Origin: Comamonadaceae bacterium
Lineage (GTDB): Bacteria; Pseudomonadota; Gammaproteobacteria; Burkholderiales; Burkholderiaceae_C
Reading direction: 5' to 3'
Length of the DNA stretch: 64,000 bases
Assembly (NCBI GenBank): GCA_947455145.1
Contig: CANGME010000003.1
Location: 186,001 to 250,000 of the forward strand
A model generated the notes under the pieces. It worked only from the letters and a program-made list of their open reading frames with translations. It made no database searches and was not told the origin of the DNA. The translations under genes were made by a program, and so were the position numbers. Positions 1 to 64,000 of this stretch are shown here, piece after piece (the first letter of the stretch is position 1; the number at the start of each line of letters is the position of its first letter).

Positions 1-468
1 CAAACCCATCACATCAAAGGCCTCGACCTTGACGCCGCGCAAGCCGTTTTCACCACCCGTCCAGTACTCGGCCTTGTAGAAGGCGTAGTACACAATTTGC
101 GCCAGGGCCAGCGTAACCATGGAGAAATAAATGCCGCGTGTGCGAATCGCCAAATAGCCAATAACCGCACCCGCAAGGCAAGACGACACCACCCCCACCC
201 CAATGGCCAGCCACCAGGGCCAGCCAAAGTGCACCATCACGATACCCGCCAGATACGAGCCCACGCCCAAGAAGGCCGCATGGCCAAACGACAAGATGCC
301 GGTGTAGCCAAATAGCAAGTTAAAACCCACCGCGTACAAGCCAAACAACAAAATGTTGACCGACAGCGCGTCATACGGCATGAGGAAGGGGAACACCAGC
401 AAAAAAAGCAGCGTGGTGGCCACGCGATGGGCGCGCGCCAAGTTCAGCGCATTCGTTAGGAAGTTCAT
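1..468 (-). CDS. livM: Branched-chain amino acid-type ABC transporter permease LivM (partial, 3' end outside window)
   Basis: The first 156 codons of a LivM-family inner-membrane permease read leftwards off the window edge. The N-terminus has several hydrophobic helices and the family landmark FGYTGILSFGHAAFLGVGSY, the conserved stretch of LivM proteins. The ATG at 468 overlaps the stop of the livH gene by one base (TGATG), so the two are translationally coupled. With LivH it should form the membrane channel of an ABC importer fed by the binding protein upstream. The ATPase genes would be expected beyond the window edge. Substrate is not visible; Liv systems of catabolic clusters often carry aromatic acids or amides rather than leucine. 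Confidence 0.93.
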   Translation of the reverse strand, partial: MNFLTNALNLARAHRVATTLLFLLVFPFLMPYDALSVNILLFGLYAVGFNLLFGYTGILSFGHAAFLGVGSYLAGIVMVHFGWPWWLAIGVGVVSSCLAGAVIGYLAIRTRGIYFSMVTLALAQIVYYAFYKAEYWTGGENGLRGVKVEAFDVMGL

Positions 469-1352
469 CAGCTCATCAACCCCGCTTTACCAAAAAACCC
501 TTGAGGGCGAATGAGCAGCACCACCGCCATCAGGACAAAAATCGACAGTTCGGCATACTCTGGGGCGACCAATGAAGTCATAGCAAACACAATGCCAACC
601 AGCAAGCCCGCCACCACCGCACCGGGCAGTGAACCCATGCCGCCCACCACTGTGACCACGAAAGACTCGGCCAGGATGGGGATGCCCATCTCCGGGTTCA
701 CCGCCCGCGTCGGCGCGGCCAGCAGGCCAGAGAGGCCCGCGATGGCCGTACCGATGCCAAACACCAGCAGCCAGACCTTGGCAATGTCAATGCCCAACAC
801 CTTGACGATCTCGGCGTCGCGCGAGCCGGCGCGGATGATGAGGCCGTAGCGCGTCTTCTCAATAAACAGCCACAGGCCCAGCACGATCACGGCCGTGGCC
901 GCAATCAGGAACAAACGGTATAGAGGGAAGTGACCAAAACCCAGGTCGACTGCCCCCCTCAAATCAGCCGGGGTGGACGACGGCATGCCCTCGATGCCGA
1001 AGACCGCGCGCATCACATCCACCATCACGTAAGACAGGCCGAAGGTCAGCAGCAGCGGGTAGTCAATGCCACGCCCGTAGAGCGGGCGCACCAGAAAACG
1101 CTCGCACACCAAGCCAATAGCGCCTGTGGCCAGCGGTACGAGCAACAGGCTGAACCAGAAGCTGCCCGTTAAGGCCATGCTGTACACACCCAGAAATGCG
1201 CCCACCATGAAGAAAGCCCCGTGGGCAAAGTTCACCACGGTGAGCATGCCAAAGATCAAAGACAGGCCAATGGCCAGGAGCGCGTAAACGGCCCCCAGCG
1301 CAATGCCGGTCATCAACTGCAAGGCAAACAGTTGCGGGGAAATATCAAACAT
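468..1352 (-). CDS. livH: Branched-chain amino acid-type ABC transporter permease LivH
   Basis: A 294-residue LivH-family inner-membrane permease of normal family length with about eight hydrophobic segments. Conserved stretches include IFGMLTVVNFAHGAFFMVGA near residues 33-52 and VVTVVGGMGSLPGAVVAGLLVG near 230, both typical of LivH. It lies between the periplasmic binding-protein gene and livM on the minus strand and overlaps livM by one base. With LivM it would form the translocation pore. The upstream flavin monooxygenase and VOC genes in the same direction suggest import of an aromatic or heterocyclic growth substrate; this is inference from context. Confidence 0.95.
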   Translation of the reverse strand: MFDISPQLFALQLMTGIALGAVYALLAIGLSLIFGMLTVVNFAHGAFFMVGAFLGVYSMALTGSFWFSLLLVPLATGAIGLVCERFLVRPLYGRGIDYPLLLTFGLSYVMVDVMRAVFGIEGMPSSTPADLRGAVDLGFGHFPLYRLFLIAATAVIVLGLWLFIEKTRYGLIIRAGSRDAEIVKVLGIDIAKVWLLVFGIGTAIAGLSGLLAAPTRAVNPEMGIPILAESFVVTVVGGMGSLPGAVVAGLLVGIVFAMTSLVAPEYAELSIFVLMAVVLLIRPQGFFGKAGLMS

Positions 1353-1381
1353 GGTGTAGGTGCGTTAGTTTTCGTGGATTG

Positions 1382-1408
1382 GCTCCCTCCCCCAGCGGGG
1401 GAGGGAGC
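1382..1408. repeat. Perfect 12-bp stem-loop between binding-protein gene and livH
   Basis: GCTCCCTCCCCC and its exact reverse complement flank a 3-base loop. It sits in the 65-base gap between the binding-protein stop and the livH start. No T-run follows in the direction of transcription, so it is probably not a strong terminator. It could lower downstream expression or protect the 3' end of the binding-protein message, which is usually needed in excess over permeases. Such G/C-rich palindromes are also common dispersed repeats in this group of bacteria. Confidence 0.7.
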
Positions 1409-1417
1409 AAGAGCAGG

Positions 1418-2665
1418 TCAAGTGGAGACTTTGTGACCGAGTTCGTCGCAGGTGCGCAGATTTTTCTCATCTGCCGCTTCGACACCAATCACATTGAACA
1501 CGTCAAACTTGTCTTTCATGTTCTTGGATTTGGACTCGATCAGCACCACCGATTGCACCGACTGGTGATCGCACTTGCGGTAGAAGGAGTCGCCCTTGTA
1601 CCAGTTGTAGCGCAACTGGCGCAGCGCAATGCCGACCTTGAGTGAGTCGGTGGATTTGGCCTCGCGCACGGCCTGCAAGACGCTGCGCACACCGGCGTAG
1701 CCCAGCGCGCCGTAGTCTGACGGCACGCCGCCGTTGTGCGCCTTGCGGAACTTGTCGTTAAAGGCTTTGGCAGCGGGGATTTTGTCCTCCATGCCCCAGT
1801 AGTAAGAGGTGCCGCCCATCACGCCGTCAAAGGCCTCGGCACCACCAGCCATGCGCGCGGTGAACAGCAGCACGGGCGAGATGATTTTCATCTGCGACTT
1901 CAGGCCGAAATCGGTGGCTTGCTTGATGGCGTTGAGCTGGTCGCGGCCAAAATTATTCATCACCAAAATATCAGGCTTGAGCGACTGAATGCGTGGCAAG
2001 AAGGCTGAGAAATCCGCCGTGCCCAGCGGCGTGCGGATGTCGGCCAGCATTTGCACACCCATGGATTGACCGGCGCGCTGAAAGCCGCGCACCATCTCGT
2101 GGCCGTAGGCGTAATCTGCCGTGAGGTACACCACTTTTTTGCCGTACTTGGCAAAGGCATAGCGGCCCACCGCACCGGCGGTAAGGTGGGGGGTGAGCGC
2201 CTCGTGGAAGGTGTACATGCTCCAGTCCTTCACCTCATTGATGGCGTCGGACTGGCTGATGGAGTTGAACAACACCTTGCGGTCGCGGCACACCGCGTTG
2301 ATGGACAACTGCGTAGCCGCAGACAGCGAGCCCACCACAAAATCAATCTTGTCTTTCTCGATCAACTCCAGCGTGCGGGTAGCCGCCTCGCCAGGGTTGA
2401 GCTTGTCGTCACGCACCAGCAGCTCGGCCTTGCGGCCATTGAAGCCACCGCTGTCGTTGAACTCTTTGATGGCGATCTCGGCACAGCGCACTTGGTCTTG
2501 CGCCTCGGCAGAGAACGCGCCGGTCAAGGGCACGGGGAAGCCAATTTTGATGTTGCCGGTCTGGGCACTGGCAATGCCCATCCAGGCCGGAGCCACGGCC
2601 ACGGCCGCGCCACCGACGACGAGGGATCGGCGACCGGGGTTAAAGGATTTGGAATTCAAGGTCAT
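1418..2665 (-). CDS. Liv-type ABC transporter periplasmic substrate-binding protein
   Basis: A 415-residue type I periplasmic binding protein (Leu/Ile/Val-binding fold). The start at 2665 follows a GGAGA ribosome site and gives a twin-arginine-like signal (PGRRSLVVGGAAVAVAP, cleavage near ASAQ). An in-frame start 32 codons earlier would bury this signal. The mature start NIKIGFPVPLTGAFSAEAQDQV and the following EFNDSGGFNGRKAELLVRDD are typical of LivJ/urea/amide-binding proteins. The C-terminal part (YKGDSFYRKCDHQSV) resembles amide- or aromatic-binding members. It is first of the Liv genes here and lies 37 bases downstream of the flavin monooxygenase gene. Substrate unknown. Confidence 0.92.
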   Translation of the reverse strand: MTLNSKSFNPGRRSLVVGGAAVAVAPAWMGIASAQTGNIKIGFPVPLTGAFSAEAQDQVRCAEIAIKEFNDSGGFNGRKAELLVRDDKLNPGEAATRTLELIEKDKIDFVVGSLSAATQLSINAVCRDRKVLFNSISQSDAINEVKDWSMYTFHEALTPHLTAGAVGRYAFAKYGKKVVYLTADYAYGHEMVRGFQRAGQSMGVQMLADIRTPLGTADFSAFLPRIQSLKPDILVMNNFGRDQLNAIKQATDFGLKSQMKIISPVLLFTARMAGGAEAFDGVMGGTSYYWGMEDKIPAAKAFNDKFRKAHNGGVPSDYGALGYAGVRSVLQAVREAKSTDSLKVGIALRQLRYNWYKGDSFYRKCDHQSVQSVVLIESKSKNMKDKFDVFNVIGVEAADEKNLRTCDELGHKVST

Positions 2666-2702
2666 GGTGAGGTCTCCAGGGGTTAAAGAAAAGGTCAAAG
2701 GT

Positions 2703-3929
2703 TCAAGCGGTAAGCGATTCAAACTGGTCAATTTTGTCGAGCGGCGTGGCGGACAGGTCAATCGCTGTCTCGATCATCATGGTACGGGCTGCAATGCGAG
2801 CGTCGCCCTTGCTGTGGACTTGCATGTAGCCGCCCAGGGCGCGAGCACGCTGAATCACCGCTTGGCAGGGCACGAGCCGCGCTTGCTCATAGGCCAGCAC
2901 AGCTTGCGGTGTTGCACCCAACGTCGCAATCACGTCAGTCAGCGCCATCGCGTCTTCCGCCGCCTTGGTGACACCCATGCCCACATGCGGGCGGGCCACA
3001 AAAGCGGCGTCACCCATCAGGGCCACACGACCAAAGGCGATGGTGGAACTGGCGCAGTCGTAAATGGGTTGCAAAAACGGTTGCGGGGTTTTCTCCAGCA
3101 CCTCGGCAAATTGGGGGGACAACAGCTCACGCGCGGCTTGGCGTGCTGCGGCAACTTGCCGCCACGACACCTTGGCGGGTGGGATGCCCAGCGGGTAGTG
3201 TTGGCCATCGGCATCGGTCATCAAGGCTTGCAGCTCAAGCGCACTGGTGGCAGGCCGGTACCAGACGTAGTTGTAGCGGCGACGGCCCTTGGCAATGGCA
3301 TTGCCCGCACCGGCCACCGGGTAGCCAATGATCAGCTCACCGGGTGGCACGCTAAAGCCGAAGTTTTCAAACAAAGAGTCGAGCGTGTACTTGGACAGTA
3401 CTGACTCATCACACACGCCGCGCCAGGCCACATAGCCCGCGTACTCGGCCTGCGCTTGGGGCAAGAAATGCCCACGTACCACAGAGCGGATGCCGTCAGA
3501 GGCGATCAGCAAATCGGCCTCAAAGTGGCGGCCATCTTCACACTGCACGCTCACGCGCTGGACATCTTGGCTGATGGTGGAAACACAAGCGCCTTGCACA
3601 TAACGATCGGAGGGAAACTGCGCCAGCAGCAGCGCGTACAGGCGGCTCCAAGAGCTCAAAACCTGCGGCACGGTGACGCTGTCTTGCACGCTGCCGTTCG
3701 CCGCCAACACCACGCGCTGGCTCACGGCCACGCCCAGCGATTCATCCAACGGCACACCGCAGCGCTGCATGGCTTGCACCAGCAAGGGGTGCGTCACGAT
3801 GCCTGCGCCGCGCCCGTCCAGTGAGGTAGTGGCCTTCTCTAACAAGGTCACATCGTGCCCGGCACGGTGCAGCATGTTGGCGGCCAGCAGCCCGCCCAGC
3901 GAGCCGCCGATGACGAGGATCTGGGCCAT
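2703..3929 (-). CDS. FAD-dependent aromatic-ring monooxygenase, 2,6-dihydroxypyridine hydroxylase-like
   Basis: A 408-residue class A flavoprotein monooxygenase. Visible motifs are the FAD dinucleotide site IGGSLGGLLAANML at residues 7-20, the ASDGIRSVVR (DG) motif near 165-175 and the second FAD motif VALMGDAAFVARPHVGMG near 305. The RPHVGMGVTKAAEDA stretch matches the 2,6-dihydroxypyridine 3-hydroxylase branch better than salicylate hydroxylases, as far as can be judged by eye. It should add a hydroxyl group to an aromatic or N-heteroaromatic ring using NAD(P)H and oxygen in the cytoplasm. It is coupled to the VOC gene upstream (TGATG overlap at 3929) and lies in line with a Liv importer. 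The exact substrate is inference. Confidence 0.85.
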   Translation of the reverse strand: MAQILVIGGSLGGLLAANMLHRAGHDVTLLEKATTSLDGRGAGIVTHPLLVQAMQRCGVPLDESLGVAVSQRVVLAANGSVQDSVTVPQVLSSWSRLYALLLAQFPSDRYVQGACVSTISQDVQRVSVQCEDGRHFEADLLIASDGIRSVVRGHFLPQAQAEYAGYVAWRGVCDESVLSKYTLDSLFENFGFSVPPGELIIGYPVAGAGNAIAKGRRRYNYVWYRPATSALELQALMTDADGQHYPLGIPPAKVSWRQVAAARQAARELLSPQFAEVLEKTPQPFLQPIYDCASSTIAFGRVALMGDAAFVARPHVGMGVTKAAEDAMALTDVIATLGATPQAVLAYEQARLVPCQAVIQRARALGGYMQVHSKGDARIAARTMMIETAIDLSATPLDKIDQFESLTA

Positions 3930-4381
3930 CAGGCCGCAGCGTCCAGACTTGTTTTTTCATCCGCCGGGTAATTGAGCTCAATCACCACGCCTTGGGGGTC
4001 GTCCAGAAAAATCTGGTGCAGGCCGATGGAGGGTACGGTGCGCTCACGGCAAGGCACGTTCAATTTCTTTAAGTGCGCCAGCATGTCGGCCAGCCCTGTG
4101 GCCATGAGGGCGATGTGATCCACCGCACCCGTGCCGTGCAGGGTGCTGAGGTCTCGGTCACCCAAGTACTTCTTCAAGCCCTCGGGGTCGTTCAGGTCAA
4201 TGCCGATGACGTGCACCATGGCGTTGACCACGCTGCCGTGGTCGCCGTTGTACATCCACAGCCCAGGGAAGGGGAACGGCGGGCGCGGCCCAACGGTGAG
4301 GCCCAGCACCGATTCGTAAAAAACGCGGGTGGCGTCGATGTCCGTGGTGCGGATGGAAAAATGATTGAGCGAGTAAGACAT
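3929..4381 (-). CDS. VOC-superfamily (glyoxalase/dioxygenase fold) protein
   Basis: A 150-residue protein of the vicinal oxygen chelate fold with two beta-alpha-beta-beta-beta modules. It has the family start LNHFSIRTTDIDATRVFYESVLGL, a central VDHIALMATGLADMLAHLKK and the ending LDDPQGVVIELNYP. His7, the His of VDHIA and the Glu of VIELNY are candidate metal ligands. The ATG at 4381 is preferred over an upstream ATG at 4444 because the fold begins directly after it and an AAGAAAG site precedes it. It is the first gene of a minus-strand operon with the flavin monooxygenase. It could be an extradiol-type oxygenase, lyase or isomerase acting on the hydroxylated product; reaction unknown. Confidence 0.85.
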   Translation of the reverse strand: MSYSLNHFSIRTTDIDATRVFYESVLGLTVGPRPPFPFPGLWMYNGDHGSVVNAMVHVIGIDLNDPEGLKKYLGDRDLSTLHGTGAVDHIALMATGLADMLAHLKKLNVPCRERTVPSIGLHQIFLDDPQGVVIELNYPADEKTSLDAAA

Positions 4382-4528
4382 GCTTAAAACTTTCTTGATG
4401 CTTGGGGGCTTAATCTGCGTCCGGTAAGGGTGCAGGGTTATCACGAATGGAAGCCGTTGAATTTTTGCCCGATAGTTAGTGTGTAATTTAACCCTTAGCC
4501 ACCCCGCTCCGAATCAGGACAAACCCCC

Positions 4529-5398
4529 ATGAAAGCTCCCGCTTTTTCTTATACCCGCCCGGCCCAGTTGGCTGAGGTCTTTAGCCTGCTGGCACAGCAC
4601 GGCGACGAGGCCCGCTTGCTGGCCGGTGGCCAGACCTTGATGGCCACGCTGAACATGCGCTTGTCTGAGCCCGCGCTATTGATTGACTTGCAGTCTTTGA
4701 GCGAGCTCAAAGGCATCAGCGTCAACGGCAACACACTGCGCATCGGCGCCATGGTCACCCACAGCGAGATTGAAGCCTCGGCCCTGGTGGCGCAGCACGC
4801 GCCGCTGCTCACGCAAGCCGTGCCGCACATCGCCCACCGCGCCATTCGCAACCTGGGCACGCTGGGTGGCTCCATTGCCTATGGCGACCCGGCCGCAGAG
4901 TGGCCTGCCTGCCTGCTGGCGCTGGACGGCATGGTGCTGGCGCGCAGCCAATCGGGTGAACGCCGCATCGCCGCGCAAGACTTCTTTACCGGCTTGTACG
5001 GCACGGCGCTAGAGGCGGGGGAGATCATCACCGCCTGTGAGTTTCCCCTGGCCGCGCCCACACAGCGCTTTGCCTTTGACGAGCTGGCACGCCGCCATGG
5101 CGACTACGCGGTGGTGGGCTTGGCCGCGTCGGCCCACTTGCGCAATGGGGCTTTTGATCAAGTGCGCCTAGCCTGGCTGGGCGTGGGCCACATGCCACTG
5201 CGCACGCCCGCCACCGAGCAAATTTTGCAAGGCCAAACCCTGAGCGACGCGGTGCTGGCACAAGCCCAAGCCGCGCTGCGCGATGAGCTAGAACCCGACG
5301 CCGATCTGACCCACAGCAGCGCCACCAAACACCATCTCGCAGGCGTCATGCTCAAGCGCTGCCTGCACGCACTCGTCGCCAAAAAGGACCCCCAATGA
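4529..5398 (+). CDS. Molybdenum hydroxylase FAD-binding medium subunit (CoxM-like)
   Basis: A 289-residue FAD subunit of the xanthine oxidase/CO dehydrogenase family. It shows both FAD-binding signatures: LLAGGQTLMATLNMRL near residues 30-46 and IRNLGTLGGSIAYGDPAAEWP near 107-127. It passes electrons from the [2Fe-2S] subunit to an acceptor. The gene opens a three-gene operon in M-S-L order with 4-base ATGA overlaps, implying equal translation of all subunits. The operon is divergent from the VOC/flavin monooxygenase/Liv operon with 147 bases between, so the intergenic region probably holds divergent promoters. Family membership is secure; substrate is not. Confidence 0.93.
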   Translation: MKAPAFSYTRPAQLAEVFSLLAQHGDEARLLAGGQTLMATLNMRLSEPALLIDLQSLSELKGISVNGNTLRIGAMVTHSEIEASALVAQHAPLLTQAVPHIAHRAIRNLGTLGGSIAYGDPAAEWPACLLALDGMVLARSQSGERRIAAQDFFTGLYGTALEAGEIITACEFPLAAPTQRFAFDELARRHGDYAVVGLAASAHLRNGAFDQVRLAWLGVGHMPLRTPATEQILQGQTLSDAVLAQAQAALRDELEPDADLTHSSATKHHLAGVMLKRCLHALVAKKDPQ

Positions 5399-5913
5399 AT
5401 CACGAACCTAATGACAAGGGTTTGAGCACATCAGCCCAAACCGTTCGCATTACCGTCAACGGCACCTGCGACTCCCACGCCGTGATGCCACGCACGCACC
5501 TGATTGATTTTTTGCGTGAAGACCTGGGTCTCAAAGGCTCGCACCTGGGCTGCGAGCACGGTGTGTGTGGCGCGTGCACCGTGCAGCTAGACGGCAACAT
5601 CGTGCGCGGCTGCTTGGTGCTGGCCGTGCAGGCCGATGGCCGACGCGTGGACACGATTGAGGGCCTGAGCGAGAGCGGTGTGATCCGCGATTTGCAAGCC
5701 GCCTTCATCCGCCACAACGCCTTGCAGTGCGGCTTTTGCACTTCCGGCATGTTGATGGCCGCCAGCGAATTACTCGATCAAAAACCCAAAGCCAGCCGTG
5801 AAGACGTGCGCGAATGGATATCCGGCAACTACTGCCGCTGCACCGGCTACCAAGCCATTGTGGACGCCATCTGCGAGGTGCTGGCCACCCGCGCCCAAGG
5901 AGTCACCGCATGA
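5395..5913 (+). CDS. Molybdenum hydroxylase [2Fe-2S] small subunit (CoxS-like)
   Basis: A 172-residue iron-sulfur subunit. The N-terminal plant-ferredoxin-type cluster is seen in GCEHGVCGACTVQLDG plus a later Cys. The C-terminal four-helix cluster domain has QCGFCTSGMLM and NYCRCTGYQAIVDA. The family core is about 155-165 residues; the extra N-terminal 15 or so (MNHEPNDKGLSTSAQ) are non-conserved. It shuttles electrons between the molybdenum cofactor in the large subunit and FAD in the medium subunit. It overlaps both neighbours by four bases (ATGA). Confidence 0.95.
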   Translation: MNHEPNDKGLSTSAQTVRITVNGTCDSHAVMPRTHLIDFLREDLGLKGSHLGCEHGVCGACTVQLDGNIVRGCLVLAVQADGRRVDTIEGLSESGVIRDLQAAFIRHNALQCGFCTSGMLMAASELLDQKPKASREDVREWISGNYCRCTGYQAIVDAICEVLATRAQGVTA

Positions 5914-8351
5914 ACGCCCCTGAGAACCGCCAACTGGAAAAGGCCTTGCAAAAAGCAGAAGCCCCACACGTGCCGCTGGCTCCCCCACTGGCCGCACCCC
6001 TGCAAGACGCCACCCACATCGGCCAGCCCATCCCCCGCCCGAACATCAAACGCCTAACCGAAGGGCGCGGCCAGTACGTGGACGACATCGAACTGCCGCG
6101 CATGGGCCACGTCGTGTTCTGGCGCTCGCCCGTCGCCCATGCCCGCATCGTCAAAATCGACCGTGAGGCGGCGCACAAATTGCCCGGCGTGCTGGCCGTG
6201 TACGACGGTGCCGACCTCGCCACCATCTGCAAGCCCTGGGTCGCCACCCTCACCCACCTGGCCGGCATCAAATCGGCCCCGCAGTACCCCATGGCCATAG
6301 ACCGCGCCTGCTGGCAGGGCGAGCCCGTGGTGGCCGTGGTGGCCAAAACCCGCGCCGAGGCCGAAGACGCCTTGCAGCATGTGCAGGTGGAGTGGGAATC
6401 TCTGCCCGCCGCGCTGGACATGGCCACCGCCCTGCACGCGGACACCCCGGTGATCCACCCCGAGCTGGGCGACAACCTGTGCTTCACCCGCAGCCTGGAC
6501 ACCGGCGGTGTGGACGAAGCCTTTGCCAGCGCCGCCGTGGTGGCCGAAGCCACCTTTGACTTTGGCCGCCACACCGGCGTGACGCTGGAGCCGCGTTGTC
6601 AGATTGCGGACTACAACCCCGCCTCGCACCAGCTCACCGTCTACCACTCGCAACAGGCCCCGCACATGATGCAAGACCTGTACGCGCGCCAGTTTGACCT
6701 GCCAGAAGCCAACGTGCGCGTGATCTGCAAAGACGTAGGCGGCTCCTTTGGCATCAAGGTACACGCCTACCCGGACGACTTCGCCACCGTGGCCATTGCT
6801 ATATTGCTCAAGCGCCCGGTGAAGTTTGTGGCGGACCGATTGGAGTCATTCGTCAGCGACATTCACGCGCGCGAGCACCGCATCAAAGGCCGCATTGCCG
6901 CGAATAAAGACGGCGATATTTTGGCTTTTGAGATTGACGACCTCACCGGCATCGGCCCGTTCTCCATGTTCCCGCGCACCAGCGGCATTGAGGGCAACCA
7001 GGTCGTCAACCTCACCGGTGGCCCCTACAAACACAAGGCCTACCGCGCCAAGCTGGACGTCGTGTTTCTCAACAAAACCCCCACTTGCCAATACCGGGGC
7101 GTGGGCCACCCGATTGCCTGCGCCGTGACCGAAGGCCTGGTCGATCTGGCTGCCGCCAAGCTGGGCATGGACGCGCTGGAATTTAGAAAGCGCAACGTCA
7201 TCCCCGACGACGCCTACCCCGCCACCGGCGCGTCGGGCATCAAGCTCGAAGTGCTGTCGCACGAAGCCTGCTTGCGCAAAATCGAAACGTTAATGGACTA
7301 CCCCGCGCTCAAGGCCGAGCAAGCCGCGCTGCGTGCCAAGGGCATTTACCGGGGCATCGGCTTTGCCACCTTGATTGAACTCACCAACCCCGGCGCCGCC
7401 TTCTACGGCGTGGGCGGCGCACGCATCTCGGCGCAAGACGGCGCCACCATGCGGCTGGAGCCCGGTGGCGGCGTGGCCGTGATGGTGAGCGTGGGCGAGC
7501 AAGGCCAGGGCACGGAAGCCATCTTTGCGCAGATTGCGGCCGACGCGGTGGGCGTGCCCATGCGCAACGTGCGCCTGCTCACCGGCGACACCGACGCCGT
7601 GCCTTACGGCGGCGGCACCTGGGCATCGCGCGGGGCGGGCATTGGCGGCGAGGCCGTGTTGCAAGCCGGCCTAGCCCTTCGCGACAACATCCTGAAAGTG
7701 GCCGAGGCGATATTGAAACGCGACGCCGCATCATTGCGCCTGAGTGACGGCGTGGTGACAGACGCCACCACCGGCGAAGCCCTGCTGCCCCTGCCCGAAC
7801 TGGGCCGCGTGGCCTACTACCGCCCCGACACCTTACCTGCGGGTTTCACGTCAGAGCTGATGGTGACGCGCCACTACGCCCAGCGCGACTACCCCTTCAT
7901 CTTCACCAATGGCGTGCAAGCCAGCTACGTGGAGGTGGACACCGAAACCGGCTTTGTGAAGCTGCTCAAACACTGGGCCGTAGAAGACTGCGGCCGCGTC
8001 ATCAACCCCATGCTGGTGGACGAACAAATCCGCGGTGCCATCGTGCAAGGCATAGGCGGCGCGCTGTTTGAAGAGTGCCTGTACGACGAAGACGGCCAAA
8101 TGAAAAACGGCAACATGGCCGACTACCTGGTGCCCATGGCCGGTGAGATGCCCGACATCGTGGTGGAGCATGTGGAGACGCCCACGCGCAGCTCGGTTCT
8201 GGGAGCCAAGGGCGCGGGGGAAGCGGGGACGGCGGGGGCACCCGGGGCTGTCGTCAATGCTATTAATGATGCGCTGCGGCCTTTGGGGGCGCAAGTGTGG
8301 TCGCAGCCGGTGACGCCGGAGAAGATTTTGCGAGGGTTGGGGAGGGTTTGA
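5910..8351 (+). CDS. Molybdenum hydroxylase catalytic large subunit (CoxL/xanthine dehydrogenase family, not CO dehydrogenase)
   Basis: An 813-residue molybdopterin cytosine dinucleotide-type catalytic subunit. The start at 5910 (ATGA overlap with the small-subunit stop) is used; an in-frame opening 32 codons upstream lies inside the small-subunit gene. Landmarks are the N-terminal hammerhead RLTEGRGQYVDDIELPRMGH, the VGGSFGIK loop, QYRGVGHP in the active-site loop, and GAKGAGEAG near the C-terminus holding the catalytic Glu. The AYxCSFR loop that marks true form I CO dehydrogenase is absent, so this should hydroxylate an aldehyde, N-heterocycle or similar carbon centre with water as oxygen donor. 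The neighbouring dihydroxypyridine-hydroxylase-like enzyme favours an N-heteroaromatic substrate; that is inference. Confidence 0.92.
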   Translation: MNAPENRQLEKALQKAEAPHVPLAPPLAAPLQDATHIGQPIPRPNIKRLTEGRGQYVDDIELPRMGHVVFWRSPVAHARIVKIDREAAHKLPGVLAVYDGADLATICKPWVATLTHLAGIKSAPQYPMAIDRACWQGEPVVAVVAKTRAEAEDALQHVQVEWESLPAALDMATALHADTPVIHPELGDNLCFTRSLDTGGVDEAFASAAVVAEATFDFGRHTGVTLEPRCQIADYNPASHQLTVYHSQQAPHMMQDLYARQFDLPEANVRVICKDVGGSFGIKVHAYPDDFATVAIAILLKRPVKFVADRLESFVSDIHAREHRIKGRIAANKDGDILAFEIDDLTGIGPFSMFPRTSGIEGNQVVNLTGGPYKHKAYRAKLDVVFLNKTPTCQYRGVGHPIACAVTEGLVDLAAAKLGMDALEFRKRNVIPDDAYPATGASGIKLEVLSHEACLRKIETLMDYPALKAEQAALRAKGIYRGIGFATLIELTNPGAAFYGVGGARISAQDGATMRLEPGGGVAVMVSVGEQGQGTEAIFAQIAADAVGVPMRNVRLLTGDTDAVPYGGGTWASRGAGIGGEAVLQAGLALRDNILKVAEAILKRDAASLRLSDGVVTDATTGEALLPLPELGRVAYYRPDTLPAGFTSELMVTRHYAQRDYPFIFTNGVQASYVEVDTETGFVKLLKHWAVEDCGRVINPMLVDEQIRGAIVQGIGGALFEECLYDEDGQMKNGNMADYLVPMAGEMPDIVVEHVETPTRSSVLGAKGAGEAGTAGAPGAVVNAINDALRPLGAQVWSQPVTPEKILRGLGRV

Positions 8352-8474
8352 GGTAAAGCCCGATCAGTATATTTCGGCGGCCACATTGGGCAGGGATATT
8401 TGACGTTTGACGGTCCCATTGGGACGCGAACCGTGGGCCACACTCAATCGTTGAGTTCAGCGAGGTGTCGGTAG

Positions 8475-9185
8475 TTCGGTCATATCATTGCGGTTTGGCA
8501 ACTTGGCCGTTTGGGAGCCACTCTGTCCTCAGTTCTGGCGACAGGCGCTTGGTTTTTCGCGCGGGGACCAATGCCGCTGGACATCTTCTTCGCAAACCTA
8601 GTAGCTCAGGGTCTTGCGTTCCTAGCTGTATCGATGCTCGTCGCGGAACTGATTCGAGCCCTACAGGTGGAATATGACCTGCGGCGAACTGACAGCCTCA
8701 CTGGTCTGCCCAACAGAGCTGCCTTCTTCGAACGTGCGGAAGCATGTCTATTGCTGTGTAGTCGAAGTGGACGCGCGGTATCCATGGCATTCATCGACCT
8801 AAATGACTTTAAACGTGTAAATGATTCGTTAGGACATGCCCATGGCGACAAAGTACTCAAGGAATGCGGCCGGCTTCTTGTGGCAGCAATCCGCGAGACT
8901 GACATTGCAGCGCGGCTCGGGGGAGATGAGTTTGTCATCTTTCTGCCAAACACAGACGAGGAAGCGTCAACCGCCACTCTGGATCGGCTTCACACTGCGT
9001 TTGCGAGCTCACTTGAGCTGCAAGCGGCATGTGTAGAAGCGAGCATCGGCATAGTCGTAGACGAAGCAGCGAGGTCCAGTATTGCTGACTTGCTGGAACG
9101 TGCGGACGCGCGCATGTACTCAATCAAGCGGGCTGCCAAAACTGGAGGAAGAGGCTTTTCGGCGAACCTTAGCGCTGATGCCTAA
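8475..9185 (+). CDS. Diguanylate cyclase (GGDEF), N-terminally short, possible integron cassette gene
   Basis: The open frame runs from 8475 after a TAG. The only common in-frame start before the domain is TTG at 8511, giving 224 residues. From there about 45 residues form the last one or two membrane helices (ATGAWFFARG, AFLAVSMLVAELIRAL), then a complete GGDEF domain: TDSLTGLPNR, FIDLNDFKRVND, RLGGDEF (GGDEF at 137-141). The inhibitory site RETD sits five residues before GGDEF, so catalysis and product feedback should both be possible. Most relatives have more membrane helices, so the 5' part is probably missing. Codon use is less GC-biased than in neighbours. The TAA stop is embedded in an attC-like site. 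No neighbour suggests its signalling target. Confidence 0.8.
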   Translation, partial: FGHIIAVWQLGRLGATLSSVLATGAWFFARGPMPLDIFFANLVAQGLAFLAVSMLVAELIRALQVEYDLRRTDSLTGLPNRAAFFERAEACLLLCSRSGRAVSMAFIDLNDFKRVNDSLGHAHGDKVLKECGRLLVAAIRETDIAARLGGDEFVIFLPNTDEEASTATLDRLHTAFASSLELQAACVEASIGIVVDEAARSSIADLLERADARMYSIKRAAKTGGRGFSANLSADA

Positions 9186-9243
9186 CGAATAAGGTTAGAT
9201 CGCGCAAGCAAAGCGCAGCCGCGATCTAAACCGGTTGTTGGAC
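9180..9243 (+). other. attC-like integron recombination site (59-base element)
   Basis: Starts with GCCTAAC (R'' box, consensus RYYYAAC) at 9180-9186 and ends with GTTGGAC (R' box, consensus GTTRRRY) at 9237-9243. Between them GGTTAGATCGCG (9193-9204) pairs with CGCGATCTAAACC (9220-9232), leaving one unpaired base in the 3' arm, as attC sites require an extrahelical base for strand choice. Length is 64 bases with a 15-base loop. The stop codon of the GGDEF gene lies in the R'' box, a usual arrangement in gene cassettes. No integron integrase is present in the window. Confidence 0.75.
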
Positions 9244-9486
9244 AAGCCCGAAACTCACCAACCATCTACAGAAAACATCTCCGGCCACCGGCCCCTGCGC
9301 GAAGGGCAAGTGGTTTGCCAAAGCCATCCTTTGCAACTGGCCCAAGTTGTCATTGCAACGCCCCCCGGCGTGGCGGCTTCATTTTGAGCGTCGTACCCCA
9401 CCAATTTTCCCTGTTTTTGGCCGAGCCCACCCACCACACCCCAGTCGCCTTGCTGGAGTGCGCTTGGCGCCAAAGGTACGCGCGCC

Positions 9487-10362
9487 TTAAATCGCCAGAC
9501 CTTGATCTTGATGACCCCCCGGCGGATCAGGCAGCACACAATCGGCCGTCGCCAAGATGCGCCTTCGCACGATCACCATCGGCGCGCCGCCACAGGAACA
9601 CAGCCACGGCGGGCGTGGCGAAGGCGCCTCAGGCGCAGCGGCAGGCAGCTTGAACACCAACAGGTGCAACAACGCGATCAGTCGTTTGCTATTGGGGTGC
9701 AGAAACCCAAAATTACGTGCCCGCCTAAACCCTCTGCGCAACACGTGCTGCAGCACCAGCCACAAGAAGGTGGCCCCACTGATCGTGCGCGTGGCCGTTT
9801 GGCCGTTTTGTTGGTCTTGCTGTCGCGCCAGCGATAGGTGACTCTCCCGTTCTGGCAGTCGATGATGTCTTTCTACTTAATCACACCCCGGTACATGTAG
9901 CGCCCCAGATAGACCAAGACCTTCTCACCCGAGCCTACGCACTTGCAGTCCACCACCTACTTCTTTGGCAAATCGGGCGGCAGCACCAGACCCTCTTGGC
10001 GCAAGGCATCGAGCAGCTTTGCCGCAAACACTTTGGCCGGGACCTTGTGGTTGAACAAATAGCCGCCCCATTTGGCGCTGGCGCGCAAACTGCGCCACAG
10101 ACGTTTGTCCGCATCCAACGCCCCAGCGGGCATGGCCACATGCACATGCGGATGAAAATCCAGCCGCCGTGAATGCGTGTGCAGCACCGCCACCGCGCCG
10201 GGGTTGCCTCGGAGTTGTTTGTGGTTCTGGCTGAACGTGTGCAGGGTTTGCCAGGCGCAGTCCATCATCGCCGTGTACACGGCGCGCTGGTGCTGCCAAG
10301 CCAGCGCACGCAACTGAGCCGGTAGCGTAAAGTGATGAGCAAGTAGCTGCCCGGCAAACCAA
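9487..10362 (-). pseudogene. Decayed IS91-family transposase
   Basis: Minus-strand pieces together match an IS91-type HUH transposase. From 10362 down: FAGQLLAHHFTLPAQ, VAVLHTHSRRLDFHPHVHV (HUH motif HPHVH), then DCKCVGSGEKVLVYLGRY followed by RGVIK and an in-frame TAG. After that come VTYRWRDSKTNKTAKR and, in a shifted frame near 9765-9690, RRARNFGFLHPNSKRLI and the zinc motif region ending in GAPMVIVRRR. One stop and at least one frameshift interrupt it. The N-terminal zinc-ribbon part is missing. Homology ends near 10362, exactly where an unrelated plus-strand MmgE/PrpD remnant begins, marking an old rearrangement junction. Confidence 0.8.
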
Positions 10363-10374
10363 GGCCTTGGATTG

Positions 10375-10518
10375 CCGCACAATCCAGCGCTGGCAGATAA
10401 GTTTCTGGGCAACGCAACACCCGTGATCGGCGCAGACCGGGCGCGTCGGGTGATCGACATGGTTTGGAAGCTGGACACACTGGGTGATGTGGGTGAACTG
10501 GTGCGGGCTTGTGCTTAA
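10375..10518 (+). pseudogene. 3' remnant of an MmgE/PrpD-family gene
   Basis: About 47 codons (NPALADKFLGNATPVI through GDVGELVRACA, stop TAA at 10516-10518) match the C-terminal end of MmgE/PrpD-type dehydratase/isomerase family proteins. The rest of the gene is not in the window; the 5' side is replaced by the IS91 remnant. Plus-strand orientation agrees with the downstream binding-protein, amidohydrolase and Bug genes, so the intact gene was probably first in that catabolic operon. Identification rests on a short segment and is moderately sure. Confidence 0.6.
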
Positions 10519-10598
10519 TGAAGGCTTGACGAGCCGATTAGGAAGCGATTCAAGGCAAAATAACGGTCGGTTCCTATTTCAACAACACCGGAGACAGC

Positions 10599-11741
10599 AT
10601 GAACACTTCCTTTAAATCATTGCTCGGCGGCCTCGTGCTGGGCGCGGCTACGCTGAGTTCAGCGCAACAAACTGTGCCGATTTTTGGCTTGGTTGAGTTG
10701 AGCGGCGCAGGCACGACATCGGGCACTAATTTTGACAACGGCATCAAGCTCGCGGTCAAAGAAATCAACGCCGCTGGCGGCATTTTGAGCCGCAAGATCA
10801 ACTACCAGTCTAGCGATACGCAGTCCAACCCTGGCGTGGCCAAAGCACTGGCGCAAAAAGCGGTGGATCAAAACGCCTACGTGGTCATGGGCCCGGTGTT
10901 CTCTGGCTCCATCATGGTGAGCATGGCTGAGACCAAACGTGCAGAGATCCCTAACTTCACCGGCGGCGAAGCCGCAGGCATTACAACGCAGGGTAACCCC
11001 TACATCTTCCGCACTTCCTTTACCCAGGCCACGGCCATGCCGAAGATCGCCAACTACATCCGCGACACGGTGAAGGCCAAGTCCGTGGACGTGATCTACG
11101 TGAACAACGATTTTGGCAAGGGCGGCTTGGACATGATCAAGAAGGCGCTGGAGGCACGCGGCATCACGGTGGCCAACGCTCTTTCCACCGAATCTGGCCA
11201 AGTGGACTTCACTGCGCCGGTGATTAAGGCCAAGCAGTCGGGCAGTGACGCGGTGTTTGTGTACAGCAACGAAGAAGAGTCCGCCCGTGCCCTGCGTGAG
11301 CTGCGCAAACAGGGTTATGCCAAACCCATCATCGGCGAGACCACGCTGACTAGCCAGAAGGTGATTGAGCTGGCCGGTGACGCTGCCAATGGTGCAGTGG
11401 CCCACGTCGGCCTGACAGCAGACGCACCACAGCCGCTGATTCAAAAATTCAACGCTGCTTACCAGGCCGAGTACAAGTCCAAATCAGACCACAACGGCCT
11501 CAAAGGCTATAGCGGCATGTACATCGTCAAAGCTGTGACCGAGAAGATTGGCAAGTTCGATTCCAAGGCTTTTGCTGCGGCCATGAAGGGCATTTCCCTC
11601 ACCGTGAAAGACCACCCCGGCATCTTGCTGGACGTGAGCTTTGACCAGCACGGCGACCTGGACCGCGATAGCTACATGACCAAGGTAGAGAACGGCAAGC
11701 AAGTGGTCAGCGCTATTTTGCCGCCTGTGAACAAAAAATAA
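10599..11741 (+). CDS. Liv-type ABC transporter periplasmic substrate-binding protein
   Basis: A 380-residue type I periplasmic binding protein. It has a signal peptide (MNTSFKSLLGGLVLGAATLSSAQ), then VPIFGLVELSGAGTTSGTNFDNGIKLAVKEINAAGGILSRK, the standard start of LivJ-family proteins. Preceded by GGAGACAGC as ribosome site. No permease or ATPase genes follow it; the next plus-strand genes are an amidohydrolase and a Bug protein. The nearest Liv membrane components are the minus-strand livHMGF at 16114-19424, which lack a Liv-type binding protein of their own, so this could serve that system. That pairing is inference. Confidence 0.9.
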   Translation: MNTSFKSLLGGLVLGAATLSSAQQTVPIFGLVELSGAGTTSGTNFDNGIKLAVKEINAAGGILSRKINYQSSDTQSNPGVAKALAQKAVDQNAYVVMGPVFSGSIMVSMAETKRAEIPNFTGGEAAGITTQGNPYIFRTSFTQATAMPKIANYIRDTVKAKSVDVIYVNNDFGKGGLDMIKKALEARGITVANALSTESGQVDFTAPVIKAKQSGSDAVFVYSNEEESARALRELRKQGYAKPIIGETTLTSQKVIELAGDAANGAVAHVGLTADAPQPLIQKFNAAYQAEYKSKSDHNGLKGYSGMYIVKAVTEKIGKFDSKAFAAAMKGISLTVKDHPGILLDVSFDQHGDLDRDSYMTKVENGKQVVSAILPPVNKK

Positions 11742-11794
11742 GCCCCGCAAATGATCGACGTCATTGAGCGCATGACACCAACCGGACTGCCTCA

Positions 11795-12649
11795 ATGAGC
11801 ATCGATTTTTCTATCTATGCCCAGCCCAAGGTGGATTGCCACTGCCATGTGCTGGACCCGAGCGGTTTCCCCTATGCCCCTGATGTGCTCTACCGGCCTG
11901 CCGGGCAAGAGGTGGGCTCGGCGGATTACTTTGCGCAAGTGCTGGCCGCGTATGGCGTGCAGCACGCGCTGCTGGTCGGCCCCAACTCGGGCTATGCCAC
12001 GGACAACCGCTGCTTGCTGGACGCCATTGCCCGTGGGCAAGGGCGCTTTAAGGGCATAGCCGTCGTTAGCAACCAAGCGTCAATCGACGAATTGCAATCG
12101 CTCAAGGCGCAAGGTATTGTCGGCGTGGCGTTTAACTACTCATTGCACGGCTTGAGCCACTACGCCGATACCGGGCCGCTGATGCAGCGCTTGGCCGATC
12201 TGGGGATGTTTGTGCAGGTGCAGGTAGAGCAGGCCCAGCTCAAGGCTTTGAGCCCCGTGTTGCTGGGTTGTGCTGCGAACATCTTGGTGGATCACTGCGG
12301 CAGGCCCACGGTGGCTGAGGGCGTGAAAGGCGAAGGCTTTGACGCCCTGCTTCGCTTGGCCGAGTCGGGCCGCACCACGGTCAAACTCTCCGGCTTTGCC
12401 AAGTTCTCTCAAGTCGACTTTCCTTTCGCTGATACCCTGCCCTTTGCCCGCGCCCTGCTGGACGCCTTTGGCCCATCGCACTGTGTGTGGGCCTCGGACT
12501 GGCCGTTTTTAAAAGCGCCCTATCGTCTGGACTATGGACCGCTGCTGCAACTGTTTGCACAAGCCGTGCCGGATGCAGCTATGCGCGACGAAATTTTTTG
12601 GCGCACACCACAACGACTTTTTGGCTTTAGCCCCAAGGAAACCATATGA
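11795..12649 (+). CDS. Amidohydrolase family 2 protein, 2-pyrone-4,6-dicarboxylate hydrolase-like
   Basis: A 284-residue TIM-barrel hydrolase. The metal motif near the N-terminus is DCHCHV (residues 14-19) and the C-terminal barrel end has WASDWPF, with Asp as catalytic base. ILVDHCGRP in the middle is typical of the PDC hydrolase (LigI) branch, whose members hydrolyse lactones made in aromatic ring breakdown. The cytoplasmic enzyme is coupled to the following Bug binding-protein gene by an ATGA overlap at 12646. Related subgroups act on other lactones, so the exact substrate is open. Confidence 0.85.
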   Translation: MSIDFSIYAQPKVDCHCHVLDPSGFPYAPDVLYRPAGQEVGSADYFAQVLAAYGVQHALLVGPNSGYATDNRCLLDAIARGQGRFKGIAVVSNQASIDELQSLKAQGIVGVAFNYSLHGLSHYADTGPLMQRLADLGMFVQVQVEQAQLKALSPVLLGCAANILVDHCGRPTVAEGVKGEGFDALLRLAESGRTTVKLSGFAKFSQVDFPFADTLPFARALLDAFGPSHCVWASDWPFLKAPYRLDYGPLLQLFAQAVPDAAMRDEIFWRTPQRLFGFSPKETI

Positions 12650-13644
12650 AGAAACAAAACGCCCCTATTTTTAAGCTGACCAGTGGCTTTGCAATGACGC
12701 TGCTGGTCGCGGCGACCCTGCCACTAGCGCATGCTCAAGCCCCCAACTACCCCAGCAAACCCATCCGCATGGTCGTGCCCTTCACGCCCGGCGGCAGCAC
12801 CGACATCTTGGCGCGCGCCATTGGGCAAAAGTTGACCGAGGCCTGGGGTCAGCCGGTGGTGATCGACAACGTGCCCGGTGCGGGTGGCTCGCTTGGGGCG
12901 GACAAAGTCGCCAAGGCTGCAGCCGATGGCTACACCCTGCTCATGGGTCACATCGGTACGCTGGCCGTCAACCCCTCGCTCTACCCCAACTTGCCCTACG
13001 ACCCGGTGAAAAGCTTCGCCCCAGTAGCCTGGGTGGCGCGCGTGCCCAATGTGCTGGTGGTGAACCCCGGCGTGAAGGCGAACAACGTGAAGGACCTGGT
13101 GGCACTGGCCAAGGCCAAACCAGGGCAGCTCAACTATGGCTCGGGTGGTAACGGCAGCGCGGCCAACTTAGCCACCGAGTACTTCAAACTGCAAACGGGG
13201 ACTTCGCTGCTTCACATCCCATACCGGGGAACCGCACCGGCTATTACGGACCTGATTGGCGGGCAAATCCAGGTGTTATTTACTGGTGCACCAGCGGTTA
13301 TGGGGCAGATAAAGAATGGTCAACTTCGCGCCCTGGCCGTCTCCAGCCCACAGCGACTGGCGGCGCTGCCCGATGTCCCCACCGTAGCGGAATCGGGCTA
13401 TAAAGATTTTGAAGCGGATCAGTGGTACGGGGTAGTGGCCCCAGCCGGCACGCCAGCGGCCATTGTGAGCAAGCTCAACACCCAGATCAACCAGGCTTTG
13501 AACTCGCCCGAGTTGAAGGTGCGCTTGACGAGTGAGGGGGCGGTGGCCACATTCGGCACACCAGAGATGTTTGGCCAGCACATTGCACGTGAGATTGTGC
13601 GCTGGCGCTCGGTGATTCAAGGGGGGAGAGTTAAGGCAGATTGA
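12646..13644 (+). CDS. Bug/TctC-family tripartite tricarboxylate transporter binding protein
   Basis: A 332-residue extracytoplasmic solute receptor. The signal peptide ends near LAHAQA, followed by the family start YPSKPIRMVVPFTPGGSTDILARAIGQKL. Further family marks are YGSGGNGSAANLATEYFK, LHIPYRGTAPAITDLIGGQI and FEADQWYGVVAPAGTP. No TctA/TctB membrane genes are nearby, as is usual for the many orphan Bug proteins of Burkholderiales. It overlaps the amidohydrolase gene (ATGA), suggesting it captures the substrate of that pathway, or one for sensing. Ligand unknown. Confidence 0.93.
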   Translation: MKKQNAPIFKLTSGFAMTLLVAATLPLAHAQAPNYPSKPIRMVVPFTPGGSTDILARAIGQKLTEAWGQPVVIDNVPGAGGSLGADKVAKAAADGYTLLMGHIGTLAVNPSLYPNLPYDPVKSFAPVAWVARVPNVLVVNPGVKANNVKDLVALAKAKPGQLNYGSGGNGSAANLATEYFKLQTGTSLLHIPYRGTAPAITDLIGGQIQVLFTGAPAVMGQIKNGQLRALAVSSPQRLAALPDVPTVAESGYKDFEADQWYGVVAPAGTPAAIVSKLNTQINQALNSPELKVRLTSEGAVATFGTPEMFGQHIAREIVRWRSVIQGGRVKAD

Positions 13645-13655
13645 TGACCTGCCGC

Positions 13656-13689
13656 ATTCGTCATTCCCGAGTAGGTGGGAATGACGAAT
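13656..13689. terminator. Perfect 13-bp stem-loop after the Bug gene
   Basis: ATTCGTCATTCCC pairs with GGGAATGACGAAT around an 8-base loop, starting 12 bases after the Bug stop codon. It is followed by AGAAAATCAC on the plus strand, so it lacks a U-tract there. The sequence resembles a dispersed CGTCATTCCC palindrome frequent in proteobacterial intergenic regions. It may end or attenuate transcription from either side, since a minus-strand gene ends at 13696. Confidence 0.6.
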
Positions 13690-13695
13690 AGAAAA

Positions 13696-13989
13696 TCACT
13701 GCAAGCGGAAGTTGGTCTCGTAAGAAATCGCCGCACCCGACATGGTGTTTTGCAAACGCTCAATGGCGCGGCTGTGGCGGCTGCCATCACGGGCGTCGCA
13801 CTGGTGCTGACGGTGATGCGCAATCAAGGCGTCCAGCTTGTTGCGGCACGCATCCAAAGTCCCAGCCAAATGCAGCGCAATGTAGGCCACATGGTCAGAA
13901 TGAGTTTGGCGAAACTCATCAGCCCACTGCTGGAAAAGCTGCGACTTGTAAGTGCCTTTTTCAGGGACTTTGATGGAATCTTGGTGCAT
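13696..13989 (-). CDS. Hypothetical 97-residue protein
   Basis: A small, soluble, charged protein rich in His and Gln (AHHRQHQCDARDGSRHSRA) with a predicted helical centre (ADEFRQTHSDHVAYIALHLAGTLDACRNKLDALIA). No family is recognised. It fills an otherwise empty stretch between the Bug gene and the DUF1932 gene. The ribosome site before its ATG is weak. Composition looks protein-like, but the gene could still be a chance reading frame. Confidence 0.45.
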   Translation of the reverse strand: MHQDSIKVPEKGTYKSQLFQQWADEFRQTHSDHVAYIALHLAGTLDACRNKLDALIAHHRQHQCDARDGSRHSRAIERLQNTMSGAAISYETNFRLQ

Positions 13990-14154
13990 ATCAACCGTTC
14001 AAAAAAATCTTTAAATTCGAGGCTTTGAGACGATTTACCCGGTTTAGCAGGTGGGTGTCTTCAGCATCGGCCTGAAGATATAGCGCGCGGGCTATTGAAT
14101 CGGTTGACTCGGATTTTGAATTTTTTGGTGCAAGCGCACCTGAACGGGGCTTGT

Positions 14155-14199
14155 CTTGTGAGAAACAGTCCGTTTACAGAACTGTTTTTCTCACACAAG
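14155..14199. repeat. Inverted repeat (15-bp arms) downstream of the DUF1932 gene
   Basis: CTTGTGAGAAACAGT at 14155-14169 pairs with ACTGTTTTTCTCACACAAG at 14181-14199, with two small bulges and an 11-base centre. It lies 14 bases after the stop of the minus-strand dehydrogenase gene. A hairpin here could act as a transcription end for that operon. Its dyad form could alternatively bind a regulator of the 97-residue gene, though it is about 165 bases from that start. Confidence 0.5.
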
Positions 14200-14212
14200 G
14201 GTTAGTTGAGGT

Positions 14213-15115
14213 CTATTTTCCGGCCCTGGCCGCCAGCAAAACATCCGCGTAGTCTTGCCAAGGGGCATCTTGGGGCAAGTGTTTGAACAGCCCCGCAGCT
14301 GCTTGATCCGCCACCCACTGCTGCTTGTCGGCGGTAGATGCAGTCATGAAGGGCTCGAACCCGGCCTCGCGCACGGTGTTGGCCGCCTCGCGCATTTCTT
14401 CAGCTCGGCGCTTGCCGTGCTCCACCACGCGGCTGAAGAAGTAGGCCCCGGTTTGTTGCCAGTCGATGCTGGGGAAGGTCTCCACCAGCGTGGGCAACAC
14501 GTGGTCTTCCACCCCATAGTGGCGGGCTGTGGCGTAGCTCTCAATCACCAGCGCCTCCATGCCTTTGATCATCACGCTGCGGCACATCTTCATGGCGCTG
14601 GCGATGCCGATTTTTGTCGACACAGCTTTGGCGTCCATGTCCCAGGCGGTGAGCCGCTGGGCCAGCTCTGCCGCGTAAGCGCCGCCCAGCAGCAGCGGCA
14701 CGCGAATGCCGTAGGGCGGCACTGAGGTCATGACGCCCGCCTCCACATAGTGCCCACCCGCCGCGTCAATCAAGGCCGCGCATTGCTGCTTGGTGCCGGG
14801 TGAGGCGGAGTTGAGGTCGAGGTAAATCGTGCCGGGTCGCAGGTGCTGCGCCGCGCCTTGCGCCACCGCCAGCGTGTTGGACGCGGTAACGGCAGAGACG
14901 ATGAAGTCGCTGGCCTCGCAGAGCTCACGCATACCGGGGTGGGCGGTGACGCCCAAGCGCGCCGCATGGGCCAGTTCGTCGGCCTGCGTTGCTGCGTTCA
15001 CAAACTTCACATCCCAAGCGCCAACGGTGCTCACACCCGGCTTGGCTTTGAGGCCCGCGCTAAAGGTCTTGCCGACCTCTCCGTGGCCAATGACGCCAAC
15101 GTGGTTCAAGTTCAT
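14213..15115 (-). CDS. NAD(P)-dependent dehydrogenase with DUF1932 domain (6-phosphogluconate dehydrogenase-like)
   Basis: A 300-residue two-domain enzyme. The Rossmann start VGVIGHGEVGKTFSAGLKA (residues 6-24) binds NAD(P). The middle has IYLDLNSASPGTKQQCAALI and VEAGVMTSVPPYGIRVPLLLGG, typical of beta-hydroxyacid dehydrogenases. The C-terminal helical half from about residue 190 (KMCRSVMIKGMEALVIESYATARHYG) is DUF1932, with the conserved Lys. It follows the Bug gene with no gap (TAAATG) as last gene of the livHMGF-bug operon, so it probably oxidises or reduces a hydroxy acid or related compound imported by that system. Substrate unknown. Confidence 0.87.
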   Translation of the reverse strand: MNLNHVGVIGHGEVGKTFSAGLKAKPGVSTVGAWDVKFVNAATQADELAHAARLGVTAHPGMRELCEASDFIVSAVTASNTLAVAQGAAQHLRPGTIYLDLNSASPGTKQQCAALIDAAGGHYVEAGVMTSVPPYGIRVPLLLGGAYAAELAQRLTAWDMDAKAVSTKIGIASAMKMCRSVMIKGMEALVIESYATARHYGVEDHVLPTLVETFPSIDWQQTGAYFFSRVVEHGKRRAEEMREAANTVREAGFEPFMTASTADKQQWVADQAAAGLFKHLPQDAPWQDYADVLLAARAGK

Positions 15116-16090
15116 TTATTGCTTTCCGATTTTCGCGCGGGTGATCACCTCGCCCCAGCGCTTGATGTCGTTGTGCAGAAGAGCGGCAGCTTGTTCTGGC
15201 GTGCCGGGCTGCGGATCCAAGTTCAGCTCGATCAGACGTTTGTGCACAGCCGGGTCATTCAGGGCTGCGTTGATTTCTTTGTTCAGCCGCGCCACCACGT
15301 CTTTGGGTGTGCCCGCAGGCACGGCCAAGCCGTTCCAAGAGGCTGCTACATAGTTGTTAACGCCCGCCTCTTTGGCTGTGGGTACATCAGGCAACACTCT
15401 GGAACGCTTCGCACCCGTCACGGCCAATGGCCGCAGGGCGTTGCCTTTGATTTGCGTCAGCAACGGCCCCAGGATGTCAATCCCCGCATCAATCTGCCCA
15501 CCACGCAGCGCGTTAATCACTGGCGGCGTGCCGTTGAAGGGCACGATCTGGATGTCCAGCCCAGTAGCAGACTTGAACAATTCTGCCGCCAAATTCTGCG
15601 TAGTGCCGATGTTGGGCGTGCCAATGTTGAGTTTGCCGGGGTTGGCCTTGGCATAGGCGATCAGGTCGCCCAGGGTTTTGAATTTGCCACCCTCGGCACT
15701 GACGATCACCAGGTCCAGCGCAGCTAGGGGAGCGACGGGAATGAAGTCCTTCACCGTGTCAAAGGGCAGGCTCTTGAAGAGCGACTCACTCACTGCCGTG
15801 CCGCTAGAGATCAGCAAAATCGTGTGCCCATCCGGCGCAGCCTTGGCCACCGTCTCACCCGCCACGATGCCGCCGGCACTGGGTTTGTTGTCGATGACCA
15901 CTGGCTGGCCTAGCGCCTCGGCCATTTTTTGCCCCACAGCACGCGCCGTCAAATCCGCCGCGCCGCCTGCGGCATTGGGCACAACGATTTTGATGGGCTT
16001 GCTGGGGAAGGTACTTTGCGCTTGTGCTGACAACGCACTCAAGGTCATCAAAGCGGCGACTAAGCCATTGAGAAACGTTTTTTGTTGCAT
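15116..16090 (-). CDS. Bug/TctC-family binding protein
   Basis: A 324-residue receptor with signal peptide (LVAALMTLSALSAQAQS) and the family start FPSKPIKIVVPNAAGGAADLTARAVGQKM. Other marks are LNIGTPNIGTTQNLAAELF and VAASWNGLAVPAGTPKDVVARLNKE. The ATG at 16090, eight bases after AAAGGTGG, is chosen over a GTG three codons upstream. It lies directly downstream of livF in a livHMGF operon. This is odd because Liv ABC systems use LivJ-fold receptors, not TctC-type ones; it may act with absent TctAB proteins or in sensing. Confidence 0.92.
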   Translation of the reverse strand: MQQKTFLNGLVAALMTLSALSAQAQSTFPSKPIKIVVPNAAGGAADLTARAVGQKMAEALGQPVVIDNKPSAGGIVAGETVAKAAPDGHTILLISSGTAVSESLFKSLPFDTVKDFIPVAPLAALDLVIVSAEGGKFKTLGDLIAYAKANPGKLNIGTPNIGTTQNLAAELFKSATGLDIQIVPFNGTPPVINALRGGQIDAGIDILGPLLTQIKGNALRPLAVTGAKRSRVLPDVPTAKEAGVNNYVAASWNGLAVPAGTPKDVVARLNKEINAALNDPAVHKRLIELNLDPQPGTPEQAAALLHNDIKRWGEVITRAKIGKQ

Positions 16091-16113
16091 GTGATCCACC
16101 TTTTGTAAAAAAA

Positions 16114-16818
16114 TTAACGTGCCACGCCCAGCAGCTTGTCCAGCAACTCAGGCTGCTCGCGCAACTCTTGCGCCGTACCACTATGCACCACTGTGCCACG
16201 GTCAAGCACAGCAGCCACATCAGAGATCGCCAGGATGGCTTGCGGGTGCTGCTCCACGATGATGGCGGACAGGCCCTCTTCGCGCGTGATGCGGCGGATA
16301 GAGCGCAGCAGCTCTTGCACGATGATGGGGGCCAAGCCCTCTAGCGGCTCGTCCAGCAACAGCAACTTGGGGTTGAGCACCAAGGCGCGGCCAACGGCCA
16401 GCATCTGCTGTTCGCCACCTGAAAGTTGCGTGCCCAGATTGCCTTTGCGCTCGGCCAAGCGGGGGAACATTTCATAGACGCCTTTTGGCGTCCACTTCCC
16501 CGGTCGTGCCACGGCGGTTAGGTTCTCATCCACCGTCAGTGATTTGAAGATGTTGCGCTCTTGCGGCACCCAGCCGATGCCCGCCGACGCACGCAGGTGC
16601 AGCGGCAACTGGTGCAGTGCCACGCCGTCCAGCGTGATGCTGCCGCCATGCTGGCGCGTAGCACCGGCCAGCGTGTTCATGAAGGTGGTTTTGCCTGTGC
16701 CGTTGCGGCCTAGCAGGGCCAGGGTTTGACCTTGGGCCAGCGACAGGGATACGTTATTCAGCACCACGGCTTCACCATAGCCCGCGCTGAGGTTTTCAAC
16801 TTTTAATAAATCAGACAT
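16114..16818 (-). CDS. livF: Liv ABC transporter ATP-binding protein LivF
   Basis: A 234-residue ATPase. Walker A is GRNGTGKTT near residues 37-45, the signature LSGGEQQMLAVGRAL near 137, and Walker B LLLLDEPLEGLAP near 157. These last are typical of LivF. The start at 16818 puts the LivF beginning (LLKVENLSAGYGEAVVLNNVSL) at once after the ATG; an upstream opening would lie in livG. It overlaps livG by 8 bases. With LivG it powers the LivHM permease at the inner face of the membrane. Confidence 0.95.
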   Translation of the reverse strand: MSDLLKVENLSAGYGEAVVLNNVSLSLAQGQTLALLGRNGTGKTTFMNTLAGATRQHGGSITLDGVALHQLPLHLRASAGIGWVPQERNIFKSLTVDENLTAVARPGKWTPKGVYEMFPRLAERKGNLGTQLSGGEQQMLAVGRALVLNPKLLLLDEPLEGLAPIIVQELLRSIRRITREEGLSAIIVEQHPQAILAISDVAAVLDRGTVVHSGTAQELREQPELLDKLLGVAR

Positions 16819-17581
16819 GTGCGTCCTCCCCATGTCCCAGATACACCTCTTTGACCCGTGGGTCGTTGGCAATGGTGTCCGGGTCACCCTCGGTCAACAC
16901 CGTGCCATTGACCAGAACCGTCATGCGTTTGGCAAAGCTGAAGACCAAGTCCATGTCATGCTCAATCAACAACACCGACACATCGGCAGGCAAGGCCGCC
17001 ACGGTTTGCAGCAGCTCTTCGCGCTCACCCGCAGGCACGCCAGCCACGGGCTCGTCCAGCAAGAGCACGCGCGGCTCGCAGGCCAGGGCAATAGCGATTT
17101 CCAGCAGACGGCGCTTGCCATAGGCCAACTCATGGGTGACCTGGTTCATCACCTCGGTCAGGTGAAATTGTTCCAATAAGGTCTCACACCGCTCGGACAC
17201 CCCTTTTCGCTGTCCACCCAGGGGCTGCCACCAGCGTGCGCCCAAACCCTGCTGCTGTGAAACGGTCAGCGCCAGGGTCTCCAGCGGTGTCAATGAGTCA
17301 AACAATTGGTTGATCTGAAACGTGCGCACCATGCCGCGCTTGACGCGTTGGTGCGGTGCGAGTTGGGTGATGTCTTGGCCTTCCAACAAAATCTTGCCAG
17401 CGCTGGGCTCCAGCACGCCAGTCAGCAGATTAATGAGTGTGGTTTTGCCTGCGCCATTGGGGCCGATCAAGGCGTGGCGCGCACCTTTGTGCAGGTTCAG
17501 CGTCACGTTGTTGGTGGCGGTGATGCCGCCAAAGAGCTTCACCAAGCCCTGTGCGCTTAAAACGATTTCAGGGGTGCTCAT
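16811..17581 (-). CDS. livG: Liv ABC transporter ATP-binding protein LivG
   Basis: A 256-residue ATPase of the LivG type. It has Walker A GPNGAGKTT near residue 38, the family variant HELAYGKRRLLEIAIAL in place of the ABC signature, Walker B VLLLDEP, and the LivG ending VLTEGDPDTIANDPRVKEVYLG. It overlaps livM by four bases (ATGA) and livF by eight, consistent with strict co-translation. Confidence 0.96.
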   Translation of the reverse strand: MSTPEIVLSAQGLVKLFGGITATNNVTLNLHKGARHALIGPNGAGKTTLINLLTGVLEPSAGKILLEGQDITQLAPHQRVKRGMVRTFQINQLFDSLTPLETLALTVSQQQGLGARWWQPLGGQRKGVSERCETLLEQFHLTEVMNQVTHELAYGKRRLLEIAIALACEPRVLLLDEPVAGVPAGEREELLQTVAALPADVSVLLIEHDMDLVFSFAKRMTVLVNGTVLTEGDPDTIANDPRVKEVYLGHGEDAHV

Positions 17582-18552
17582 GGCTTGCTCCCAGCGTTAG
17601 AAGAGAACCAAGTCCAAGGCCGCAACAACTTTTGCCGCCCCACCAACACCAGCACCACCAAGAACAGCCCAATCCAAAACGTCCAGTACTGCGGCGTGAT
17701 GGCGGAGATCACGTCTTGCATCAGCTTGAAGACCACCGCACCGGCCACGCCGCCATACAGCCAGCCCGTGCCGCCAATCACCAGCAGCAGCATGACATCG
17801 GCCGAGCGGTGAAACTCAAACACGTCGATGGAGGCAAAACCGCTGGTTTGCGCCATCAGCGCACCTGCCGCACCCGCAACGCCAGCGGCCACGGTGTACA
17901 CCACCGCCAAGCGCGACGTGACCGGGATGCCAATGGCCATGGCACGCAAGCGGTTATCACGAATCGCCGTCAAAGTAGCCCCAAAAGGCGAATTCACCAG
18001 GCGTCGCGCAAGCACAAACAACAGCAGCAAAATCACCAGCGAATACCAAGCCGCCGTCTGCCCCTGCAAGTCAAACTCAAAGCGGCCCAACAGTGGCCCC
18101 ATCACCACACCTTGCAAGCCGTCCGCACCACCGGTGAGCCAGTCCAGCTTGTTGGCCAGCTCCATCAAAATCAGCGCCACGCCCAGGGTCACCATCAGCC
18201 GGGTCAAGTCACTGCCACGCATGATGGTGAACGAGCACACCGCGCCTAGCAGCGTCGCCACCCCCATGCCAAACAGCAAGCCCACCAGCGGATCGGGCAT
18301 GACCAGCTTGGCAAACAGTGCAGCCGCATAGGCCCCCATACCAAAGAAGGCCGCGTGCCCCAGCGAGACGATACCGGTGTAGCCCAGCACCAAATCCAGC
18401 GACACCGCAAACAGCGCCACGATGGCGATCTCATTGATGATGAGCGAGTGTTTAGCCAAGAGCCAGGGTGAGGCCAGCGCCAGCAGCCACAGCACGGGCT
18501 CCCACAGCTTCCAGCGGCGGCTGTGCAACAAAGATTCGCGCGTCGATATCAT
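17578..18552 (-). CDS. livM: Liv ABC transporter permease LivM
   Basis: A 324-residue polytopic permease. It shows LVLGYTGIVSLGHAAFFGMGAYAAAL near residues 53-79, the LivM landmark, and VIGGTGWLYGGVAGAVVFKL near 258, typical of the loop facing the ATPases. Second gene of the minus-strand livHMGF operon; overlaps both neighbours by four bases. Confidence 0.95.
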   Translation of the reverse strand: MISTRESLLHSRRWKLWEPVLWLLALASPWLLAKHSLIINEIAIVALFAVSLDLVLGYTGIVSLGHAAFFGMGAYAAALFAKLVMPDPLVGLLFGMGVATLLGAVCSFTIMRGSDLTRLMVTLGVALILMELANKLDWLTGGADGLQGVVMGPLLGRFEFDLQGQTAAWYSLVILLLLFVLARRLVNSPFGATLTAIRDNRLRAMAIGIPVTSRLAVVYTVAAGVAGAAGALMAQTSGFASIDVFEFHRSADVMLLLVIGGTGWLYGGVAGAVVFKLMQDVISAITPQYWTFWIGLFLVVLVLVGRQKLLRPWTWFSSNAGSKP

Positions 18553-19424
18553 GATTTACCCCCTTGGCGCACAAACAGACCCTGCGGACGCCAGATCAAA
18601 ATCACAATCATCAGCCCATAAACAATAAAAGCCCCGAGCTTGGGGATGTAGTACTTTCCCGCCACGTCCGCAATGCCCAGCAGCAGCGCAGCCAAGAGCG
18701 GCCCGGTAATGGACGAGGTGCCGCCCACCGCCACCACGATCAGAAAATAAATCATGAATTTGAGCGGGAAGGTCGGGTCCAGCCCCAGCACCTCGGCCCC
18801 CAGCGCCCCACCCAAACCCGCCAGACCAGAACCCACGGCAAAGGTCGAGAGAAAGACCACATTCACATTGATGCCCAGGCCCGCCGCCACGCGCTGGTCG
18901 TCCACCGAGGCCCGCAAGCGGCTACCAAAGCGCGTGCGCGCCAACACATATTGCAAACCCACCGTGAGCGCCGCGCACACCACCACAATAAAGAGGCGGT
19001 AGTGGCCCATGCCCAGCATCCACGCGCCCTCGCCCAGCTCGGTACGGCCCTTGAGCCATTGCGGTAGATGAACCATCTGCTGGCTCGACCCCATGAAGTA
19101 GTCCATGCTGGCCACGGCCATGAAGGTCAGGCCAATGGAGAAGAGCACTTGGTCTAGGTGCGGCTTGGCATACATAGGCCGGTACAGCGTGCGCTCCAGC
19201 ACCGCGCCCAGCAGCGCCACCCCGACAAAGGCAATCGGCAAGCACAATAGAAACGGCACATCCAAACGCTGCATCAGCAGCACCGTGATGTAGCCGCCCA
19301 TCATGGCAAAGGCACCGTGCGCCAGGTTGATGAAGTTCATCAAGCCCATGGTCACCGCCAGCCCTACCGCCAGGATGAACAACAGCATGCCGTAAGCGAC
19401 GCCGTCAAAGAGGATGGTTAGCAT
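18549..19424 (-). CDS. livH: Liv ABC transporter permease LivH
   Basis: A 291-residue permease, first gene of the livHMGF-bug-dehydrogenase operon. It has GLMNFINLAHGAFAMMGGYI near residues 26-45 and VAVGGTSSITGPLLAALLLGI near 232. The operon is divergent from the methionine-synthase-like gene at 19614 with about 190 bases between them, the likely site of both promoters. The operon has no LivJ-type receptor gene, which is unusual. Confidence 0.95.
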   Translation of the reverse strand: MLTILFDGVAYGMLLFILAVGLAVTMGLMNFINLAHGAFAMMGGYITVLLMQRLDVPFLLCLPIAFVGVALLGAVLERTLYRPMYAKPHLDQVLFSIGLTFMAVASMDYFMGSSQQMVHLPQWLKGRTELGEGAWMLGMGHYRLFIVVVCAALTVGLQYVLARTRFGSRLRASVDDQRVAAGLGINVNVVFLSTFAVGSGLAGLGGALGAEVLGLDPTFPLKFMIYFLIVVAVGGTSSITGPLLAALLLGIADVAGKYYIPKLGAFIVYGLMIVILIWRPQGLFVRQGGKS

Positions 19425-19613
19425 GTTTAGGTCTCGGCATCAAGCGCCTCGGGTGGGTTTGGGGTGTGTGGATTCTACCGAGGGGCAGGCATGGACGGTT
19501 AACACCCCAGAGCCGATTCACGCTCAGGCAAGCATGACCGAATTTGAGCCCCTAAAAATGCTCTACCATTGCGGTTTTGCATCCCTAATCGCCCTTACTG
19601 GAGACACAACAAT

Positions 19614-20741
19614 ATGACCCTTCGCACCACGCCCCCTTTTCGCGCTGACCACGTCGGCAGCTTTTTGCGCCCCAAGTTTTTGCTCGATGCCCGCGAACAA
19701 AAGGCCAAAGGCCAGATCACCGCTGAGCAGTTGCGCGCAGTAGAAGACAAGGCCATCACCGAGATCGTGAAATTTCAAGAAGACGTGGGCCTGCAAAGCA
19801 TCACCGACGGTGAATTCCGCCGTACCTACTTTCACATTGACTTTCTGGAAGAGCTGGGCGGTGTGGTGACGGACATCCCCATGTCCGTGCTCAAGCCCGA
19901 TGGCACCAAAGAACTGGCCCCACCCGTAATGCGCGTGGTGGACAAGGTGCGCCACGTCAAAGACATCCAGCGCGCCGATTTTGAATACCTGCAAAGCCAG
20001 ATCACCCCCGGTAAAGGTCGCGTAGCCAAGGTCACCATCCCCTCGCCCACCATGCTGCACTTTCGCGGCGGGCGCGCGGGCATCAGCAAGCAACACTACC
20101 CTGAGTTGGATCCAACCTTCTACCAAGACGTGGCCGACGCCTACGGTGCCGAGCTGCGCAGCTTGGCCGCTGCCGGTTGCAACTACGTGCAGATGGACGA
20201 CACCAACCTGGCCTACCTGTGCGACGACAAAATGCGCGAAGCCGCACGCCTGCGCGGTGACGACCCAAGCGAGCTGCCGCACCGTTATGCCAACTTCATC
20301 AACCTCGTGGTGGCGCAAAAGCCTGCGGGCATGACGCTGGCCATGCACCTGTGCCGGGGCAACTTCAAGAGCACGCACGCGGCATCGGGCAACTACGAGC
20401 CGGTGGCCGAGGCCTTGCTGGCCGAGATGAACCTGGACGCCTACTTTTTGGAGTACGACGACGACCGCAGCGGCGACTTCCGCCCATTGCGCTTTGTGCC
20501 CAAGGGCAAGATCGTGGTGCTGGGCTTGGTCACCACCAAGTTCGGCGCGATGGAGAGCAAAGACGACCTCAAACGCCGCATCGACGAGGCTGCCAAGTAC
20601 GTGCCGCTGGACCAGCTCTGCCTGTCACCTCAGTGCGGTTTCTCCAGCACCGTGCACGGCAATGACATTGCGGTGGAAGCACAACGCAACAAGCTGCGTT
20701 TGGTGATTGAAACCGCACAGGAAGTCTGGGGCAATAGTTAA
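19614..20741 (+). CDS. Cobalamin-independent methionine synthase-like (MetE C-terminal domain family) methyltransferase
   Basis: A 375-residue single-domain protein of the UROD/MetE-C fold. It starts with FRADHVGSFLRPKFLLDARE, has MDDTNLAYLCDD and MHLCRGNFK in the middle, and CLSPQCGFSSTVHGN near the C-terminus, where His and Cys residues bind the catalytic zinc. It lacks the N-terminal half of true MetE (about 750 residues). Members of this short branch transfer alkyl groups to thiols or act on small catabolites; methionine synthesis is not proven. The ATG at 19614 follows CTGGAGACAC; an ATG 15 codons upstream lacks such a site. The Ldh2-family gene follows in the same direction. Confidence 0.83.
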   Translation: MTLRTTPPFRADHVGSFLRPKFLLDAREQKAKGQITAEQLRAVEDKAITEIVKFQEDVGLQSITDGEFRRTYFHIDFLEELGGVVTDIPMSVLKPDGTKELAPPVMRVVDKVRHVKDIQRADFEYLQSQITPGKGRVAKVTIPSPTMLHFRGGRAGISKQHYPELDPTFYQDVADAYGAELRSLAAAGCNYVQMDDTNLAYLCDDKMREAARLRGDDPSELPHRYANFINLVVAQKPAGMTLAMHLCRGNFKSTHAASGNYEPVAEALLAEMNLDAYFLEYDDDRSGDFRPLRFVPKGKIVVLGLVTTKFGAMESKDDLKRRIDEAAKYVPLDQLCLSPQCGFSSTVHGNDIAVEAQRNKLRLVIETAQEVWGNS

Positions 20742-20777
20742 TCCATAACGACACATTTTTCACACTGAGGACCCCGC

Positions 20778-21839
20778 ATGAGCCAAACATTCCAAGCCGC
20801 TGAGCTGCGGTCCAAAGTCGTGAAGATCGTGATGGCCGCAGGCAGTGCCGAGGCCGAGGCGCACAAAGTTGCCAACAACTTGGTGATGGCCAATTTGTGC
20901 GGCCACGACTCGCACGGCGTGGGCATGCTGCCACGCTATATCGACGCCGTGTTAGAGGGCGGCTTGCAGCCCAACACCGGCGTTAAAACCGTGCTGGACG
21001 GCGGCGCGATTTTGAGCCTGGACGGCCAAGCTGGCTACGGCCAAGTGGTGGGCGAGCAAGCCATGCAAATGGGCATTGAGCGCGCACTAGAGCAAGGCAC
21101 TTGCATCATGGGCCTGGGCAACGCGCATCACCTGGGCCGCATTGGCCACTGGGCCGAGATGGCGGTGGCACAGGGGCTGGTGTCCATCCACTTCGTCAAC
21201 GTGTTGTCGCGCCCGGTGGTGGCCCCTTTTGGCGGGGCCGATGGCCGCTTTGGCACCAACCCTTGTTGCATTGGCATACCGCTCAAAGGGCGTGATCCCT
21301 ACATTCTTGACTTTGCCACCAGCCGCGTGGCCCAGGGCAAGATGCGCGTGGCCTACAACGAGGGGCGGCAGATGGCCCCCGGCTATTTGATTGACCAACA
21401 TGGCCACCCCACCACCGATCCCGGTGTGGTGGTTGTGCCGCAAAAAGGCAGCCCTGGCGGCAATATGTTTGGTGCCATGCTGACCTTTGGCGAACACAAG
21501 GGCTTCGGCTTGGCCGTGGCTTGTGAACTGCTGGGTGGCGCGCTCACCGGCGGTGGCACCATGCACCGCCCAGGGGACGCAAGACGCGCCGTGCTGAACG
21601 GCATGTTGACCATCCTGATCGACCCCAAACGCATGGGCACGCAAGCCGCCTTTGAGAGCGAAGCCGTGGCCTTTATCGACTGGGTGCGCCAAGGCCCGGT
21701 TGCACCCGGCGTTGACGCGGTGCTCACCGCCGGTGAGCCCGAACGCGCGGCCCGACGAGAGCGCGAGATTGAAGGCATTGTGCTGGACGACCAGACTTGG
21801 GGTGAGATCGAGCAGGCCGGCGTCAAAGTAGGCGCTTAA
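20778..21839 (+). CDS. Malate/L-lactate/sulfolactate dehydrogenase family (Ldh2) oxidoreductase
   Basis: A 353-residue NAD(P)-dependent dehydrogenase of the Ldh2 fold, distinct from classical malate dehydrogenases. The N-terminal signature NLVMANLCGHDSHGVGMLPRYIDAV contains the conserved His. Others are GLGNAHHLGRIGHWAEMA, NPCCIGIPLKG, ILDFATSRVAQGKMRVA and FGEHKGFGLAVACELLGGALTGG. It oxidises a 2-hydroxy acid or reduces a 2-keto acid in the cytoplasm. It follows the MetE-like gene by 36 bases and is convergent with the TRAP operon (gap 6 bases). A role in sugar-acid use is possible. Confidence 0.9.
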   Translation: MSQTFQAAELRSKVVKIVMAAGSAEAEAHKVANNLVMANLCGHDSHGVGMLPRYIDAVLEGGLQPNTGVKTVLDGGAILSLDGQAGYGQVVGEQAMQMGIERALEQGTCIMGLGNAHHLGRIGHWAEMAVAQGLVSIHFVNVLSRPVVAPFGGADGRFGTNPCCIGIPLKGRDPYILDFATSRVAQGKMRVAYNEGRQMAPGYLIDQHGHPTTDPGVVVVPQKGSPGGNMFGAMLTFGEHKGFGLAVACELLGGALTGGGTMHRPGDARRAVLNGMLTILIDPKRMGTQAAFESEAVAFIDWVRQGPVAPGVDAVLTAGEPERAARREREIEGIVLDDQTWGEIEQAGVKVGA

Positions 21840-21845
21840 CGCCTC

Positions 21846-23144
21846 TCACTTCGCCAAAAACAAATTCGGCAACCACATCGAAAAACTCGGCACATAGGTG
21901 ACCAGCAGCAGACACAGCCCCAAAGCCCCGTAGAACGGCGCGATGGAGCGCATCACCTGCCCAACGGTGACACCGCCAATCGCGCAGCCCACAAACTGCA
22001 CCGTACCCACGGGCGGCGTGTTCAGCCCCAGCGCACAGTTGATCAGCATGATGATGCCAAACTGCACCGGGTCCATGCCGAATTGCATGGCAATGGGCAA
22101 AAAGATGGGCGTGCAGATCAGGATGGTGGCGGCCATGTCCAAGAAGGTGCCCAGCACAAACAGCAGCACGTTGATCATCAAGAAGATCACCCAAGGTTCG
22201 GTGCTAACCGCCTTCATCAATTCACCCGTGCGCTGCGGCACTTCATACAGCGCCATGAAGTAGCCAAACGCAGCTGAGATGCCGATCAGCAGCAACACCA
22301 CGCCCGTCGTCTTACAGGCCTTGGCGCAGGCTTTCAAAAAGTTATGCCAGCTCAGCGTGCGGTAAACAAACACCGTGACCATCAATGCCCAAGCCACCGC
22401 AATCGAAGCCGACTCGGTGGCCGTGAAGGCCCCCGACAAGATGCCGCCCAAAATGATGACCACCACCAAAAGGCCGGGCAAAGACGCGAGGAAGGCCGTG
22501 AGCACCGCACGCCAGCCCGCAAAGCCGCCGGGCCGCACGGGGTAGTTGCGTTTGACCGCCACCCAGTACGCCGCACCCAGGTTGCACAGCGTCAAAATCA
22601 GCGCGGGCACCACGCCCGCCAACATCAAACTCATGGCGCTGACCGAGGCAATGCCCGCCGTGGCCAGGGTGTAGATGATGAGGTTGTGCGAGGTCGGCAT
22701 GATCGCCCCCACCAGGGCTGCGTGAGTCGTCACGTTGACGGCGTAGTCGGCGTCGTAGCCTTCTTTTTTCATCAGCGGAATCATCACCGAACCAATGGCC
22801 GACACGTCCGCCAAGGGCGAGCCCGCCACGCCGCCAAAGATGGTGCAGCCCAGCACATTGCTCATGCCCAAGCCACCGCGCACATGGCCCACCAAGCTGT
22901 TGGCAAAACGCACGATACGGTCGGCAATGCCGCCATAGAGCATCAGCTCACCCGCAAAGACGAAGAAGGGAATGGCCAGGAACGAGAACACCTGCATGCC
23001 GCCCACCATCTTCTGGAACACCACCGCAATCGGCAGGCCCGCCGCCACGATGGTGAGCACCGAAGACAAGCCAATGGCAAAGGCCACCGGCACGCCGATC
23101 AGCAGCAGCACGGTGAAACTCACCGCCAAGATAGTCAGTTCCAT
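21846..23144 (-). CDS. dctM: TRAP transporter large permease DctM
   Basis: A 432-residue inner-membrane protein with about 12 hydrophobic segments. Family marks are the start LTILAVSFTVLLLIGVPVAFAIGLS, GGVAGSPLADVSAIGSVMIPLMKKEGY and IINCALGLNTPPVGTVQFVGCAIGGV-like stretches. It forms the ion-coupled channel of a TRAP importer with DctQ, which it overlaps by 10 bases. Last gene of a DctP-Q-M set downstream of a lactonase and a uronate dehydrogenase. Confidence 0.95.
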   Translation of the reverse strand: MELTILAVSFTVLLLIGVPVAFAIGLSSVLTIVAAGLPIAVVFQKMVGGMQVFSFLAIPFFVFAGELMLYGGIADRIVRFANSLVGHVRGGLGMSNVLGCTIFGGVAGSPLADVSAIGSVMIPLMKKEGYDADYAVNVTTHAALVGAIMPTSHNLIIYTLATAGIASVSAMSLMLAGVVPALILTLCNLGAAYWVAVKRNYPVRPGGFAGWRAVLTAFLASLPGLLVVVIILGGILSGAFTATESASIAVAWALMVTVFVYRTLSWHNFLKACAKACKTTGVVLLLIGISAAFGYFMALYEVPQRTGELMKAVSTEPWVIFLMINVLLFVLGTFLDMAATILICTPIFLPIAMQFGMDPVQFGIIMLINCALGLNTPPVGTVQFVGCAIGGVTVGQVMRSIAPFYGALGLCLLLVTYVPSFSMWLPNLFLAK

Positions 23145-23623
23145 GCGGGCTCCACCACAGTGCCGCGCACCAGCGCGATGATGTGTTCGATGGAGAACAG
23201 AACGATCAAAACGCCCGCAATCACCACCGGTAAATAGTCAATGCCATCGGACACAGGCAGCATGGGTTTCTTCTCGCCCCATTTAGCAATCATCCAGATG
23301 CCACCGCCATAGACCATCAGCGCGCCAAAGCTGCCGACCAGCAGGTGGATCAAAATCTCAATGCGGTGCTGCCATGTTTCAGGCAGCAGCGAGACCATGG
23401 ACTCCAAGCCGATATGCCCCGCATCGCGCACGCCCACCGCCACGCCAAAAGCGGTGACGAAAAGCACCAGGAGCAAGGCCAGCGCCTCGGCCCAGGTGGG
23501 GGTGTCGTTGAAGACGTAGCGGCCAATCACCTGCCACTGCACGCACAGGATGACAGCGATCAACCCGATCACCGCCAGCACCAGGCAGAGCTTGGAGAGG
23601 GCAGCGCAGAACTTGGTGTACAT
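23135..23623 (-). CDS. dctQ: TRAP transporter small permease DctQ
   Basis: A 162-residue protein with four hydrophobic helices. It shows VLCVQWQVIGRYVFNDTPTWAEALALLLVLFVTAFG, the DctQ landmark, and the VGVRDAGHIGLESM segment. It joins DctM to make the membrane part of the importer. It lies 17 bases after dctP and overlaps dctM by 10 bases. Confidence 0.93.
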   Translation of the reverse strand: MYTKFCAALSKLCLVLAVIGLIAVILCVQWQVIGRYVFNDTPTWAEALALLLVLFVTAFGVAVGVRDAGHIGLESMVSLLPETWQHRIEILIHLLVGSFGALMVYGGGIWMIAKWGEKKPMLPVSDGIDYLPVVIAGVLIVLFSIEHIIALVRGTVVEPAWN

Positions 23624-23640
23624 GGTCTCGTCTTAGGCGC

Positions 23641-24615
23641 TTACTTGGTGTCCTGCACGGCCTTAACCAAGCGCTTCATGTCCGGCGTGACCATGAACTT
23701 GTCATACACCGGGCCCATCACGGCCTGGAATGACTTTTTGTCCACTTCCACCATCTGAGCCCCTGCTGCCGTGACGACAGCCAGCGACTTGGCCTCTTGC
23801 TCGTCCCACTTTTGACGCTCAAACGCCACCGACTCTTTGGCCGCCGCGCGGATCATGTCTTGTTCGGCCTTGGGCAGCTTGTCGTAAATGATTTTGGACA
23901 TCACCAAAATCTCAGGGGCCATGGAGTGTTCGGTCTTGGAGTAAATCTTCACCGATTCGTAGTGCTTGGCCGTATCGAATGACGGGATGTTGTTTTCTGC
24001 TGCGTCGATCAGGCCAGTTTTGAGGCCCATCAGCACCTCGCCGTAAGGCATGGGCGTGGCGTTGGCGCCCATGGCGCTGATCAAAGCCACCCATAGGTCA
24101 GACTGCTGCACTCGAATTTTCAGACCCTTGGCATCGGCCACGGTCTTGATCGGCTTCTTGGCGTAGATGGAACGTGCGCCGCTATCGTAAAACGCCAGGC
24201 CGACAAAGCCCACTGACTCGCAGCTCTTCAAAATTTCATCGCCCACCGGGCCATCGAGCACCTTGCGCATGTGTGGGATGCTGTTGAACAGAAAGGGCAT
24301 GGTCGGCACTTGGGTCAGAGGGCAAATGCCATTCATCGGGCCCACGTTGACGCGGGTGAAATCGAGCGCGCCGATTTTCACCTGGTCAATGGTTTCTTTC
24401 TCGCTGCCCAGGGCCTGTTTGTTGAAGACTTTGATTTTGTGCTTGCCGCCACTCTTTTTCTCCAGCAGCGTGCTCATGTACTTGACGGCGGCCACGGTGG
24501 GGTAGTCGTCGGCGTTGTGGGTGTCGGCTGAGCGGAACTCGGTGGCGTGCACGCTCAGGGCCGCCAGGGTAACGATGCTTGTGGCCAGGGCAATCAAGGT
24601 GGGTTTGAAGTTCAT
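23641..24615 (-). CDS. dctP: TRAP transporter solute-binding protein DctP
   Basis: A 324-residue periplasmic receptor. A signal peptide ([24 protein letters not shown]) is followed by [23 protein letters not shown]. Conserved DctP features are [18 protein letters not shown], the ligand-carboxylate Arg in [13 protein letters not shown], and [20 protein letters not shown]. First of the TRAP genes, 43 bases after an SMP-30-type lactonase gene. The lactonase and uronate dehydrogenase upstream suggest hexuronates as the ligand; related receptors of Comamonadaceae are known to bind glucuronate and galacturonate. Confidence 0.93.
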
Positions 24616-24658
24616 GTCGTCCTCTTGGAGTGGTTGAGATTAGGGGCTCACTGTAACG

Positions 24659-25588
24659 TTAATACGAACATGAGGTCTCAGGGATTCCTCTAACGCCGGG
24701 GCGCAACGCAAACACGCCACCAGCCAGCGGCTGGTCAGACAAGTCGATGCCCTCAGGTCGAATCGAGGTTACAAACAACGTGTCCAGCCCGGCACCGCCA
24801 AAGGCGCACATGGCGGGTTTTTTAACCGGCACGGCCAGCGAACGATCCAGTTTGCCATCAGGCGTGAAGCGGTGCACCAGCCCCGCGTCATTCGCGCAAA
24901 TCCAGTAGCAACCGTCCGCATCGACTGCCGCGCCATCGGGCCGACCGGGCATCGTGTTCATATCAACAAACACCCGTTGATTTGAGGGCGTGCCTGTCGT
25001 GGTGTCGTAATCAAAGGCCCAGATCAGTTGCACGGCGGGATGTGAATCTGAGAGGTACATCGTGCGGCCATCCGGGGAAAAACCCAGGCCATTGGGGGTG
25101 ATGAAGTCTTGCAATATTTTTTGCAAGCCGCGCACGGTGTCATGCCGGTACAGCGCCCCCGAGCGTGAAGCCAGCCCCATATCGCGCACCATCGTGCCCG
25201 CCCAGAAGCGCCCTTGCCTATCGCAGCGGCCATCGTTGAAGCGCATGGCGGGTTGGGCGTGTTCCACGGGAGCCACCAAGCGACTGCTCAAGGTGCTCTG
25301 TGAGTGGTTTTGAAGTGATGCATGAGCGTTGGATGCATCAGGCACCTGCAACTCAAACAAGCCCGTCTCCATACCCGCCAACCAAGTGCCAGGCCGTGTG
25401 CCCTGCGCAATGCAGGCTAGCATCTCCGAAGCCTGCCATTGGGTCACCTTGGCTGAGTCAACCTGCCAGCGGCAGAGTTGTTGGGCTGGAATGTCCACCC
25501 AGTACAGCGCCTGCTCCACTGCGCTCCACACCGGGCTCTCACCCACTGCATTGCGTGCATCTACGACGAGTTCTGCGTTGTTGTTCAT
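24659..25588 (-). CDS. SMP-30/gluconolactonase family lactonase
   Basis: A 309-residue six-bladed beta-propeller lactonase. Metal-ligand positions are visible as the Glu in AVGESPVWS (about residue 17), Asn/Asp in MRFNDGRCDRQGRFWAGTM, Asn in TPNGLGFSPDG, and Asp in MYLSDSHP. The ATG at 25588 follows a GGAAAAAAC stretch and is chosen over an in-frame start 19 codons upstream that has no family similarity. It would hydrolyse a sugar-acid lactone; next to uronate dehydrogenase the likely substrate is galactaro- or glucarolactone. It is separated from the dehydrogenase gene by a 337-base gap holding a large inverted repeat, yet has the same orientation. Confidence 0.88.
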   Translation of the reverse strand: MNNNAELVVDARNAVGESPVWSAVEQALYWVDIPAQQLCRWQVDSAKVTQWQASEMLACIAQGTRPGTWLAGMETGLFELQVPDASNAHASLQNHSQSTLSSRLVAPVEHAQPAMRFNDGRCDRQGRFWAGTMVRDMGLASRSGALYRHDTVRGLQKILQDFITPNGLGFSPDGRTMYLSDSHPAVQLIWAFDYDTTTGTPSNQRVFVDMNTMPGRPDGAAVDADGCYWICANDAGLVHRFTPDGKLDRSLAVPVKKPAMCAFGGAGLDTLFVTSIRPEGIDLSDQPLAGGVFALRPGVRGIPETSCSY

Positions 25589-25640
25589 TGTTGGTTTTTT
25601 CCTGTTGACGGTGACATTTTGTAATGGATCAACTCGGCAG

Positions 25641-25873
25641 CGCACTCAGCTCCGCGGCTGTCCCCCGTGGTGGCCTAGGGCCACCGACTCCTCCTTGATG
25701 CCGCTGCGCTGAGCGCGCCACCGAGTCGATCTTGCGAGCATGGTGCGCGTTCTTCCGCTGCCTACCCACCGTGCTCGCTGCCCAGGCGCTTGGGGTGAGT
25801 GGCGTAGCGACATCAAGGAGGAGCCCGAAGGGCGGGGGACAGTCGCGCAGCTACTCACCCCAAGTGCCTGGGC
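25641..25873. repeat. Large composite inverted repeat in a 337-base intergenic gap
   Basis: The gap 25589-25925 holds no convincing gene. Near-perfect 21-bp arms (one mismatch) lie at 25780-25800 and 25853-25873, built around CCCAGGCG/CTTGGGGTGAGT. Outer blocks also pair: CTGTCCCCCG (25658-25667) with CGGGGGACAG (25833-25842), and CTCCTCCTTGATG (25688-25700) with CATCAAGGAGGAG (25811-25823). A small hairpin GTGGCC/GGCCAC sits at about 25670-25684. The whole could fold into one branched RNA or cruciform, and looks like a non-autonomous repeat element. Confidence 0.7.
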
Positions 25874-25925
25874 GTACAAAACCCCTGCGTTGCATGAATT
25901 GAAAAACGCGCAACAAACAAACCAA

Positions 25926-26735
25926 CTACCCAGAAAACGGCCCCGCCTTCACAAACCCACCCCCTTGAAACTGCACCGCCGGATCATTCAAATCAGGAGC
26001 CTCAGTACGCGCATAGACCGCATCACGAAACACATCCGAAGTGTCTTGCGGCACATAGCCCACATGGCGCGCCTGCTCATTGCTCCACCAGGTCACGGCG
26101 TTGTTGGACATGCCAAAAATAATGCTGTGGCCCAGCACCGGCGTGGTGAGGCAGGCGGTGATCAGGCGGTGCAGATCGTCATAGCTGAGCCAGCTGGCCA
26201 GCATGCGGCGGTCGCGGGGTTCTGGGAAGGATGAGCCTATGCGCACGCAGGCGGTCTCGATGCCGTAGCGGTCGAAGTAAAAGCGCGACAGGTCTTCGCC
26301 AAAAGCCTTGCTCACGCCATAAAACCCGTCGGGCCGTGGTGGCATGTCGGCGGTGAGGGTTTGCGACTGGCGGTAAAAGCCGGTGACGTGGTTAGAGCTG
26401 GCAAACACCACGCGTTTCACACCATGCTGGCGCGCGGCCTCGTAGAGGTTGTACACGCCGATGATGTTGGCTTGCAGGATGGGCTCGAACGGGCCTTCGA
26501 CCGAATAGCCGCCCAGGTGAACAATCGCGTCCACGCCTTGCACCATCGCGTTCACGGCAGCGCCATCGGCCAAGTCGGCCAGCATCACCTCTTCACCCGC
26601 GCGGGCGGGGCCAAAGTCGGCTTTGTCTGAGAGGCGCAGCACGTCGCAATTGGGTTTGAGCCGATCACGCAGGGCGGTGCCCAACCCGCCAGCCGCGCCG
26701 GTGAGCAATAGTTTGTGATGGGTTTTGATCGTCAT
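25926..26735 (-). CDS. udh: Uronate dehydrogenase-like NAD-dependent epimerase/dehydratase family protein
   Basis: A 269-residue short-chain Rossmann enzyme. The NAD motif TGAAGGLG lies at residues 12-19, VFASSNHVTGFY carries the catalytic Ser region, and YGVSKAFGEDLSRFYFDRYG has the Tyr-x3-Lys pair. Overall length, LLTGAAGGLGTALRDRL at the start and ACVRIGSSFPEPRDRRMLASWLS fit uronate dehydrogenases, which oxidise glucuronate or galacturonate to aldarolactones. Minus-strand neighbours are a matching lactonase and a TRAP importer, which supports the role. A different sugar epimerase activity cannot be excluded from sequence alone. Confidence 0.82.
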   Translation of the reverse strand: MTIKTHHKLLLTGAAGGLGTALRDRLKPNCDVLRLSDKADFGPARAGEEVMLADLADGAAVNAMVQGVDAIVHLGGYSVEGPFEPILQANIIGVYNLYEAARQHGVKRVVFASSNHVTGFYRQSQTLTADMPPRPDGFYGVSKAFGEDLSRFYFDRYGIETACVRIGSSFPEPRDRRMLASWLSYDDLHRLITACLTTPVLGHSIIFGMSNNAVTWWSNEQARHVGYVPQDTSDVFRDAVYARTEAPDLNDPAVQFQGGGFVKAGPFSG

Positions 26736-26842
26736 GGTGGTGTCTCTCTGTTTGTGCGTGGTGAGCCCGATTGAATGGGGTTGTGGGCGAAGTTTACTCA
26801 GACCCCGAGTGGCCCTTTAAGCCGATTCATGGCCGATTCACG

Positions 26843-28237
26843 TCACAGCTCCAGCGGCTTCAATTGCTGCAACAGCGTGGGAACCAGCTCACTCACCGTC
26901 GGGTGAATGTGCATGGTGCGCGAGATAGCGGTGTAGGGCAGGCCTGCGGCCATCACGTCAAGCAGAGCGTGTATGACTTCATCACCGTTCAGCCCTAGGA
27001 TGGACGCACCCAGCAGGCGCTGGCTGTTGGCATCGACCAGAACCTTCATGAAGCCTTGCGTCTCGCCCGCCTCGCGCGCTCGCCCCACCCGCTGCATGGG
27101 CATGCGCGCCATCAGCGCTTTGACGCCGCTGGCACGCACCTCACGCTCGCTCAGGCCCACGCGGCCCAGCGCCGGGTCGATGAAGAGCGCGTAGCAGCCG
27201 ATGCGGTCACTCACGCGGCGCGGATCTCTGTCAAACAGATTGGCCGCGACGATCTCGTAGTCGTTCCACGCGGTGTGGGTGAAAGCCCCCCGGCCATTGC
27301 AGTCCCCCAACGCCCACACGCCCGCTGCGCTGGTGCGCAACTGCTCATCGACCTGGATGTAGCCACGTGCGTCCAGCGCGACACCTGCCGCATCCAGCCC
27401 CAGGTCGTCCGTATTGGGCTGGCGGCCCACGGCCAGCAGAACATGGCTGCCCGTCACGGCTTGAGCGCCATCACCGCAGAGCGCACCCACCACCACCTGC
27501 TCCCCGCTGCGTGAGAGCGACAGGCATTGCGCCGCAAGCCGGAACTCCACGCCTTCGGCTTCCAAAATGGCGCGGATGCCGTTGGACACGTATTCGTCCT
27601 CGCGTGGCAGTAGTTGGGGCGAGCGCTCCATCACCGTGACCTTCGCGCCAAAGCGCCGCATCATCTGCGCAAACTCCAGCCCGATGTAACTGCCGCCAAT
27701 GATGATCAGGTGTTGCGGCACTTCGGCCAACCCCATGATGGAGCTGCTGTCCAGGTAAGGCACATCGCGAATGCCCGCCAGATCGGGCACCACGGGCCGC
27801 CCACCCACGTTGATGAAAATACGTGGAGCCTGCAAACGGCGCTGGCCCACCTGCACCACATCGGGCCCGACAAAGCGGGCGTGTCCTTGGATCACCTGTG
27901 CCTTGTCCAACCCGCGCATCCACTGCTCCACGCCCTGGCGCGACTTGTGCACAATCTCGTCCTTTCGCGCCTTGACCCGTGCCATGTCCACCCGCAGCTC
28001 GCCCACAGAAAAACCAAATTCACCACCGCGCCCCGCCATGTGCAATGCGCGTGCGCTGGCCACCATGGTTTTGGTGGGGACGCAGCCCACGTTGACACAA
28101 GTGCCGCCGAAGTGCGCGCGCTCAATCACAGCGGTGCGCAGGCCCTCGCGGTTGCAGCGCTGCGCCAGCGCGGGCCCGGCCTGGCCGGTGCCGATGATGA
28201 TGGCGTCGAAATGCTCTGTGTACTGCTGTGTGTCCAT
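26843..28237 (-). CDS. FAD-containing pyridine nucleotide-disulfide oxidoreductase (mercuric reductase/dihydrolipoamide dehydrogenase-like)
   Basis: A 464-residue class I flavoprotein. It has the FAD site IIIGTGQAGPALAQRC near residue 11, the redox-active disulfide in GGTCVNVGCVPTKTMVA near 43-56, the NADH-binding IIIGGSYIGLEFAQMMRRFG near 175, the FAD-proximal GVWALGDCNGRGAFTHTAWND, and the C-terminal dimer motif MHIHPTVSELVPTLLQ with the His-Pro pair. The start at 28237 is set by a perfect AGGAGGTGA ribosome site; an ATG 52 codons upstream reads through non-conserved sequence. MerA-specific vicinal C-terminal Cys residues are absent, so mercury reduction is unlikely. Substrate unknown. Confidence 0.9.
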   Translation of the reverse strand: MDTQQYTEHFDAIIIGTGQAGPALAQRCNREGLRTAVIERAHFGGTCVNVGCVPTKTMVASARALHMAGRGGEFGFSVGELRVDMARVKARKDEIVHKSRQGVEQWMRGLDKAQVIQGHARFVGPDVVQVGQRRLQAPRIFINVGGRPVVPDLAGIRDVPYLDSSSIMGLAEVPQHLIIIGGSYIGLEFAQMMRRFGAKVTVMERSPQLLPREDEYVSNGIRAILEAEGVEFRLAAQCLSLSRSGEQVVVGALCGDGAQAVTGSHVLLAVGRQPNTDDLGLDAAGVALDARGYIQVDEQLRTSAAGVWALGDCNGRGAFTHTAWNDYEIVAANLFDRDPRRVSDRIGCYALFIDPALGRVGLSEREVRASGVKALMARMPMQRVGRAREAGETQGFMKVLVDANSQRLLGASILGLNGDEVIHALLDVMAAGLPYTAISRTMHIHPTVSELVPTLLQQLKPLEL

Positions 28238-28444
28238 ATTCACCTCCTGAAATCTACCGAAACCACGCCGCTTGAACGCCTTGTTCAAGCTCTCTAGGCC
28301 TTTGATGCGATGCAAAGAAAAATGCGACCGTAAGGGTTTGTACCGGACACGACAGCTCTTCCAAGACGACATACTCAGATTAAGGTAGCCCAATTTCCTA
28401 CTCTTTCATACACCAATGGTTGAGTTAACACAAGGAGTCCCTTC

Positions 28445-29416
28445 ATGTTGAAGCAACTTAAACTGCTGATGGCCATTGGCCTGAGTTTGCTGGCTTTGTC
28501 ATCGCTAGCACAAGACCGCTGGCCCAGCCGTGCTATCAAAATCATTGTGCCTGTGGCTGCGGGTGGCAATGTGGACATCGTGGCCCGCACATTGGCAAGG
28601 GAATTGTCCAAGAGCCTGGGCCAAGCGGTGTTGGTGGAAAATCGGCCAAGCGCTGCGTCCTTGGTGGGCACCCAGTTGGTGGCCAAGTCTGCGCCTGATG
28701 GCTACACCTTGTTGGCCACGTCGAGCACTTTTTTCTCGGCCCCCTTGATCATGAAAAATGCGGGCTATGACCCCACCCGTGATTTCGAGCCCATTAGCCT
28801 GACTTGCAAAGCGACCATGATCCTGGTGTCAGGGCAATCGGTGCCTGTCAAAAACCTGGCCGACCTAGTGCAGCAAGCCAAGGCCCAACCCGGCGGTTTC
28901 AGTGTGGCCAGCAGTGGCAACGGGTCCACCGGCCACATTGCCAGCGAAGTGTTTTCCAACCGTGCCGGCATCAAGATGCTGAACATTTTTTACAAAGGCA
29001 ACGCGCAGGCCCTCGTCGACGTGATCAGTGGTCAAACGCAATTGATGTTTGACCAGCTCAGCACCTCCATAAGCCATGTGCGTTCTGAAAAACTACGCCC
29101 ACTGGCGGTCACCAGCAGCACCCGCTCGACACTTTTCCCGGATGTACCAACGATTGCCGAACTGGGTTTCCCAGGGTATGAAGATGTCACGCTCAATATG
29201 CTGCTGGCCCCCGCCGGAACACCCAAGGACATTGTGCAACGCCTGCATGCTGAGGTGGCCAAAGCTTACGCTCAGCCGAGCTTGGTTGCTCAGTTTTCCG
29301 AGCGGGGCATTGACTTGGTGGCCAGTGATTCGCCAGAGCAGTTCGGCCAGTTGATCCGCTCTGAAGTGGCGCGCCTCGCCAAACTCTCCAGTGACGCGGG
29401 TATCAAAGCCGAATGA
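28445..29416 (+). CDS. Bug/TctC-family binding protein
   Basis: A 323-residue receptor with signal peptide (MLKQLKLLMAIGLSLLALSSLAQ) and DRWPSRAIKIIVPVAAGGNVDIVARTLAREL. Other family marks are GGFSVASSGNGSTGHIASEVF and NIFYKGNAQALVDVISGQTQLMFDQLS. An AGGAGT ribosome site precedes the ATG. No partner membrane genes are nearby. It heads the aromatic-CoA island and may bind a phenylpropanoid or related acid; other Bug proteins bind aromatic carboxylates, but the ligand here is not readable from sequence. Confidence 0.92.
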   Translation: MLKQLKLLMAIGLSLLALSSLAQDRWPSRAIKIIVPVAAGGNVDIVARTLARELSKSLGQAVLVENRPSAASLVGTQLVAKSAPDGYTLLATSSTFFSAPLIMKNAGYDPTRDFEPISLTCKATMILVSGQSVPVKNLADLVQQAKAQPGGFSVASSGNGSTGHIASEVFSNRAGIKMLNIFYKGNAQALVDVISGQTQLMFDQLSTSISHVRSEKLRPLAVTSSTRSTLFPDVPTIAELGFPGYEDVTLNMLLAPAGTPKDIVQRLHAEVAKAYAQPSLVAQFSERGIDLVASDSPEQFGQLIRSEVARLAKLSSDAGIKAE

Positions 29417-29538
29417 CAGCGCTGCGCGGCTCGTCCGTGGAGCCACCCAACTCAGGGTAAACACTGACGCGAACCCAGCAACAGGCACTTGAATTGGTTA
29501 TTTTTTATAACCATAATGTCAACTTCAAGAAAGCCAGC

Positions 29539-30324
29539 ATGACGCACCAAGATTTACACATTGACATTCGCGGCGAGCAGCAAGAGATTGCCGTCATCCG
29601 CCTCACGCGCGCCAAGAAGCGCAACGCCATCAACGACGCCTTGATCTTGGCCATCCGCGACGCCTTTGACGGCCTGCCTGCCACGGTGCGTGCGGCAGTG
29701 ATTGACGGCGAGGGTGAGCACTTTTGCGCGGGTCTGGATTTGTCTGAACTCCAAGAGCGCGACGCGGGCCAGGGTCTACTGCATTCACGCATGTGGCACG
29801 CTGCGCTGGAGCGGGTGCAGTACGGCCCCGTTCCCGTGATTGCAGCGCTGCACGGCGCGGTGGTGGGCGGTGGGCTGGAGTTGGCCAGTGCTTGCCACAT
29901 TCGCGTGGCGGACGAGACCACTTTTTACGCTCTGCCCGAGGGCTCGCGCGGCATTTTTGTCGGTGGTGGTGGCTCGGTGCGCATCCCGCGTTTGATCGGC
30001 GCAGCCCGCATGACAGACATGATGATGACGGGCCGCGTGATCAGCGCCGCTGAGGGTGAGCGCATTGGCTTGGCCCAATACCTCGTGCCCACGGGCAACG
30101 CGTTCGACAAAGCCTTTGAGCTGGCAACGCGGGTAGCGACCAATGCGCCGTTGACCAACTACGCGCTGATGCATGCCCTGCCCCGCATCGCCGAGCAGCC
30201 CGCCGACCAAGGATTTTTCACCGAGGCCATGATGGCAGCCATTGCGCAAAGCGCGCCAGAGGCCAAGAAAAGAGTGCGCGACTTTTTGGAAGGTAAGGCG
30301 GGCACCAAGGTGCAGAAATCGTGA
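29539..30324 (+). CDS. Crotonase-family enoyl-CoA hydratase/isomerase
   Basis: A 261-residue crotonase fold enzyme. Oxyanion-hole segments are HFCAGLDLSEL near residue 70 and GAVVGGGLELASACHIRVAD near 112-131. The PEGSRGIFVGGGGSVRIPRLIG stretch marks the active-site region. The ATG at 29539 is used; an in-frame start 15 codons earlier has no homology. It ends with a GTGA overlap into the ligase gene. Such enzymes hydrate, isomerise or cleave an acyl-CoA. Beside a feruloyl-CoA-synthetase-like ligase, a hydroxycinnamoyl-CoA hydratase-lyase role is attractive, but the catalytic residues do not let me decide. Confidence 0.88.
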   Translation: MTHQDLHIDIRGEQQEIAVIRLTRAKKRNAINDALILAIRDAFDGLPATVRAAVIDGEGEHFCAGLDLSELQERDAGQGLLHSRMWHAALERVQYGPVPVIAALHGAVVGGGLELASACHIRVADETTFYALPEGSRGIFVGGGGSVRIPRLIGAARMTDMMMTGRVISAAEGERIGLAQYLVPTGNAFDKAFELATRVATNAPLTNYALMHALPRIAEQPADQGFFTEAMMAAIAQSAPEAKKRVRDFLEGKAGTKVQKS

Positions 30325-32222
30325 CCTCGCCTAAGTTCCGTCCGCTCACCTTCGGCGTCACACGCGTCACGCTGCGTGACGGCGCGCCCGGCACGCAGTA
30401 CATGCAGGCCGAGCAGCCCCTGGCTGGCTACCCCGAGCGCATCACCGACCGGTTGCAACACTGGGCGCAGACCGCACCGGATCGCAGCTTCATGGCGCGG
30501 CGTGAGAAATTGGCTGATGGCAGCACGGGCGACTGGCGGCATGTCACTTACGCCCAAGCCTGGGCAGGCGCACGCAGCATCGCGCAGGCCTTGATTGATC
30601 GCGGCTTGAACGCTGAGCGCCCCGTGGTCATCCTCTCAGAGAACGACCTGGAGCATGCGGTTCTCGCGCTGGGCTGCTTGGTGGCGGGTGTGCCTTACGT
30701 GCCCGCCTCGCCGCCCTACTCGCTGGTGAGCCAAGACTTTGACAAGCTCAAGCATGTGATGCGCACTGTCACGCCCGGCCTGGTGTTTGCAGCCGATGCG
30801 GCACGCTACGGCAAGGCTATTGCAGCGGCGGTTCCTGCCGATGTAGAGGTGATCTACACCACCCCTCCCGTTCGGACTGAGCCTGTCGAAGTCCTCGCGA
30901 GTGCTTCGACAAGCTCAGCACGAACGGGATTTACGCTCTTCGATCAACTGCTGGCCACCCCAGCCACTCCCGCCGCGGACGCCGCCATGGCCGCCACCGG
31001 CCCTGACACCATCGTCAAATTTCTCTTCACCAGCGGCTCCACCAAGCTGCCCAAGGCTGTCATCAACACCCAACGCCTGTGGTGCGCCAACCAACAACAA
31101 ATGGCCCAAAGCATGCCGGTGTTGACCGAGGCTCCGCCCATCCTGGTGGACTGGCTGCCCTGGAACCACACCTTCGGTGGCAACCACAACGTGGGCATGG
31201 TGCTCTACCACGGCGGCACGCTCTACATTGACGACGGCAAGCCCACCCCCGCCTTGATGCATGAGACCCTGCGCAATCTGCGTGAGATCGCGCCCACGGT
31301 GTACTTCAACGTGCCCACCGGCTTTGAGGCGATTGCCAACGCGATGAAAACGGACGATGCCTTGCGCAAGAACCTACTCTCCCGCGTGCGCATGTTTTTC
31401 TACGCCGGTGCAGGGCTGGCCCAGCCGATTTGGGACAGCTTGTATGAGTCGCAAGAGTGCGAGATTGGCGAGCGCATTGTGATGAACACCGGCTTAGGGA
31501 TGACCGAGTCCGGCCCGTTTGCCATCTCAGTCAACAGCCCCTATGTGAACTCGGGTGACCTGGGCGTGCCCACCCCCGGCATGGAGCTCAAGCTGGTGGA
31601 CATGGACGGCAAAACCGAGGTGCGCTACAAAGGCCCCAACGTCACGCCCGGCTACTGGCGCGCGCCGCAAGAAACGACTGAGGCTTTTGACGAAGAAGGT
31701 TTCTTCTGCACTGGCGACGCGGTGAAGTGGATTGACACCAACGACATCCATAAAGGCCTGAAATTTGATGGCCGCATTGCGGAAGACTTCAAGCTCGCCA
31801 CCGGCACTTTTGTCAGCGTGGGGCCGATGCGCGCCAAGATCGTCGCCGCAGGCGCGCCCTACATCCAAGACGTGGTGTTGACCGGTATCAACTTGAAGGA
31901 AGTCGGCGCCATGGTCTTCCCCACCCAAGCCGTGCGCACCTTGAGCGGCCTGCCCGCCAGCGCGGCCATGGCCGATGTGCTGAGCAGCGCGCCGGTGCTG
32001 GCGCACTTCCAAACCTTGGTGAACACGCTGGCCCAGACCGCCACCGGCAGCGCCAACCGCATCGCCCGCCTGTGCCTGCTGGCCGAGCCGCCCACGATTG
32101 ACCGGGGCGAGATCACTGACAAGGGCTCCATCAACCAACGCGCCGTGCTGGCACACCGGGCCGACACGGTGGCGGCGCTGCATAGCGATACCCTGAACGT
32201 CATCATCAAACCAGTCATCTGA
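30321..32222 (+). CDS. Feruloyl-CoA synthetase-like AMP-dependent acyl-CoA ligase, carrying an in-frame palindromic element
   Basis: A 633-residue adenylate-forming ligase. The P-loop is FTSGSTKLPKAVINT near residues 235-250, with LPWNHTFGGNHNVGMVLYHGG, the NTGLGMTESGPFA adenine-binding stretch, and a FCTGDAVKW hinge region. The whole, including the very start KFRPLTFGVTRVTLRDGAPG, fits the feruloyl-CoA synthetase branch, which activates hydroxycinnamates or other aromatic acids with ATP and CoA. It starts with GTG overlapping the crotonase stop (GTGA). Residues 183-203 are encoded by a palindromic repeat copy read in frame, between the N-terminal subdomain and the P-loop, so the enzyme may still fold. 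Confidence 0.9.
   Translation: MTSPKFRPLTFGVTRVTLRDGAPGTQYMQAEQPLAGYPERITDRLQHWAQTAPDRSFMARREKLADGSTGDWRHVTYAQAWAGARSIAQALIDRGLNAERPVVILSENDLEHAVLALGCLVAGVPYVPASPPYSLVSQDFDKLKHVMRTVTPGLVFAADAARYGKAIAAAVPADVEVIYTTPPVRTEPVEVLASASTSSARTGFTLFDQLLATPATPAADAAMAATGPDTIVKFLFTSGSTKLPKAVINTQRLWCANQQQMAQSMPVLTEAPPILVDWLPWNHTFGGNHNVGMVLYHGGTLYIDDGKPTPALMHETLRNLREIAPTVYFNVPTGFEAIANAMKTDDALRKNLLSRVRMFFYAGAGLAQPIWDSLYESQECEIGERIVMNTGLGMTESGPFAISVNSPYVNSGDLGVPTPGMELKLVDMDGKTEVRYKGPNVTPGYWRAPQETTEAFDEEGFFCTGDAVKWIDTNDIHKGLKFDGRIAEDFKLATGTFVSVGPMRAKIVAAGAPYIQDVVLTGINLKEVGAMVFPTQAVRTLSGLPASAAMADVLSSAPVLAHFQTLVNTLAQTATGSANRIARLCLLAEPPTIDRGEITDKGSINQRAVLAHRADTVAALHSDTLNVIIKPVI
30867..30929. repeat. Palindromic repeat element inside the ligase gene (in frame)
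   Basis: A 62-bp imperfect palindrome, CCCGTTCGGACTGAGCCTG.. to ..GCTCAGCACGAACGGG, inner arms GTCGAAG and CTTCGAC. It adds exactly 21 codons without a stop, reading VRTEPVEV then LASASTSSARTG. Same family as the copies at 33899, 52295, 53918 and 61520. Confidence 0.88.
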
Positions 32223-32223
32223 G

Positions 32224-32643
32224 ATGAATAAAACCGTAATTTTTGAAGTCCAAGTCCAATTCGGCGATTGCGATCCGGCGGGGATTGTCTTCTTCCCCAA
32301 CTTCTCGAAGTGGATGGACGCGTCGTCGCTCAACTTCTTTGTGCAGTGCGGCGTGCTGCCCTGGCGCGAGCTGGTCAAAACCACCGGCATTGTCGGAACG
32401 CCGCTGCTGGAGATCCACACCAAGTTCATGCGCCCTGCCACCTATGGCGAGACGATTCAAATCCACACCAGCGTGGAGGAATGGCGCGAGAAGGTGTTCA
32501 TCCACCGCCACATCGTCAAGCGCGGTGATGATCTGCTGTGCGAAGGCACCGAGACCCGTGCCTTCGTCATCCGCCCACCGGGCGAGCCCGACCGTATCAA
32601 AGCCATCCCAATCCCCGCAGACATCAAAGCCAAATGCCTTTGA
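32224..32643 (+). CDS. Acyl-CoA thioesterase, 4-hydroxybenzoyl-CoA thioesterase family
   Basis: A 139-residue hot-dog fold thioesterase. The active-site motif FGDCDPAGIVFFPNF places Asp at residue 17, the same position as the catalytic Asp of Pseudomonas 4-hydroxybenzoyl-CoA thioesterase. It starts one base after the ligase stop, so it is co-transcribed. It should release CoA from an aromatic or short acyl-CoA made in this pathway, either as final step or to recycle CoA. Confidence 0.9.
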   Translation: MNKTVIFEVQVQFGDCDPAGIVFFPNFSKWMDASSLNFFVQCGVLPWRELVKTTGIVGTPLLEIHTKFMRPATYGETIQIHTSVEEWREKVFIHRHIVKRGDDLLCEGTETRAFVIRPPGEPDRIKAIPIPADIKAKCL

Positions 32644-32708
32644 CGCCTTGACCCATCACCCCTGCCCTTACCCTTACTTCAACCCCAGAAAACCCTAGGA
32701 GACTCACC

Positions 32709-33869
32709 ATGAAATCAAACTCAAAAATCACCGCGTCCGCCATCACCACAGCCATTGCCTTGCTGATGTGCGGCACAGCGCTGGCCGATGTCACCATCGG
32801 CATCGTGCTGCCGCTCACCGGCCCCACCTCGGCCCTGGGCATCCCGATGAAAAACGCCATTGCCATGTGGCCCACCAGCATTGCCGGGCAAAAGCTCAAC
32901 GTCATCATCTTGGACGACGCCACCGACCCCACTCTGGCCTCCAAAAACGCCCGACGCTTGGTGACTGAAGACAAAGTGGACATGCTGATGGGCTCTGCCG
33001 CCACGCCCGCTGCCAACGCCGTGGCCGCCATCGCCGCCGAGACGGGCACCATGCAACTGAGCTTCTCGCCCATTGACGTGTCCACCGCCAAAGCACCTTG
33101 GTCTTACAACATGCCCCAGTCCACCCTGGTGATGTCGCATGCGTTGGTGCAGCATATGAAGAAGAACGGCGTCAAGACGGTCGGCTTTTTGGGCTACGCC
33201 GATGCATTTGGCGAGCTGTTCCTGCGCGACATGAAGATCAAAATGGCCGGCACGGACGTGAAGTTTGTGTCTGAAGAGCGCTTCGCCCGCACCGACACCA
33301 GTGTCACCGCGCAAGCGCTCAAAGTGACCGCAGGCAACCCCGACGCCATCTTCATCGTGGCCTCCGGCAGCGGCGCGGCCATGCCCCACAAAGCGCTGAT
33401 CGAGCGCGGCTACAAGGGCAAGATTTACCAAACCCACGGCGCGGCTTCACGTGACCTGATGCGCGTGGGCGGCAAGGACGTGGAAGGCGGCTATGTGGTC
33501 GCAGGCCCCGGCGTAGTGGCCGAGCAGTTGCCCGCCAACCACCCCAGCAAGGCAGTGGCCTTGAAGTTTGTTCAAGCGTGGGAAAAAACCTACGGCCCGA
33601 ATAGCCGCAACACCTTTGCCGGCCATGCATATGACGCGTCCATCTTGCTGCAAAAAATCATCCCCATCGCACTCAAATCTGCCAAGCCAGGCACGCCTGA
33701 GTTCCGTGGCGCTCTGAAAGCCGCGATGGAGAACTCCGGCCCTATCCCGCTGTTCCACGGCACAGTGAACTACACCGCCACCAACCACGGCGGCTACACC
33801 GATGACACTGGCGTGATCATGCGCATCGTCAATGGCGACTGGAAGCTGGACGGCGTGACGACGAAGTAA
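32709..33869 (+). CDS. Liv-type ABC transporter periplasmic substrate-binding protein
   Basis: A 386-residue type I binding protein. The signal peptide ends near LMCGTALA, then DVTIGIVLPLTGPTSALGIPMKNAIAMWP. GSAATPAANAVAAIAAETGTMQLS and KTVGFLGYADAFGELFLRDMK are typical of the branch that binds aromatic acids such as benzoates and phenylpropanoids in alpha- and betaproteobacteria. Followed by its own livH, livMG and livF genes. Spacing to the thioesterase is 65 bases, so one operon is likely. The AGGAGACTCACC ribosome site is strong. Confidence 0.92.
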   Translation: MKSNSKITASAITTAIALLMCGTALADVTIGIVLPLTGPTSALGIPMKNAIAMWPTSIAGQKLNVIILDDATDPTLASKNARRLVTEDKVDMLMGSAATPAANAVAAIAAETGTMQLSFSPIDVSTAKAPWSYNMPQSTLVMSHALVQHMKKNGVKTVGFLGYADAFGELFLRDMKIKMAGTDVKFVSEERFARTDTSVTAQALKVTAGNPDAIFIVASGSGAAMPHKALIERGYKGKIYQTHGAASRDLMRVGGKDVEGGYVVAGPGVVAEQLPANHPSKAVALKFVQAWEKTYGPNSRNTFAGHAYDASILLQKIIPIALKSAKPGTPEFRGALKAAMENSGPIPLFHGTVNYTATNHGGYTDDTGVIMRIVNGDWKLDGVTTK

Positions 33870-33898
33870 CTGCGGACGAAAGTTCTTTGGATAAATTT

Positions 33899-33957
33899 CC
33901 GTTCGGGCTGAGCCTGTCGAAGTCTTGCGAGTCCTTCGACAGGCTCAGGATGAACGG
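33899..33957. repeat. Palindromic repeat element, intergenic copy
   Basis: A 59-bp copy, CCGTTCGGGCTGAGCCTGTC.. to ..GACAGGCTCAGGATGAACGG, between the binding-protein gene and livH. As RNA it forms a strong hairpin and might reduce read-through from the binding-protein gene to the permease genes. Confidence 0.88.
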
Positions 33958-34005
33958 AGTTATTTAACATTCATCATTTAATTTTCGCAACCAAGGCATT
34001 CCCCC

Positions 34006-35046
34006 ATGGATCTGAATATCGCGAGCATTTTGTTGCTCGATGGCTTGACCAACGCCGCCATTTACGCGCTGATGGGCTTGGCCACGGTGCTGGTGTTTGC
34101 GGTGACGCGCATCATCTTCATCCCCCAGGGTGAATTTGTGACCTATGGGGCCTTGACGCTGGCGATTTTTCAGACCGGCCAAGTGCCGGGCACGGTGTGG
34201 TTGCTGCTCTTGCTGGCCGCACTGGCCGCACTGGTGGAGGGCTGGCAGCACTGGCAACGCCAACGTGCGTTGATGCAAGCGGCCAAAGCCGCGCTCAAGG
34301 TGATAGTGATGCCCAGTGTGATTGCGGCAATGGCCGTGTGGGCAGCACCGCAGCAACTGCCGCTGTTGGTGCAGGCTGCGCTCACGCTGGCCATCGTGGC
34401 CGCGTTCGGGCCGCTGGTGTACCGGCTGGCTTACCAGTCGCTGGCCGATGCATCGTCGCTGGTGCTGCTGATTGTCTCGGTCGGCGTGCACTTTGCTTTG
34501 ACGGGCTTGGGGCTATTATTTTTTGGTGCCGAGGGTTACCGCAACCCTTCGTTTTGGGACGAGCGCTTTGCCGTCGCGGGCCTGTCCATCACGGGGCAGA
34601 CCGTCATCATTTTTGTCGCCACCGTGGCCTTGATGGTGTTGCTGTGGTTGTTTTTTGAACGCACGCTCTACGGCAAGGCCTTGCGCGCCACGGCGGTGAA
34701 CCGCTTGGGTGCGCGGCTGATGGGCATCTCGTCACAAAGCGCGGGCCAGCTCACGCTGATGATGGCGGCGCTGATTGGTGCGCTGTCAGGCCTGTTGATA
34801 GGCCCGACCACCACCGTGTTTTATGACTCTGGTTTTTTGATTGGTCTCAAAGGTTTTGTAGCCGCCGTGGTGGGTGGCTTGGCCAGCTACCCGGTTGCGG
34901 CGCTGGGCGCTTTGCTGGTGGGTGTGGTGGAGGCTTTTGGTTCGTTTTGGGCGAGCGCGTTCAAAGAGGTGATCGTGTTCACCATGATCTTGCCCGTGCT
35001 CTTTTGGCGCTCGCTGCGCAGCGGTCATTCAGACGAGGAGCATTGA
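34006..35046 (+). CDS. livH: Liv-type ABC transporter permease LivH
   Basis: A 346-residue permease, longer than usual LivH (about 290-300). The extra length is an insertion around residues 75-125 ([29 protein letters not shown]), a feature of the LivH branch found with LivM-LivG fusions in aromatic acid transporters. The landmarks [20 protein letters not shown] and [30 protein letters not shown] are present. It lies one base before the LivM-LivG gene. Confidence 0.92.
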
Positions 35047-35047
35047 G

Positions 35048-36838
35048 ATGAACTTCGCTCATCACCTTCGTTCTTTAGGCCTGCCTGCGCTGATCCTCGC
35101 GCTGGTGGGTGTCTGCATTCTTCCCGTGCCTGAGTTTTGGATCACCCAGCTCAACTACATCGGCATTGCCAGTTTGGCCGTGCTGGGTCTGGTCTTGCTC
35201 ACTGGTGTGGGCGGGCTCACCTCCTTTGGGCAAGCGGCTTTTGTCGGCATTGGGGCCTACACCACGGCTTACTTGTCAGCCACGATGGAATGGTCGCCCT
35301 GGCTTAGTCTGCTGGTGGGCCTGGGCATCACGGCCATCAGCGCGCTGGTGCTGGGCTGGATCACCTTGCGCATGTCGGGCCACTACCTGCCGCTGGCCAC
35401 CATCGCCTGGGGTTTGTCGCTGTACTACACCATGGGCAACCTGGATGCGCTGGGCAAGTACGACGGTATTTTGAATCTGCCCGGCCTGTCTATAGGCGCT
35501 TGGCAAATCGGCCAGCAGCGGGTGTATTTGCTCTTCACCTGGGCGCTGCTCTTGCTGGCGTGTTTAGGCGTGCAGCGCCTGCTCGATTCACGCGGTGGGC
35601 GCGCCATCCGCGCACTGCGCACCGGCTCCTCTATGGCCGAGGCCATGGGCGTTAACACACTGCGCTACAAGATAGCCATCTTCGTGATGGCAGCACTCTT
35701 GGGCTGCGTCTCGGGTTGGCTGTACGCCCACTTTCAGCGCGCGGTCAATCCAGCCCCGTTTGGCCTGCGCATTGGCATTGAGTATTTGTTCATGGCGGTG
35801 ATGGGCGGGGCTGGTTTTGTTTGGGGTGCGATTGCGGGCACAGCCATCACCACCCTGCTGGCCGACCAGTTGCAAGTGCTGCTGCCCAAGTTGATTGGCC
35901 ACAGCGGCAACTACGAGGTGATTGTGTTTGGCGTGGTGCTGGTGCTGGTGCTGAAGTACGCGCCCGATGGCGTCTGGGCGTTTGTGGATCGGCGCTTGCC
36001 TGCTCCCCCGCGCCGCGATGACACCAGCGGCGGCTGGGCCCAAGCCACCGCTTTAAGCGCGCGTGCCAAACCTGCCCCGCAAGAAGTGGTCTTGCAGGTG
36101 CAGGACATCCGCAAAGAGTTTGGCGGCTTAGTGGCAGTCAACAACATCAACTTCACAGTCAAGGCTGGGCAAATCTTTGGGCTGATTGGCCCCAACGGTG
36201 CGGGCAAGTCCACCACCTTCAACTTGATCACCGGCGTGCTCGCACCCACCAGCGGGCAGGTCACCTACCGGGGTGAAAACATCACCGGCTTGGCCGCGCG
36301 CGGCGTGGCACAACGCGGCATCTCGCGCACGTTTCAGCACGTCAAGCTGATTGCCGACATGACAGTGCTAGAGAACGTGGCCCTGGGCGCGCACCTGCGC
36401 GGCGACAAAGGCGCGCTGTCCGCCATGCTGCGGCTGGACAAGGCCGAAGAACAACGCTTGTTCAAAGAAGCCGCCACACAGCTAACGCGCGTGGGCATGG
36501 GCGAGCAACTGCATGAGTTGGCGGGCAACCTGCCCATGGGCTCGCAGCGCTTGCTGGAGATTGCCCGCGCCCTGTGCAATGACCCGGCCCTGCTGCTGCT
36601 GGATGAGCCCGCTGCGGGCCTGCGTTTTAAGGAAAAACAAGCCTTGATTGAAGTGCTGCGGCAATTGCGCAGCCAGGGCATGAGCATCTTGCTGGTGGAG
36701 CACGACATGGACTTGGTGATGGAGGTGTGCGACCGCATGGTGGTGATGGAGTTCGGCACGCGCTTGATTGAAGGCACGCCGTCAGAGATTCAAGCCAGCC
36801 CCGCTGTGCGCGCCGCCTACCTTGGCACTGAGCATTGA
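35048..36838 (+). CDS. Fused Liv permease/ATPase (LivM-LivG)
   Basis: A 596-residue fusion. Residues 1 to about 320 are a LivM permease with LLTGVGGLTSFGQAAFVGIGAYTTAYL and VMGGAGFVWGAIAGTA. A linker of about 25 residues (PAPPRRDDTSGGWAQATA) follows, then a LivG ATPase. Walker A GPNGAGKST is at 381-389, the variant LPMGSQRLLEIARAL stands for the signature, and Walker B is LLLLDEPAAG. Fusion fixes the permease to its ATPase. Known as a recurrent form in Burkholderiales aromatic-acid clusters. Followed by livF. Confidence 0.95.
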   Translation: MNFAHHLRSLGLPALILALVGVCILPVPEFWITQLNYIGIASLAVLGLVLLTGVGGLTSFGQAAFVGIGAYTTAYLSATMEWSPWLSLLVGLGITAISALVLGWITLRMSGHYLPLATIAWGLSLYYTMGNLDALGKYDGILNLPGLSIGAWQIGQQRVYLLFTWALLLLACLGVQRLLDSRGGRAIRALRTGSSMAEAMGVNTLRYKIAIFVMAALLGCVSGWLYAHFQRAVNPAPFGLRIGIEYLFMAVMGGAGFVWGAIAGTAITTLLADQLQVLLPKLIGHSGNYEVIVFGVVLVLVLKYAPDGVWAFVDRRLPAPPRRDDTSGGWAQATALSARAKPAPQEVVLQVQDIRKEFGGLVAVNNINFTVKAGQIFGLIGPNGAGKSTTFNLITGVLAPTSGQVTYRGENITGLAARGVAQRGISRTFQHVKLIADMTVLENVALGAHLRGDKGALSAMLRLDKAEEQRLFKEAATQLTRVGMGEQLHELAGNLPMGSQRLLEIARALCNDPALLLLDEPAAGLRFKEKQALIEVLRQLRSQGMSILLVEHDMDLVMEVCDRMVVMEFGTRLIEGTPSEIQASPAVRAAYLGTEH

Positions 36839-36852
36839 AAGCGAGGCACAGC

Positions 36853-37638
36853 ATGTCTAACTCCACACCCAACACTTCACCCTCAACGTCATCTACCACC
36901 ACGCCTCTATTGCGCGTGCACAACTTGCACGCCGGTTACGGCAAGGCCGAGGTGCTGCACGGCCTGGCACTGCACGCCGACAAGGGCAGCGTCATCACCG
37001 TCATTGGCCCCAACGGGGCGGGCAAGTCCACCCTGCTCAACGCGCTGATGGGCGTGTTGCCCGCGCAAGGTGTGATTGAGTTCCAGGGCCAATCCATCGC
37101 CGCGCTCTCGCTGGAAGAACGCGTGATGTTGGGCATCGCCTTGGTGCCCGAAAAGCGCGAACTGTTCAGCAGCATGAGCGTGCAAGACAACCTGGTGCTG
37201 GGTGCGTACCGCCAGGTGCGCCTGCGCAACAAGCTCTGGCGCGAACAGCTCGACGTGGTGTACCAATTGTTTCCCCGCCTGCTAGAGCGCCGCTTGCAAG
37301 AGGCGGGCACTTTGTCCGGCGGCGAGCGCCAAATGCTGGCCGTGGGCCGAGCGCTGATGTCGCGCCCCACACTGCTGATGCTGGACGAGCCCAGCCTGGG
37401 CTTGGCCCCGCTGATCGTCAAAGAAATTTTTAAAACCATTGCCACGCTGCGCAGCACCGGCGTGACCACCTTGCTGGTGGAGCAAAACGCCAGAGCCGCA
37501 CTGGAAGCTGCCGACTACGGCTACGTGCTGGAGATGGGTGAAGTGGGCTTGCAGGGTGCGGCGACCGAACTCGCCCATGACCCCCGCGTGATCGACACCT
37601 ACCTAGGTGCAGCCCGCAAAGAAACGGCCACACCATGA
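36853..37638 (+). CDS. livF: Liv-type ABC transporter ATP-binding protein LivF
   Basis: A 261-residue LivF ATPase with a Ser/Thr-rich N-terminal tail of about 20 residues. Walker A is GPNGAGKST, signature LSGGERQMLAVGRAL, Walker B LLMLDEPSLGLAP. The ATG at 36853 follows GAGGCACAGC; a TTG overlapping the upstream stop at 36835 is a less likely start. It ends with an ATGA overlap into the acyl-CoA dehydrogenase gene, tying transport to catabolism. Confidence 0.94.
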   Translation: MSNSTPNTSPSTSSTTTPLLRVHNLHAGYGKAEVLHGLALHADKGSVITVIGPNGAGKSTLLNALMGVLPAQGVIEFQGQSIAALSLEERVMLGIALVPEKRELFSSMSVQDNLVLGAYRQVRLRNKLWREQLDVVYQLFPRLLERRLQEAGTLSGGERQMLAVGRALMSRPTLLMLDEPSLGLAPLIVKEIFKTIATLRSTGVTTLLVEQNARAALEAADYGYVLEMGEVGLQGAATELAHDPRVIDTYLGAARKETATP

Positions 37639-39371
37639 CCGGCTACCAACCCGAGCTGGACGACACGCTCAGCTTGCTGCGTGCCCTGCAAACCCCAGCG
37701 CAGTTGCAATCCCTGCCCGCGCATGCCGAGGTGGACGATGACTTGGTGCAACAGGTGTTGACCGAAGCCGCCAAGTTTGTCGCCGAAGTGGTCGCCCCTT
37801 TGAACCGTGATGGCGACGAGATTGGCTGCCGTCATGAGATCAAAGACGGGTTTGGCCATGTCACCACACCGCCGGGTTTTAAAGACGCCTACCAGGCCTT
37901 CTGGCAAGCAGGCTGGCCCGCCTTGAGCGCCGATCCCGCGCACGGTGGCCAAGGTTTGCCGGTGGTGCTGGAGGCGATTCTTTATGAAATGCTGAGCGCC
38001 GCCAACCACGGCTGGACCATGGCCCCCGGCCTGCTGCACGGCGCGTATGAATGTTTGGCCCACCACGGCAGTGATGAACTCCAAGCCCTCTACCTGAGCA
38101 AAATCGCCACCGGCGAATGGCTAAGCACCATGTGCCTGACCGAGCCGCACGCGGGCAGCGATTTGGGCTTGGCCCGAACCAAGGCTGTGCCCCAGCTTGA
38201 CGGCAGTTATCAACTCAGTGGAACCAAGATTTTCATCTCAGGCGGCGAGCATGATTTGAGCGACAACATCGTCCACCTCGTCCTGGCCCGGCTGCCCGAT
38301 GCGCCGCCTGGGCCCAAGGGTTTGTCGCTGTTTTTGGTGCCCAAGTTCTATCCCGACGGCACGCGCAGCGCCGTGTACTGCGACCGCATCGAAGAAAAAA
38401 TGGGTCTGCACGGCAGCGCCACGTGTGTCATGCGCTTTGACGAGGCCACCAGTTGGATCGTGGGCACGCCGGGGCGCGGCTTGAACGCCATGTTTGTGAT
38501 GATGAACGCGGCGCGCCTGCACGTGGCCCTGCAAGGCCTGGGCCTGCTGAGCGCGGCTTGGCAAAAGGCCGATGCCTATGCTAAGGAGCGCCGCCAGATG
38601 CGCGCGCCCGGTGCAAGCCAGACCAGCCTGATTGCCGACCACCCCGCCATGCGCCGCATCCTGGACACCCAGCGGGCCTGGATCGACGCTGGACGCCTGA
38701 TCGCCTACCGCACGGCGCTAGAGCTCGACATCGCCAAACACCACGCCGAGCCCGCGCGCCGCGAGGCGGCGCAGCGCTGGTGCAGCTTGGTCACCCCGGT
38801 CATCAAAGCGGCCTTCACGCATCAGGCGTTTTATGGCGCTAGCGAATGCCTGCAAGTGTTCGGTGGCCACGGCTATGTGCGTGAATGGGGCATTGAGCAA
38901 ATCGTGCGCGATGCTCGCGTGGCCATGATTTACGAGGGCACCAACGAAATCCAGGCCATCGACCTGCTGGTGCGCAAAGTGCTGCCAGACGGCGCTGCAG
39001 CCCTCACCACCTTGCTGCACGAGCTGCGCCAAGACATGGACGCCAGCCATGCCGCCGATGCGCAAGCCCTGCAACTGTTGACCACGCTGGGCGAAGCCAA
39101 CCATGAACTCGTACGCGCCTGTGCCCAAGACCCGGCCTTGGCCTACTGGGTGGCCGACGACTACCTGCGCGCTGTGGCCCTGGCCCTATTGGCCTGGGCT
39201 TGGGCGCGCATCGATGCGGGCCTGCGCTCGTCTGCCAATCAAGAGCAACTGAACCCGCGCTGGCAAGCTCCAGCACAAGCCCTGCGCCACTGGGTGCTGC
39301 CCGAGTTCGACATGCGAATGAACATCGTGTTACAGCGTTGCCTCAATGCGTCCACCACAACGAGCATCTAA
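37635..39371 (+). CDS. Acyl-CoA dehydrogenase (DmdC-like long form)
   Basis: A 578-residue flavoenzyme of the longer acyl-CoA dehydrogenase branch (ordinary members are about 380). Marks are LSTMCLTEPHAGSDLGLARTKA, GTKIFISGGEHDLSDNIVHLVLAR, EEKMGLHGSATCVMRFD, GGHGYVREWGIEQIVRDARV and MIYEGTNEIQ, with the presumed catalytic base Glu434. The C-terminal 120 residues are the extra helical domain of this branch. In this cluster it could dehydrogenate an arylpropionyl-CoA to the cinnamoyl-CoA that the crotonase then handles; substrate is inference. ATGA-coupled to livF. Confidence 0.92.
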   Translation: MTGYQPELDDTLSLLRALQTPAQLQSLPAHAEVDDDLVQQVLTEAAKFVAEVVAPLNRDGDEIGCRHEIKDGFGHVTTPPGFKDAYQAFWQAGWPALSADPAHGGQGLPVVLEAILYEMLSAANHGWTMAPGLLHGAYECLAHHGSDELQALYLSKIATGEWLSTMCLTEPHAGSDLGLARTKAVPQLDGSYQLSGTKIFISGGEHDLSDNIVHLVLARLPDAPPGPKGLSLFLVPKFYPDGTRSAVYCDRIEEKMGLHGSATCVMRFDEATSWIVGTPGRGLNAMFVMMNAARLHVALQGLGLLSAAWQKADAYAKERRQMRAPGASQTSLIADHPAMRRILDTQRAWIDAGRLIAYRTALELDIAKHHAEPARREAAQRWCSLVTPVIKAAFTHQAFYGASECLQVFGGHGYVREWGIEQIVRDARVAMIYEGTNEIQAIDLLVRKVLPDGAAALTTLLHELRQDMDASHAADAQALQLLTTLGEANHELVRACAQDPALAYWVADDYLRAVALALLAWAWARIDAGLRSSANQEQLNPRWQAPAQALRHWVLPEFDMRMNIVLQRCLNASTTTSI

Positions 39372-39375
39372 GGCT

Positions 39376-39849
39376 ATGACAGACCCCACCAGCAGCCCCG
39401 CAGCCGCAACATCCGCATCCAACGCCCCCATTGACACGCAATTTCTGGAAAGCCTGATCGGCTACAACGCGCGCCGCGCTGCACTGGCCGTGATTGAGCA
39501 GTTCCTCAAACACATGGCGGTGCATGAGTTGCGGCCTGTGAGTTTCTCGGTGCTGTCGCTCATCAAACACAACCCAGGCATCACCTCCAGCCAGTTGTGC
39601 ACCACGTTGGGGATCTTGCCGCCCAACTTGGTTGGGTTGATCAAGCCCCTAGTCAAACGCGCCTTGATCGAGCGCCGACCCCACCCGCACGATGGCCGCG
39701 CCATGGCGCTTCACTTGACAGCCACAGGCCAGCGCGTGATGACCCAAGCCGAGCACACAGCCACAGAGTTGGAACTACAGGCGACCGCCAAGTTGAGTCC
39801 GACCGAGCGTAAAAACCTACTCCAACTTTTGAAAAAAGTGTACGCGTAA
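39376..39849 (+). CDS. MarR-family transcriptional regulator
   Basis: A 157-residue winged helix-turn-helix protein. The DNA-binding part is NPGITSSQLCTTLGILPPNLVGLIKPLVKRALIERRPHPHDGRAMALHLTATG, the MarR wing included (HDGRA). The N-terminal 25 residues are low-complexity. It starts four bases after the acyl-CoA dehydrogenase stop, so is last of the aromatic-CoA/Liv operon. MarR regulators such as CouR and FerC repress hydroxycinnamate operons until an aroyl-CoA binds; the same is likely here but not shown. Confidence 0.9.
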   Translation: MTDPTSSPAAATSASNAPIDTQFLESLIGYNARRAALAVIEQFLKHMAVHELRPVSFSVLSLIKHNPGITSSQLCTTLGILPPNLVGLIKPLVKRALIERRPHPHDGRAMALHLTATGQRVMTQAEHTATELELQATAKLSPTERKNLLQLLKKVYA

Positions 39850-39998
39850 ATACCCGGTTTCTCAGCAGTGTGAGACAAGTTGTAACGCCAGCTATGAATC
39901 TAGGAGCGGGGCAAAAAAGTGAGCTATAGTCGTCCCTCCCTCCCCCATCCAACCCCATTCCGCCCTAACTCGCTGCCCGATCTCAGGAGCTTTTTTCA

Positions 39999-40310
39999 AT
40001 GCTTTCAAAAGAAAACGTCGCTATTGGCCAGCTGCTCAGCCTACTGGAATCTCGCTACGCCATTCGGGTGCTGTGGGCCTTGCGCGATGGTCGGGCCCAG
40101 ACCTTTCGCCTTTTACAAGACAGCGTGGGCGGCATCACCCCCAACACCTTGAACACGCGAATCAAAGAACTGCGCGCGGCGGGACTGATGACGCATGGCG
40201 ATGAAGGCTACCTCGTCACCAGCTCGGGAGCCGACTTGCTCAAGCGTTTGGGCGATCTGCCTGCCTTTGCCAGCAAGTGGGTTCTGAGTCAGGCTAAAAA
40301 AGCCAAATAA
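39999..40310 (+). CDS. HxlR-family winged-helix transcriptional regulator
   Basis: A 103-residue small DNA-binding protein, near the family length. It shows LLESRYAIRVLWALRDGRAQTFRLLQDSVGGITPNTLNTRIKELRAAGLM, the HxlR helix-turn-helix with recognition helix TPNTLNTRIKEL. The usual N-terminal Cys of redox-sensing members is absent. A TCAGGAGC ribosome site precedes the ATG. It lies 55 bases before an FKBP gene. Target unknown. Confidence 0.85.
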   Translation: MLSKENVAIGQLLSLLESRYAIRVLWALRDGRAQTFRLLQDSVGGITPNTLNTRIKELRAAGLMTHGDEGYLVTSSGADLLKRLGDLPAFASKWVLSQAKKAK

Positions 40311-40364
40311 AATAGACGGTTTTAGACAACAGCCATCACCCCGATGGCGCGCAAGGATTATTTG

Positions 40365-40718
40365 ATGATTACCACCCCCTCCGGCCTGCAATACAACGAC
40401 ACCGTCATCGGAACAGGCGAAACCGCCACCAAAGGTCAAAGCGTGACCGTTCACTACACCGGCTGGCTCTACAACAACGAGGCCCAAGGTGCAAAGTTCG
40501 ACTCCAGCAAAGACCGCAACGACCCGTTCGTGTTCTCGCTCGGCGCTGGAATGGTCATCCGTGGTTGGGACGAAGGCGTGGCGGGCATGCAAGTCGGCGG
40601 TGCGCGCACCCTGATCATTCCTGCCGCCCTCGGCTACGGCGCACGAGGTGCAGGTGGTGTGATTCCGCCCAATGCCACACTCAAATTCGACGTAGAGCTG
40701 CTGGGCCTCAAAGGCTAA
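40365..40718 (+). CDS. FKBP-type peptidyl-prolyl cis-trans isomerase
   Basis: A 117-residue single FKBP domain. Conserved residues are VTVHYTGWLYN, FDSSKDRNDPFVFSLGAGMVIRGWDEGVAGMQVGGARTLIIPAALGYG and IPPNATLKFDVELL, covering the full active site. The ATG at 40365 has AAGGA seven bases upstream; an ATG seven codons earlier (40344) is possible. No signal peptide, so cytoplasmic. It assists protein folding and lies just upstream of the grpE-dnaK-dnaJ chaperone genes, separated by a terminator. Confidence 0.93.
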   Translation: MITTPSGLQYNDTVIGTGETATKGQSVTVHYTGWLYNNEAQGAKFDSSKDRNDPFVFSLGAGMVIRGWDEGVAGMQVGGARTLIIPAALGYGARGAGGVIPPNATLKFDVELLGLKG

Positions 40719-40751
40719 GCCTGCGAACTGGTTCTGCCGTGATGAGGCATG

Positions 40752-40779
40752 AAGGGGCTTAGGCCCCTTTTGTTTTTTT
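40752..40779 (+). terminator. Rho-independent terminator after the FKBP gene
   Basis: AAGGGGC and GCCCCTT pair around a TTAG loop, followed by TTGTTTTTTT. It isolates the FKBP gene from the heat-shock operon. Confidence 0.9.
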
Positions 40780-40789
40780 GCCTCCTCCT

Positions 40790-40817
40790 CTTGAAATGCC
40801 GCCAGACGCCTCCATCT
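40790..40817 (+). promoter_or_regulatory. Sigma-32 (heat-shock) type promoter before grpE
   Basis: CTTGAA at 40790-40795, a 13-base spacer, then CCTCCATCT at 40809-40817, close to the RpoH consensus CTTGAA-N13-15-CCCCATNT. It lies directly after the terminator and 44 bases before the grpE ATG. Confidence 0.75.
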
Positions 40818-40860
40818 CCGTGCTTGTCATCTCAACCCCTGACCCTTTCTGACTATTCGC

Positions 40861-41394
40861 ATGTCTGACAAACCTACACCCTCTCACCCCCCCACCCCGG
40901 TGGATGACCAGTCAATTCTGGACACCGATCCCTTGAGTCTGGCTCAAGCCGAATTGGCGACCTTGCAAGCCAAGAGCGCCGAGCTGGCCGACCAGTTCTT
41001 GCGCGCCAAGGCCGAGGCTGAAAACGCCCGCCGCCGCGCAGAGGACGAGATCTCCAAAGCCCGCAAATTTGCGGTCGAAAGCTTTGCTGAGAGCCTGCTG
41101 CCCGTGACCGACAGCTTGGAGGCCAGCCTGCTCATCAAGGACGCCACGCCCGAGCAAATCCGCGAAGGCGCACAGGCCACCTTGCGCCAGCTCAGTGCCG
41201 CGCTAGAGCGCAACAAGGTGATCGCCATCAACCCGCCCGCTGGCGAAAAATTTGACCCGCACAAGCACCAAGCCATCAGCATGGTGCCTGCCGACCAAGA
41301 AGCCAACACCGTGGTCAGCGTGCTGCAAAAGGGCTACACCATTGCGGAGCGCGTGCTGCGCCCAGCCCTGGTGACCGTGGCCGCCCCGAAATAA
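40861..41394 (+). CDS. grpE: GrpE nucleotide exchange factor
   Basis: A 177-residue co-chaperone that releases ADP from DnaK. The N-terminal half is a long coiled coil ([41 protein letters not shown]). The C-terminal beta domain has [16 protein letters not shown] and [27 protein letters not shown], the GrpE signature. It is preceded by a sigma-32-like promoter and followed by dnaK. Confidence 0.97.
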
Positions 41395-41423
41395 ACAATC
41401 GCTTAAAACTTGCTCAAAGTCCG

Positions 41424-41451
41424 CTTGAAAAGCGCTTGAGCAACCCTATCT
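41424..41451 (+). promoter_or_regulatory. Sigma-32 (heat-shock) type promoter before dnaK
   Basis: CTTGAA at 41424-41429, a 14-base spacer, then CCCTATCT at 41444-41451, one base from CCCCATNT. It sits 34 bases before the dnaK ATG and would allow dnaK transcription independent of grpE. Confidence 0.75.
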
Positions 41452-41485
41452 AAATCACATCTATTTTTTTGAATCGGAGTTCATC

Positions 41486-43429
41486 ATGGGAAGAATCATC
41501 GGCATCGACCTCGGCACCACCAACAGCTGCGTCTCCATCATGGAGGGCAACACCACCAAGGTGATCGAGAACTCTGAAGGTGCGCGCACCACGCCGTCCA
41601 TCGTGGCCTACCAAGAAGACGGCGAAGTGCTGGTCGGCGCGTCCGCCAAGCGCCAGGCCGTCACCAACCCGCGTAACACCCTGTACGCCATCAAGCGCTT
41701 GATCGGTCGCAAGTTCACCGAGAAAGAAGTGCAGAAGGACATCAACCTGATGCCCTACACCATTGCCGCTGCCGACAACGGCGACGCTTGGGTGGAAGTG
41801 CGCGGCAAGAAGATTTCGGCCCAACAGGTCAGCGCCGACATTCTGCGCAAGATGAAGAAAACCGCAGAAGATTACCTCGGCGAACCCGTGACAGAAGCCG
41901 TCATCACCGTGCCCGCCTACTTCAACGACGCACAGCGTCAAGCTACCAAAGACGCAGGCCGCATTGCGGGCCTGGACGTCAAACGCATCATCAACGAGCC
42001 CACCGCTGCGGCCTTGGCCTTTGGCTTGGACAAGCACGAAAAAGGCGACCGCAAAATCGCGGTGTATGACTTGGGTGGCGGCACGTTTGACATCTCCATC
42101 ATCGAGATTGCAGACGTAGATGGCGAGAAACAGTTTGAAGTGCTCTCTACCAACGGCGACACCTTCCTCGGCGGCGAAGACTTTGACCAACGCATCATCG
42201 ACTTCATCATTGGCGAGTTCAAGAAAGAACAAGGCGTTGATCTGTCAAAAGACGTGCTGGCATTGCAGCGCCTGAAAGAAGCCGCTGAGAAAGCCAAGAT
42301 TGAGCTGTCATCCTCAGCCGCGACTGACATCAACCTGCCCTACATCACGGCAGACGCTACGGGCCCCAAGCACCTGAACATCAAGCTCACACGCGCCAAG
42401 ATGGAAAGTCTGGTCGATGAGCTGATCGAGCGCACTATTGCGCCTTGCCGGCTTGCCATCAAAGACGCGGGCATTTCCGTGGGCGACATTCAAGACGTGA
42501 TTTTGGTCGGCGGCATGACCCGCATGCCCAAGGTGCAGGACAAGGTCAAAGAACTGTTTGGCAAAGAGCCACGCAAAGACGTGAACCCAGACGAAGCTGT
42601 GGCCGTAGGCGCTGCCATTCAGGGCCAGGTGCTCTCAGGCGACCGCAAGGACGTGCTGTTGCTGGACGTGACGCCACTGTCCTTGGGCATTGAGACCCTG
42701 GGCGGCGTGATGACCAAGATGATCACCAAGAACACGACCATCCCGACCAAATTTGCACAGACCTTCTCCACGGCTGACGACAACCAACCTGCGGTGACCA
42801 TCAAGGTGTTCCAGGGTGAGCGTGAGATTGCATCGGGCAACAAGAGCCTGGGCGAGTTCAACCTGGAAGGCATTCCACCCGCAGCGCGCGGCACGCCGCA
42901 GATTGAAGTGTCGTTTGACATTGACGCCAACGGCATTCTGCACGTGGGCGCCAAAGACAAAGGCACGGGCAAAGAAAACAAAATCACCATCAAAGCCAAC
43001 TCAGGCCTGACCGAAGCCGAAATTCAACAAATGGTGAAAGACGCCGAGCTCAACGCGGCCGATGACCACAAGAAAATCGAACTGGTACAAGCCCGCAACT
43101 CGGCTGAGGCCTCTGCACACAGCGTGAAGAAAAGCTTGGCAGAGTACGGTGACAAACTTGAGGCTGGTGAGAAGGAAAAGATCGAAGCCGCCATCAAGGA
43201 TGTGGAAGAAGCGCTCAAGAGCGACGACAAGGCCGTGATCGAAGAAAAAGCGACCGCACTCATGACCGTCAGCCAGAAGCTGGGCGAGAAGATGTACGCT
43301 GACCAACAAGCCAAGGACGCCGCCGCTCAGGCCGCAGCCGGTGGTGCCGCTGGTGCCGAAGCGCCACAAGCCAAACCCGCCGACGACAACGTGGTGGACG
43401 CGGAAGTGAAAGAAGTCAAAAAAGGCTGA
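41486..43429 (+). CDS. dnaK: Hsp70 chaperone DnaK
   Basis: A 647-residue Hsp70 of normal length. The three family signatures are [13 protein letters not shown] at the N-terminus, [14 protein letters not shown] near residue 190 and [17 protein letters not shown] near 337. The substrate domain begins after [14 protein letters not shown], and the disordered tail ends in the [13 protein letters not shown] motif of proteobacterial DnaK. Folds and protects proteins with GrpE and DnaJ. It has its own heat-shock promoter. Confidence 0.99.
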
Positions 43430-43457
43430 TAGAGAACCGGCCCATGCCGCTTCACCC

Positions 43458-43502
43458 CGCCGCGCTCGAATGACCTTGACAGGTCTTCGAACGCGGCGTT
43501 TT
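43458..43502 (+). terminator. Stem-loop between dnaK and dnaJ
   Basis: CGCCGCG pairs with CGCGGCG, extended by CTCGAA..GACC with GGTC..TTCGAA, and followed by TTTTG. It may end part of the dnaK transcripts, so that dnaJ is made in lower amount. Confidence 0.8.
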
Positions 43503-43526
43503 GCCTCCAAGATCCGAGAACATTAG

Positions 43527-44663
43527 ATGGCCAAAAAAGACTATTACGACGTGTTGGGTGTCCCCAAGAATGCGTCAGAAGAAGAAATTAAAAAGTCCTA
43601 TCGCAAGATGGCGATGAAGCACCACCCTGACCGCAATCAGGGCGATGGCTCCAAAGCAGCTGAAGAAAAATTCAAAGAAGCCAAAGAGGCTTACGAGATG
43701 CTCTCAGACGCACAAAAGCGCGCCGCCTACGACCAATACGGGCACGCAGGGGTTGACCCGAATATGCGCGGTGGCCCTAGTGAAGGTTTTGGTGGCGGTG
43801 GTTTTGCCGAAGCCTTTGGCGATATTTTTGGTGACATGTTTGGCCAAGGGCAAGGCAAAGCACGCGGTGGTCGGCAGGTGTACCGTGGCAGCGACCTAAG
43901 CTATGCCATGGAAATTACGCTGGAAGAAGCCGCGCACGGCAAAGATGCTCAAATCCGCATCCCCAGTTGGGACAACTGCGAGGTCTGTCATGGCAACGGC
44001 GCCAAACCCGGCACGCAAGTCAAGACCTGCACCACCTGCCACGGTCAAGGTCAGGTGCAAATGCGCCAAGGCTTTTTTAGCGTTCAGCAAACCTGCCCGC
44101 AATGCCGGGGTGCAGGAAAAATCATCCCTGAACCCTGCACTACGTGCCATGGCCAAGGCAAGCTCAAAAAGCAAAAAACGCTGGAAGTCAAAATCCCCGC
44201 CGGCATCGACGGCGGCATGCGCATTCGCAGTGTGGGCAATGGCGAACCCGGCACCAACGGTGGCCCGCCGGGAGACCTCTACATTGAAATCCGACTCAAG
44301 AAACACGATGTCTTTGAGCGCGACGGTGACGACCTGCACTGTTCTGTGCCCGTGAGCATCATCACCGCCACCTTGGGCGGTGAGATCGACATTCCGACTC
44401 TGGATGGCAAGGCCGCGATTGACATCCCCGAAGGTACACAGACCGGCAAACAGTTCCGCCTGCGTGGCAAGGGCATCAAGGGCGTGCGCGCCAGTTACCC
44501 CGGCGACCTGTACTGCCACATCCTGCTAGAGACCCCCGTCAAACTCACTGAGCACCAGCGCAAGCTGATGAAAGAGTTTGGCGAGTCACTGAAAAAAGGT
44601 GGAGGTAAACATTCGCCCGGTGAAGAAAGTTGGGCTGATCGGTTAAAAAACCTTTTTAGCTAA
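43527..44663 (+). CDS. dnaJ: Hsp40 co-chaperone DnaJ
   Basis: A 378-residue class A J protein. The J-domain has [19 protein letters not shown] with the HPD triad near residue 33-35. A Gly/Phe-rich region follows ([20 protein letters not shown]), then four zinc-binding repeats ([32 protein letters not shown]) around 148-212 and the C-terminal substrate domain. It activates DnaK's ATPase. Confidence 0.99.
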
Positions 44664-44754
44664 GATTGGATCTGATCAAAATTTGATCCATATCAAAACA
44701 GCATGCTGACAAGTTAGTATCATGTTGTGAACATCAACAACTCAGGAGAACACT

Positions 44755-45198
44755 ATGTATGACCGCATCCTCGTCGCAACCGATGGTTCGACACTGTCCA
44801 AAAAAGCCGTCAATAGCGCCATTGCGTTAGCCTCCCTTTGCGGGGCAGAATTAGTGGCGTTAAAAGTCTATCCGCGCTACACCCAAAGCTACTTTGAAGG
44901 CGCGCTCACACTCTCAGCCGCCGATGTGGCTCGAATTGAAAAGCAGTGGTCTGACCAAGCGCAGGTGGTAGTGGATGCGGTTAAAAAAGCTGGGGCGGCC
45001 AAGGGCGTAACGGTCAAAACGGTAACGGTGAAATCTGACGTCGTGTCTGACGCCGTGATTGCCACCGCCAAAAAGCACAAGGCCGATGTGATCGTCATGG
45101 CCTCCCACGGTCGCAAAGGCATCAAACGTCTGCTGCTGGGCAGTGAAACGCAGCAGGTTCTGACCCACACGGAAGTTCCGGTGCTGGTCCTGCGTTAA
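44755..45198 (+). CDS. Universal stress protein UspA family
   Basis: A 147-residue Usp domain. It has YDRILVATDGSTLSKKAVNSAIALA at the start and VMASHGRKGIKRLLLGSETQQVLTHTEVPVLVLR at the end, which is the ATP-binding G-x2-G-x9-G(S) type. Preceded by CAGGAGAACACT. It follows the chaperone operon, in keeping with a stress role, but has a gap of 91 bases and probably its own promoter. A 222-base non-coding stretch follows before the metallopeptidase gene. Confidence 0.93.
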   Translation: MYDRILVATDGSTLSKKAVNSAIALASLCGAELVALKVYPRYTQSYFEGALTLSAADVARIEKQWSDQAQVVVDAVKKAGAAKGVTVKTVTVKSDVVSDAVIATAKKHKADVIVMASHGRKGIKRLLLGSETQQVLTHTEVPVLVLR

Positions 45199-45205
45199 TG
45201 CCCTC

Positions 45206-45232
45206 TTCCAGGGTCCGAAAAAGACCCTGGAA
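45206..45232 (+). terminator. Stem-loop terminator-like site after the usp gene
   Basis: TTCCAGGGTC pairs exactly with GACCCTGGAA around CGAAAAA, eight bases after the stop. The following ATTTGGAG is a poor T-tract, so termination may be partial. Confidence 0.65.
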
Positions 45233-45421
45233 ATTTGGAGTTTAATCCTGCGTGGCAGAGTTCGTCGTGCCCGATGAGTTGGAGTAAGTACTCAAACATG
45301 TGCAGACATTAATGGCACACTCGCTCTAGCCAATTTTGGTGCGATTCTATTGGCGGCTACTGCGCCAACTTTAAATAAGCGTACCTTGAGAAAACCGACA
45401 ACAACTACCCCTACGGGTAAT

Positions 45422-46564
45422 ATGGCACCTGGCTTGCGCGTGCGCGCATTCAATTGCCAATGTGGCAACCCCCTATTTTTCCGCAACAGCACCTGTCTGG
45501 CGTGTCAAACCCCGCTCGGTTACGTGACAGAGTTGGCCCAAGTGGTGCCATTAAGCCCGACTAACGAACCGGACGTCTGGACCGCATGGCAGTCAAAAGG
45601 GCCGCGTTACCACCGTTGCGCCAACCTCAACACTCCGGCATCTTGCAATTGGATGGTCCCCGTCGACGAAGTCGAGCCCCAGGCGGGCTTGTGCCGTGCC
45701 TGTCGGCTCAACCGAACGATTCCCGACCTACATGAACCGAAACATCCGGAAAACGGCATTTTGTGGGGGCGGATCGAATTGGCCAAACGTCGTCTGGTAT
45801 CAGCGCTGCTGGTGATGGGGCTGCCAGTGGCCTCACGCGAGACAGAGGATACAGAGCAGGGTCTGATGTTCGATTTCTTGCGCGCACCCGATGGAGGCCC
45901 GCCGGTCATGACCGGCCATAACAATGGACTGATCACGCTGAACGTTATTGAAGCCGACGATTTGCATCGTGAACACGCGCGCACCAATATGCACGAGCAG
46001 TATCGGACGGTGGTCGGCCATATGCGCCACGAAGTCGGCCACTACTACTGGGATCGTTTGATTGCCGGTAGCCATTGGATAGATGACTGCCGTGTTTTAT
46101 TCGGCGACGAAACACGTGACTATGTTGACAGCCTGAAGCAATATTACAAGGAGGGCCCGCCTGCCGACTGGCCACTGAAGTACGTCAGCGCCTATTCGGC
46201 GGCCCATCCTTGGGAAGACTGGGCAGAATGCTGGGCCCATTACATGCACATGAGCGATATGGTGGATACCGCCAGCAGTTTTGGATTGTCACTGGATCAA
46301 ACACGACTGGAGTTCACCCCGTTCACACGGGATGTCTTGTTCAAGCCCGAGCATCCCGATGCTGATCGCTACCTGGCATTCGTCAACCATTGGGCCGAAC
46401 TAGCGATGTTGACGAATGGCATGGCCAGAGCGATGGGGCAGCCCGACATCTATCCTTTTGTGCTGGCTCACCAAGTGCTAGCCAAGCTACAGTTCATCCA
46501 CCTGGTGGTCAGCGAAGAGCGGCATCGGTCTGATCACGCTAGCGTGTCCACGATTCCGGTTTAG
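45422..46564 (+). CDS. Putative zinc-binding metallopeptidase (Peptidase_Mx-like)
   Basis: A 380-residue protein starting with a zinc-ribbon-like segment (FNCQCGNPLFFRNSTCLACQTPLGY) with paired Cys, then further Cys pairs (CANLNTPASCNW, CRACRLNRT). The catalytic zinc motif is HEVGHYYWDRL near residue 228, with a downstream WEDWAECWAHYMHM that can give the third ligand. This pattern defines a bacterial family of uncharacterised cytoplasmic gluzincin-like proteins. The ATG at 45422 is preferred over a TTG at 45350, since the family starts just before the Cys cluster. Slightly AT-richer than its neighbours. Function unknown. Confidence 0.82.
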   Translation: MAPGLRVRAFNCQCGNPLFFRNSTCLACQTPLGYVTELAQVVPLSPTNEPDVWTAWQSKGPRYHRCANLNTPASCNWMVPVDEVEPQAGLCRACRLNRTIPDLHEPKHPENGILWGRIELAKRRLVSALLVMGLPVASRETEDTEQGLMFDFLRAPDGGPPVMTGHNNGLITLNVIEADDLHREHARTNMHEQYRTVVGHMRHEVGHYYWDRLIAGSHWIDDCRVLFGDETRDYVDSLKQYYKEGPPADWPLKYVSAYSAAHPWEDWAECWAHYMHMSDMVDTASSFGLSLDQTRLEFTPFTRDVLFKPEHPDADRYLAFVNHWAELAMLTNGMARAMGQPDIYPFVLAHQVLAKLQFIHLVVSEERHRSDHASVSTIPV

Positions 46565-46650
46565 TGGATCTGTAATTCCTTTCTTGCGGCCTTGCCAGCC
46601 TTAAATGGCGATACGTCGAGCCCGCTAGACGCACTGGCAATGCTCTGACC

Positions 46651-48405
46651 CTACTTCGGCAAAAACAAAACCCAATAAACCAGCAAAAAATTAAACACCC
46701 CACTAAACGCCAGCAGCAGCTTCCACAGCATGGTCGGGTCGCGCTGGATCAGGGGCGTGGCGCTGGGCGCAGACAAGGGGCGGGACGCGCCGCGCTCTAA
46801 GGCCAACAACATTTCTTCCGCAGTCTCAAAGCGCTCGCGTTTGTCGCGGGCCACGGCTTTGAGGACGATGTGGTCTAGCCAGATGGGGACTTCGGGGTTG
46901 TGGCGGCTGGGGGGCGTGGGGTCGCGGAAGTAGCGGCCGCTCTGGTAGGGCAGCACTTCGCCGTAGGGCAGTTTGCCGTCGGTCAGCAGTTGGTACAGGG
47001 TGACACCGAGCGCGAACAGGTCGCTTTGCGCGTCGGGCGATTCTTCCTCACCTTTGGCGTCCACACCGCTGGCTTTGATGGCAAAGCCCCACTGCTCGGG
47101 GTTGATGTAGCTGGGCGTGCCCGCGTGCAAGCGGCGCAGGGCCTCGGGCTCGCGCCCGCTCAGGGCCACACCCAGGTCCAGCACGCGCAGCACACTGTCT
47201 TCGCCCAGGTGCAGGTTGGCGGGTTTGATGTCGCGGTGGATGACGCTTTGCCGATGCAGGCGGCCCAGCGCTTTGAGCGCCTGCGTGGCCAACACCACGG
47301 TTTGGTTGGGGCTGAACTTGTGCTGGCGGTCGAGTTGCTGCTGCAAGGTCTCCCCGGCGTGCCAGTCGTATAGCAGGTAGTAGGCCGATGGGCTTTTGCC
47401 ATTCGGCAAGGTTTGGTGCAGATGCACCAAGTGGTCTGCCGCCAGCGTGGTTTGCATGCACTGGGCCAGCCAGGCCTCGTGCGCCAACATGGCGCGCTCT
47501 TGCGCGTCGGCTGCGCGCGCGGGGTGCAGGGTTTTGAGGGCGTAGAGGGTTTGGGTTTGCAGGTCACGGACTTGGTACAACAAATTAATGCCGCTGTCGG
47601 CAATCAGTGCCGTCACGCGCAGGCCGTCAATGGTGTCGCCCACTTTGAAGAGCGCGGGGATGGGCAACGTGACTGCGGCGCGGTTGTTGTCGCTCAACGT
47701 GGCGTCCATCAGGCCCAGCACGCGCACCACCAGCGCAGTGGCGTTGTCATTACTGCCCATTTTGATGGCAGCGTTCACCAGGTTTTCACTCATGGCCTGG
47801 GCGTTCTCACTTTGCCCCAGTTCGGCCAATTGGCGCAAGCGCACGAAACCGTGCACGCCGTCGGTGACCAACACAAACACATCGCCCACTTGCAAGTCGC
47901 CCTGGGTGTAGTCCACCACCAAGCGGTCTTCTGCCCCCACGGCGCGCAAGAGCTGATGGCGCAAATCCGGGTGCGCCAGCACGTGGTCAAAAGTGATTTG
48001 CGTGACCTGGCCTTCGCGCAGCAAATAGGCGCGTGAATCGCCCACATGGGCGAGGGAATACGAATGGCCTTTGAGCACCAAGGCGGTCAGCGTCGTCATG
48101 CCCAAAGCGGGTTCACTGCGTCGGTTACTGGCCGCCCACCAGGCGTTTTGCGCCGCAATGATGCGGTCCAGCGCCACGGTGGTGTCCCAGGTTTCGGGCG
48201 TGCTGTAGTAGTCACGCACCAAACTGGTGACTGTGGTCTGCGCGGCCTCTTTGCCCAAGCCCCCGGTGCTGACGCCATCGGCTATGGCCGCAATGACACC
48301 CATGCCCTCGCTACCTGGCTCGGGCAGCACGGCGGCGCAGAAGTCTTCATTCACGGGCTTGCTGCCCGCCAGGGAGGTGAAACCGATGTCTAGTTCAAAG
48401 CTCAT
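46651..48405 (-). CDS. Fused PP2C-type phosphatase and Ser/Thr protein kinase, membrane-anchored
   Basis: A 584-residue fusion. Residues 1 to about 235 are a PP2C phosphatase with VNEDFCAAV, AIADGVSTGG, LAHVGDSRAYLL, LVTDGVHGF and GSNDNATALVV, which carry the metal-binding Asp residues. A eukaryotic-like kinase follows from about 260: YALKTLHP (Lys), HRDIKPANLHL (His390-Arg-Asp392), DLGVAL in place of DFG, and SYINPEQ in place of APE. The last 20 residues form one membrane helix (LLLAFSGVFNFLLVYWVLFL). It is divergent from nirB, a placement seen in Burkholderiales nitrate assimilation clusters, so it probably tunes nitrate uptake or reduction by reversible phosphorylation. The target is unknown. 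Confidence 0.92.
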   Translation of the reverse strand: MSFELDIGFTSLAGSKPVNEDFCAAVLPEPGSEGMGVIAAIADGVSTGGLGKEAAQTTVTSLVRDYYSTPETWDTTVALDRIIAAQNAWWAASNRRSEPALGMTTLTALVLKGHSYSLAHVGDSRAYLLREGQVTQITFDHVLAHPDLRHQLLRAVGAEDRLVVDYTQGDLQVGDVFVLVTDGVHGFVRLRQLAELGQSENAQAMSENLVNAAIKMGSNDNATALVVRVLGLMDATLSDNNRAAVTLPIPALFKVGDTIDGLRVTALIADSGINLLYQVRDLQTQTLYALKTLHPARAADAQERAMLAHEAWLAQCMQTTLAADHLVHLHQTLPNGKSPSAYYLLYDWHAGETLQQQLDRQHKFSPNQTVVLATQALKALGRLHRQSVIHRDIKPANLHLGEDSVLRVLDLGVALSGREPEALRRLHAGTPSYINPEQWGFAIKASGVDAKGEEESPDAQSDLFALGVTLYQLLTDGKLPYGEVLPYQSGRYFRDPTPPSRHNPEVPIWLDHIVLKAVARDKRERFETAEEMLLALERGASRPLSAPSATPLIQRDPTMLWKLLLAFSGVFNFLLVYWVLFLPK

Positions 48406-48498
48406 GCAGACCACTCAGCAAGATTGATGCCCATCGAGAGAAAAATCGAATTGGCACGGGGCTTGCTGCGTGTGAAGCAATCGCTTTGGAGAACTGCA

Positions 48499-50943
48499 AT
48501 GAAAAAGTCAAAATTGGTCATGATCGGCAACGGCATGGCAGGGGTTCGCACCCTGGAAGAACTCATCAAAATTGCCCCGGAGATGTATGACATCACCGTG
48601 TTCGGGGCTGAGCCCCACCCCAACTACAACCGCATTTTGCTCTCCCCCGTCTTGGCGGGTGAGCAAACCATTGACCAGATCATCCTCAACGACTGGGCTT
48701 GGTACACCGACAACCACATCACCCTGCACGCCGGCTGGAAAGTGACCGAGGTAGACCGCGTGCGCCGCGTGGTGCATGCCGCGAACGCAGCGGGCGAGAA
48801 GATCAGCGCCGAGTACGACCGCCTCATCATGGCCACCGGCTCCAACCCCTTCATCTTGCCCATACCCGGCAAAGACCTCAAGGGCGTGCTGGCCTACCGC
48901 GACATCTCAGACACCAACGCCATGATCGAGGCGGCCACGCAGTACAAACACGCGGTGGTGATTGGCGGCGGCTTGCTCGGCCTGGAGGCGGCCAACGGCC
49001 TGATGAAGCGCGGCATGAGCGTCACCGTGGTGCACGTCATGCCCTGGTTGATGGAGCGCCAATTGGACAAGGTGGCAGGCAAGCTCTTGCAGAAATCGCT
49101 GGAAGAGCGCGGCATGAAGTTTCTGATGGGTGCGCAAACGCAAGAACTCATCCCCGATAAAGACGGGAGAGTCATGGCCGTCAAATTCAAAGACGGCATG
49201 GAGGTCCCCGCTGACCTGGTAGTGATGGCCGTCGGCATTCGCCCCAACACCGAGTTGGCCGAGAAGATGAGTTTGTATGTGAACCGCGGCATCGTGGTGA
49301 GCGACACCATGCAGACCACCACCGACGCCCGCATCTACAGCGTGGGCGAGTGCGCCGCGCACCGGGGCATTGCCTACGGCTTGGTGGCGCCACTGTTTGA
49401 GCAGGGCAAGGTACTGGCCAACCACCTGGCGCAGTTTGGCATTGGGCGCTACACGGGTTCGCTCACCTCGACCAAGCTCAAGGTCACGGGCATTGACCTC
49501 TTTAGCGCGGGTGAGTTCCAGGGTGGCGAGGGCACGGAAGAAATCGTGATGTCCGACCCCTTTGGCGGCGTGTACAAAAAGCTGGTCATCAAGGACGACA
49601 AGCTCGTTGGCGCCTGCCTGTACGGCGACACGGTGGACGGCAGTTGGTACTTCAAGCTGCTGCGCGATGGCCGCAGCGTGGCCGACTTGCGTGAGAAGCT
49701 GATGTTTGGCGAGTCCAGCATCGGCGACACCGGCCACGAGGGCCACACCAAGGCCGCCAGCATGCCTGACGAAGCCGAGGTGTGTGGTTGCAACGGCGTG
49801 AACAAAGGCACGATCTGTAAGGCCATCAAAGAGAAGGGCCTGTTCACGCTGGACGAGGTGCGCAAGCACACCAAGGCCAGCGCATCGTGCGGCTCTTGCA
49901 CCGGTTTGGTGGAGCAGATTTTGATGTTCACCGCCGGGGGTGACTATTCGGCCACGCCCAAGACCAAGCCCATGTGTGCCTGCACCGACCACGGCCACCA
50001 GGCCGTGCGCGATGCCATCAAAACCAACAAGCTGCTCAGTATCCCTGATGTGCACAAATTCATGGACTGGAAGACGCCCAATGGTTGCTCGTCGTGCCGC
50101 CCAGCCGTCAACTACTACGTGCTGTCCACCTGGCCTAAAGAAGCCAAAGACGACCCGCAAAGTCGCTACATCAACGAGCGCAGCCACGCCAACATCCAGA
50201 AAGACGGCACTTACTCCGTCATCCCCCGCATGTGGGGCGGCGAGACCACGGCCAGTGAACTGCGCCGCATCGCCGACGCAGTGGACAAGTACAAAATCCC
50301 CACCGTCAAAGTCACCGGTGGCCAGCGCATTGACTTGCTGGGCGTGAAGAAAGAAGACCTGCAAAACGTCTGGAAAGACATCGGCATGCCCAGCGGCCAC
50401 GCCTACGCCAAGGCGCTGCGCACGGTCAAAACCTGTGTGGGCTCCGAGTGGTGCCGCATGGGCACGCAAGACAGCACCCAGATGGGCAAAGACCTGGAGC
50501 GCGCCATGTGGCGCATGCAAGCGCCGCACAAGGTGAAGTTTGCGGTGAGCGGCTGCCCACGCAACTGTGCCGAGTCCGGCATCAAGGACGTGGGCATCAT
50601 CGGCGTGGACAGCGGTTGGGAGATGTATGTCGGCGGCAACGGCGGCATCAAGACCGAAGTGGCCCACTTCTTCACCAAGCTGAAAACTGCTGAAGAAGTG
50701 CTGGAGTACACCGGCGCCTTCATGCAGCTCTACCGCGAAGAAGGCTGGTACCTGGAGCGCACCGTGCACTACATCGGTCGCGTGGGCCTGGACCATGTGA
50801 AGAAAAAAGTGCTGGACGACGCCGAAGGCCGCAAAGCCCTGTGGGAGCGTTTGCAGTTCACGCTGGACGGTGAGCCCGACCCCTGGTTCGAGCAGCAAAA
50901 GGCCAGTGTGGATGTGCGACAGTTCGAGAAAATTAATGCCTAA
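48499..50943 (+). CDS. nirB: NADH-dependent assimilatory nitrite reductase large subunit NirB
   Basis: An 814-residue siroheme enzyme reducing nitrite to ammonium. Domains in order: FAD/NAD(P)H module (VMIGNGMAGVRTLEEL, IMATGSNPF, VVIGGGLLGLEAANGL) to about 310; two BFD-like [2Fe-2S] segments (CGCNGVNKGTIC.. and CACTDHGHQAV..CSSC); a ferredoxin-like half domain; and the siroheme/[4Fe-4S] domain with C646-x5-C652 and C686-x3-C690. The ATG at 48499 after TTGGAGAAC is preferred to an in-frame start 25 codons upstream. Cytoplasmic; partner NirD is encoded at 51857 after an intervening PilJ-like gene. Siroheme would come via the SUMT at 58233. Confidence 0.97.
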   Translation: MKKSKLVMIGNGMAGVRTLEELIKIAPEMYDITVFGAEPHPNYNRILLSPVLAGEQTIDQIILNDWAWYTDNHITLHAGWKVTEVDRVRRVVHAANAAGEKISAEYDRLIMATGSNPFILPIPGKDLKGVLAYRDISDTNAMIEAATQYKHAVVIGGGLLGLEAANGLMKRGMSVTVVHVMPWLMERQLDKVAGKLLQKSLEERGMKFLMGAQTQELIPDKDGRVMAVKFKDGMEVPADLVVMAVGIRPNTELAEKMSLYVNRGIVVSDTMQTTTDARIYSVGECAAHRGIAYGLVAPLFEQGKVLANHLAQFGIGRYTGSLTSTKLKVTGIDLFSAGEFQGGEGTEEIVMSDPFGGVYKKLVIKDDKLVGACLYGDTVDGSWYFKLLRDGRSVADLREKLMFGESSIGDTGHEGHTKAASMPDEAEVCGCNGVNKGTICKAIKEKGLFTLDEVRKHTKASASCGSCTGLVEQILMFTAGGDYSATPKTKPMCACTDHGHQAVRDAIKTNKLLSIPDVHKFMDWKTPNGCSSCRPAVNYYVLSTWPKEAKDDPQSRYINERSHANIQKDGTYSVIPRMWGGETTASELRRIADAVDKYKIPTVKVTGGQRIDLLGVKKEDLQNVWKDIGMPSGHAYAKALRTVKTCVGSEWCRMGTQDSTQMGKDLERAMWRMQAPHKVKFAVSGCPRNCAESGIKDVGIIGVDSGWEMYVGGNGGIKTEVAHFFTKLKTAEEVLEYTGAFMQLYREEGWYLERTVHYIGRVGLDHVKKKVLDDAEGRKALWERLQFTLDGEPDPWFEQQKASVDVRQFEKINA

Positions 50944-51000
50944 ATCAAGCTGTATGCCTTTAACCACTGACCTAAGCAGCTATCAATAAAAAGTCTAAAA

Positions 51001-51798
51001 ATGAAACGTCGTTCTATTCTCAGCACACTCCTTGCAGGCGCCTCCACGCTGGCGCTACCTCTGTCGGCCACTGCCCAAGTCGTCAACATCAACGACACCA
51101 TCAACAAGGCGGGCCGTCAGCGGATGCTGAGTCAACGTGCTGCCAAGTGCTATATGGCCATGGGCCAGGGAGTATTGCTCGATGCGGCCAGCAAAACTCT
51201 AGAAGCATCGATGGCGATGTTTGACCTGCAATTGGTGGAGCTCAAGGCTTTCTCGCCCACGCCGACCATCAAAACCACCTACACGGAATTGGAAGCCGCC
51301 TGGAGTGAGTACAAGGGCGCGCTGGTGGGAAAAACCCCTGACAAGTCGGGCGCTGCCAGCGTCATCGTGCTGTCGGGCAAAGTGCTGCAACTCGCTAATC
51401 AGGGAACAGTGCAACTCGAACGGGTGTCAGGCAAACCTGCAGGTCAACTGGTCAACATGTCGGGGCGTCAGCGCATGCTCAGTCAGCGCATGGCGGCGTT
51501 TTACCTAGCGGCCAGTTGGGGTGTGCAGTCCACCGCCTCTGCGGCCGAAGTGACCAAGGCACGCGATGAATTTGTTAAAGCCCATGCCGAGCTGAAGACC
51601 GCCCCGCAGGCCACAGACGCGATCAAGTCTGAGCTTGACATGGCCTCGTCGCAGTTCACTTTTCTTGAATCCGCATTACGCAATTTAAAACCTGGGGCGG
51701 GCGAAACCCAAGCGCAAGCCAATGTATTCACTACTAGCGAGCGCATTTTGCAATTGATGAACGGTGTGACTGGTTTGTACGAAAAAATTAACACCTGA
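51001..51798 (+). CDS. Secreted protein with two PilJ/NIT-type sensor repeats
   Basis: A 265-residue exported protein. The signal peptide is MKRRSILSTLLAGASTLALPLSATA. Two homologous all-helical units start with INKAGRQRMLSQRAAKCYMA (about residue 34) and VNMSGRQRMLSQRMAAFYLA (about 153). This GRQRMLSQR motif is that of PilJ N-terminal sensor modules, related to the nitrate/nitrite-sensing helices of NarX and NIT domains. There is no membrane helix or signalling domain after the signal peptide, so it is a free periplasmic module. Its place between nirB and nirD suggests binding of nitrate or nitrite for a sensor or transporter. That role is inference. Confidence 0.85.
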   Translation: MKRRSILSTLLAGASTLALPLSATAQVVNINDTINKAGRQRMLSQRAAKCYMAMGQGVLLDAASKTLEASMAMFDLQLVELKAFSPTPTIKTTYTELEAAWSEYKGALVGKTPDKSGAASVIVLSGKVLQLANQGTVQLERVSGKPAGQLVNMSGRQRMLSQRMAAFYLAASWGVQSTASAAEVTKARDEFVKAHAELKTAPQATDAIKSELDMASSQFTFLESALRNLKPGAGETQAQANVFTTSERILQLMNGVTGLYEKINT

Positions 51799-51856
51799 TT
51801 TAGGCGTCACGCCTTTTTAAACTAGCGTAAGTAGCCATCAAAAAAGAAAGCAAATC

Positions 51857-52246
51857 ATGAGTGAATGGAAAACCATCTGTCGCGTTGACGACATCCCCGT
51901 GCTGGGCTCGCGCCGCGTTGCGCGCCCGGTTGGCATGGACGTGGCCGTGTTCCGCAACGACCAAGACCAGGTTTTCGCCCTGCTCGACCGCTGCCCGCAC
52001 AAAGGCGGCCCCTTGAGCCAGGGCATTGTGTTTGGCACCAGCGTGGCCTGCCCGCTGCACAACTGGACGATTGGCTTAGACGACGGCTGCGCCAAAGGGG
52101 CGGACGAGGGCTGCACGCAAAGTTTTGCCGTGAAGGTGGATGCGGGCGTGGTGCATCTGAATGCGCAAGAGCTGGCCACGCTGGCCTTGGACATGAAGCC
52201 GCCCGTGGCAGGGCCAACATTGAAAGAGTCGCGGGGCCATGCCTGA
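51857..52246 (+). CDS. nirD: Nitrite reductase small subunit NirD (Rieske-type)
   Basis: A 129-residue Rieske-fold protein. It has complete [2Fe-2S] ligands, CPHKGG and CPLHNW, plus VFRNDQDQVFALLDRCPHKGGPLSQGIVFG, the NirD pattern. It works with NirB in nitrite reduction. The C-terminal 20 residues (DMKPPVAGPTLKESRGHA) are extra. It lies between the PilJ-like gene and nasA, with a cluster of repeat half-units following. Confidence 0.93.
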   Translation: MSEWKTICRVDDIPVLGSRRVARPVGMDVAVFRNDQDQVFALLDRCPHKGGPLSQGIVFGTSVACPLHNWTIGLDDGCAKGADEGCTQSFAVKVDAGVVHLNAQELATLALDMKPPVAGPTLKESRGHA

Positions 52247-52253
52247 TGCTTCT

Positions 52254-52375
52254 CGTTCAGGTTGAGCCCTTGTCCGTTCAGATTGAACCCTTGTCCGTTC
52301 GGGCTGAGCCTGTCGAAGCCTCGCCAACCCTTCGACAAGCTCAGGGCGAACGGAAGTTAGCTCAGGGCGAACGGG
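52254..52375. repeat. Cluster of palindromic repeat units between nirD and nasA
   Basis: One full palindrome at 52295-52353 (CCGTTCGGGCTGAGCCTGTC..CTTCGACAAGCTCAGGGCGAACGG in two arms). Two degenerate left half-units stand before it (GTTCAGGTTGAGCCCTTG near 52255, CCGTTCAGATTGAACCCTTG near 52274) and one right half-unit after it (TAGCTCAGGGCGAACGG near 52359). Local duplication and decay of half-units is evident. It fills the whole gap, leaving the nasA ribosome site in or beside the last unit. Confidence 0.85.
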
Positions 52376-52381
52376 GTTTGT

Positions 52382-55255
52382 ATGAGCACTAAAGAAACCA
52401 AATCCACCTGCCCTTACTGCGGCGTGGGCTGCGGCGTCATCATCGAATCCAGCTGCACGCAAATCACGGGGGTGCGGGGCGACCCTGACCACCCCGCCAA
52501 CTTCGGCCGTCTGTGCTCCAAGGGCTCCACGCTACACCTCACGGCCACGCAAGCCGTCACGCGGCAAACGCGGCTGCTGCAACCCATGCGGCGCGAACAC
52601 CGGGGCGAGGCACCCAAGCCCCTGAGCTGGGACTCGGCGCTGGGTTTTGCCAGCGAGACCTTTGTACAAATCATCCGTGAACACGGCCCTGATGCGGTGG
52701 GCTTTTACGTCAGCGGCCAGTTGTTGACCGAGGACTATTACGTCTTCAACAAGCTCGCCAAGGGCCTGATCGGCACCAACAACATCGACACCAACTCGCG
52801 CCTGTGCATGAGCAGCGCAGTGGCGGGCTACAAGCTCACGCTCGGGGCCGACGCGCCGCCCGCCTGCTATGACGACGTGAACCACGCGCAGTGCATCTTC
52901 ATCGTCGGCTCCAACGCGGCCTATGCGCATCCCATTTTGTTTCGGCGCATTGAAGAGGCCAAGCAAAAAAATCCTGCGATGAAAATCATCGTGGCCGACC
53001 CGCGCCGCACCGACACGGCGGGTCTGGCGGACTTGTTTTTGCCGATCCAACCCGGCACCGATGTTGCGCTGTTCAACGGCATGCTGCACCTGATGCTATG
53101 GGAGGGCTGGACGGACACGGCCTTTATCGCCGCCCACACCAACGGCTTCGATGAACTAAAGGCCACGGTGCGCGACTACACGCCCGAGATGGTGGCGCAG
53201 ACCTGTGGCATCAGCAAGGAAGATTTACTCACGGCGGCGAAGTGGTTTGCGGGGATGACAGGCGACACTGCGCTGAATGCGAACGACATTTCACGTCGTG
53301 GCCCCACCCTCAGCCTGTATTGCCAGGGCCTGAACCAGTCCAGCAGCGGCACAGCCAAGAACGCCGCGCTCATCAATGTGCACTTGGCCACCGGGCAAAT
53401 CGGCAAGCCCGGTGCGGGCCCGTTCTCACTCACCGGCCAACCCAACGCCATGGGCGGGCGCGAGGTGGGTGGCATGGCCAACCTGCTCAGCGCGCACCGT
53501 GATCTGGCCAACCCCGTGCACCGTGCGGAAGTGGCCGCGCTGTGGGGCGTGCCCAGCGTGCCCGACAAGTCCGGCAAGACCGCCGTAGAAATGTTCCAAG
53601 CCGCTGCCGATGGCGAAATCAAAGCCCTGTGGATTGCCTGCACCAACCCCGCCCAATCCATGCCGGATCAGGCCACCGTGCGCCGCGCCCTGGAGCGCGC
53701 CGAGTTCGTGGTAGTGCAAGAGGCCTTTGCCACCGCATCCACCTGCGACTTTGCCGACCTGCTCTTGCCCGCCACCACTTGGGGCGAAAAAGAAGGCACC
53801 GTCACCAACAGCGAGCGCCGCATCACCCGCGTGCGAGCCGCCGTGCCCGCCCCCGGCGAGACCCGCCACGACTGGTCCATCGCCGTGGATTTCGCCCGAC
53901 GGCTGGAGAAGCTTCTTCCCGTTCGCCCTGAGCCTCTCACCGTTCGCCCTGAGCCTGTCGAAGGGCTTCGACAAGCTCAGCCCGAACGGAGTCTGTTCCC
54001 CTACCAAACCCCCGAACAAATCTGGCTCGAACACCGCGAATCCACCCGAGGCCGTGACCTCGACATAACCGGTCTGACCTACGACATGCTGGAGCAAGCC
54101 GCCCGCCAGTGGCCCATCACATCAGGCCAATCCGAGGGCAAAAAACGCCTCTACGAAGACGGCATTTACCCCACCCCCAACGGCAAAGCCAAATTCGCCA
54201 ACACCGTCTACAAACCCGTCGCCGAACCCCGCGAATCCCGCTACCCCTTCTCCCTAAGCACAGGCCGACTCAGAGACCAATGGCACGGCATGACACGCAC
54301 CGGCACGCTGGGTCGGCTCTTCGGCCACGTCGCCGAGCCATCCATACAAATGCACCAGCAAGACATGGCGCGCCGTCTGCTGCAAGAGGGCGACTTGGTG
54401 CACGTCACCAGCAAGCGCGGCTCCATCCTCGTGCCCGTGCAGGCCAGCGCCGAGCTGGGCCTGAGCCAGGTCTTCATGGCCATGCACTGGGGCGAAGAAT
54501 TTTTAAGCGGTGTGAGCAGCACCGGCCAACGCTTGGCGGGAGTCAATGCGCTGACTACTTCAGCCTATTGCCCCAGCTCCAAACAGCCCGAACTCAAGCA
54601 CGCCGCCGTCAAGGTGCTGAAGGCTGAATTGCCGTGGACGCTGTTGGCCATGGCCTGGCTGCCTGAGGACCAGATGCTGGCCGCGCGCGAAGCGCTCAAA
54701 CCCCTGATGGCGCAGTTCCCCTACGCCAGTTGCGTGCCCTTTGGCCGCGAGCGCAGTGGCCTTTTGTTTCGCGCAGCTGCACATGACACGCCCGACGATG
54801 CGCTGCTGGAACAAATTGAAAAACTGCTGAATCTGGACGGCGCCACCGTGCTGCGCTACGCAGACAAGAAAAAGGGCCAGCGTCGCAGCGTGCACCTGGT
54901 GCGAAAAGACGAACAAGCGATGCTCGAAGGCTTCATGCTCGCAGGTGACACCAGCGCGCAAAGCTGGATCAAAACCCTGCTGCAAGACGAGCTGCCCGCC
55001 CAGGCCTATGGCCGCCTGCTGCTCTCCCCAGGTGCCAAAGCGCCAGTGGCGGTGCAGTCGCGCGGCAAGCAAATCTGCACCTGCTTTAACGTCACGGATG
55101 AGGCCATCGCGGTCTGCCTTGCCAACACCACGGGGAGCGACGATGCAAGGTTGGCCCGCCTTCAAGACACGCTGAAGTGCGGCACCAACTGCGGCTCGTG
55201 TTTGCCAGAGCTCAAGCGTTTGGTGCGTCAGCCAACAAATCAAATTCCAGCCTAG
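52382..55255 (+). CDS. nasA: Assimilatory nitrate reductase catalytic subunit NasA, carrying an in-frame palindromic element
   Basis: A 957-residue molybdopterin guanine dinucleotide enzyme. The [4Fe-4S] ligands are C10, C13, C17 and C45; the molybdenum ligand is likely C142 in SRLCMSSA. A C-terminal BFD-like [2Fe-2S] domain (ICTCFNVTDEAIA..CGTNCGSCLPELKRL, about 897-945) takes electrons, as in Klebsiella-type NasA. It reduces nitrate to nitrite in the cytoplasm for NirBD. Residues 513-536 derive from a palindromic repeat and half-unit read in frame, in a loop before the dinucleotide-binding C-terminal domain. The repeat leaves the frame open, so the enzyme is probably functional. Confidence 0.96.
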   Translation: MSTKETKSTCPYCGVGCGVIIESSCTQITGVRGDPDHPANFGRLCSKGSTLHLTATQAVTRQTRLLQPMRREHRGEAPKPLSWDSALGFASETFVQIIREHGPDAVGFYVSGQLLTEDYYVFNKLAKGLIGTNNIDTNSRLCMSSAVAGYKLTLGADAPPACYDDVNHAQCIFIVGSNAAYAHPILFRRIEEAKQKNPAMKIIVADPRRTDTAGLADLFLPIQPGTDVALFNGMLHLMLWEGWTDTAFIAAHTNGFDELKATVRDYTPEMVAQTCGISKEDLLTAAKWFAGMTGDTALNANDISRRGPTLSLYCQGLNQSSSGTAKNAALINVHLATGQIGKPGAGPFSLTGQPNAMGGREVGGMANLLSAHRDLANPVHRAEVAALWGVPSVPDKSGKTAVEMFQAAADGEIKALWIACTNPAQSMPDQATVRRALERAEFVVVQEAFATASTCDFADLLLPATTWGEKEGTVTNSERRITRVRAAVPAPGETRHDWSIAVDFARRLEKLLPVRPEPLTVRPEPVEGLRQAQPERSLFPYQTPEQIWLEHRESTRGRDLDITGLTYDMLEQAARQWPITSGQSEGKKRLYEDGIYPTPNGKAKFANTVYKPVAEPRESRYPFSLSTGRLRDQWHGMTRTGTLGRLFGHVAEPSIQMHQQDMARRLLQEGDLVHVTSKRGSILVPVQASAELGLSQVFMAMHWGEEFLSGVSSTGQRLAGVNALTTSAYCPSSKQPELKHAAVKVLKAELPWTLLAMAWLPEDQMLAAREALKPLMAQFPYASCVPFGRERSGLLFRAAAHDTPDDALLEQIEKLLNLDGATVLRYADKKKGQRRSVHLVRKDEQAMLEGFMLAGDTSAQSWIKTLLQDELPAQAYGRLLLSPGAKAPVAVQSRGKQICTCFNVTDEAIAVCLANTTGSDDARLARLQDTLKCGTNCGSCLPELKRLVRQPTNQIPA
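53918..53989. repeat. Palindromic repeat element inside nasA (in frame)
   Basis: A left half-unit (53918-53939) followed by a 50-bp full palindrome (53940-53989), 72 bases or 24 codons in all. The reading is VRPEPLT then VRPEPVEGLRQAQPER. No stop and no frame change arise. Confidence 0.9.
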
Positions 55256-55350
55256 GTCATTGCATGTCAGTGTGCGTGCGTGAAATGCCACATGCGGGTA
55301 CAGTTGCACGGTTTTGTTTTCGACACCCTTTTTCTCATTGAAAGCTCACC

Positions 55351-55542
55351 ATGCGTACCCTGCTCTTGTCTTGCCTGCTCTCATTCCTTTGCAGTGCCTG
55401 CTCTGTTGTTGCGGTGGCCGACGCGGCTGTATCCGTCGTAGCCACAACCGTTAAGGTGGCAGCCACCGTGGTTGAGACCACCGTCGATGTCGCCGCCAGC
55501 GGGATCAAGGCCGTCGCAGGCAGTGCAGATCCAAAAAAATAA
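55351..55542 (+). CDS. Small putative lipoprotein
   Basis: A 63-residue protein with a signal peptide and lipobox, MRTLLLSCLLSFLCSAC, with Cys17 as lipid site. The rest is a Val/Ala-rich helix with heptad-like repeats (VVATTVKVAATVVETTVDVAASGIKAVAG). Such short Val/Ala lipoproteins recur in proteobacteria without known function. It lies 95 bases after nasA and 18 before the RraA gene. Confidence 0.75.
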   Translation: MRTLLLSCLLSFLCSACSVVAVADAAVSVVATTVKVAATVVETTVDVAASGIKAVAGSADPKK

Positions 55543-55560
55543 ACCCGTTAAGGAAACCCC

Positions 55561-56235
55561 ATGCTCGGTCTTCAAATCCGCCCCCGCCAACGCGCTGTCA
55601 GCCTGGCGCAGGCACAACAATTTTTGCCGCTCCCCGTGGCCAACGTGAGCGACTGCATGTCGCGCATGTTCCACGGCGGGCCCAACCTGCGCCCCATGCA
55701 CGACGGCACGCCCATGGCCGGGCCGGCCCTGACGGTGCGCGTGCGCCCCGGTGACAACCTGATGATTCACAAGGCGCTTGAACTTGCCGTGCCGGGGGAC
55801 GTCATCGTGGTGGACGGTGGCGGCGACCTGACCAATTCACTGTTCGGCGAAATCATGACCGCGATGGCCAAGGCACGCGGCTTGGCGGGCATCGTCATCT
55901 ACGGGGCGATACGCGACGCACGCGTCTTGCGCGCTGACAGCTTCCCCGTGTTTGCCGCAGGCGTGACGCACCGAGGGCCGTACAAAGACGGCCCCGGTGA
56001 GATCAACACCCCGATTGCCATCGACGGCATGGTGATAGCCCCCGGTGACCTGGTGATTGGCGATGAAGACGGCGTCTTGTGCGTGCCCTTTGACCAGGTG
56101 CACACCGTTTACGCCGCCACGCTGACCAAGGGCGTAGCCGAGGAAAAAATGATGGCCGACATTCAAGCGGGCACCTACACCGCGCCGTGGGTAGATGAGA
56201 CGCTGGCGCGCATCAAGTGCGTCGTAGTTGCCTGA
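55561..56235 (+). CDS. RraA-family protein (HMG/CHA aldolase or ribonuclease-regulator fold)
   Basis: A 224-residue RraA-like fold protein. Conserved segments are VANVSDCMSRM, PGDVIVVDGGGDLTNSLFGEIMTAMAKARGLAGIVIYGAIRDARVLR, with the catalytic Arg and Asp of 4-hydroxy-4-methyl-2-oxoglutarate aldolases (GAIRDAR), and GDLVIGDEDGVLCVPF. Longer than RraA regulators (about 160), so an aldolase/decarboxylase of keto acids is more likely than an RNase E inhibitor. It is followed at 18 bases by a Bug gene, suggesting a small catabolic pair inserted in the nitrate block. Confidence 0.88.
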   Translation: MLGLQIRPRQRAVSLAQAQQFLPLPVANVSDCMSRMFHGGPNLRPMHDGTPMAGPALTVRVRPGDNLMIHKALELAVPGDVIVVDGGGDLTNSLFGEIMTAMAKARGLAGIVIYGAIRDARVLRADSFPVFAAGVTHRGPYKDGPGEINTPIAIDGMVIAPGDLVIGDEDGVLCVPFDQVHTVYAATLTKGVAEEKMMADIQAGTYTAPWVDETLARIKCVVVA

Positions 56236-56252
56236 ACAAAGAAAGTCACAGC

Positions 56253-57221
56253 ATGATGCCAAAACGCTCGCCCCTCAAAACCCTGCTAATCGCGCTAAGC
56301 CTGTGCGTCCCATTGGCCGCATTCGCCCAGACCTACCCCGACAAACCCATCAAGTTGATCGTTCCCTGGGCCCCTGGTGGCGCGACTGACCAGATTGGTC
56401 GCACGCTGGCGCAAGCCCTCTCGCAAAACATGGGCGTGCCGGTGGTGGTGGAGAACAAAGGCGGTGCAGGCGGCAACATAGGCACCCAGGCCTTTGTGAA
56501 AGAAAAACCAGACGGCTACACGCTGCTGTTGACCACCAGCTCCACCCAAGCCGCAGGGCCGCACCTCTACGCCAAGCAGGGGTTCGATGCAGTCAAAGAC
56601 TTCACACCCGTGCTCTTGCTGTGCGCCATACCCAACGTGATGGTGGTACCCACCAAGTCCCCTTGGCACACGTTGAAAGACATCGTCGATGCAAGCCGCA
56701 GCAAACCCGGCCAGTTCACCTATGGGTCAGCGGGCATCGGTGGGTCGCAACACCTGGCCGGTGCGCAGTTCAAGACGGCGGCGGGCATTGACATCCGCCA
56801 CGTACCCTACAAAGGCAGCGGCCCGGCGGCGCAAGACCTGATGGCCGGGCACATCGACATGATGATCGACACCGGCTCGCTGGGCAGCATCCGCGGCGGC
56901 TTGCTGCGCCCCATTGCCGTGGCAACTGACAAGCGGCTGGCCGTCTTGCCCAACGTGCCCACCTTCAAGGAAGCTGGCGTGCCCATGGTCGCCTCCGCCT
57001 GGTACGGCCTGATGCTGCCCGCCAACGCGCCTGCCGAGGTGGTGAACCGGCTCAACAAAGAGTTCAACCAGATGCTGCAAACCCCCGACATCCGCAACAA
57101 GCTGCACGAGATGGGGGCCGAAATTGCGGGCGGCAGCGCGCCTGATTTTGCGAAGTTTGTGGTGACTGAAATCAAGCGCTATGAGGGCATCGTTCGGGAC
57201 TCTGGCGCGCCGAAGGAATAG
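56253..57221 (+). CDS. Bug/TctC-family binding protein
   Basis: A 322-residue receptor with signal peptide (TLLIALSLCVPLAAFAQ) and TYPDKPIKLIVPWAPGGATDQIGRTLAQAL. Also FTYGSAGIGGSQHLAGAQFKTAAGIDIRHVPYKGSGPAAQDLMAGHIDMMID. Two ATGs in a row (56253, 56256) are possible starts; an earlier one overlaps the RraA gene. Co-oriented with the RraA-family gene. Ligand unknown. Confidence 0.92.
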   Translation: MMPKRSPLKTLLIALSLCVPLAAFAQTYPDKPIKLIVPWAPGGATDQIGRTLAQALSQNMGVPVVVENKGGAGGNIGTQAFVKEKPDGYTLLLTTSSTQAAGPHLYAKQGFDAVKDFTPVLLLCAIPNVMVVPTKSPWHTLKDIVDASRSKPGQFTYGSAGIGGSQHLAGAQFKTAAGIDIRHVPYKGSGPAAQDLMAGHIDMMIDTGSLGSIRGGLLRPIAVATDKRLAVLPNVPTFKEAGVPMVASAWYGLMLPANAPAEVVNRLNKEFNQMLQTPDIRNKLHEMGAEIAGGSAPDFAKFVVTEIKRYEGIVRDSGAPKE

Positions 57222-57300
57222 CGGCCTCGCGCCAATGCTCACGACCACGGCCCCATTAGCTCATTACCCAAAGTCATCTCGAATCTCCGACAATCACCCC

Positions 57301-58236
57301 ATGGGCATCGGTCAATACATCAAAATCATCGGGCGCGGCAAGCAAGGCGCGCGCTCTATCAGCCGTGAGCAGGCGGAGGATTTGTTCGGCCAAGTGCTGG
57401 ACGGCGCGGTGACGGATTTGGAGATTGGCGCGTTCTGCCTGGCCATGCGCATCAAGGGCGAAACCCGCGAGGAGATGGCCGGTTTTCTGGATGCGACGGC
57501 GCTGCGCATGCAGCACTTCCCGGCCCATCCGCAACAGCCCGTGATCGTGATCCCCAGCTACAACGGGGCGCGCAAGCTGCCGCTGCTCACGCCCTTGCTG
57601 GCGCTGCTGTTGGCGCGTGAAGGTTTGCCTGTATTGGTGCACGGCACAGCTACCGAAGCTCGCGCGGTTAATTCATCAGATGTGCTTTCAGCGCTTGATA
57701 TACATGCACAAGAAGCTACTAAAAAAATAGCAAATGGCGAACTGGTTTTTGCCCCTACTGCCCTGCTCTGCCCGGGCCTCCAGCGCCTGCTGGAGGTGCG
57801 CCGCGTGGTGGGCTTGCGCAACCCGGCGCACAGCTTGGTCAAGCTGATGAACCCGGTGGCGGGTCGCAGTTTGATCGTCAGCAGCTACACGCACCCCGAG
57901 TACGCCGTCTCGATGGCCGAAACTTTTGAGTTGATGAAGTCCGACGCGTTGCTGCTGCGCGGCACCGAGGGGGAGTCGGTCGCCGATGCGCGCCGCCACC
58001 CGCGCATGGAGGCCTTTGTGGCGGGCCAGCGGGTGTTGCTGCAAGACACCCAGCCGGGCACGCTGGTCAGCCTGCCGGAACTTCCCCCAGCCATCGACGC
58101 GGCCAGCACGGCCCACTACACCCGTGAGGTGCTGGCGGGCCGCAGCCCAGTACCGGCCCCGATTGCGCAGCAGGTGGCACACATCTTGCGTTTGATCCCT
58201 CAGATCATGAATGCAAGTTTGGAGCCCGTTGTATGA
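57301..58236 (+). CDS. ybiB: YbiB/TrpD2-family nucleic-acid-binding protein (glycosyltransferase family 3 fold)
   Basis: A 311-residue protein resembling anthranilate phosphoribosyltransferase. It starts GIGQYIKIIGRGKQGARSISREQAEDLFGQVLDGAVTDLEIGAFCLAMRIKGET; YbiB relatives bind DNA or RNA rather than make tryptophan. ATG at 57301 is chosen, since an upstream in-frame stretch of 40 codons is not family-like. An AT-rich stretch at about 57683-57740 encodes ALDIHAQEATKKIANGE and looks foreign to the GC-rich gene. It overlaps the SUMT gene by ATGA, an arrangement found in betaproteobacterial nitrate clusters. Confidence 0.88.
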   Translation: MGIGQYIKIIGRGKQGARSISREQAEDLFGQVLDGAVTDLEIGAFCLAMRIKGETREEMAGFLDATALRMQHFPAHPQQPVIVIPSYNGARKLPLLTPLLALLLAREGLPVLVHGTATEARAVNSSDVLSALDIHAQEATKKIANGELVFAPTALLCPGLQRLLEVRRVVGLRNPAHSLVKLMNPVAGRSLIVSSYTHPEYAVSMAETFELMKSDALLLRGTEGESVADARRHPRMEAFVAGQRVLLQDTQPGTLVSLPELPPAIDAASTAHYTREVLAGRSPVPAPIAQQVAHILRLIPQIMNASLEPVV

Positions 58237-59072
58237 AGACCCCGCAAATTTTAGGAACGTGCACCCTAGTTGGCGCAGGCCCCGGTGACCCTGAGCTCAT
58301 CACGCTCAAGGCGTTGAAGGCCATTCAGGCCGCTACAGTGCTGCTGGTGGACGACTTGGTGAGCGACGCCATCGTGGCCTACGCCTCGACCACGGCGCGC
58401 ATCGTGCACGTGGGCAAGCGCGGTGGCTGCAAGTCCACGCCGCAAGCCTTCATTGAAAAATTAATGATCACCGCTGTGCGCGAGGGTGAGCAGGTGGTGC
58501 GCCTCAAAGGGGGCGACCCGTTTATCTTTGGCCGAGGCGGTGAAGAGGTGGAGCACCTACAGGCTGCGGGCATTGAGGTTGCGGTCATCAACGGCATTAC
58601 CGCTGGGCTGGCTGCCGTCACCTCGCTGGGCGTGCCGCTCACGCACCGCGACCATGCGCAGGGCGTGCTGTTTCTCACCGGTCATGCCAAGCCGGGGGGT
58701 GATGCGCCCAACTGGTCGGCCATCGCCGCCACCGCCCGCCAAGCCAAGCTGACGCTGGTGATTTACATGGGTGTGCGCGGTGCGCAGCAGATTCAGGACG
58801 GCCTTCTGACGGGTTTGTCAGCTGACACCCCCGTGGCACTGATTCAAAACGCCTCGTTGCCCACGCAGCGCCATACCGTCACCACCCTGGCTGAGATGCG
58901 CACTGCCTTGGTGCAAGACAAATTCGCCAGCCCCTGCGTGATCGTGGTGGGGGATGTGCTGAGCGGCTTGGCCCGCCTGGCGCAGCCACTGGATCAGGCC
59001 CAGGATCATCAAAACCAAGACCACCAAGACCAAGCCCTACACTCCGGGGCATGGAAAAAAATGATGTCGTAA
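58233..59072 (+). CDS. cobA: Uroporphyrinogen-III C-methyltransferase (SUMT)
   Basis: A 279-residue SAM-dependent methyltransferase making precorrin-2 for siroheme (or cobalamin). Marks are LVGAGPGDPELITLKALKAIQ, VVRLKGGDPFIFGRGGEEVEHL, INGITAGLAAVTSLGVPLTHRDHAQGVLFLTGH and IYMGVRGAQQI. The last 25 residues are a low-complexity Asp/Gln/His tail (DQAQDHQNQDHQDQ) outside the fold. Single-domain, without the CysG dehydrogenase/chelatase part. In this cluster it supplies siroheme for NirB. Overlaps the next flavoprotein gene by 22 bases. Confidence 0.95.
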   Translation: MKTPQILGTCTLVGAGPGDPELITLKALKAIQAATVLLVDDLVSDAIVAYASTTARIVHVGKRGGCKSTPQAFIEKLMITAVREGEQVVRLKGGDPFIFGRGGEEVEHLQAAGIEVAVINGITAGLAAVTSLGVPLTHRDHAQGVLFLTGHAKPGGDAPNWSAIAATARQAKLTLVIYMGVRGAQQIQDGLLTGLSADTPVALIQNASLPTQRHTVTTLAEMRTALVQDKFASPCVIVVGDVLSGLARLAQPLDQAQDHQNQDHQDQALHSGAWKKMMS

Positions 59073-60289
59073 ATGTGGATGTGGTGGTGATTGGGGCCGG
59101 TGCTGCTGGCCTCTTTTGCGCCGGTGTGGCAGGCCAGCGCGGCTTGAAGGTTTTGCTGCTGGACCACAGCCCCAAGGTGGCTGAAAAAATCCGAATCTCG
59201 GGCGGTGGCCGGGCCAACTTCACCAACCGAGACCTCGACCCGCGCGCCCCGCAAAAGCACTTCATCAGCGACAACCCCAACTTCTGCCGCTCGGCCCTGT
59301 CGCGCTACACGCCGCAGGATTTCATGGCCCTGCTGCAAAGCCACGGCATCGCCTTCCACGAAAAGCACAAGGGCCAGTTGTTTTGTGACCGCTCTGCAGA
59401 CGACCTGATCCAAATGCTGCTGCGCGAGTGCGACAAAGGAAACGTCACACGCTGGCAACCCTGTGGCGTTAAAAAAATAAGGTTTTGTGCTGCCAGGCCA
59501 GATGAGACTTCCGCAGTGAACTACGAAATTGATAGCGATAGAGGCCTCATCAAAACCCGCGCCGTGGTGGTGGCCACGGGCGGCTTGTCCATCCCCAAAA
59601 TCGGCGCGACAGATTTTGGCTACCGCATCGCCCAGCAATTTGACCTGCGCATGGTGGCCCCACGCCCGGCTCTAGTGCCCTTGACCTTTGACGGCGCGGC
59701 CTGGGCACCCTACGCGGGGTTAGCGGGCTTGGCGCTGCCCGTGTTGATCGAGACCGGCAGCAAAAAAGAACGCATGAGCTTCGCGGAAGACCTGCTGTTC
59801 ACACACCGGGGCCTGTCCGGCCCGGCGGTGCTGCAAATATCGAGCTACTGGAAGCCGGGCACGCCAATTCGCATCAACCTCGCACCGCAAGTGGACTTGG
59901 CCACCACCCTGGCGCAAGCCAAGCTCAGCTCGCGCAAGCTCATCGTCAATGAACTGGCTGGTCTCGTGCCTGCCCGCCTGGCCGAGGCCTGGGTGAGCCA
60001 AGACCCCGCGTGGCAGCGCCCGATTGCCGAGGCCTCAGACAAGGCCCTGGCCACTCTGGCCGCGCGCCTCTCAGCCTGGGAGCTGGTGCCCACCGGCACC
60101 GAGGGTTATGCAAAAGCCGAAGTCACCGCCGGTGGTGTGGACACGCGCGATGTGTCCAGCCAAACGATGGAATCCAAGCAGCCAGGGCTGTATTTCATCG
60201 GCGAAGCGGTGGATGTGACCGGATGGCTGGGGGGTTACAACTTTCAGTGGGCTTGGGCGAGTGGATTTGCGTGCGCGCAGGCCTTGTAA
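59051..60289 (+). CDS. HI0933/YhiN-family NAD(P)/FAD-dependent oxidoreductase
   Basis: A 412-residue flavoprotein. The FAD site is VVVIGAGAAGLFCAGVAGQRG near residue 10, then KIRISGGGRANFTNRD, the YhiN landmark, VVATGGLSIPKIGATDFGYRIA near 178 and GLYFIGEAVDVTGWLGGYNFQWAWASG at the end. The stretch KKIRFCAARPDETSAVNYEIDSDRG (about 140-164) is unusual and AT-rich. Function of the family is not established. The start lies inside the SUMT gene; no better in-frame ATG is available. Confidence 0.9.
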   Translation: MEKNDVVNVDVVVIGAGAAGLFCAGVAGQRGLKVLLLDHSPKVAEKIRISGGGRANFTNRDLDPRAPQKHFISDNPNFCRSALSRYTPQDFMALLQSHGIAFHEKHKGQLFCDRSADDLIQMLLRECDKGNVTRWQPCGVKKIRFCAARPDETSAVNYEIDSDRGLIKTRAVVVATGGLSIPKIGATDFGYRIAQQFDLRMVAPRPALVPLTFDGAAWAPYAGLAGLALPVLIETGSKKERMSFAEDLLFTHRGLSGPAVLQISSYWKPGTPIRINLAPQVDLATTLAQAKLSSRKLIVNELAGLVPARLAEAWVSQDPAWQRPIAEASDKALATLAARLSAWELVPTGTEGYAKAEVTAGGVDTRDVSSQTMESKQPGLYFIGEAVDVTGWLGGYNFQWAWASGFACAQAL

Positions 60290-60294
60290 AAGGC

Positions 60295-60300
60295 TATAAT
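60295..60300 (+). promoter_or_regulatory. Probable -10 box (TATAAT) of the rpsU promoter
   Basis: A perfect TATAAT stands at 60295-60300, right after the upstream stop. No good -35 is visible at 17 bases. It would give an rpsU leader of about 120 bases, in which I see no clear regulatory fold. Confidence 0.55.
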
Positions 60301-60429
60301 CGCAGTCTTTATTGGCATTGCCCCGCCGGCCAAATACTAGTTACAGGTGGGTGCTTTCGCGTTGATGGTGTGCAGGCCTGATCTTCCCGCAAACCCTCTG
60401 AGCGCACATTTTCGGAAAACCAACATTAA

Positions 60430-60642
60430 ATGACGACCGTCCGTATTAAAGAAAACGAGCCCTTTGACGTAGCCCTTCGCCGCTTCAAGCGCACCATTGA
60501 AAAACTCGGCCTGCTGACCGACTTGCGCGCGCGTGAGTTCTATGAGAAGCCCACCGCCGAGCGCAAGCGCAAGAAGGCAGCCGCCGTCAAGCGCAACTAC
60601 AAGCGCATTCGTGCGATGCAGTTGCCCAAGAAGATGTTCTAA
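60430..60642 (+). CDS. rpsU: 30S ribosomal protein S21
   Basis: A 70-residue S21 of normal length. It reads [22 protein letters not shown] and [33 protein letters not shown], fully conserved in proteobacteria. It helps translation initiation on the small subunit. It is followed by a terminator and a yqeY-type gene, the usual betaproteobacterial order. Confidence 0.98.
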
Positions 60643-60675
60643 ACCTCCACGGTTTAGAGCCTTCAAGGCACAAAA

Positions 60676-60712
60676 AAGCTCGCCGGGGACGCTCAGGCGG
60701 GCTTTTTTTATT
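60676..60712 (+). terminator. Rho-independent terminator after rpsU
   Basis: AGCTCGCC pairs with GGCGGGCT (one G-T pair) around a ten-base loop, followed by TTTTTTTATTT. Confidence 0.85.
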
Positions 60713-60759
60713 TGGATTTCTGAACACGCGTCGCTCCCTCTCCAACCCAAGGTAACACC

Positions 60760-61206
60760 ATGACACTTAAAGACCAAGTCACCGAAGACATGAAGAACGC
60801 CATGCGCGCCAAAGACAGCGAACGCCTGGGCACCATCCGCCTGCTGCTGGCCGCTTGCAAGCAAAAGGAAGTGGACGAGCGCGTGGTGCTGGACGACGCG
60901 ATGGTGGTCGCCATCGTGGACAAGCTCATCAAGCAGCGTAAAGACAGCATCGAGGCTTTCACCAAGGCCGACCGCAAAGACATGGCCGACAAGGAGGCCT
61001 CAGAGATCGTGGTGTTGCAAGCCTACCTGCCTGCGCGTTTGAGCGCGGACGAGGTGCTGGCCGAGGTCAAAGCCATCGTCGCCTCGCTTGGTGCAAGCGG
61101 CCCTGGCGACATGGGCAAGGTCATGGGCGCGGCCAAAGCCAAGCTGGCGGGCAAGGCCGAAATGGGGCAAGTGTCGGCAGCGGTCAAAGCGGCGTTGGCA
61201 CCTTAA
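60760..61206 (+). CDS. GatB/YqeY domain-containing protein
   Basis: A 148-residue YqeY protein. It starts LKDQVTEDMKNAMRAKDSERLGTIRLLLAACKQKEVDER, then IKQRKDSIEAFTKADRKDMADKEASEIVVLQAYLP and ends GDMGKVMGAAKAKLAGKAEMGQVSAAVKAAL. It resembles the tRNA-binding tail domain of GatB amidotransferase. Its stand-alone role is not known. Placed after rpsU and convergent with comEC. Confidence 0.93.
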   Translation: MTLKDQVTEDMKNAMRAKDSERLGTIRLLLAACKQKEVDERVVLDDAMVVAIVDKLIKQRKDSIEAFTKADRKDMADKEASEIVVLQAYLPARLSADEVLAEVKAIVASLGASGPGDMGKVMGAAKAKLAGKAEMGQVSAAVKAALAP

Positions 61207-61231
61207 GCTGAGTCAGCTCAAACATATCAAC

Positions 61232-63787
61232 TCAGGGCACGAGGTGATGCCAATAACGCCTGCCCTGCTCGCGCTGGCACGCCACTGTCTGCGGCTGATC
61301 TGAACGCCACAGCGCCGCGCCGCAGTGAGCGGAGTCAATCACCTGAATGTCACGCTCGGCGTAGCGGGCCATCACTGGCGCGACCGGGTGACCAAAGCGG
61401 TTGCGGTAGCCTGCTTGCACCAGCGCGAGCTTGGGGTTCACGGCGTCCAGAAAGGCGGGGCTGCTGGAGGTTTTGCTGCCGTGGTGAGGGACGAGCAGCA
61501 CGTCGGCTTGTAGATTCATCCGTTCGGGCTGAGCTTGTCGAAGCCTGTCCTGAGTAGCATCGAAGGACCCTTCGACAAGCTCAGGGAGAACGGGTGGGTT
61601 AGCTGTGTAGCGTCTGACCAAGCTAGCCTCCTGCGCCGCCTCGATGTCCCCCACCAGCAGAGCAGTGTGCGTGCCGTTCGAGACGCGCAGCACGCAGGAC
61701 AAAGCGTTGGGTTTGGGCGCTTTGTCTGTCACGTAATCTTGCGCCTGGGGGTGCAGCACCTCGAACTGCACGCCGTCCCAGGCCCAGGTTTGCCCGGCCT
61801 CGCAGCGCTGGGCAGGGCGCAGCGCCTGCAAGCTGTGACCGTCTTCAATAGAACTGAGCAAATCAGCCTGCGGCTGCATGGCGAGTACTGCCGGTGCGCC
61901 GCCCGTGTGGTCGCTGTCGCGGTGGCTTAGCACCAGGCGGTCTAGCCGCACATCCAGCGCACGCAGCAGCGGCACCAGCACGCGGTGGCCCGCATCACTC
62001 TCGCTGGAGTAGCGCGGCCCGGCGTCGTACAGAAGGGCGTGGTGCGCCGTTTGCACCAGCACGGCATTGCCCTGGCCGATGTCCACTGCCAGCAGCTCAA
62101 AATGCCCCTCGGCCGGGCGCGGTGCTTGCCACAGCAGCACGGGCAGCAACAACGGCAGGCCGATCAGCCTGAGATGTCGCGGCAAGGGCATGGCCAGCAA
62201 CAACCCGCCGCACAGGCCAGACACGCCCGCCCACAGCGGTGCTTGGGCGACCGAGACCGTGGCCAATGGCAAAGCGGCCAAGCCTGCCAACACCCAATTC
62301 AAACCCTGGACCGCAGCCGCAGCCACGTCCCACAACTGAGTCCACACCACCCCGGCCAGCGACATGGGCGTGACCACCAGCGTGACCCAAGGAATGGCCA
62401 GCGCATTAGCCACCAAACCGATCAGCGAGACCTGCCCGAACAGCAGCAGGGTGAGCGGCGTGAGCGCCAACGTGATCACCCATTGTTCTCTGAAAAATGA
62501 GATGACTCGGGCTGTAGCGCCCTTTCCATTAACGTTAGAAGCTCCTGAATCAGTAGCAAACAAAACACCCACTGCGACAAAGCTCAACCAAAAACCCGCC
62601 TGCAACAAAGCCCAGGGGTCTAGCGCCACTACCACGGCGCAAGCCAGCATCCACACCAACGGCCAAGGCCAGCGCCGCCCGGACAACCGCAACAGTGCCA
62701 CCGTGGCCAACATCCATACAGTGCGCTGCGAGGGCACACCCCAGCCGCTGAATACAGCGTAGCTGGTCGCCAACAGCAGCCCACCAAGTAAGCCTGCTGT
62801 CGGGGCAGGCAACTTCAGACAAGCGCGGGATGAGCGCCGCCACAGCCAACCGACCAGCGCGGTGGCAGCCCAAGCAAACATCGTCACATGCAAGCCCGAG
62901 ATGCTCATCAAATGCGCAACGCCGGTGGCCCGAAACACATCCCAATCCGCGCGCTCAATCGCCTGCTGGTCGCCCACCACCAGCGCGGCCACCACACCGG
63001 CCTGCCGGGTGCGTTGGCGCAGGGCTTTCGGGTCGTCGGCATCGCCTGAATCACCTTTAAGCAAACGCTCAAAAATCGCGTCACGCACCCGTTGGCGCGC
63101 CCGCTCTACAGGGTGCTGCCAGGTCTGCGCCAGTCGCTGCGGTGCCGCATCTTTAGGCCCCGCCCGCACATAGCCGCTGGCCTGCACACCCTGCTCCCAC
63201 AGCCACAACTCAAAGTCAAACCCATGCGGGTTGCGCCCCCCGTGCGGGGCCTTGAGCCGCACCGTCATCTGCCAGCGGTCACCCGCCGTGAGCGTGGCCG
63301 GTGATCGCTGCGATTCATCCACCGGGCCACTGCCACCACGCACGGCCTTGTACCAACCCAAGTCAAGACGCGGCGGCAGTGACACGGCTTGGCCATTTAT
63401 CTGCGCACTCTCAAGCTCCAGCCGAAAGCGCAAACCGCCTTCATGGCGCTGCGGCATGGCGGCGACGATGCCCGTGACGCTGATGTCGCGGCCCTCTAGT
63501 GCAGGGTTCAAGGCTTGATCGATAAAGTTGGCGGCGCGCCAACCGGTGAGGGCAAAGCCCAGCAGCGTCATGCCTATCACCACGGCAACCGTACGCACCC
63601 CAAAAGCGACGGGCCGCAACGATTGCCCAACGAACAACAACACAGCCAAACCCATCAAACCTGCGTAGGCTGCGCCCGTCCACAACGCGACCTGCTGCAA
63701 CTGCAAGGCCGTGCCGACCACCAGCGCCAGCAATGCCGGCAATATCAGTCGGTGGGTGTTGGTGGGTTGACGGAGTGTGCCGGGCAT
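61232..63787 (-). CDS. comEC: DNA internalization competence protein ComEC/Rec2, carrying an in-frame palindromic element
   Basis: An 851-residue (from the ATG at 63787) polytopic protein that forms the inner-membrane channel for single-stranded DNA in natural transformation. N-terminal helices and a soluble DUF4131-type part come first, then the competence domain (GDQQAIERADWDVFRATGVAHLMSISGLHVTMFAW). Last is a metallo-beta-lactamase-like domain with LSHRDSDHTGG and VPHHGSKTSSSPAFLDAV. Earlier in-frame ATGs at 63817 and 63853 are possible. A palindromic repeat adds 25 codons or so inside the C-terminal nuclease-like domain (after ASLVRRYTANP). Confidence 0.93.
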   Translation of the reverse strand: MPGTLRQPTNTHRLILPALLALVVGTALQLQQVALWTGAAYAGLMGLAVLLFVGQSLRPVAFGVRTVAVVIGMTLLGFALTGWRAANFIDQALNPALEGRDISVTGIVAAMPQRHEGGLRFRLELESAQINGQAVSLPPRLDLGWYKAVRGGSGPVDESQRSPATLTAGDRWQMTVRLKAPHGGRNPHGFDFELWLWEQGVQASGYVRAGPKDAAPQRLAQTWQHPVERARQRVRDAIFERLLKGDSGDADDPKALRQRTRQAGVVAALVVGDQQAIERADWDVFRATGVAHLMSISGLHVTMFAWAATALVGWLWRRSSRACLKLPAPTAGLLGGLLLATSYAVFSGWGVPSQRTVWMLATVALLRLSGRRWPWPLVWMLACAVVVALDPWALLQAGFWLSFVAVGVLFATDSGASNVNGKGATARVISFFREQWVITLALTPLTLLLFGQVSLIGLVANALAIPWVTLVVTPMSLAGVVWTQLWDVAAAAVQGLNWVLAGLAALPLATVSVAQAPLWAGVSGLCGGLLLAMPLPRHLRLIGLPLLLPVLLWQAPRPAEGHFELLAVDIGQGNAVLVQTAHHALLYDAGPRYSSESDAGHRVLVPLLRALDVRLDRLVLSHRDSDHTGGAPAVLAMQPQADLLSSIEDGHSLQALRPAQRCEAGQTWAWDGVQFEVLHPQAQDYVTDKAPKPNALSCVLRVSNGTHTALLVGDIEAAQEASLVRRYTANPPVLPELVEGSFDATQDRLRQAQPERMNLQADVLLVPHHGSKTSSSPAFLDAVNPKLALVQAGYRNRFGHPVAPVMARYAERDIQVIDSAHCGAALWRSDQPQTVACQREQGRRYWHHLVP
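61520..61594. repeat. Palindromic repeat element inside comEC (in frame)
   Basis: A 75-bp copy, CCGTTCGGGCTGAGCTTGTC.. to ..CTCAGGGAGAACGGG, with a 20-base or longer centre. Read on the minus strand it gives VLPELVEGSFDATQDR then LRQAQPER, with the frame intact. Its arm reading (VxPExVEG...LRQAQPER) is the same as for the nasA copy. Confidence 0.9.
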
Positions 63788-63873
63788 GAATGCATCGTAA
63801 CGTGAGGGCCAGGGCATTCCATCGCACCCACAATGTCCGACAATATCCCCCATTCATCTAAGGAAGCGATCTC

Positions 63874-64000
63874 ATGAACATCTACGACACCCTCCAAGCC
63901 CTCAACATCACCCTGCCCCCCGTGGCCACCCCTGCTGCGGCTTATGTGCCCTTCGTGCAGACCGGCAATCTGGTTTTTTTGAGTGGTCACATCGCAAAGC
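63874..64000 (+). CDS. RidA-family protein (partial, 3' end outside window)
   Basis: The first 42 codons: MNIYDTLQALNITLPPVATP then AAAYVPFVQTGNLVFLSGHIA. This is the beginning of a RidA/YjgF-like fold of the longer type (about 150 residues). AAGGAAGCG is the ribosome site. RidA proteins hydrolyse reactive enamine/imine intermediates. Divergent from comEC with 86 bases between. Confidence 0.85.
   Translation, partial: MNIYDTLQALNITLPPVATPAAAYVPFVQTGNLVFLSGHIAK

What the first reader, a model, noticed from the sequence alone, without database searches (positions are those of the whole stretch)
8450..9243. A diguanylate cyclase gene that looks like a single integron cassette with no integrase nearby
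The GGDEF gene stop (TAA, 9183-9185) lies in GCCTAAC, the R'' box of a 64-base attC-like site ending in GTTGGAC. The inner arms (9193-9204, 9220-9232) pair fully with one extra base in the 3' arm, as attC sites need. A GTTGAGT (fits GTTRRRY) at 8450-8456 could be the upstream cassette border, giving a cassette of about 790 bases. The gene has less GC-rich codons and abuts a molybdenum hydroxylase operon. A second-messenger enzyme as a mobile cassette would let c-di-GMP signalling move by site-specific recombination. The 8450 match alone is weak, since such a heptamer is expected by chance every kilobase or so.
Basis: partly seen in the sequence, partly recalled or inferred. Interest (0 to 1): 0.8.

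Follow-up and report, generated by a model that had tools for sequence, protein, structure and literature searches.

The report
Integron-site transposon remnant beside truncated cyclase
The attC-like site is real, but it reads on the other strand and is the end of a decayed IS91-type jumping element that prefers integron recombination sites; the diguanylate cyclase gene beside it lacks its front end and is probably just the neighbour the element landed behind.

Summary
The 64-base attC-like site (9180-9243) is real: 0 comparable sites in 10 resampled windows, relatives in 13 of 398 other family genomes. Its direction is reversed: the extra base fits an attC on the minus strand. In 101 of 106 copies the bases after GTTGGAC are RAGCCCG with at most one mismatch, while the GGDEF side differs from copy to copy. 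The conserved side is a 2.4-kb element, 'E': attC, IS91-family transposase, Xer-like recombinase, fixed far end. E inserts at the integron core G|TTRRRY, often inside the R'' box of a cassette's attC, inverted; one copy splits the aadA1 attC of a class 1 integron. The window holds a dead E remnant (9186 to about 10394, minus) at the stop codon of GGDEF. That gene lacks about 50 N-terminal residues, and the 8450 border lies in sequence shared with a relative. A mobile c-di-GMP cassette is not shown. An IS91 element next to an attC is in print (ISShvi3); an IS91 branch ending in an attC and entering R'' boxes I did not find in eight library searches.

The parts
9180..9243 (-). attC site: R'' GTCCAAC 9243-9237, stem with extra base in the R''-side arm, R' G|TTAGGC 9186-9180 (crossover between 9186 and 9185)
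   Evidence: copies
9186..10394 (-). remnant of the IS91-type element E; the attC above is its end; far end and recombinase gene missing
   Evidence: homology to L015, L018, L038 ends at 10394 in all three
9529..10355 (-). IS91-family transposase pseudogene, residues 88-363 in two frames (9795-10355 and 9529-9825)
   Evidence: tblastn with the L082 transposase, 70% and 66% identity
8475..9185 (+). GGDEF (diguanylate cyclase) frame, N-terminally truncated; GGDEF domain complete; first listed start TTG 8511; stop TAA inside the target core GCCTAA|C
   Evidence: PF00990 133.5 bits; longer relatives
8355..8478 (.). leader segment shared with G130 contig C168, not with the intact G130 hydroxylase locus; rearrangement point near 8475-8478
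8450..8456 (+). GTTGAGT, proposed cassette border: rejected
   Evidence: lies within the homology to G130
5814..8351 (+). molybdenum hydroxylase large subunit, 93% identical to G130 over 7001-8354 (name by eye)

Best explanation
The attC-like site is the terminus of a decayed member of a family of IS91-type elements (here 'E'). Anatomy shown: read on its coding strand, a whole E of about 2.4 kb starts TTGGACGAAGCCGC, carries a Xer-like tyrosine recombinase gene and then an IS91 (HUH) transposase gene, and ends in an attC whose R'' box GTCCAAC is the complement of the start, as in an integron cassette. Target shown: the integron core G|TTRRRY, often the R'' box of a cassette attC, in inverted orientation and without target duplication, so that E lies between a gene's stop codon and the rest of its attC. 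Inferred: E leaves as a circle or single strand whose joined ends make a near-perfect attC and is joined to the core by integron-type strand exchange. Host IntI seems to me the likeliest recombinase, with the HUH transposase making the single strand; E's own Xer-like enzyme or the HUH transposase alone are not excluded. In the window an E landed at GCCTAA|C at the end of a diguanylate cyclase gene and then decayed; that gene lost its front end in a separate rearrangement near 8475.
For: Direction: extra bases on the R'' side in 5 of 5 resolved known attCs and in 4 of 4 E sites tested, the window among them, read on minus; of ten positions invariant in 8 independent attCs the window meets 9 on minus and 6 on plus (counted by hand). 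Linkage: RAGCCCG after GTTGGAC exact in 64 of 83 and 80 of 106 sites, 101 of 106 with at most one mismatch; several copies in one genome differ only on the other side. Element: IS91-type ORF in 21 of 81 loci; full copies to a fixed far end; 16 loci with both ends; IS91 model 361.6 bits against a cut-off of 125. Target: consensus GCCTAA|C at 70 alignable of 83 sites; L082; attC-like remainder at 11 of 24 distinct far ends, 1.2 expected; gene end at the junction in 63 of 85 sites against 22% of controls. Precision: L172, where the rest of the aadA1 attC (54 bases) is identical to an intact copy. Gamma relatives with the same layout. Window remnant; truncation of GGDEF.
Against: My covariance model of 8 attCs finds no E-type site. 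13 of 24 far ends show no attC remainder at the control's 95% level, and three of the 11 that pass have no excess of extra bases on the R'' side. Of five gamma relatives two lack the extra base, one has it on both sides, and in two the start and R'' differ at one position. IntI is above cut-off in only 28 of 50 E-carrying assemblies, against 79 of 200 genomes of the order, so dependence on IntI is not shown. No recombination was observed.
Confidence: 0.8

Rival explanations
1. One reading: GGDEF plus a plus-strand attC is a single integron cassette (8450-9238), now without integrase.
For: The stop codon lies in an RYYYAAC box, the gene has the lowest GC3 of the window's long frames, and the genome has an integron remnant.
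Against: Direction of the extra base, linkage of the site to the other side, truncated gene, failed border.
Confidence: 0.06
2. The attC is an ordinary cassette attC and IS91-type elements merely insert next to such sites.
For: Such adjacency was described for ISShvi3 in a Shewanella integron (PMC9229058, passages).
Against: The same attC travels with E across genera and in several copies of one genome; it ends short elements too, five of them under 0.46 kb; in L172 E's attC and the parts of the host's own attC are both present.
Confidence: 0.06
3. E is a plain IS91-family transposon whose origin hairpin resembles attC by convergence; the HUH transposase picks GTT-containing targets and the integron integrase plays no part.
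For: The site lies behind the transposase 3' end, where IS91 elements have their origin, and IS91 targets are short tetranucleotides (recalled, no call). Insertions outside integrons, for example in a repeat in L096. 22 of 50 carriers lack a full IntI.
Against: Full attC box layout, start complementary to R'' in the copies and in three of five gamma relatives, target consensus equal to the integron core, many insertions inside attC R'' boxes.
Confidence: 0.2
4. GGDEF was the 3' part of a true cassette whose attC was split by E, with the rest of that attC lost when E decayed.
For: Stop codon exactly at the junction, as in 19 of 85 sites; a different gene with an attC in G130 behind the same leader.
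Against: No cognate start upstream, N-terminus missing, no attC remainder in the window. Compatible with the best explanation; only the origin of GGDEF differs.
Confidence: 0.3

Closest known systems
IS91 family (HUH/Y2 rolling-circle insertion sequences, ISCR included)
   Same: Transposase matches NF033538 far above cut-off; no target duplication at L082 and L172
   Different: Carries a Xer-like recombinase; ends in an attC; target core is GTTRRRY rather than the GTTC/CTTG recalled for IS91
ISShvi3, IS91-like, in a Shewanella integron
   Same: IS91-like element adjacent to an attC, giving a new cassette structure (PMC9229058, passages); probably of this branch (inference)
   Different: The passages seen do not describe the attC as the element's own end, nor insertion into R'' boxes; its sequence was not compared
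IS1111-attC elements and group IIC-attC introns
   Same: Mobile elements that target attC sites (passages)
   Different: Different enzymes (DEDD transposase; ribozyme and reverse transcriptase); E also carries an attC itself
Integron gene cassette
   Same: E has cassette anatomy: start complementary to R'' and an attC behind its genes
   Different: Its genes are recombination enzymes; it sits inverted inside other attCs and also outside integrons

Membership tests
Integron cassette (the GGDEF gene) | attC behind the gene, in the gene's orientation | tested here: not met
   attC reads on the minus strand
Integron cassette (the GGDEF gene) | Upstream border GTTRRRY cognate to R'' | tested here: not met
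   8450 lies in shared sequence; no TTAGGC start seen upstream (by eye)
Integron cassette (the GGDEF gene) | Complete gene | tested here: not met
   about 50 N-terminal residues missing
Integron cassette (the GGDEF gene) | Excised and inserted by IntI as a circle | not testable with these tools
   no reads or experiment
Integron cassette (element E) | attC at the 3' end, start complementary to R'' | tested here: met
   16 loci with both ends (the search pattern itself fixed both boxes); 3 of 5 gamma relatives exact, 2 differ at one position
IS91 family (element E) | IS91-type Y2 transposase | tested here: met
   361.6, 360.2 and 344.4 bits, cut-off 125
IS91 family (element E) | oriIS/terIS ends and IS91-type target tetranucleotide | tested here: inconclusive
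   precise ends found but the target is GTTRRRY; IS91 ends known from recall only
Integron integrase (E's recombinase) | Score over TIGR02249 and the IntI-specific insertion | tested here: not met
   74-79 bits (shortened frames) and 154-170 bits against 265; about 40 residues of IntI4 unmatched between the two aligned parts
Attack on attC by IS1111-attC or group IIC-attC intron | DEDD transposase or group II intron | tested here: not met
   E's genes are IS91 and Xer-like; Rfam found no intron in 7800-9900
Integron or CALIN at this locus | IntI nearby, or at least two attCs | tested here: not met
   one site in the window; intI remnant on another contig

The most novel reading that the evidence does not exclude
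A whole branch of IS91-family elements uses an integron attC as its origin end: rolling-circle transposition makes the single strand that folds into attC, and integron-type recombination places it into attC R'' boxes. E and its short copies would then also leave attCs behind ordinary genes, a possible route by which new cassettes arise.
Probability: 0.2. Interest if true: 0.9.

Novelty: new variant of a known kind. Interest (0 to 1): 0.62.

Why it matters
Integron arrays are known to be invaded by IS1111-attC elements and group IIC-attC introns. E would be a third kind, based on an HUH transposase, that carries an attC itself; record titles place its copies mainly in Beta-, Gamma- and Zetaproteobacteria (many of them metagenome bins), and one relative sits in a class 1 resistance integron. 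Its attC end can make a transposon end look like a lone cassette, as happened here. If its movement depends on IntI, it ties HUH transposition to integron recombination in a directly testable way, and an element that leaves an attC behind a gene bears on how cassettes are made. The claim that prompted this, c-di-GMP signalling as a mobile cassette, is not supported at this locus.

Tried and rejected
Rfam on 7800-9900 gave nothing relevant. DNA folding did not settle the direction: minus strand z -1.9, plus strand z -2.3. A first stem scan with a cut of 11 missed the window site, which scored 10.5. The covariance model of 8 attCs found 5 attCs of the C5 array (three of them were in the model), and sites in L024, L034, L066, L170 and L172, but no E-type site; I did not add E sites to it, which would be circular. 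The site itself had no match in 72,556 plasmid records. The GGDEF protein had no relative at E 1e-40 in 250 family genomes except itself. IntI presence does not separate E carriers clearly. An earlier count said seven copies in the zetaproteobacterial genome; the listing shows six.

Literature, held open-access library only: IS91+attC+integron+oriIS (1 paper), IS91+attC site+gene cassette+transposase, IS91 family+tyrosine recombinase+insertion sequence, attC+IS1111+insertion sequence+integron, IS91+integron+attC+cassette, ISShvi3, terIS+attC, attC+cassette genesis+integron. Passages seen in PMC9229058, PMC7923331, PMC8876359, PMC8527097, PMC11187229, PMC9345347, PMC11023631 and PMC8352920; the others as listings. 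ISfinder and most subscription journals were not searched, so E may already bear IS names.

Full report
What was checked. The finding proposes that the GGDEF gene ending at 9185 plus a 64-base attC-like site (9180-9243) is a lone integron cassette starting at 8450. The site is there as described. A pattern scan with a stem score finds it once in the window (read in both directions) and never in 10 Markov-1 resamples. A DNA search in 399 genomes (own and family) found a 95% copy at C3:99037-99100 of the same genome and matches of 73-94% over the site in 13 other genomes.

Direction. I took attCs of known direction: class 1 plasmid integrons and this genome's own array on contig C5. In the five that the script resolved, of eight tried, extra stem bases lie only in the arm next to R''. 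The window site has its extra base in that arm only if read on the minus strand: R'' GTCCAAC 9243-9237, R' G|TTAGGC 9186-9180; three more E sites behave alike. Ten positions are invariant in an alignment of eight attCs outside E; compared by hand, the common betaproteobacterial E site meets ten on minus, the window 9 of 10 on minus and 6 of 10 on plus. The L172 copy lacks the T15-C16 pair, so this holds for the betaproteobacterial type. My covariance model of those eight attCs nevertheless gave no hit in the window and none at E-type sites of 16 other loci; the E stem has one more base pair before the extra base.

What travels with the site. A scan of the species genomes with a 23-base pattern gave 103 stretches. 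In 83 oriented sites the seven bases after GTTGGAC are RAGCCCG in 64; over 106 sites 80 are exact and 101 have at most one mismatch. On the other side little but YYYAAC is kept. Six contigs of one zetaproteobacterial bin, and six of two bins of set 336R, agree through the site and the bases after it (up to a few differences) and differ before it. So the site belongs to the RAGCCCG side. There an IS91-type ORF on the opposite strand recurs: the cluster holds 21 of 81 loci, mostly at +220 to +1400, followed in several by a tyrosine recombinase ORF at about +1500 to +2400.

The element. Copies run to a far end reading GCGGCTTCGTCCAA|C. Sixteen elements in fifteen loci show both ends: nine of 2.41-2.48 kb and seven of 0.29-1.03 kb, five of these under 0.46 kb (the search pattern fixed the boxes of both ends). 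On its coding strand E begins TTGGACGAAGCCGC and ends in an attC whose R'' is GTCCAAC, the complement of the start. The transposase scores 361.6 and 360.2 bits with the IS91 model (cut-off 125); the recombinase is Xer-like and below the IntI cut-off. In four copies translated the recombinase frame ends in an out-of-frame tail, and in eight copies a run of seven or eight A precedes the HSLRHSY coding stretch, which looks like a programmed -1 shift; the gamma copies L170-L172 are annotated with one open frame.

Where E sits. At 70 alignable sites (13 of 83 dropped; the alignment pattern itself required AACG) the target consensus is GCCTAA|C, on the other strand G|TTAGGC, the integron core. In L082, an integron with intI, attI and a GFA-like cassette (names by eye), E lies inside the R'' box of that cassette's attC, and the start of the remainder follows the far end. 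Of 24 distinct far ends with at least 150 bases (from 29: three duplicates and two short ones dropped) 11 reach the control's 95% attC score, 1.2 expected, and 5 reach the 99% score; the eight best all have more extra bases in the arm next to E, so the split box is R'' and E is inverted; one of the eight, L093, is an E attC itself. Three of the 11 show no such excess and 13 of 24 do not pass; L096 sits in a non-integron repeat. An ORF of at least 70 codons ends within -80..+20 of the junction in 63 of 85 sites, against 22% of 1700 control positions; in 19 its stop ends exactly there, as GGDEF's does. ORFs starting away on the other strand are fewer than in controls, 19 of 85 against 48%.

E beyond this lineage. 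tblastn in 72,556 plasmid records found transposase and recombinase pairs at roughly 40% and 50% identity. In Salinivibrio kushneri, Photobacterium ganghwense, P. toruni, Pseudoalteromonas sp. Bsw20308 and an E. coli IncC plasmid an attC-like hairpin follows the transposase and a TTGAAC[GT]AAGCCGC start lies before the recombinase (that of Pseudoalteromonas read by eye). Start and R'' match exactly in three of the five and differ at one position in two; two have no extra base and one has one on each side. A Herpetosiphon pair gave no convincing site. On the E. coli plasmid (NZ_LT985243.1, L172) E lies between aadA1 and qacEdelta1 of a class 1 integron; the R'' heptamer adjoins E's attC end, and the remaining 54 bases, identical to those of the intact attC in L168, adjoin its far end. 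That copy covers at least 80% of the query in 1 of 72,556 plasmid records and in 0 of 5,426 E. coli genomes.

The window again. Homology to E copies runs from the site to 10394, and the transposase remnant is in two frames without its first 87 residues: a dead, truncated copy. The GGDEF frame opens at 8475, right after a TAG. The nine listed relatives that align from query residue 4-6 on have frames of 287-381 codons (eight) or 889 (one); in an alignment of relatives about 50-56 residues precede the point where the window protein begins. The homology of 8135-8478 to G130 contig C168 passes through 8450 and stops at 8478. In G130 that leader is followed by a sequence also found beside the intI remnant on C5 of this genome (by eye), then by another gene with an attC (L034:6458-6544), while the intact G130 hydroxylase is followed by different DNA from 8354 on. 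So this spot has an integron-related history and GGDEF may once have been part of a cassette, but nothing left in the window shows it.

The genome. Contig C5 carries an IntI piece (model positions 1-160, one stop) next to an array in which the model finds five attCs, three of them used to build it. C3:92000-106000 has a copy of the site next to a toxin-antitoxin-like pair and a DUF1330-like gene, between two partial copies of a threonine dehydratase region (gene names by eye).

How it works. Shown: anatomy, linkage, target, orientation, precision. Inferred: a circle or single strand with a near-perfect attC, exchanged at the core. Who does it is open. IntI is above cut-off in 28 of 50 E-carrying assemblies and in 79 of 200 genomes of the order, a weak excess from incomplete assemblies. 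E's recombinase lacks about 40 residues that IntI4 has between its two aligned parts, and the HUH transposase could act alone.

Known or new. ISShvi3, an IS91-like element, has been described next to an attC in a Shewanella integron, by authors who detected no IS interrupting attC sites (PMC9229058, passages). IS1111-attC elements and group IIC-attC introns target attCs (passages). In eight searches of the held library I found no description of an IS91 branch that ends in an attC and inserts into R'' boxes; ISfinder and subscription journals were not searched.

Noticed in passing
L033:5889-12700 (G000:C5): Chromosomal integron remnant: truncated intI with a stop, then an array with five attCs found by the model (three used to build it) and genes that by eye include toxin-antitoxin-like pairs.
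   Followed up: partly
L032:4848-8751 (G000:C3): Site copy (95%) behind a toxin-antitoxin-like pair and a DUF1330-like gene, between two partial copies of a threonine dehydratase region (87-93% identical blocks); G221 has a related arrangement in L047.
   Followed up: partly
L050, L063, L066, L074, L089, L096, L109, L114: Run of 7-8 A just before the HSLRHSY coding stretch of E's recombinase, with a frame break in the copies translated: possible programmed -1 frameshift.
   Followed up: partly
L172 (NZ_LT985243.1): E-like element inside a class 1 integron of an E. coli IncC plasmid, annotated only as IS91 family transposase and site-specific integrase; a 254-base, 95% piece of it is in a Shewanella sp. 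ANA-3 plasmid.
   Followed up: yes
L059, L077, L103, L131: Short copies (0.29-0.46 kb) with both E ends, too short for the genes: non-autonomous derivatives.
   Followed up: partly
L029 about 1501-1819 (G381:C30): An E-type site broken off before its last bases, with a group II intron domain (RF02001, 116 bits) starting about 100 bases on: probably an attC-targeting intron in an E end.
   Followed up: partly
L020, L062, L110, L118: Second stem lineage (GTTTATCTGCCGC...) with the same R'' GTCCAAC, probably a related element type.
   Followed up: no
L034:6200-7349 (G130:C168): Second copy of the hydroxylase 3' end followed by a sequence also present beside the C5 intI remnant, and another gene with an attC.
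   Followed up: partly
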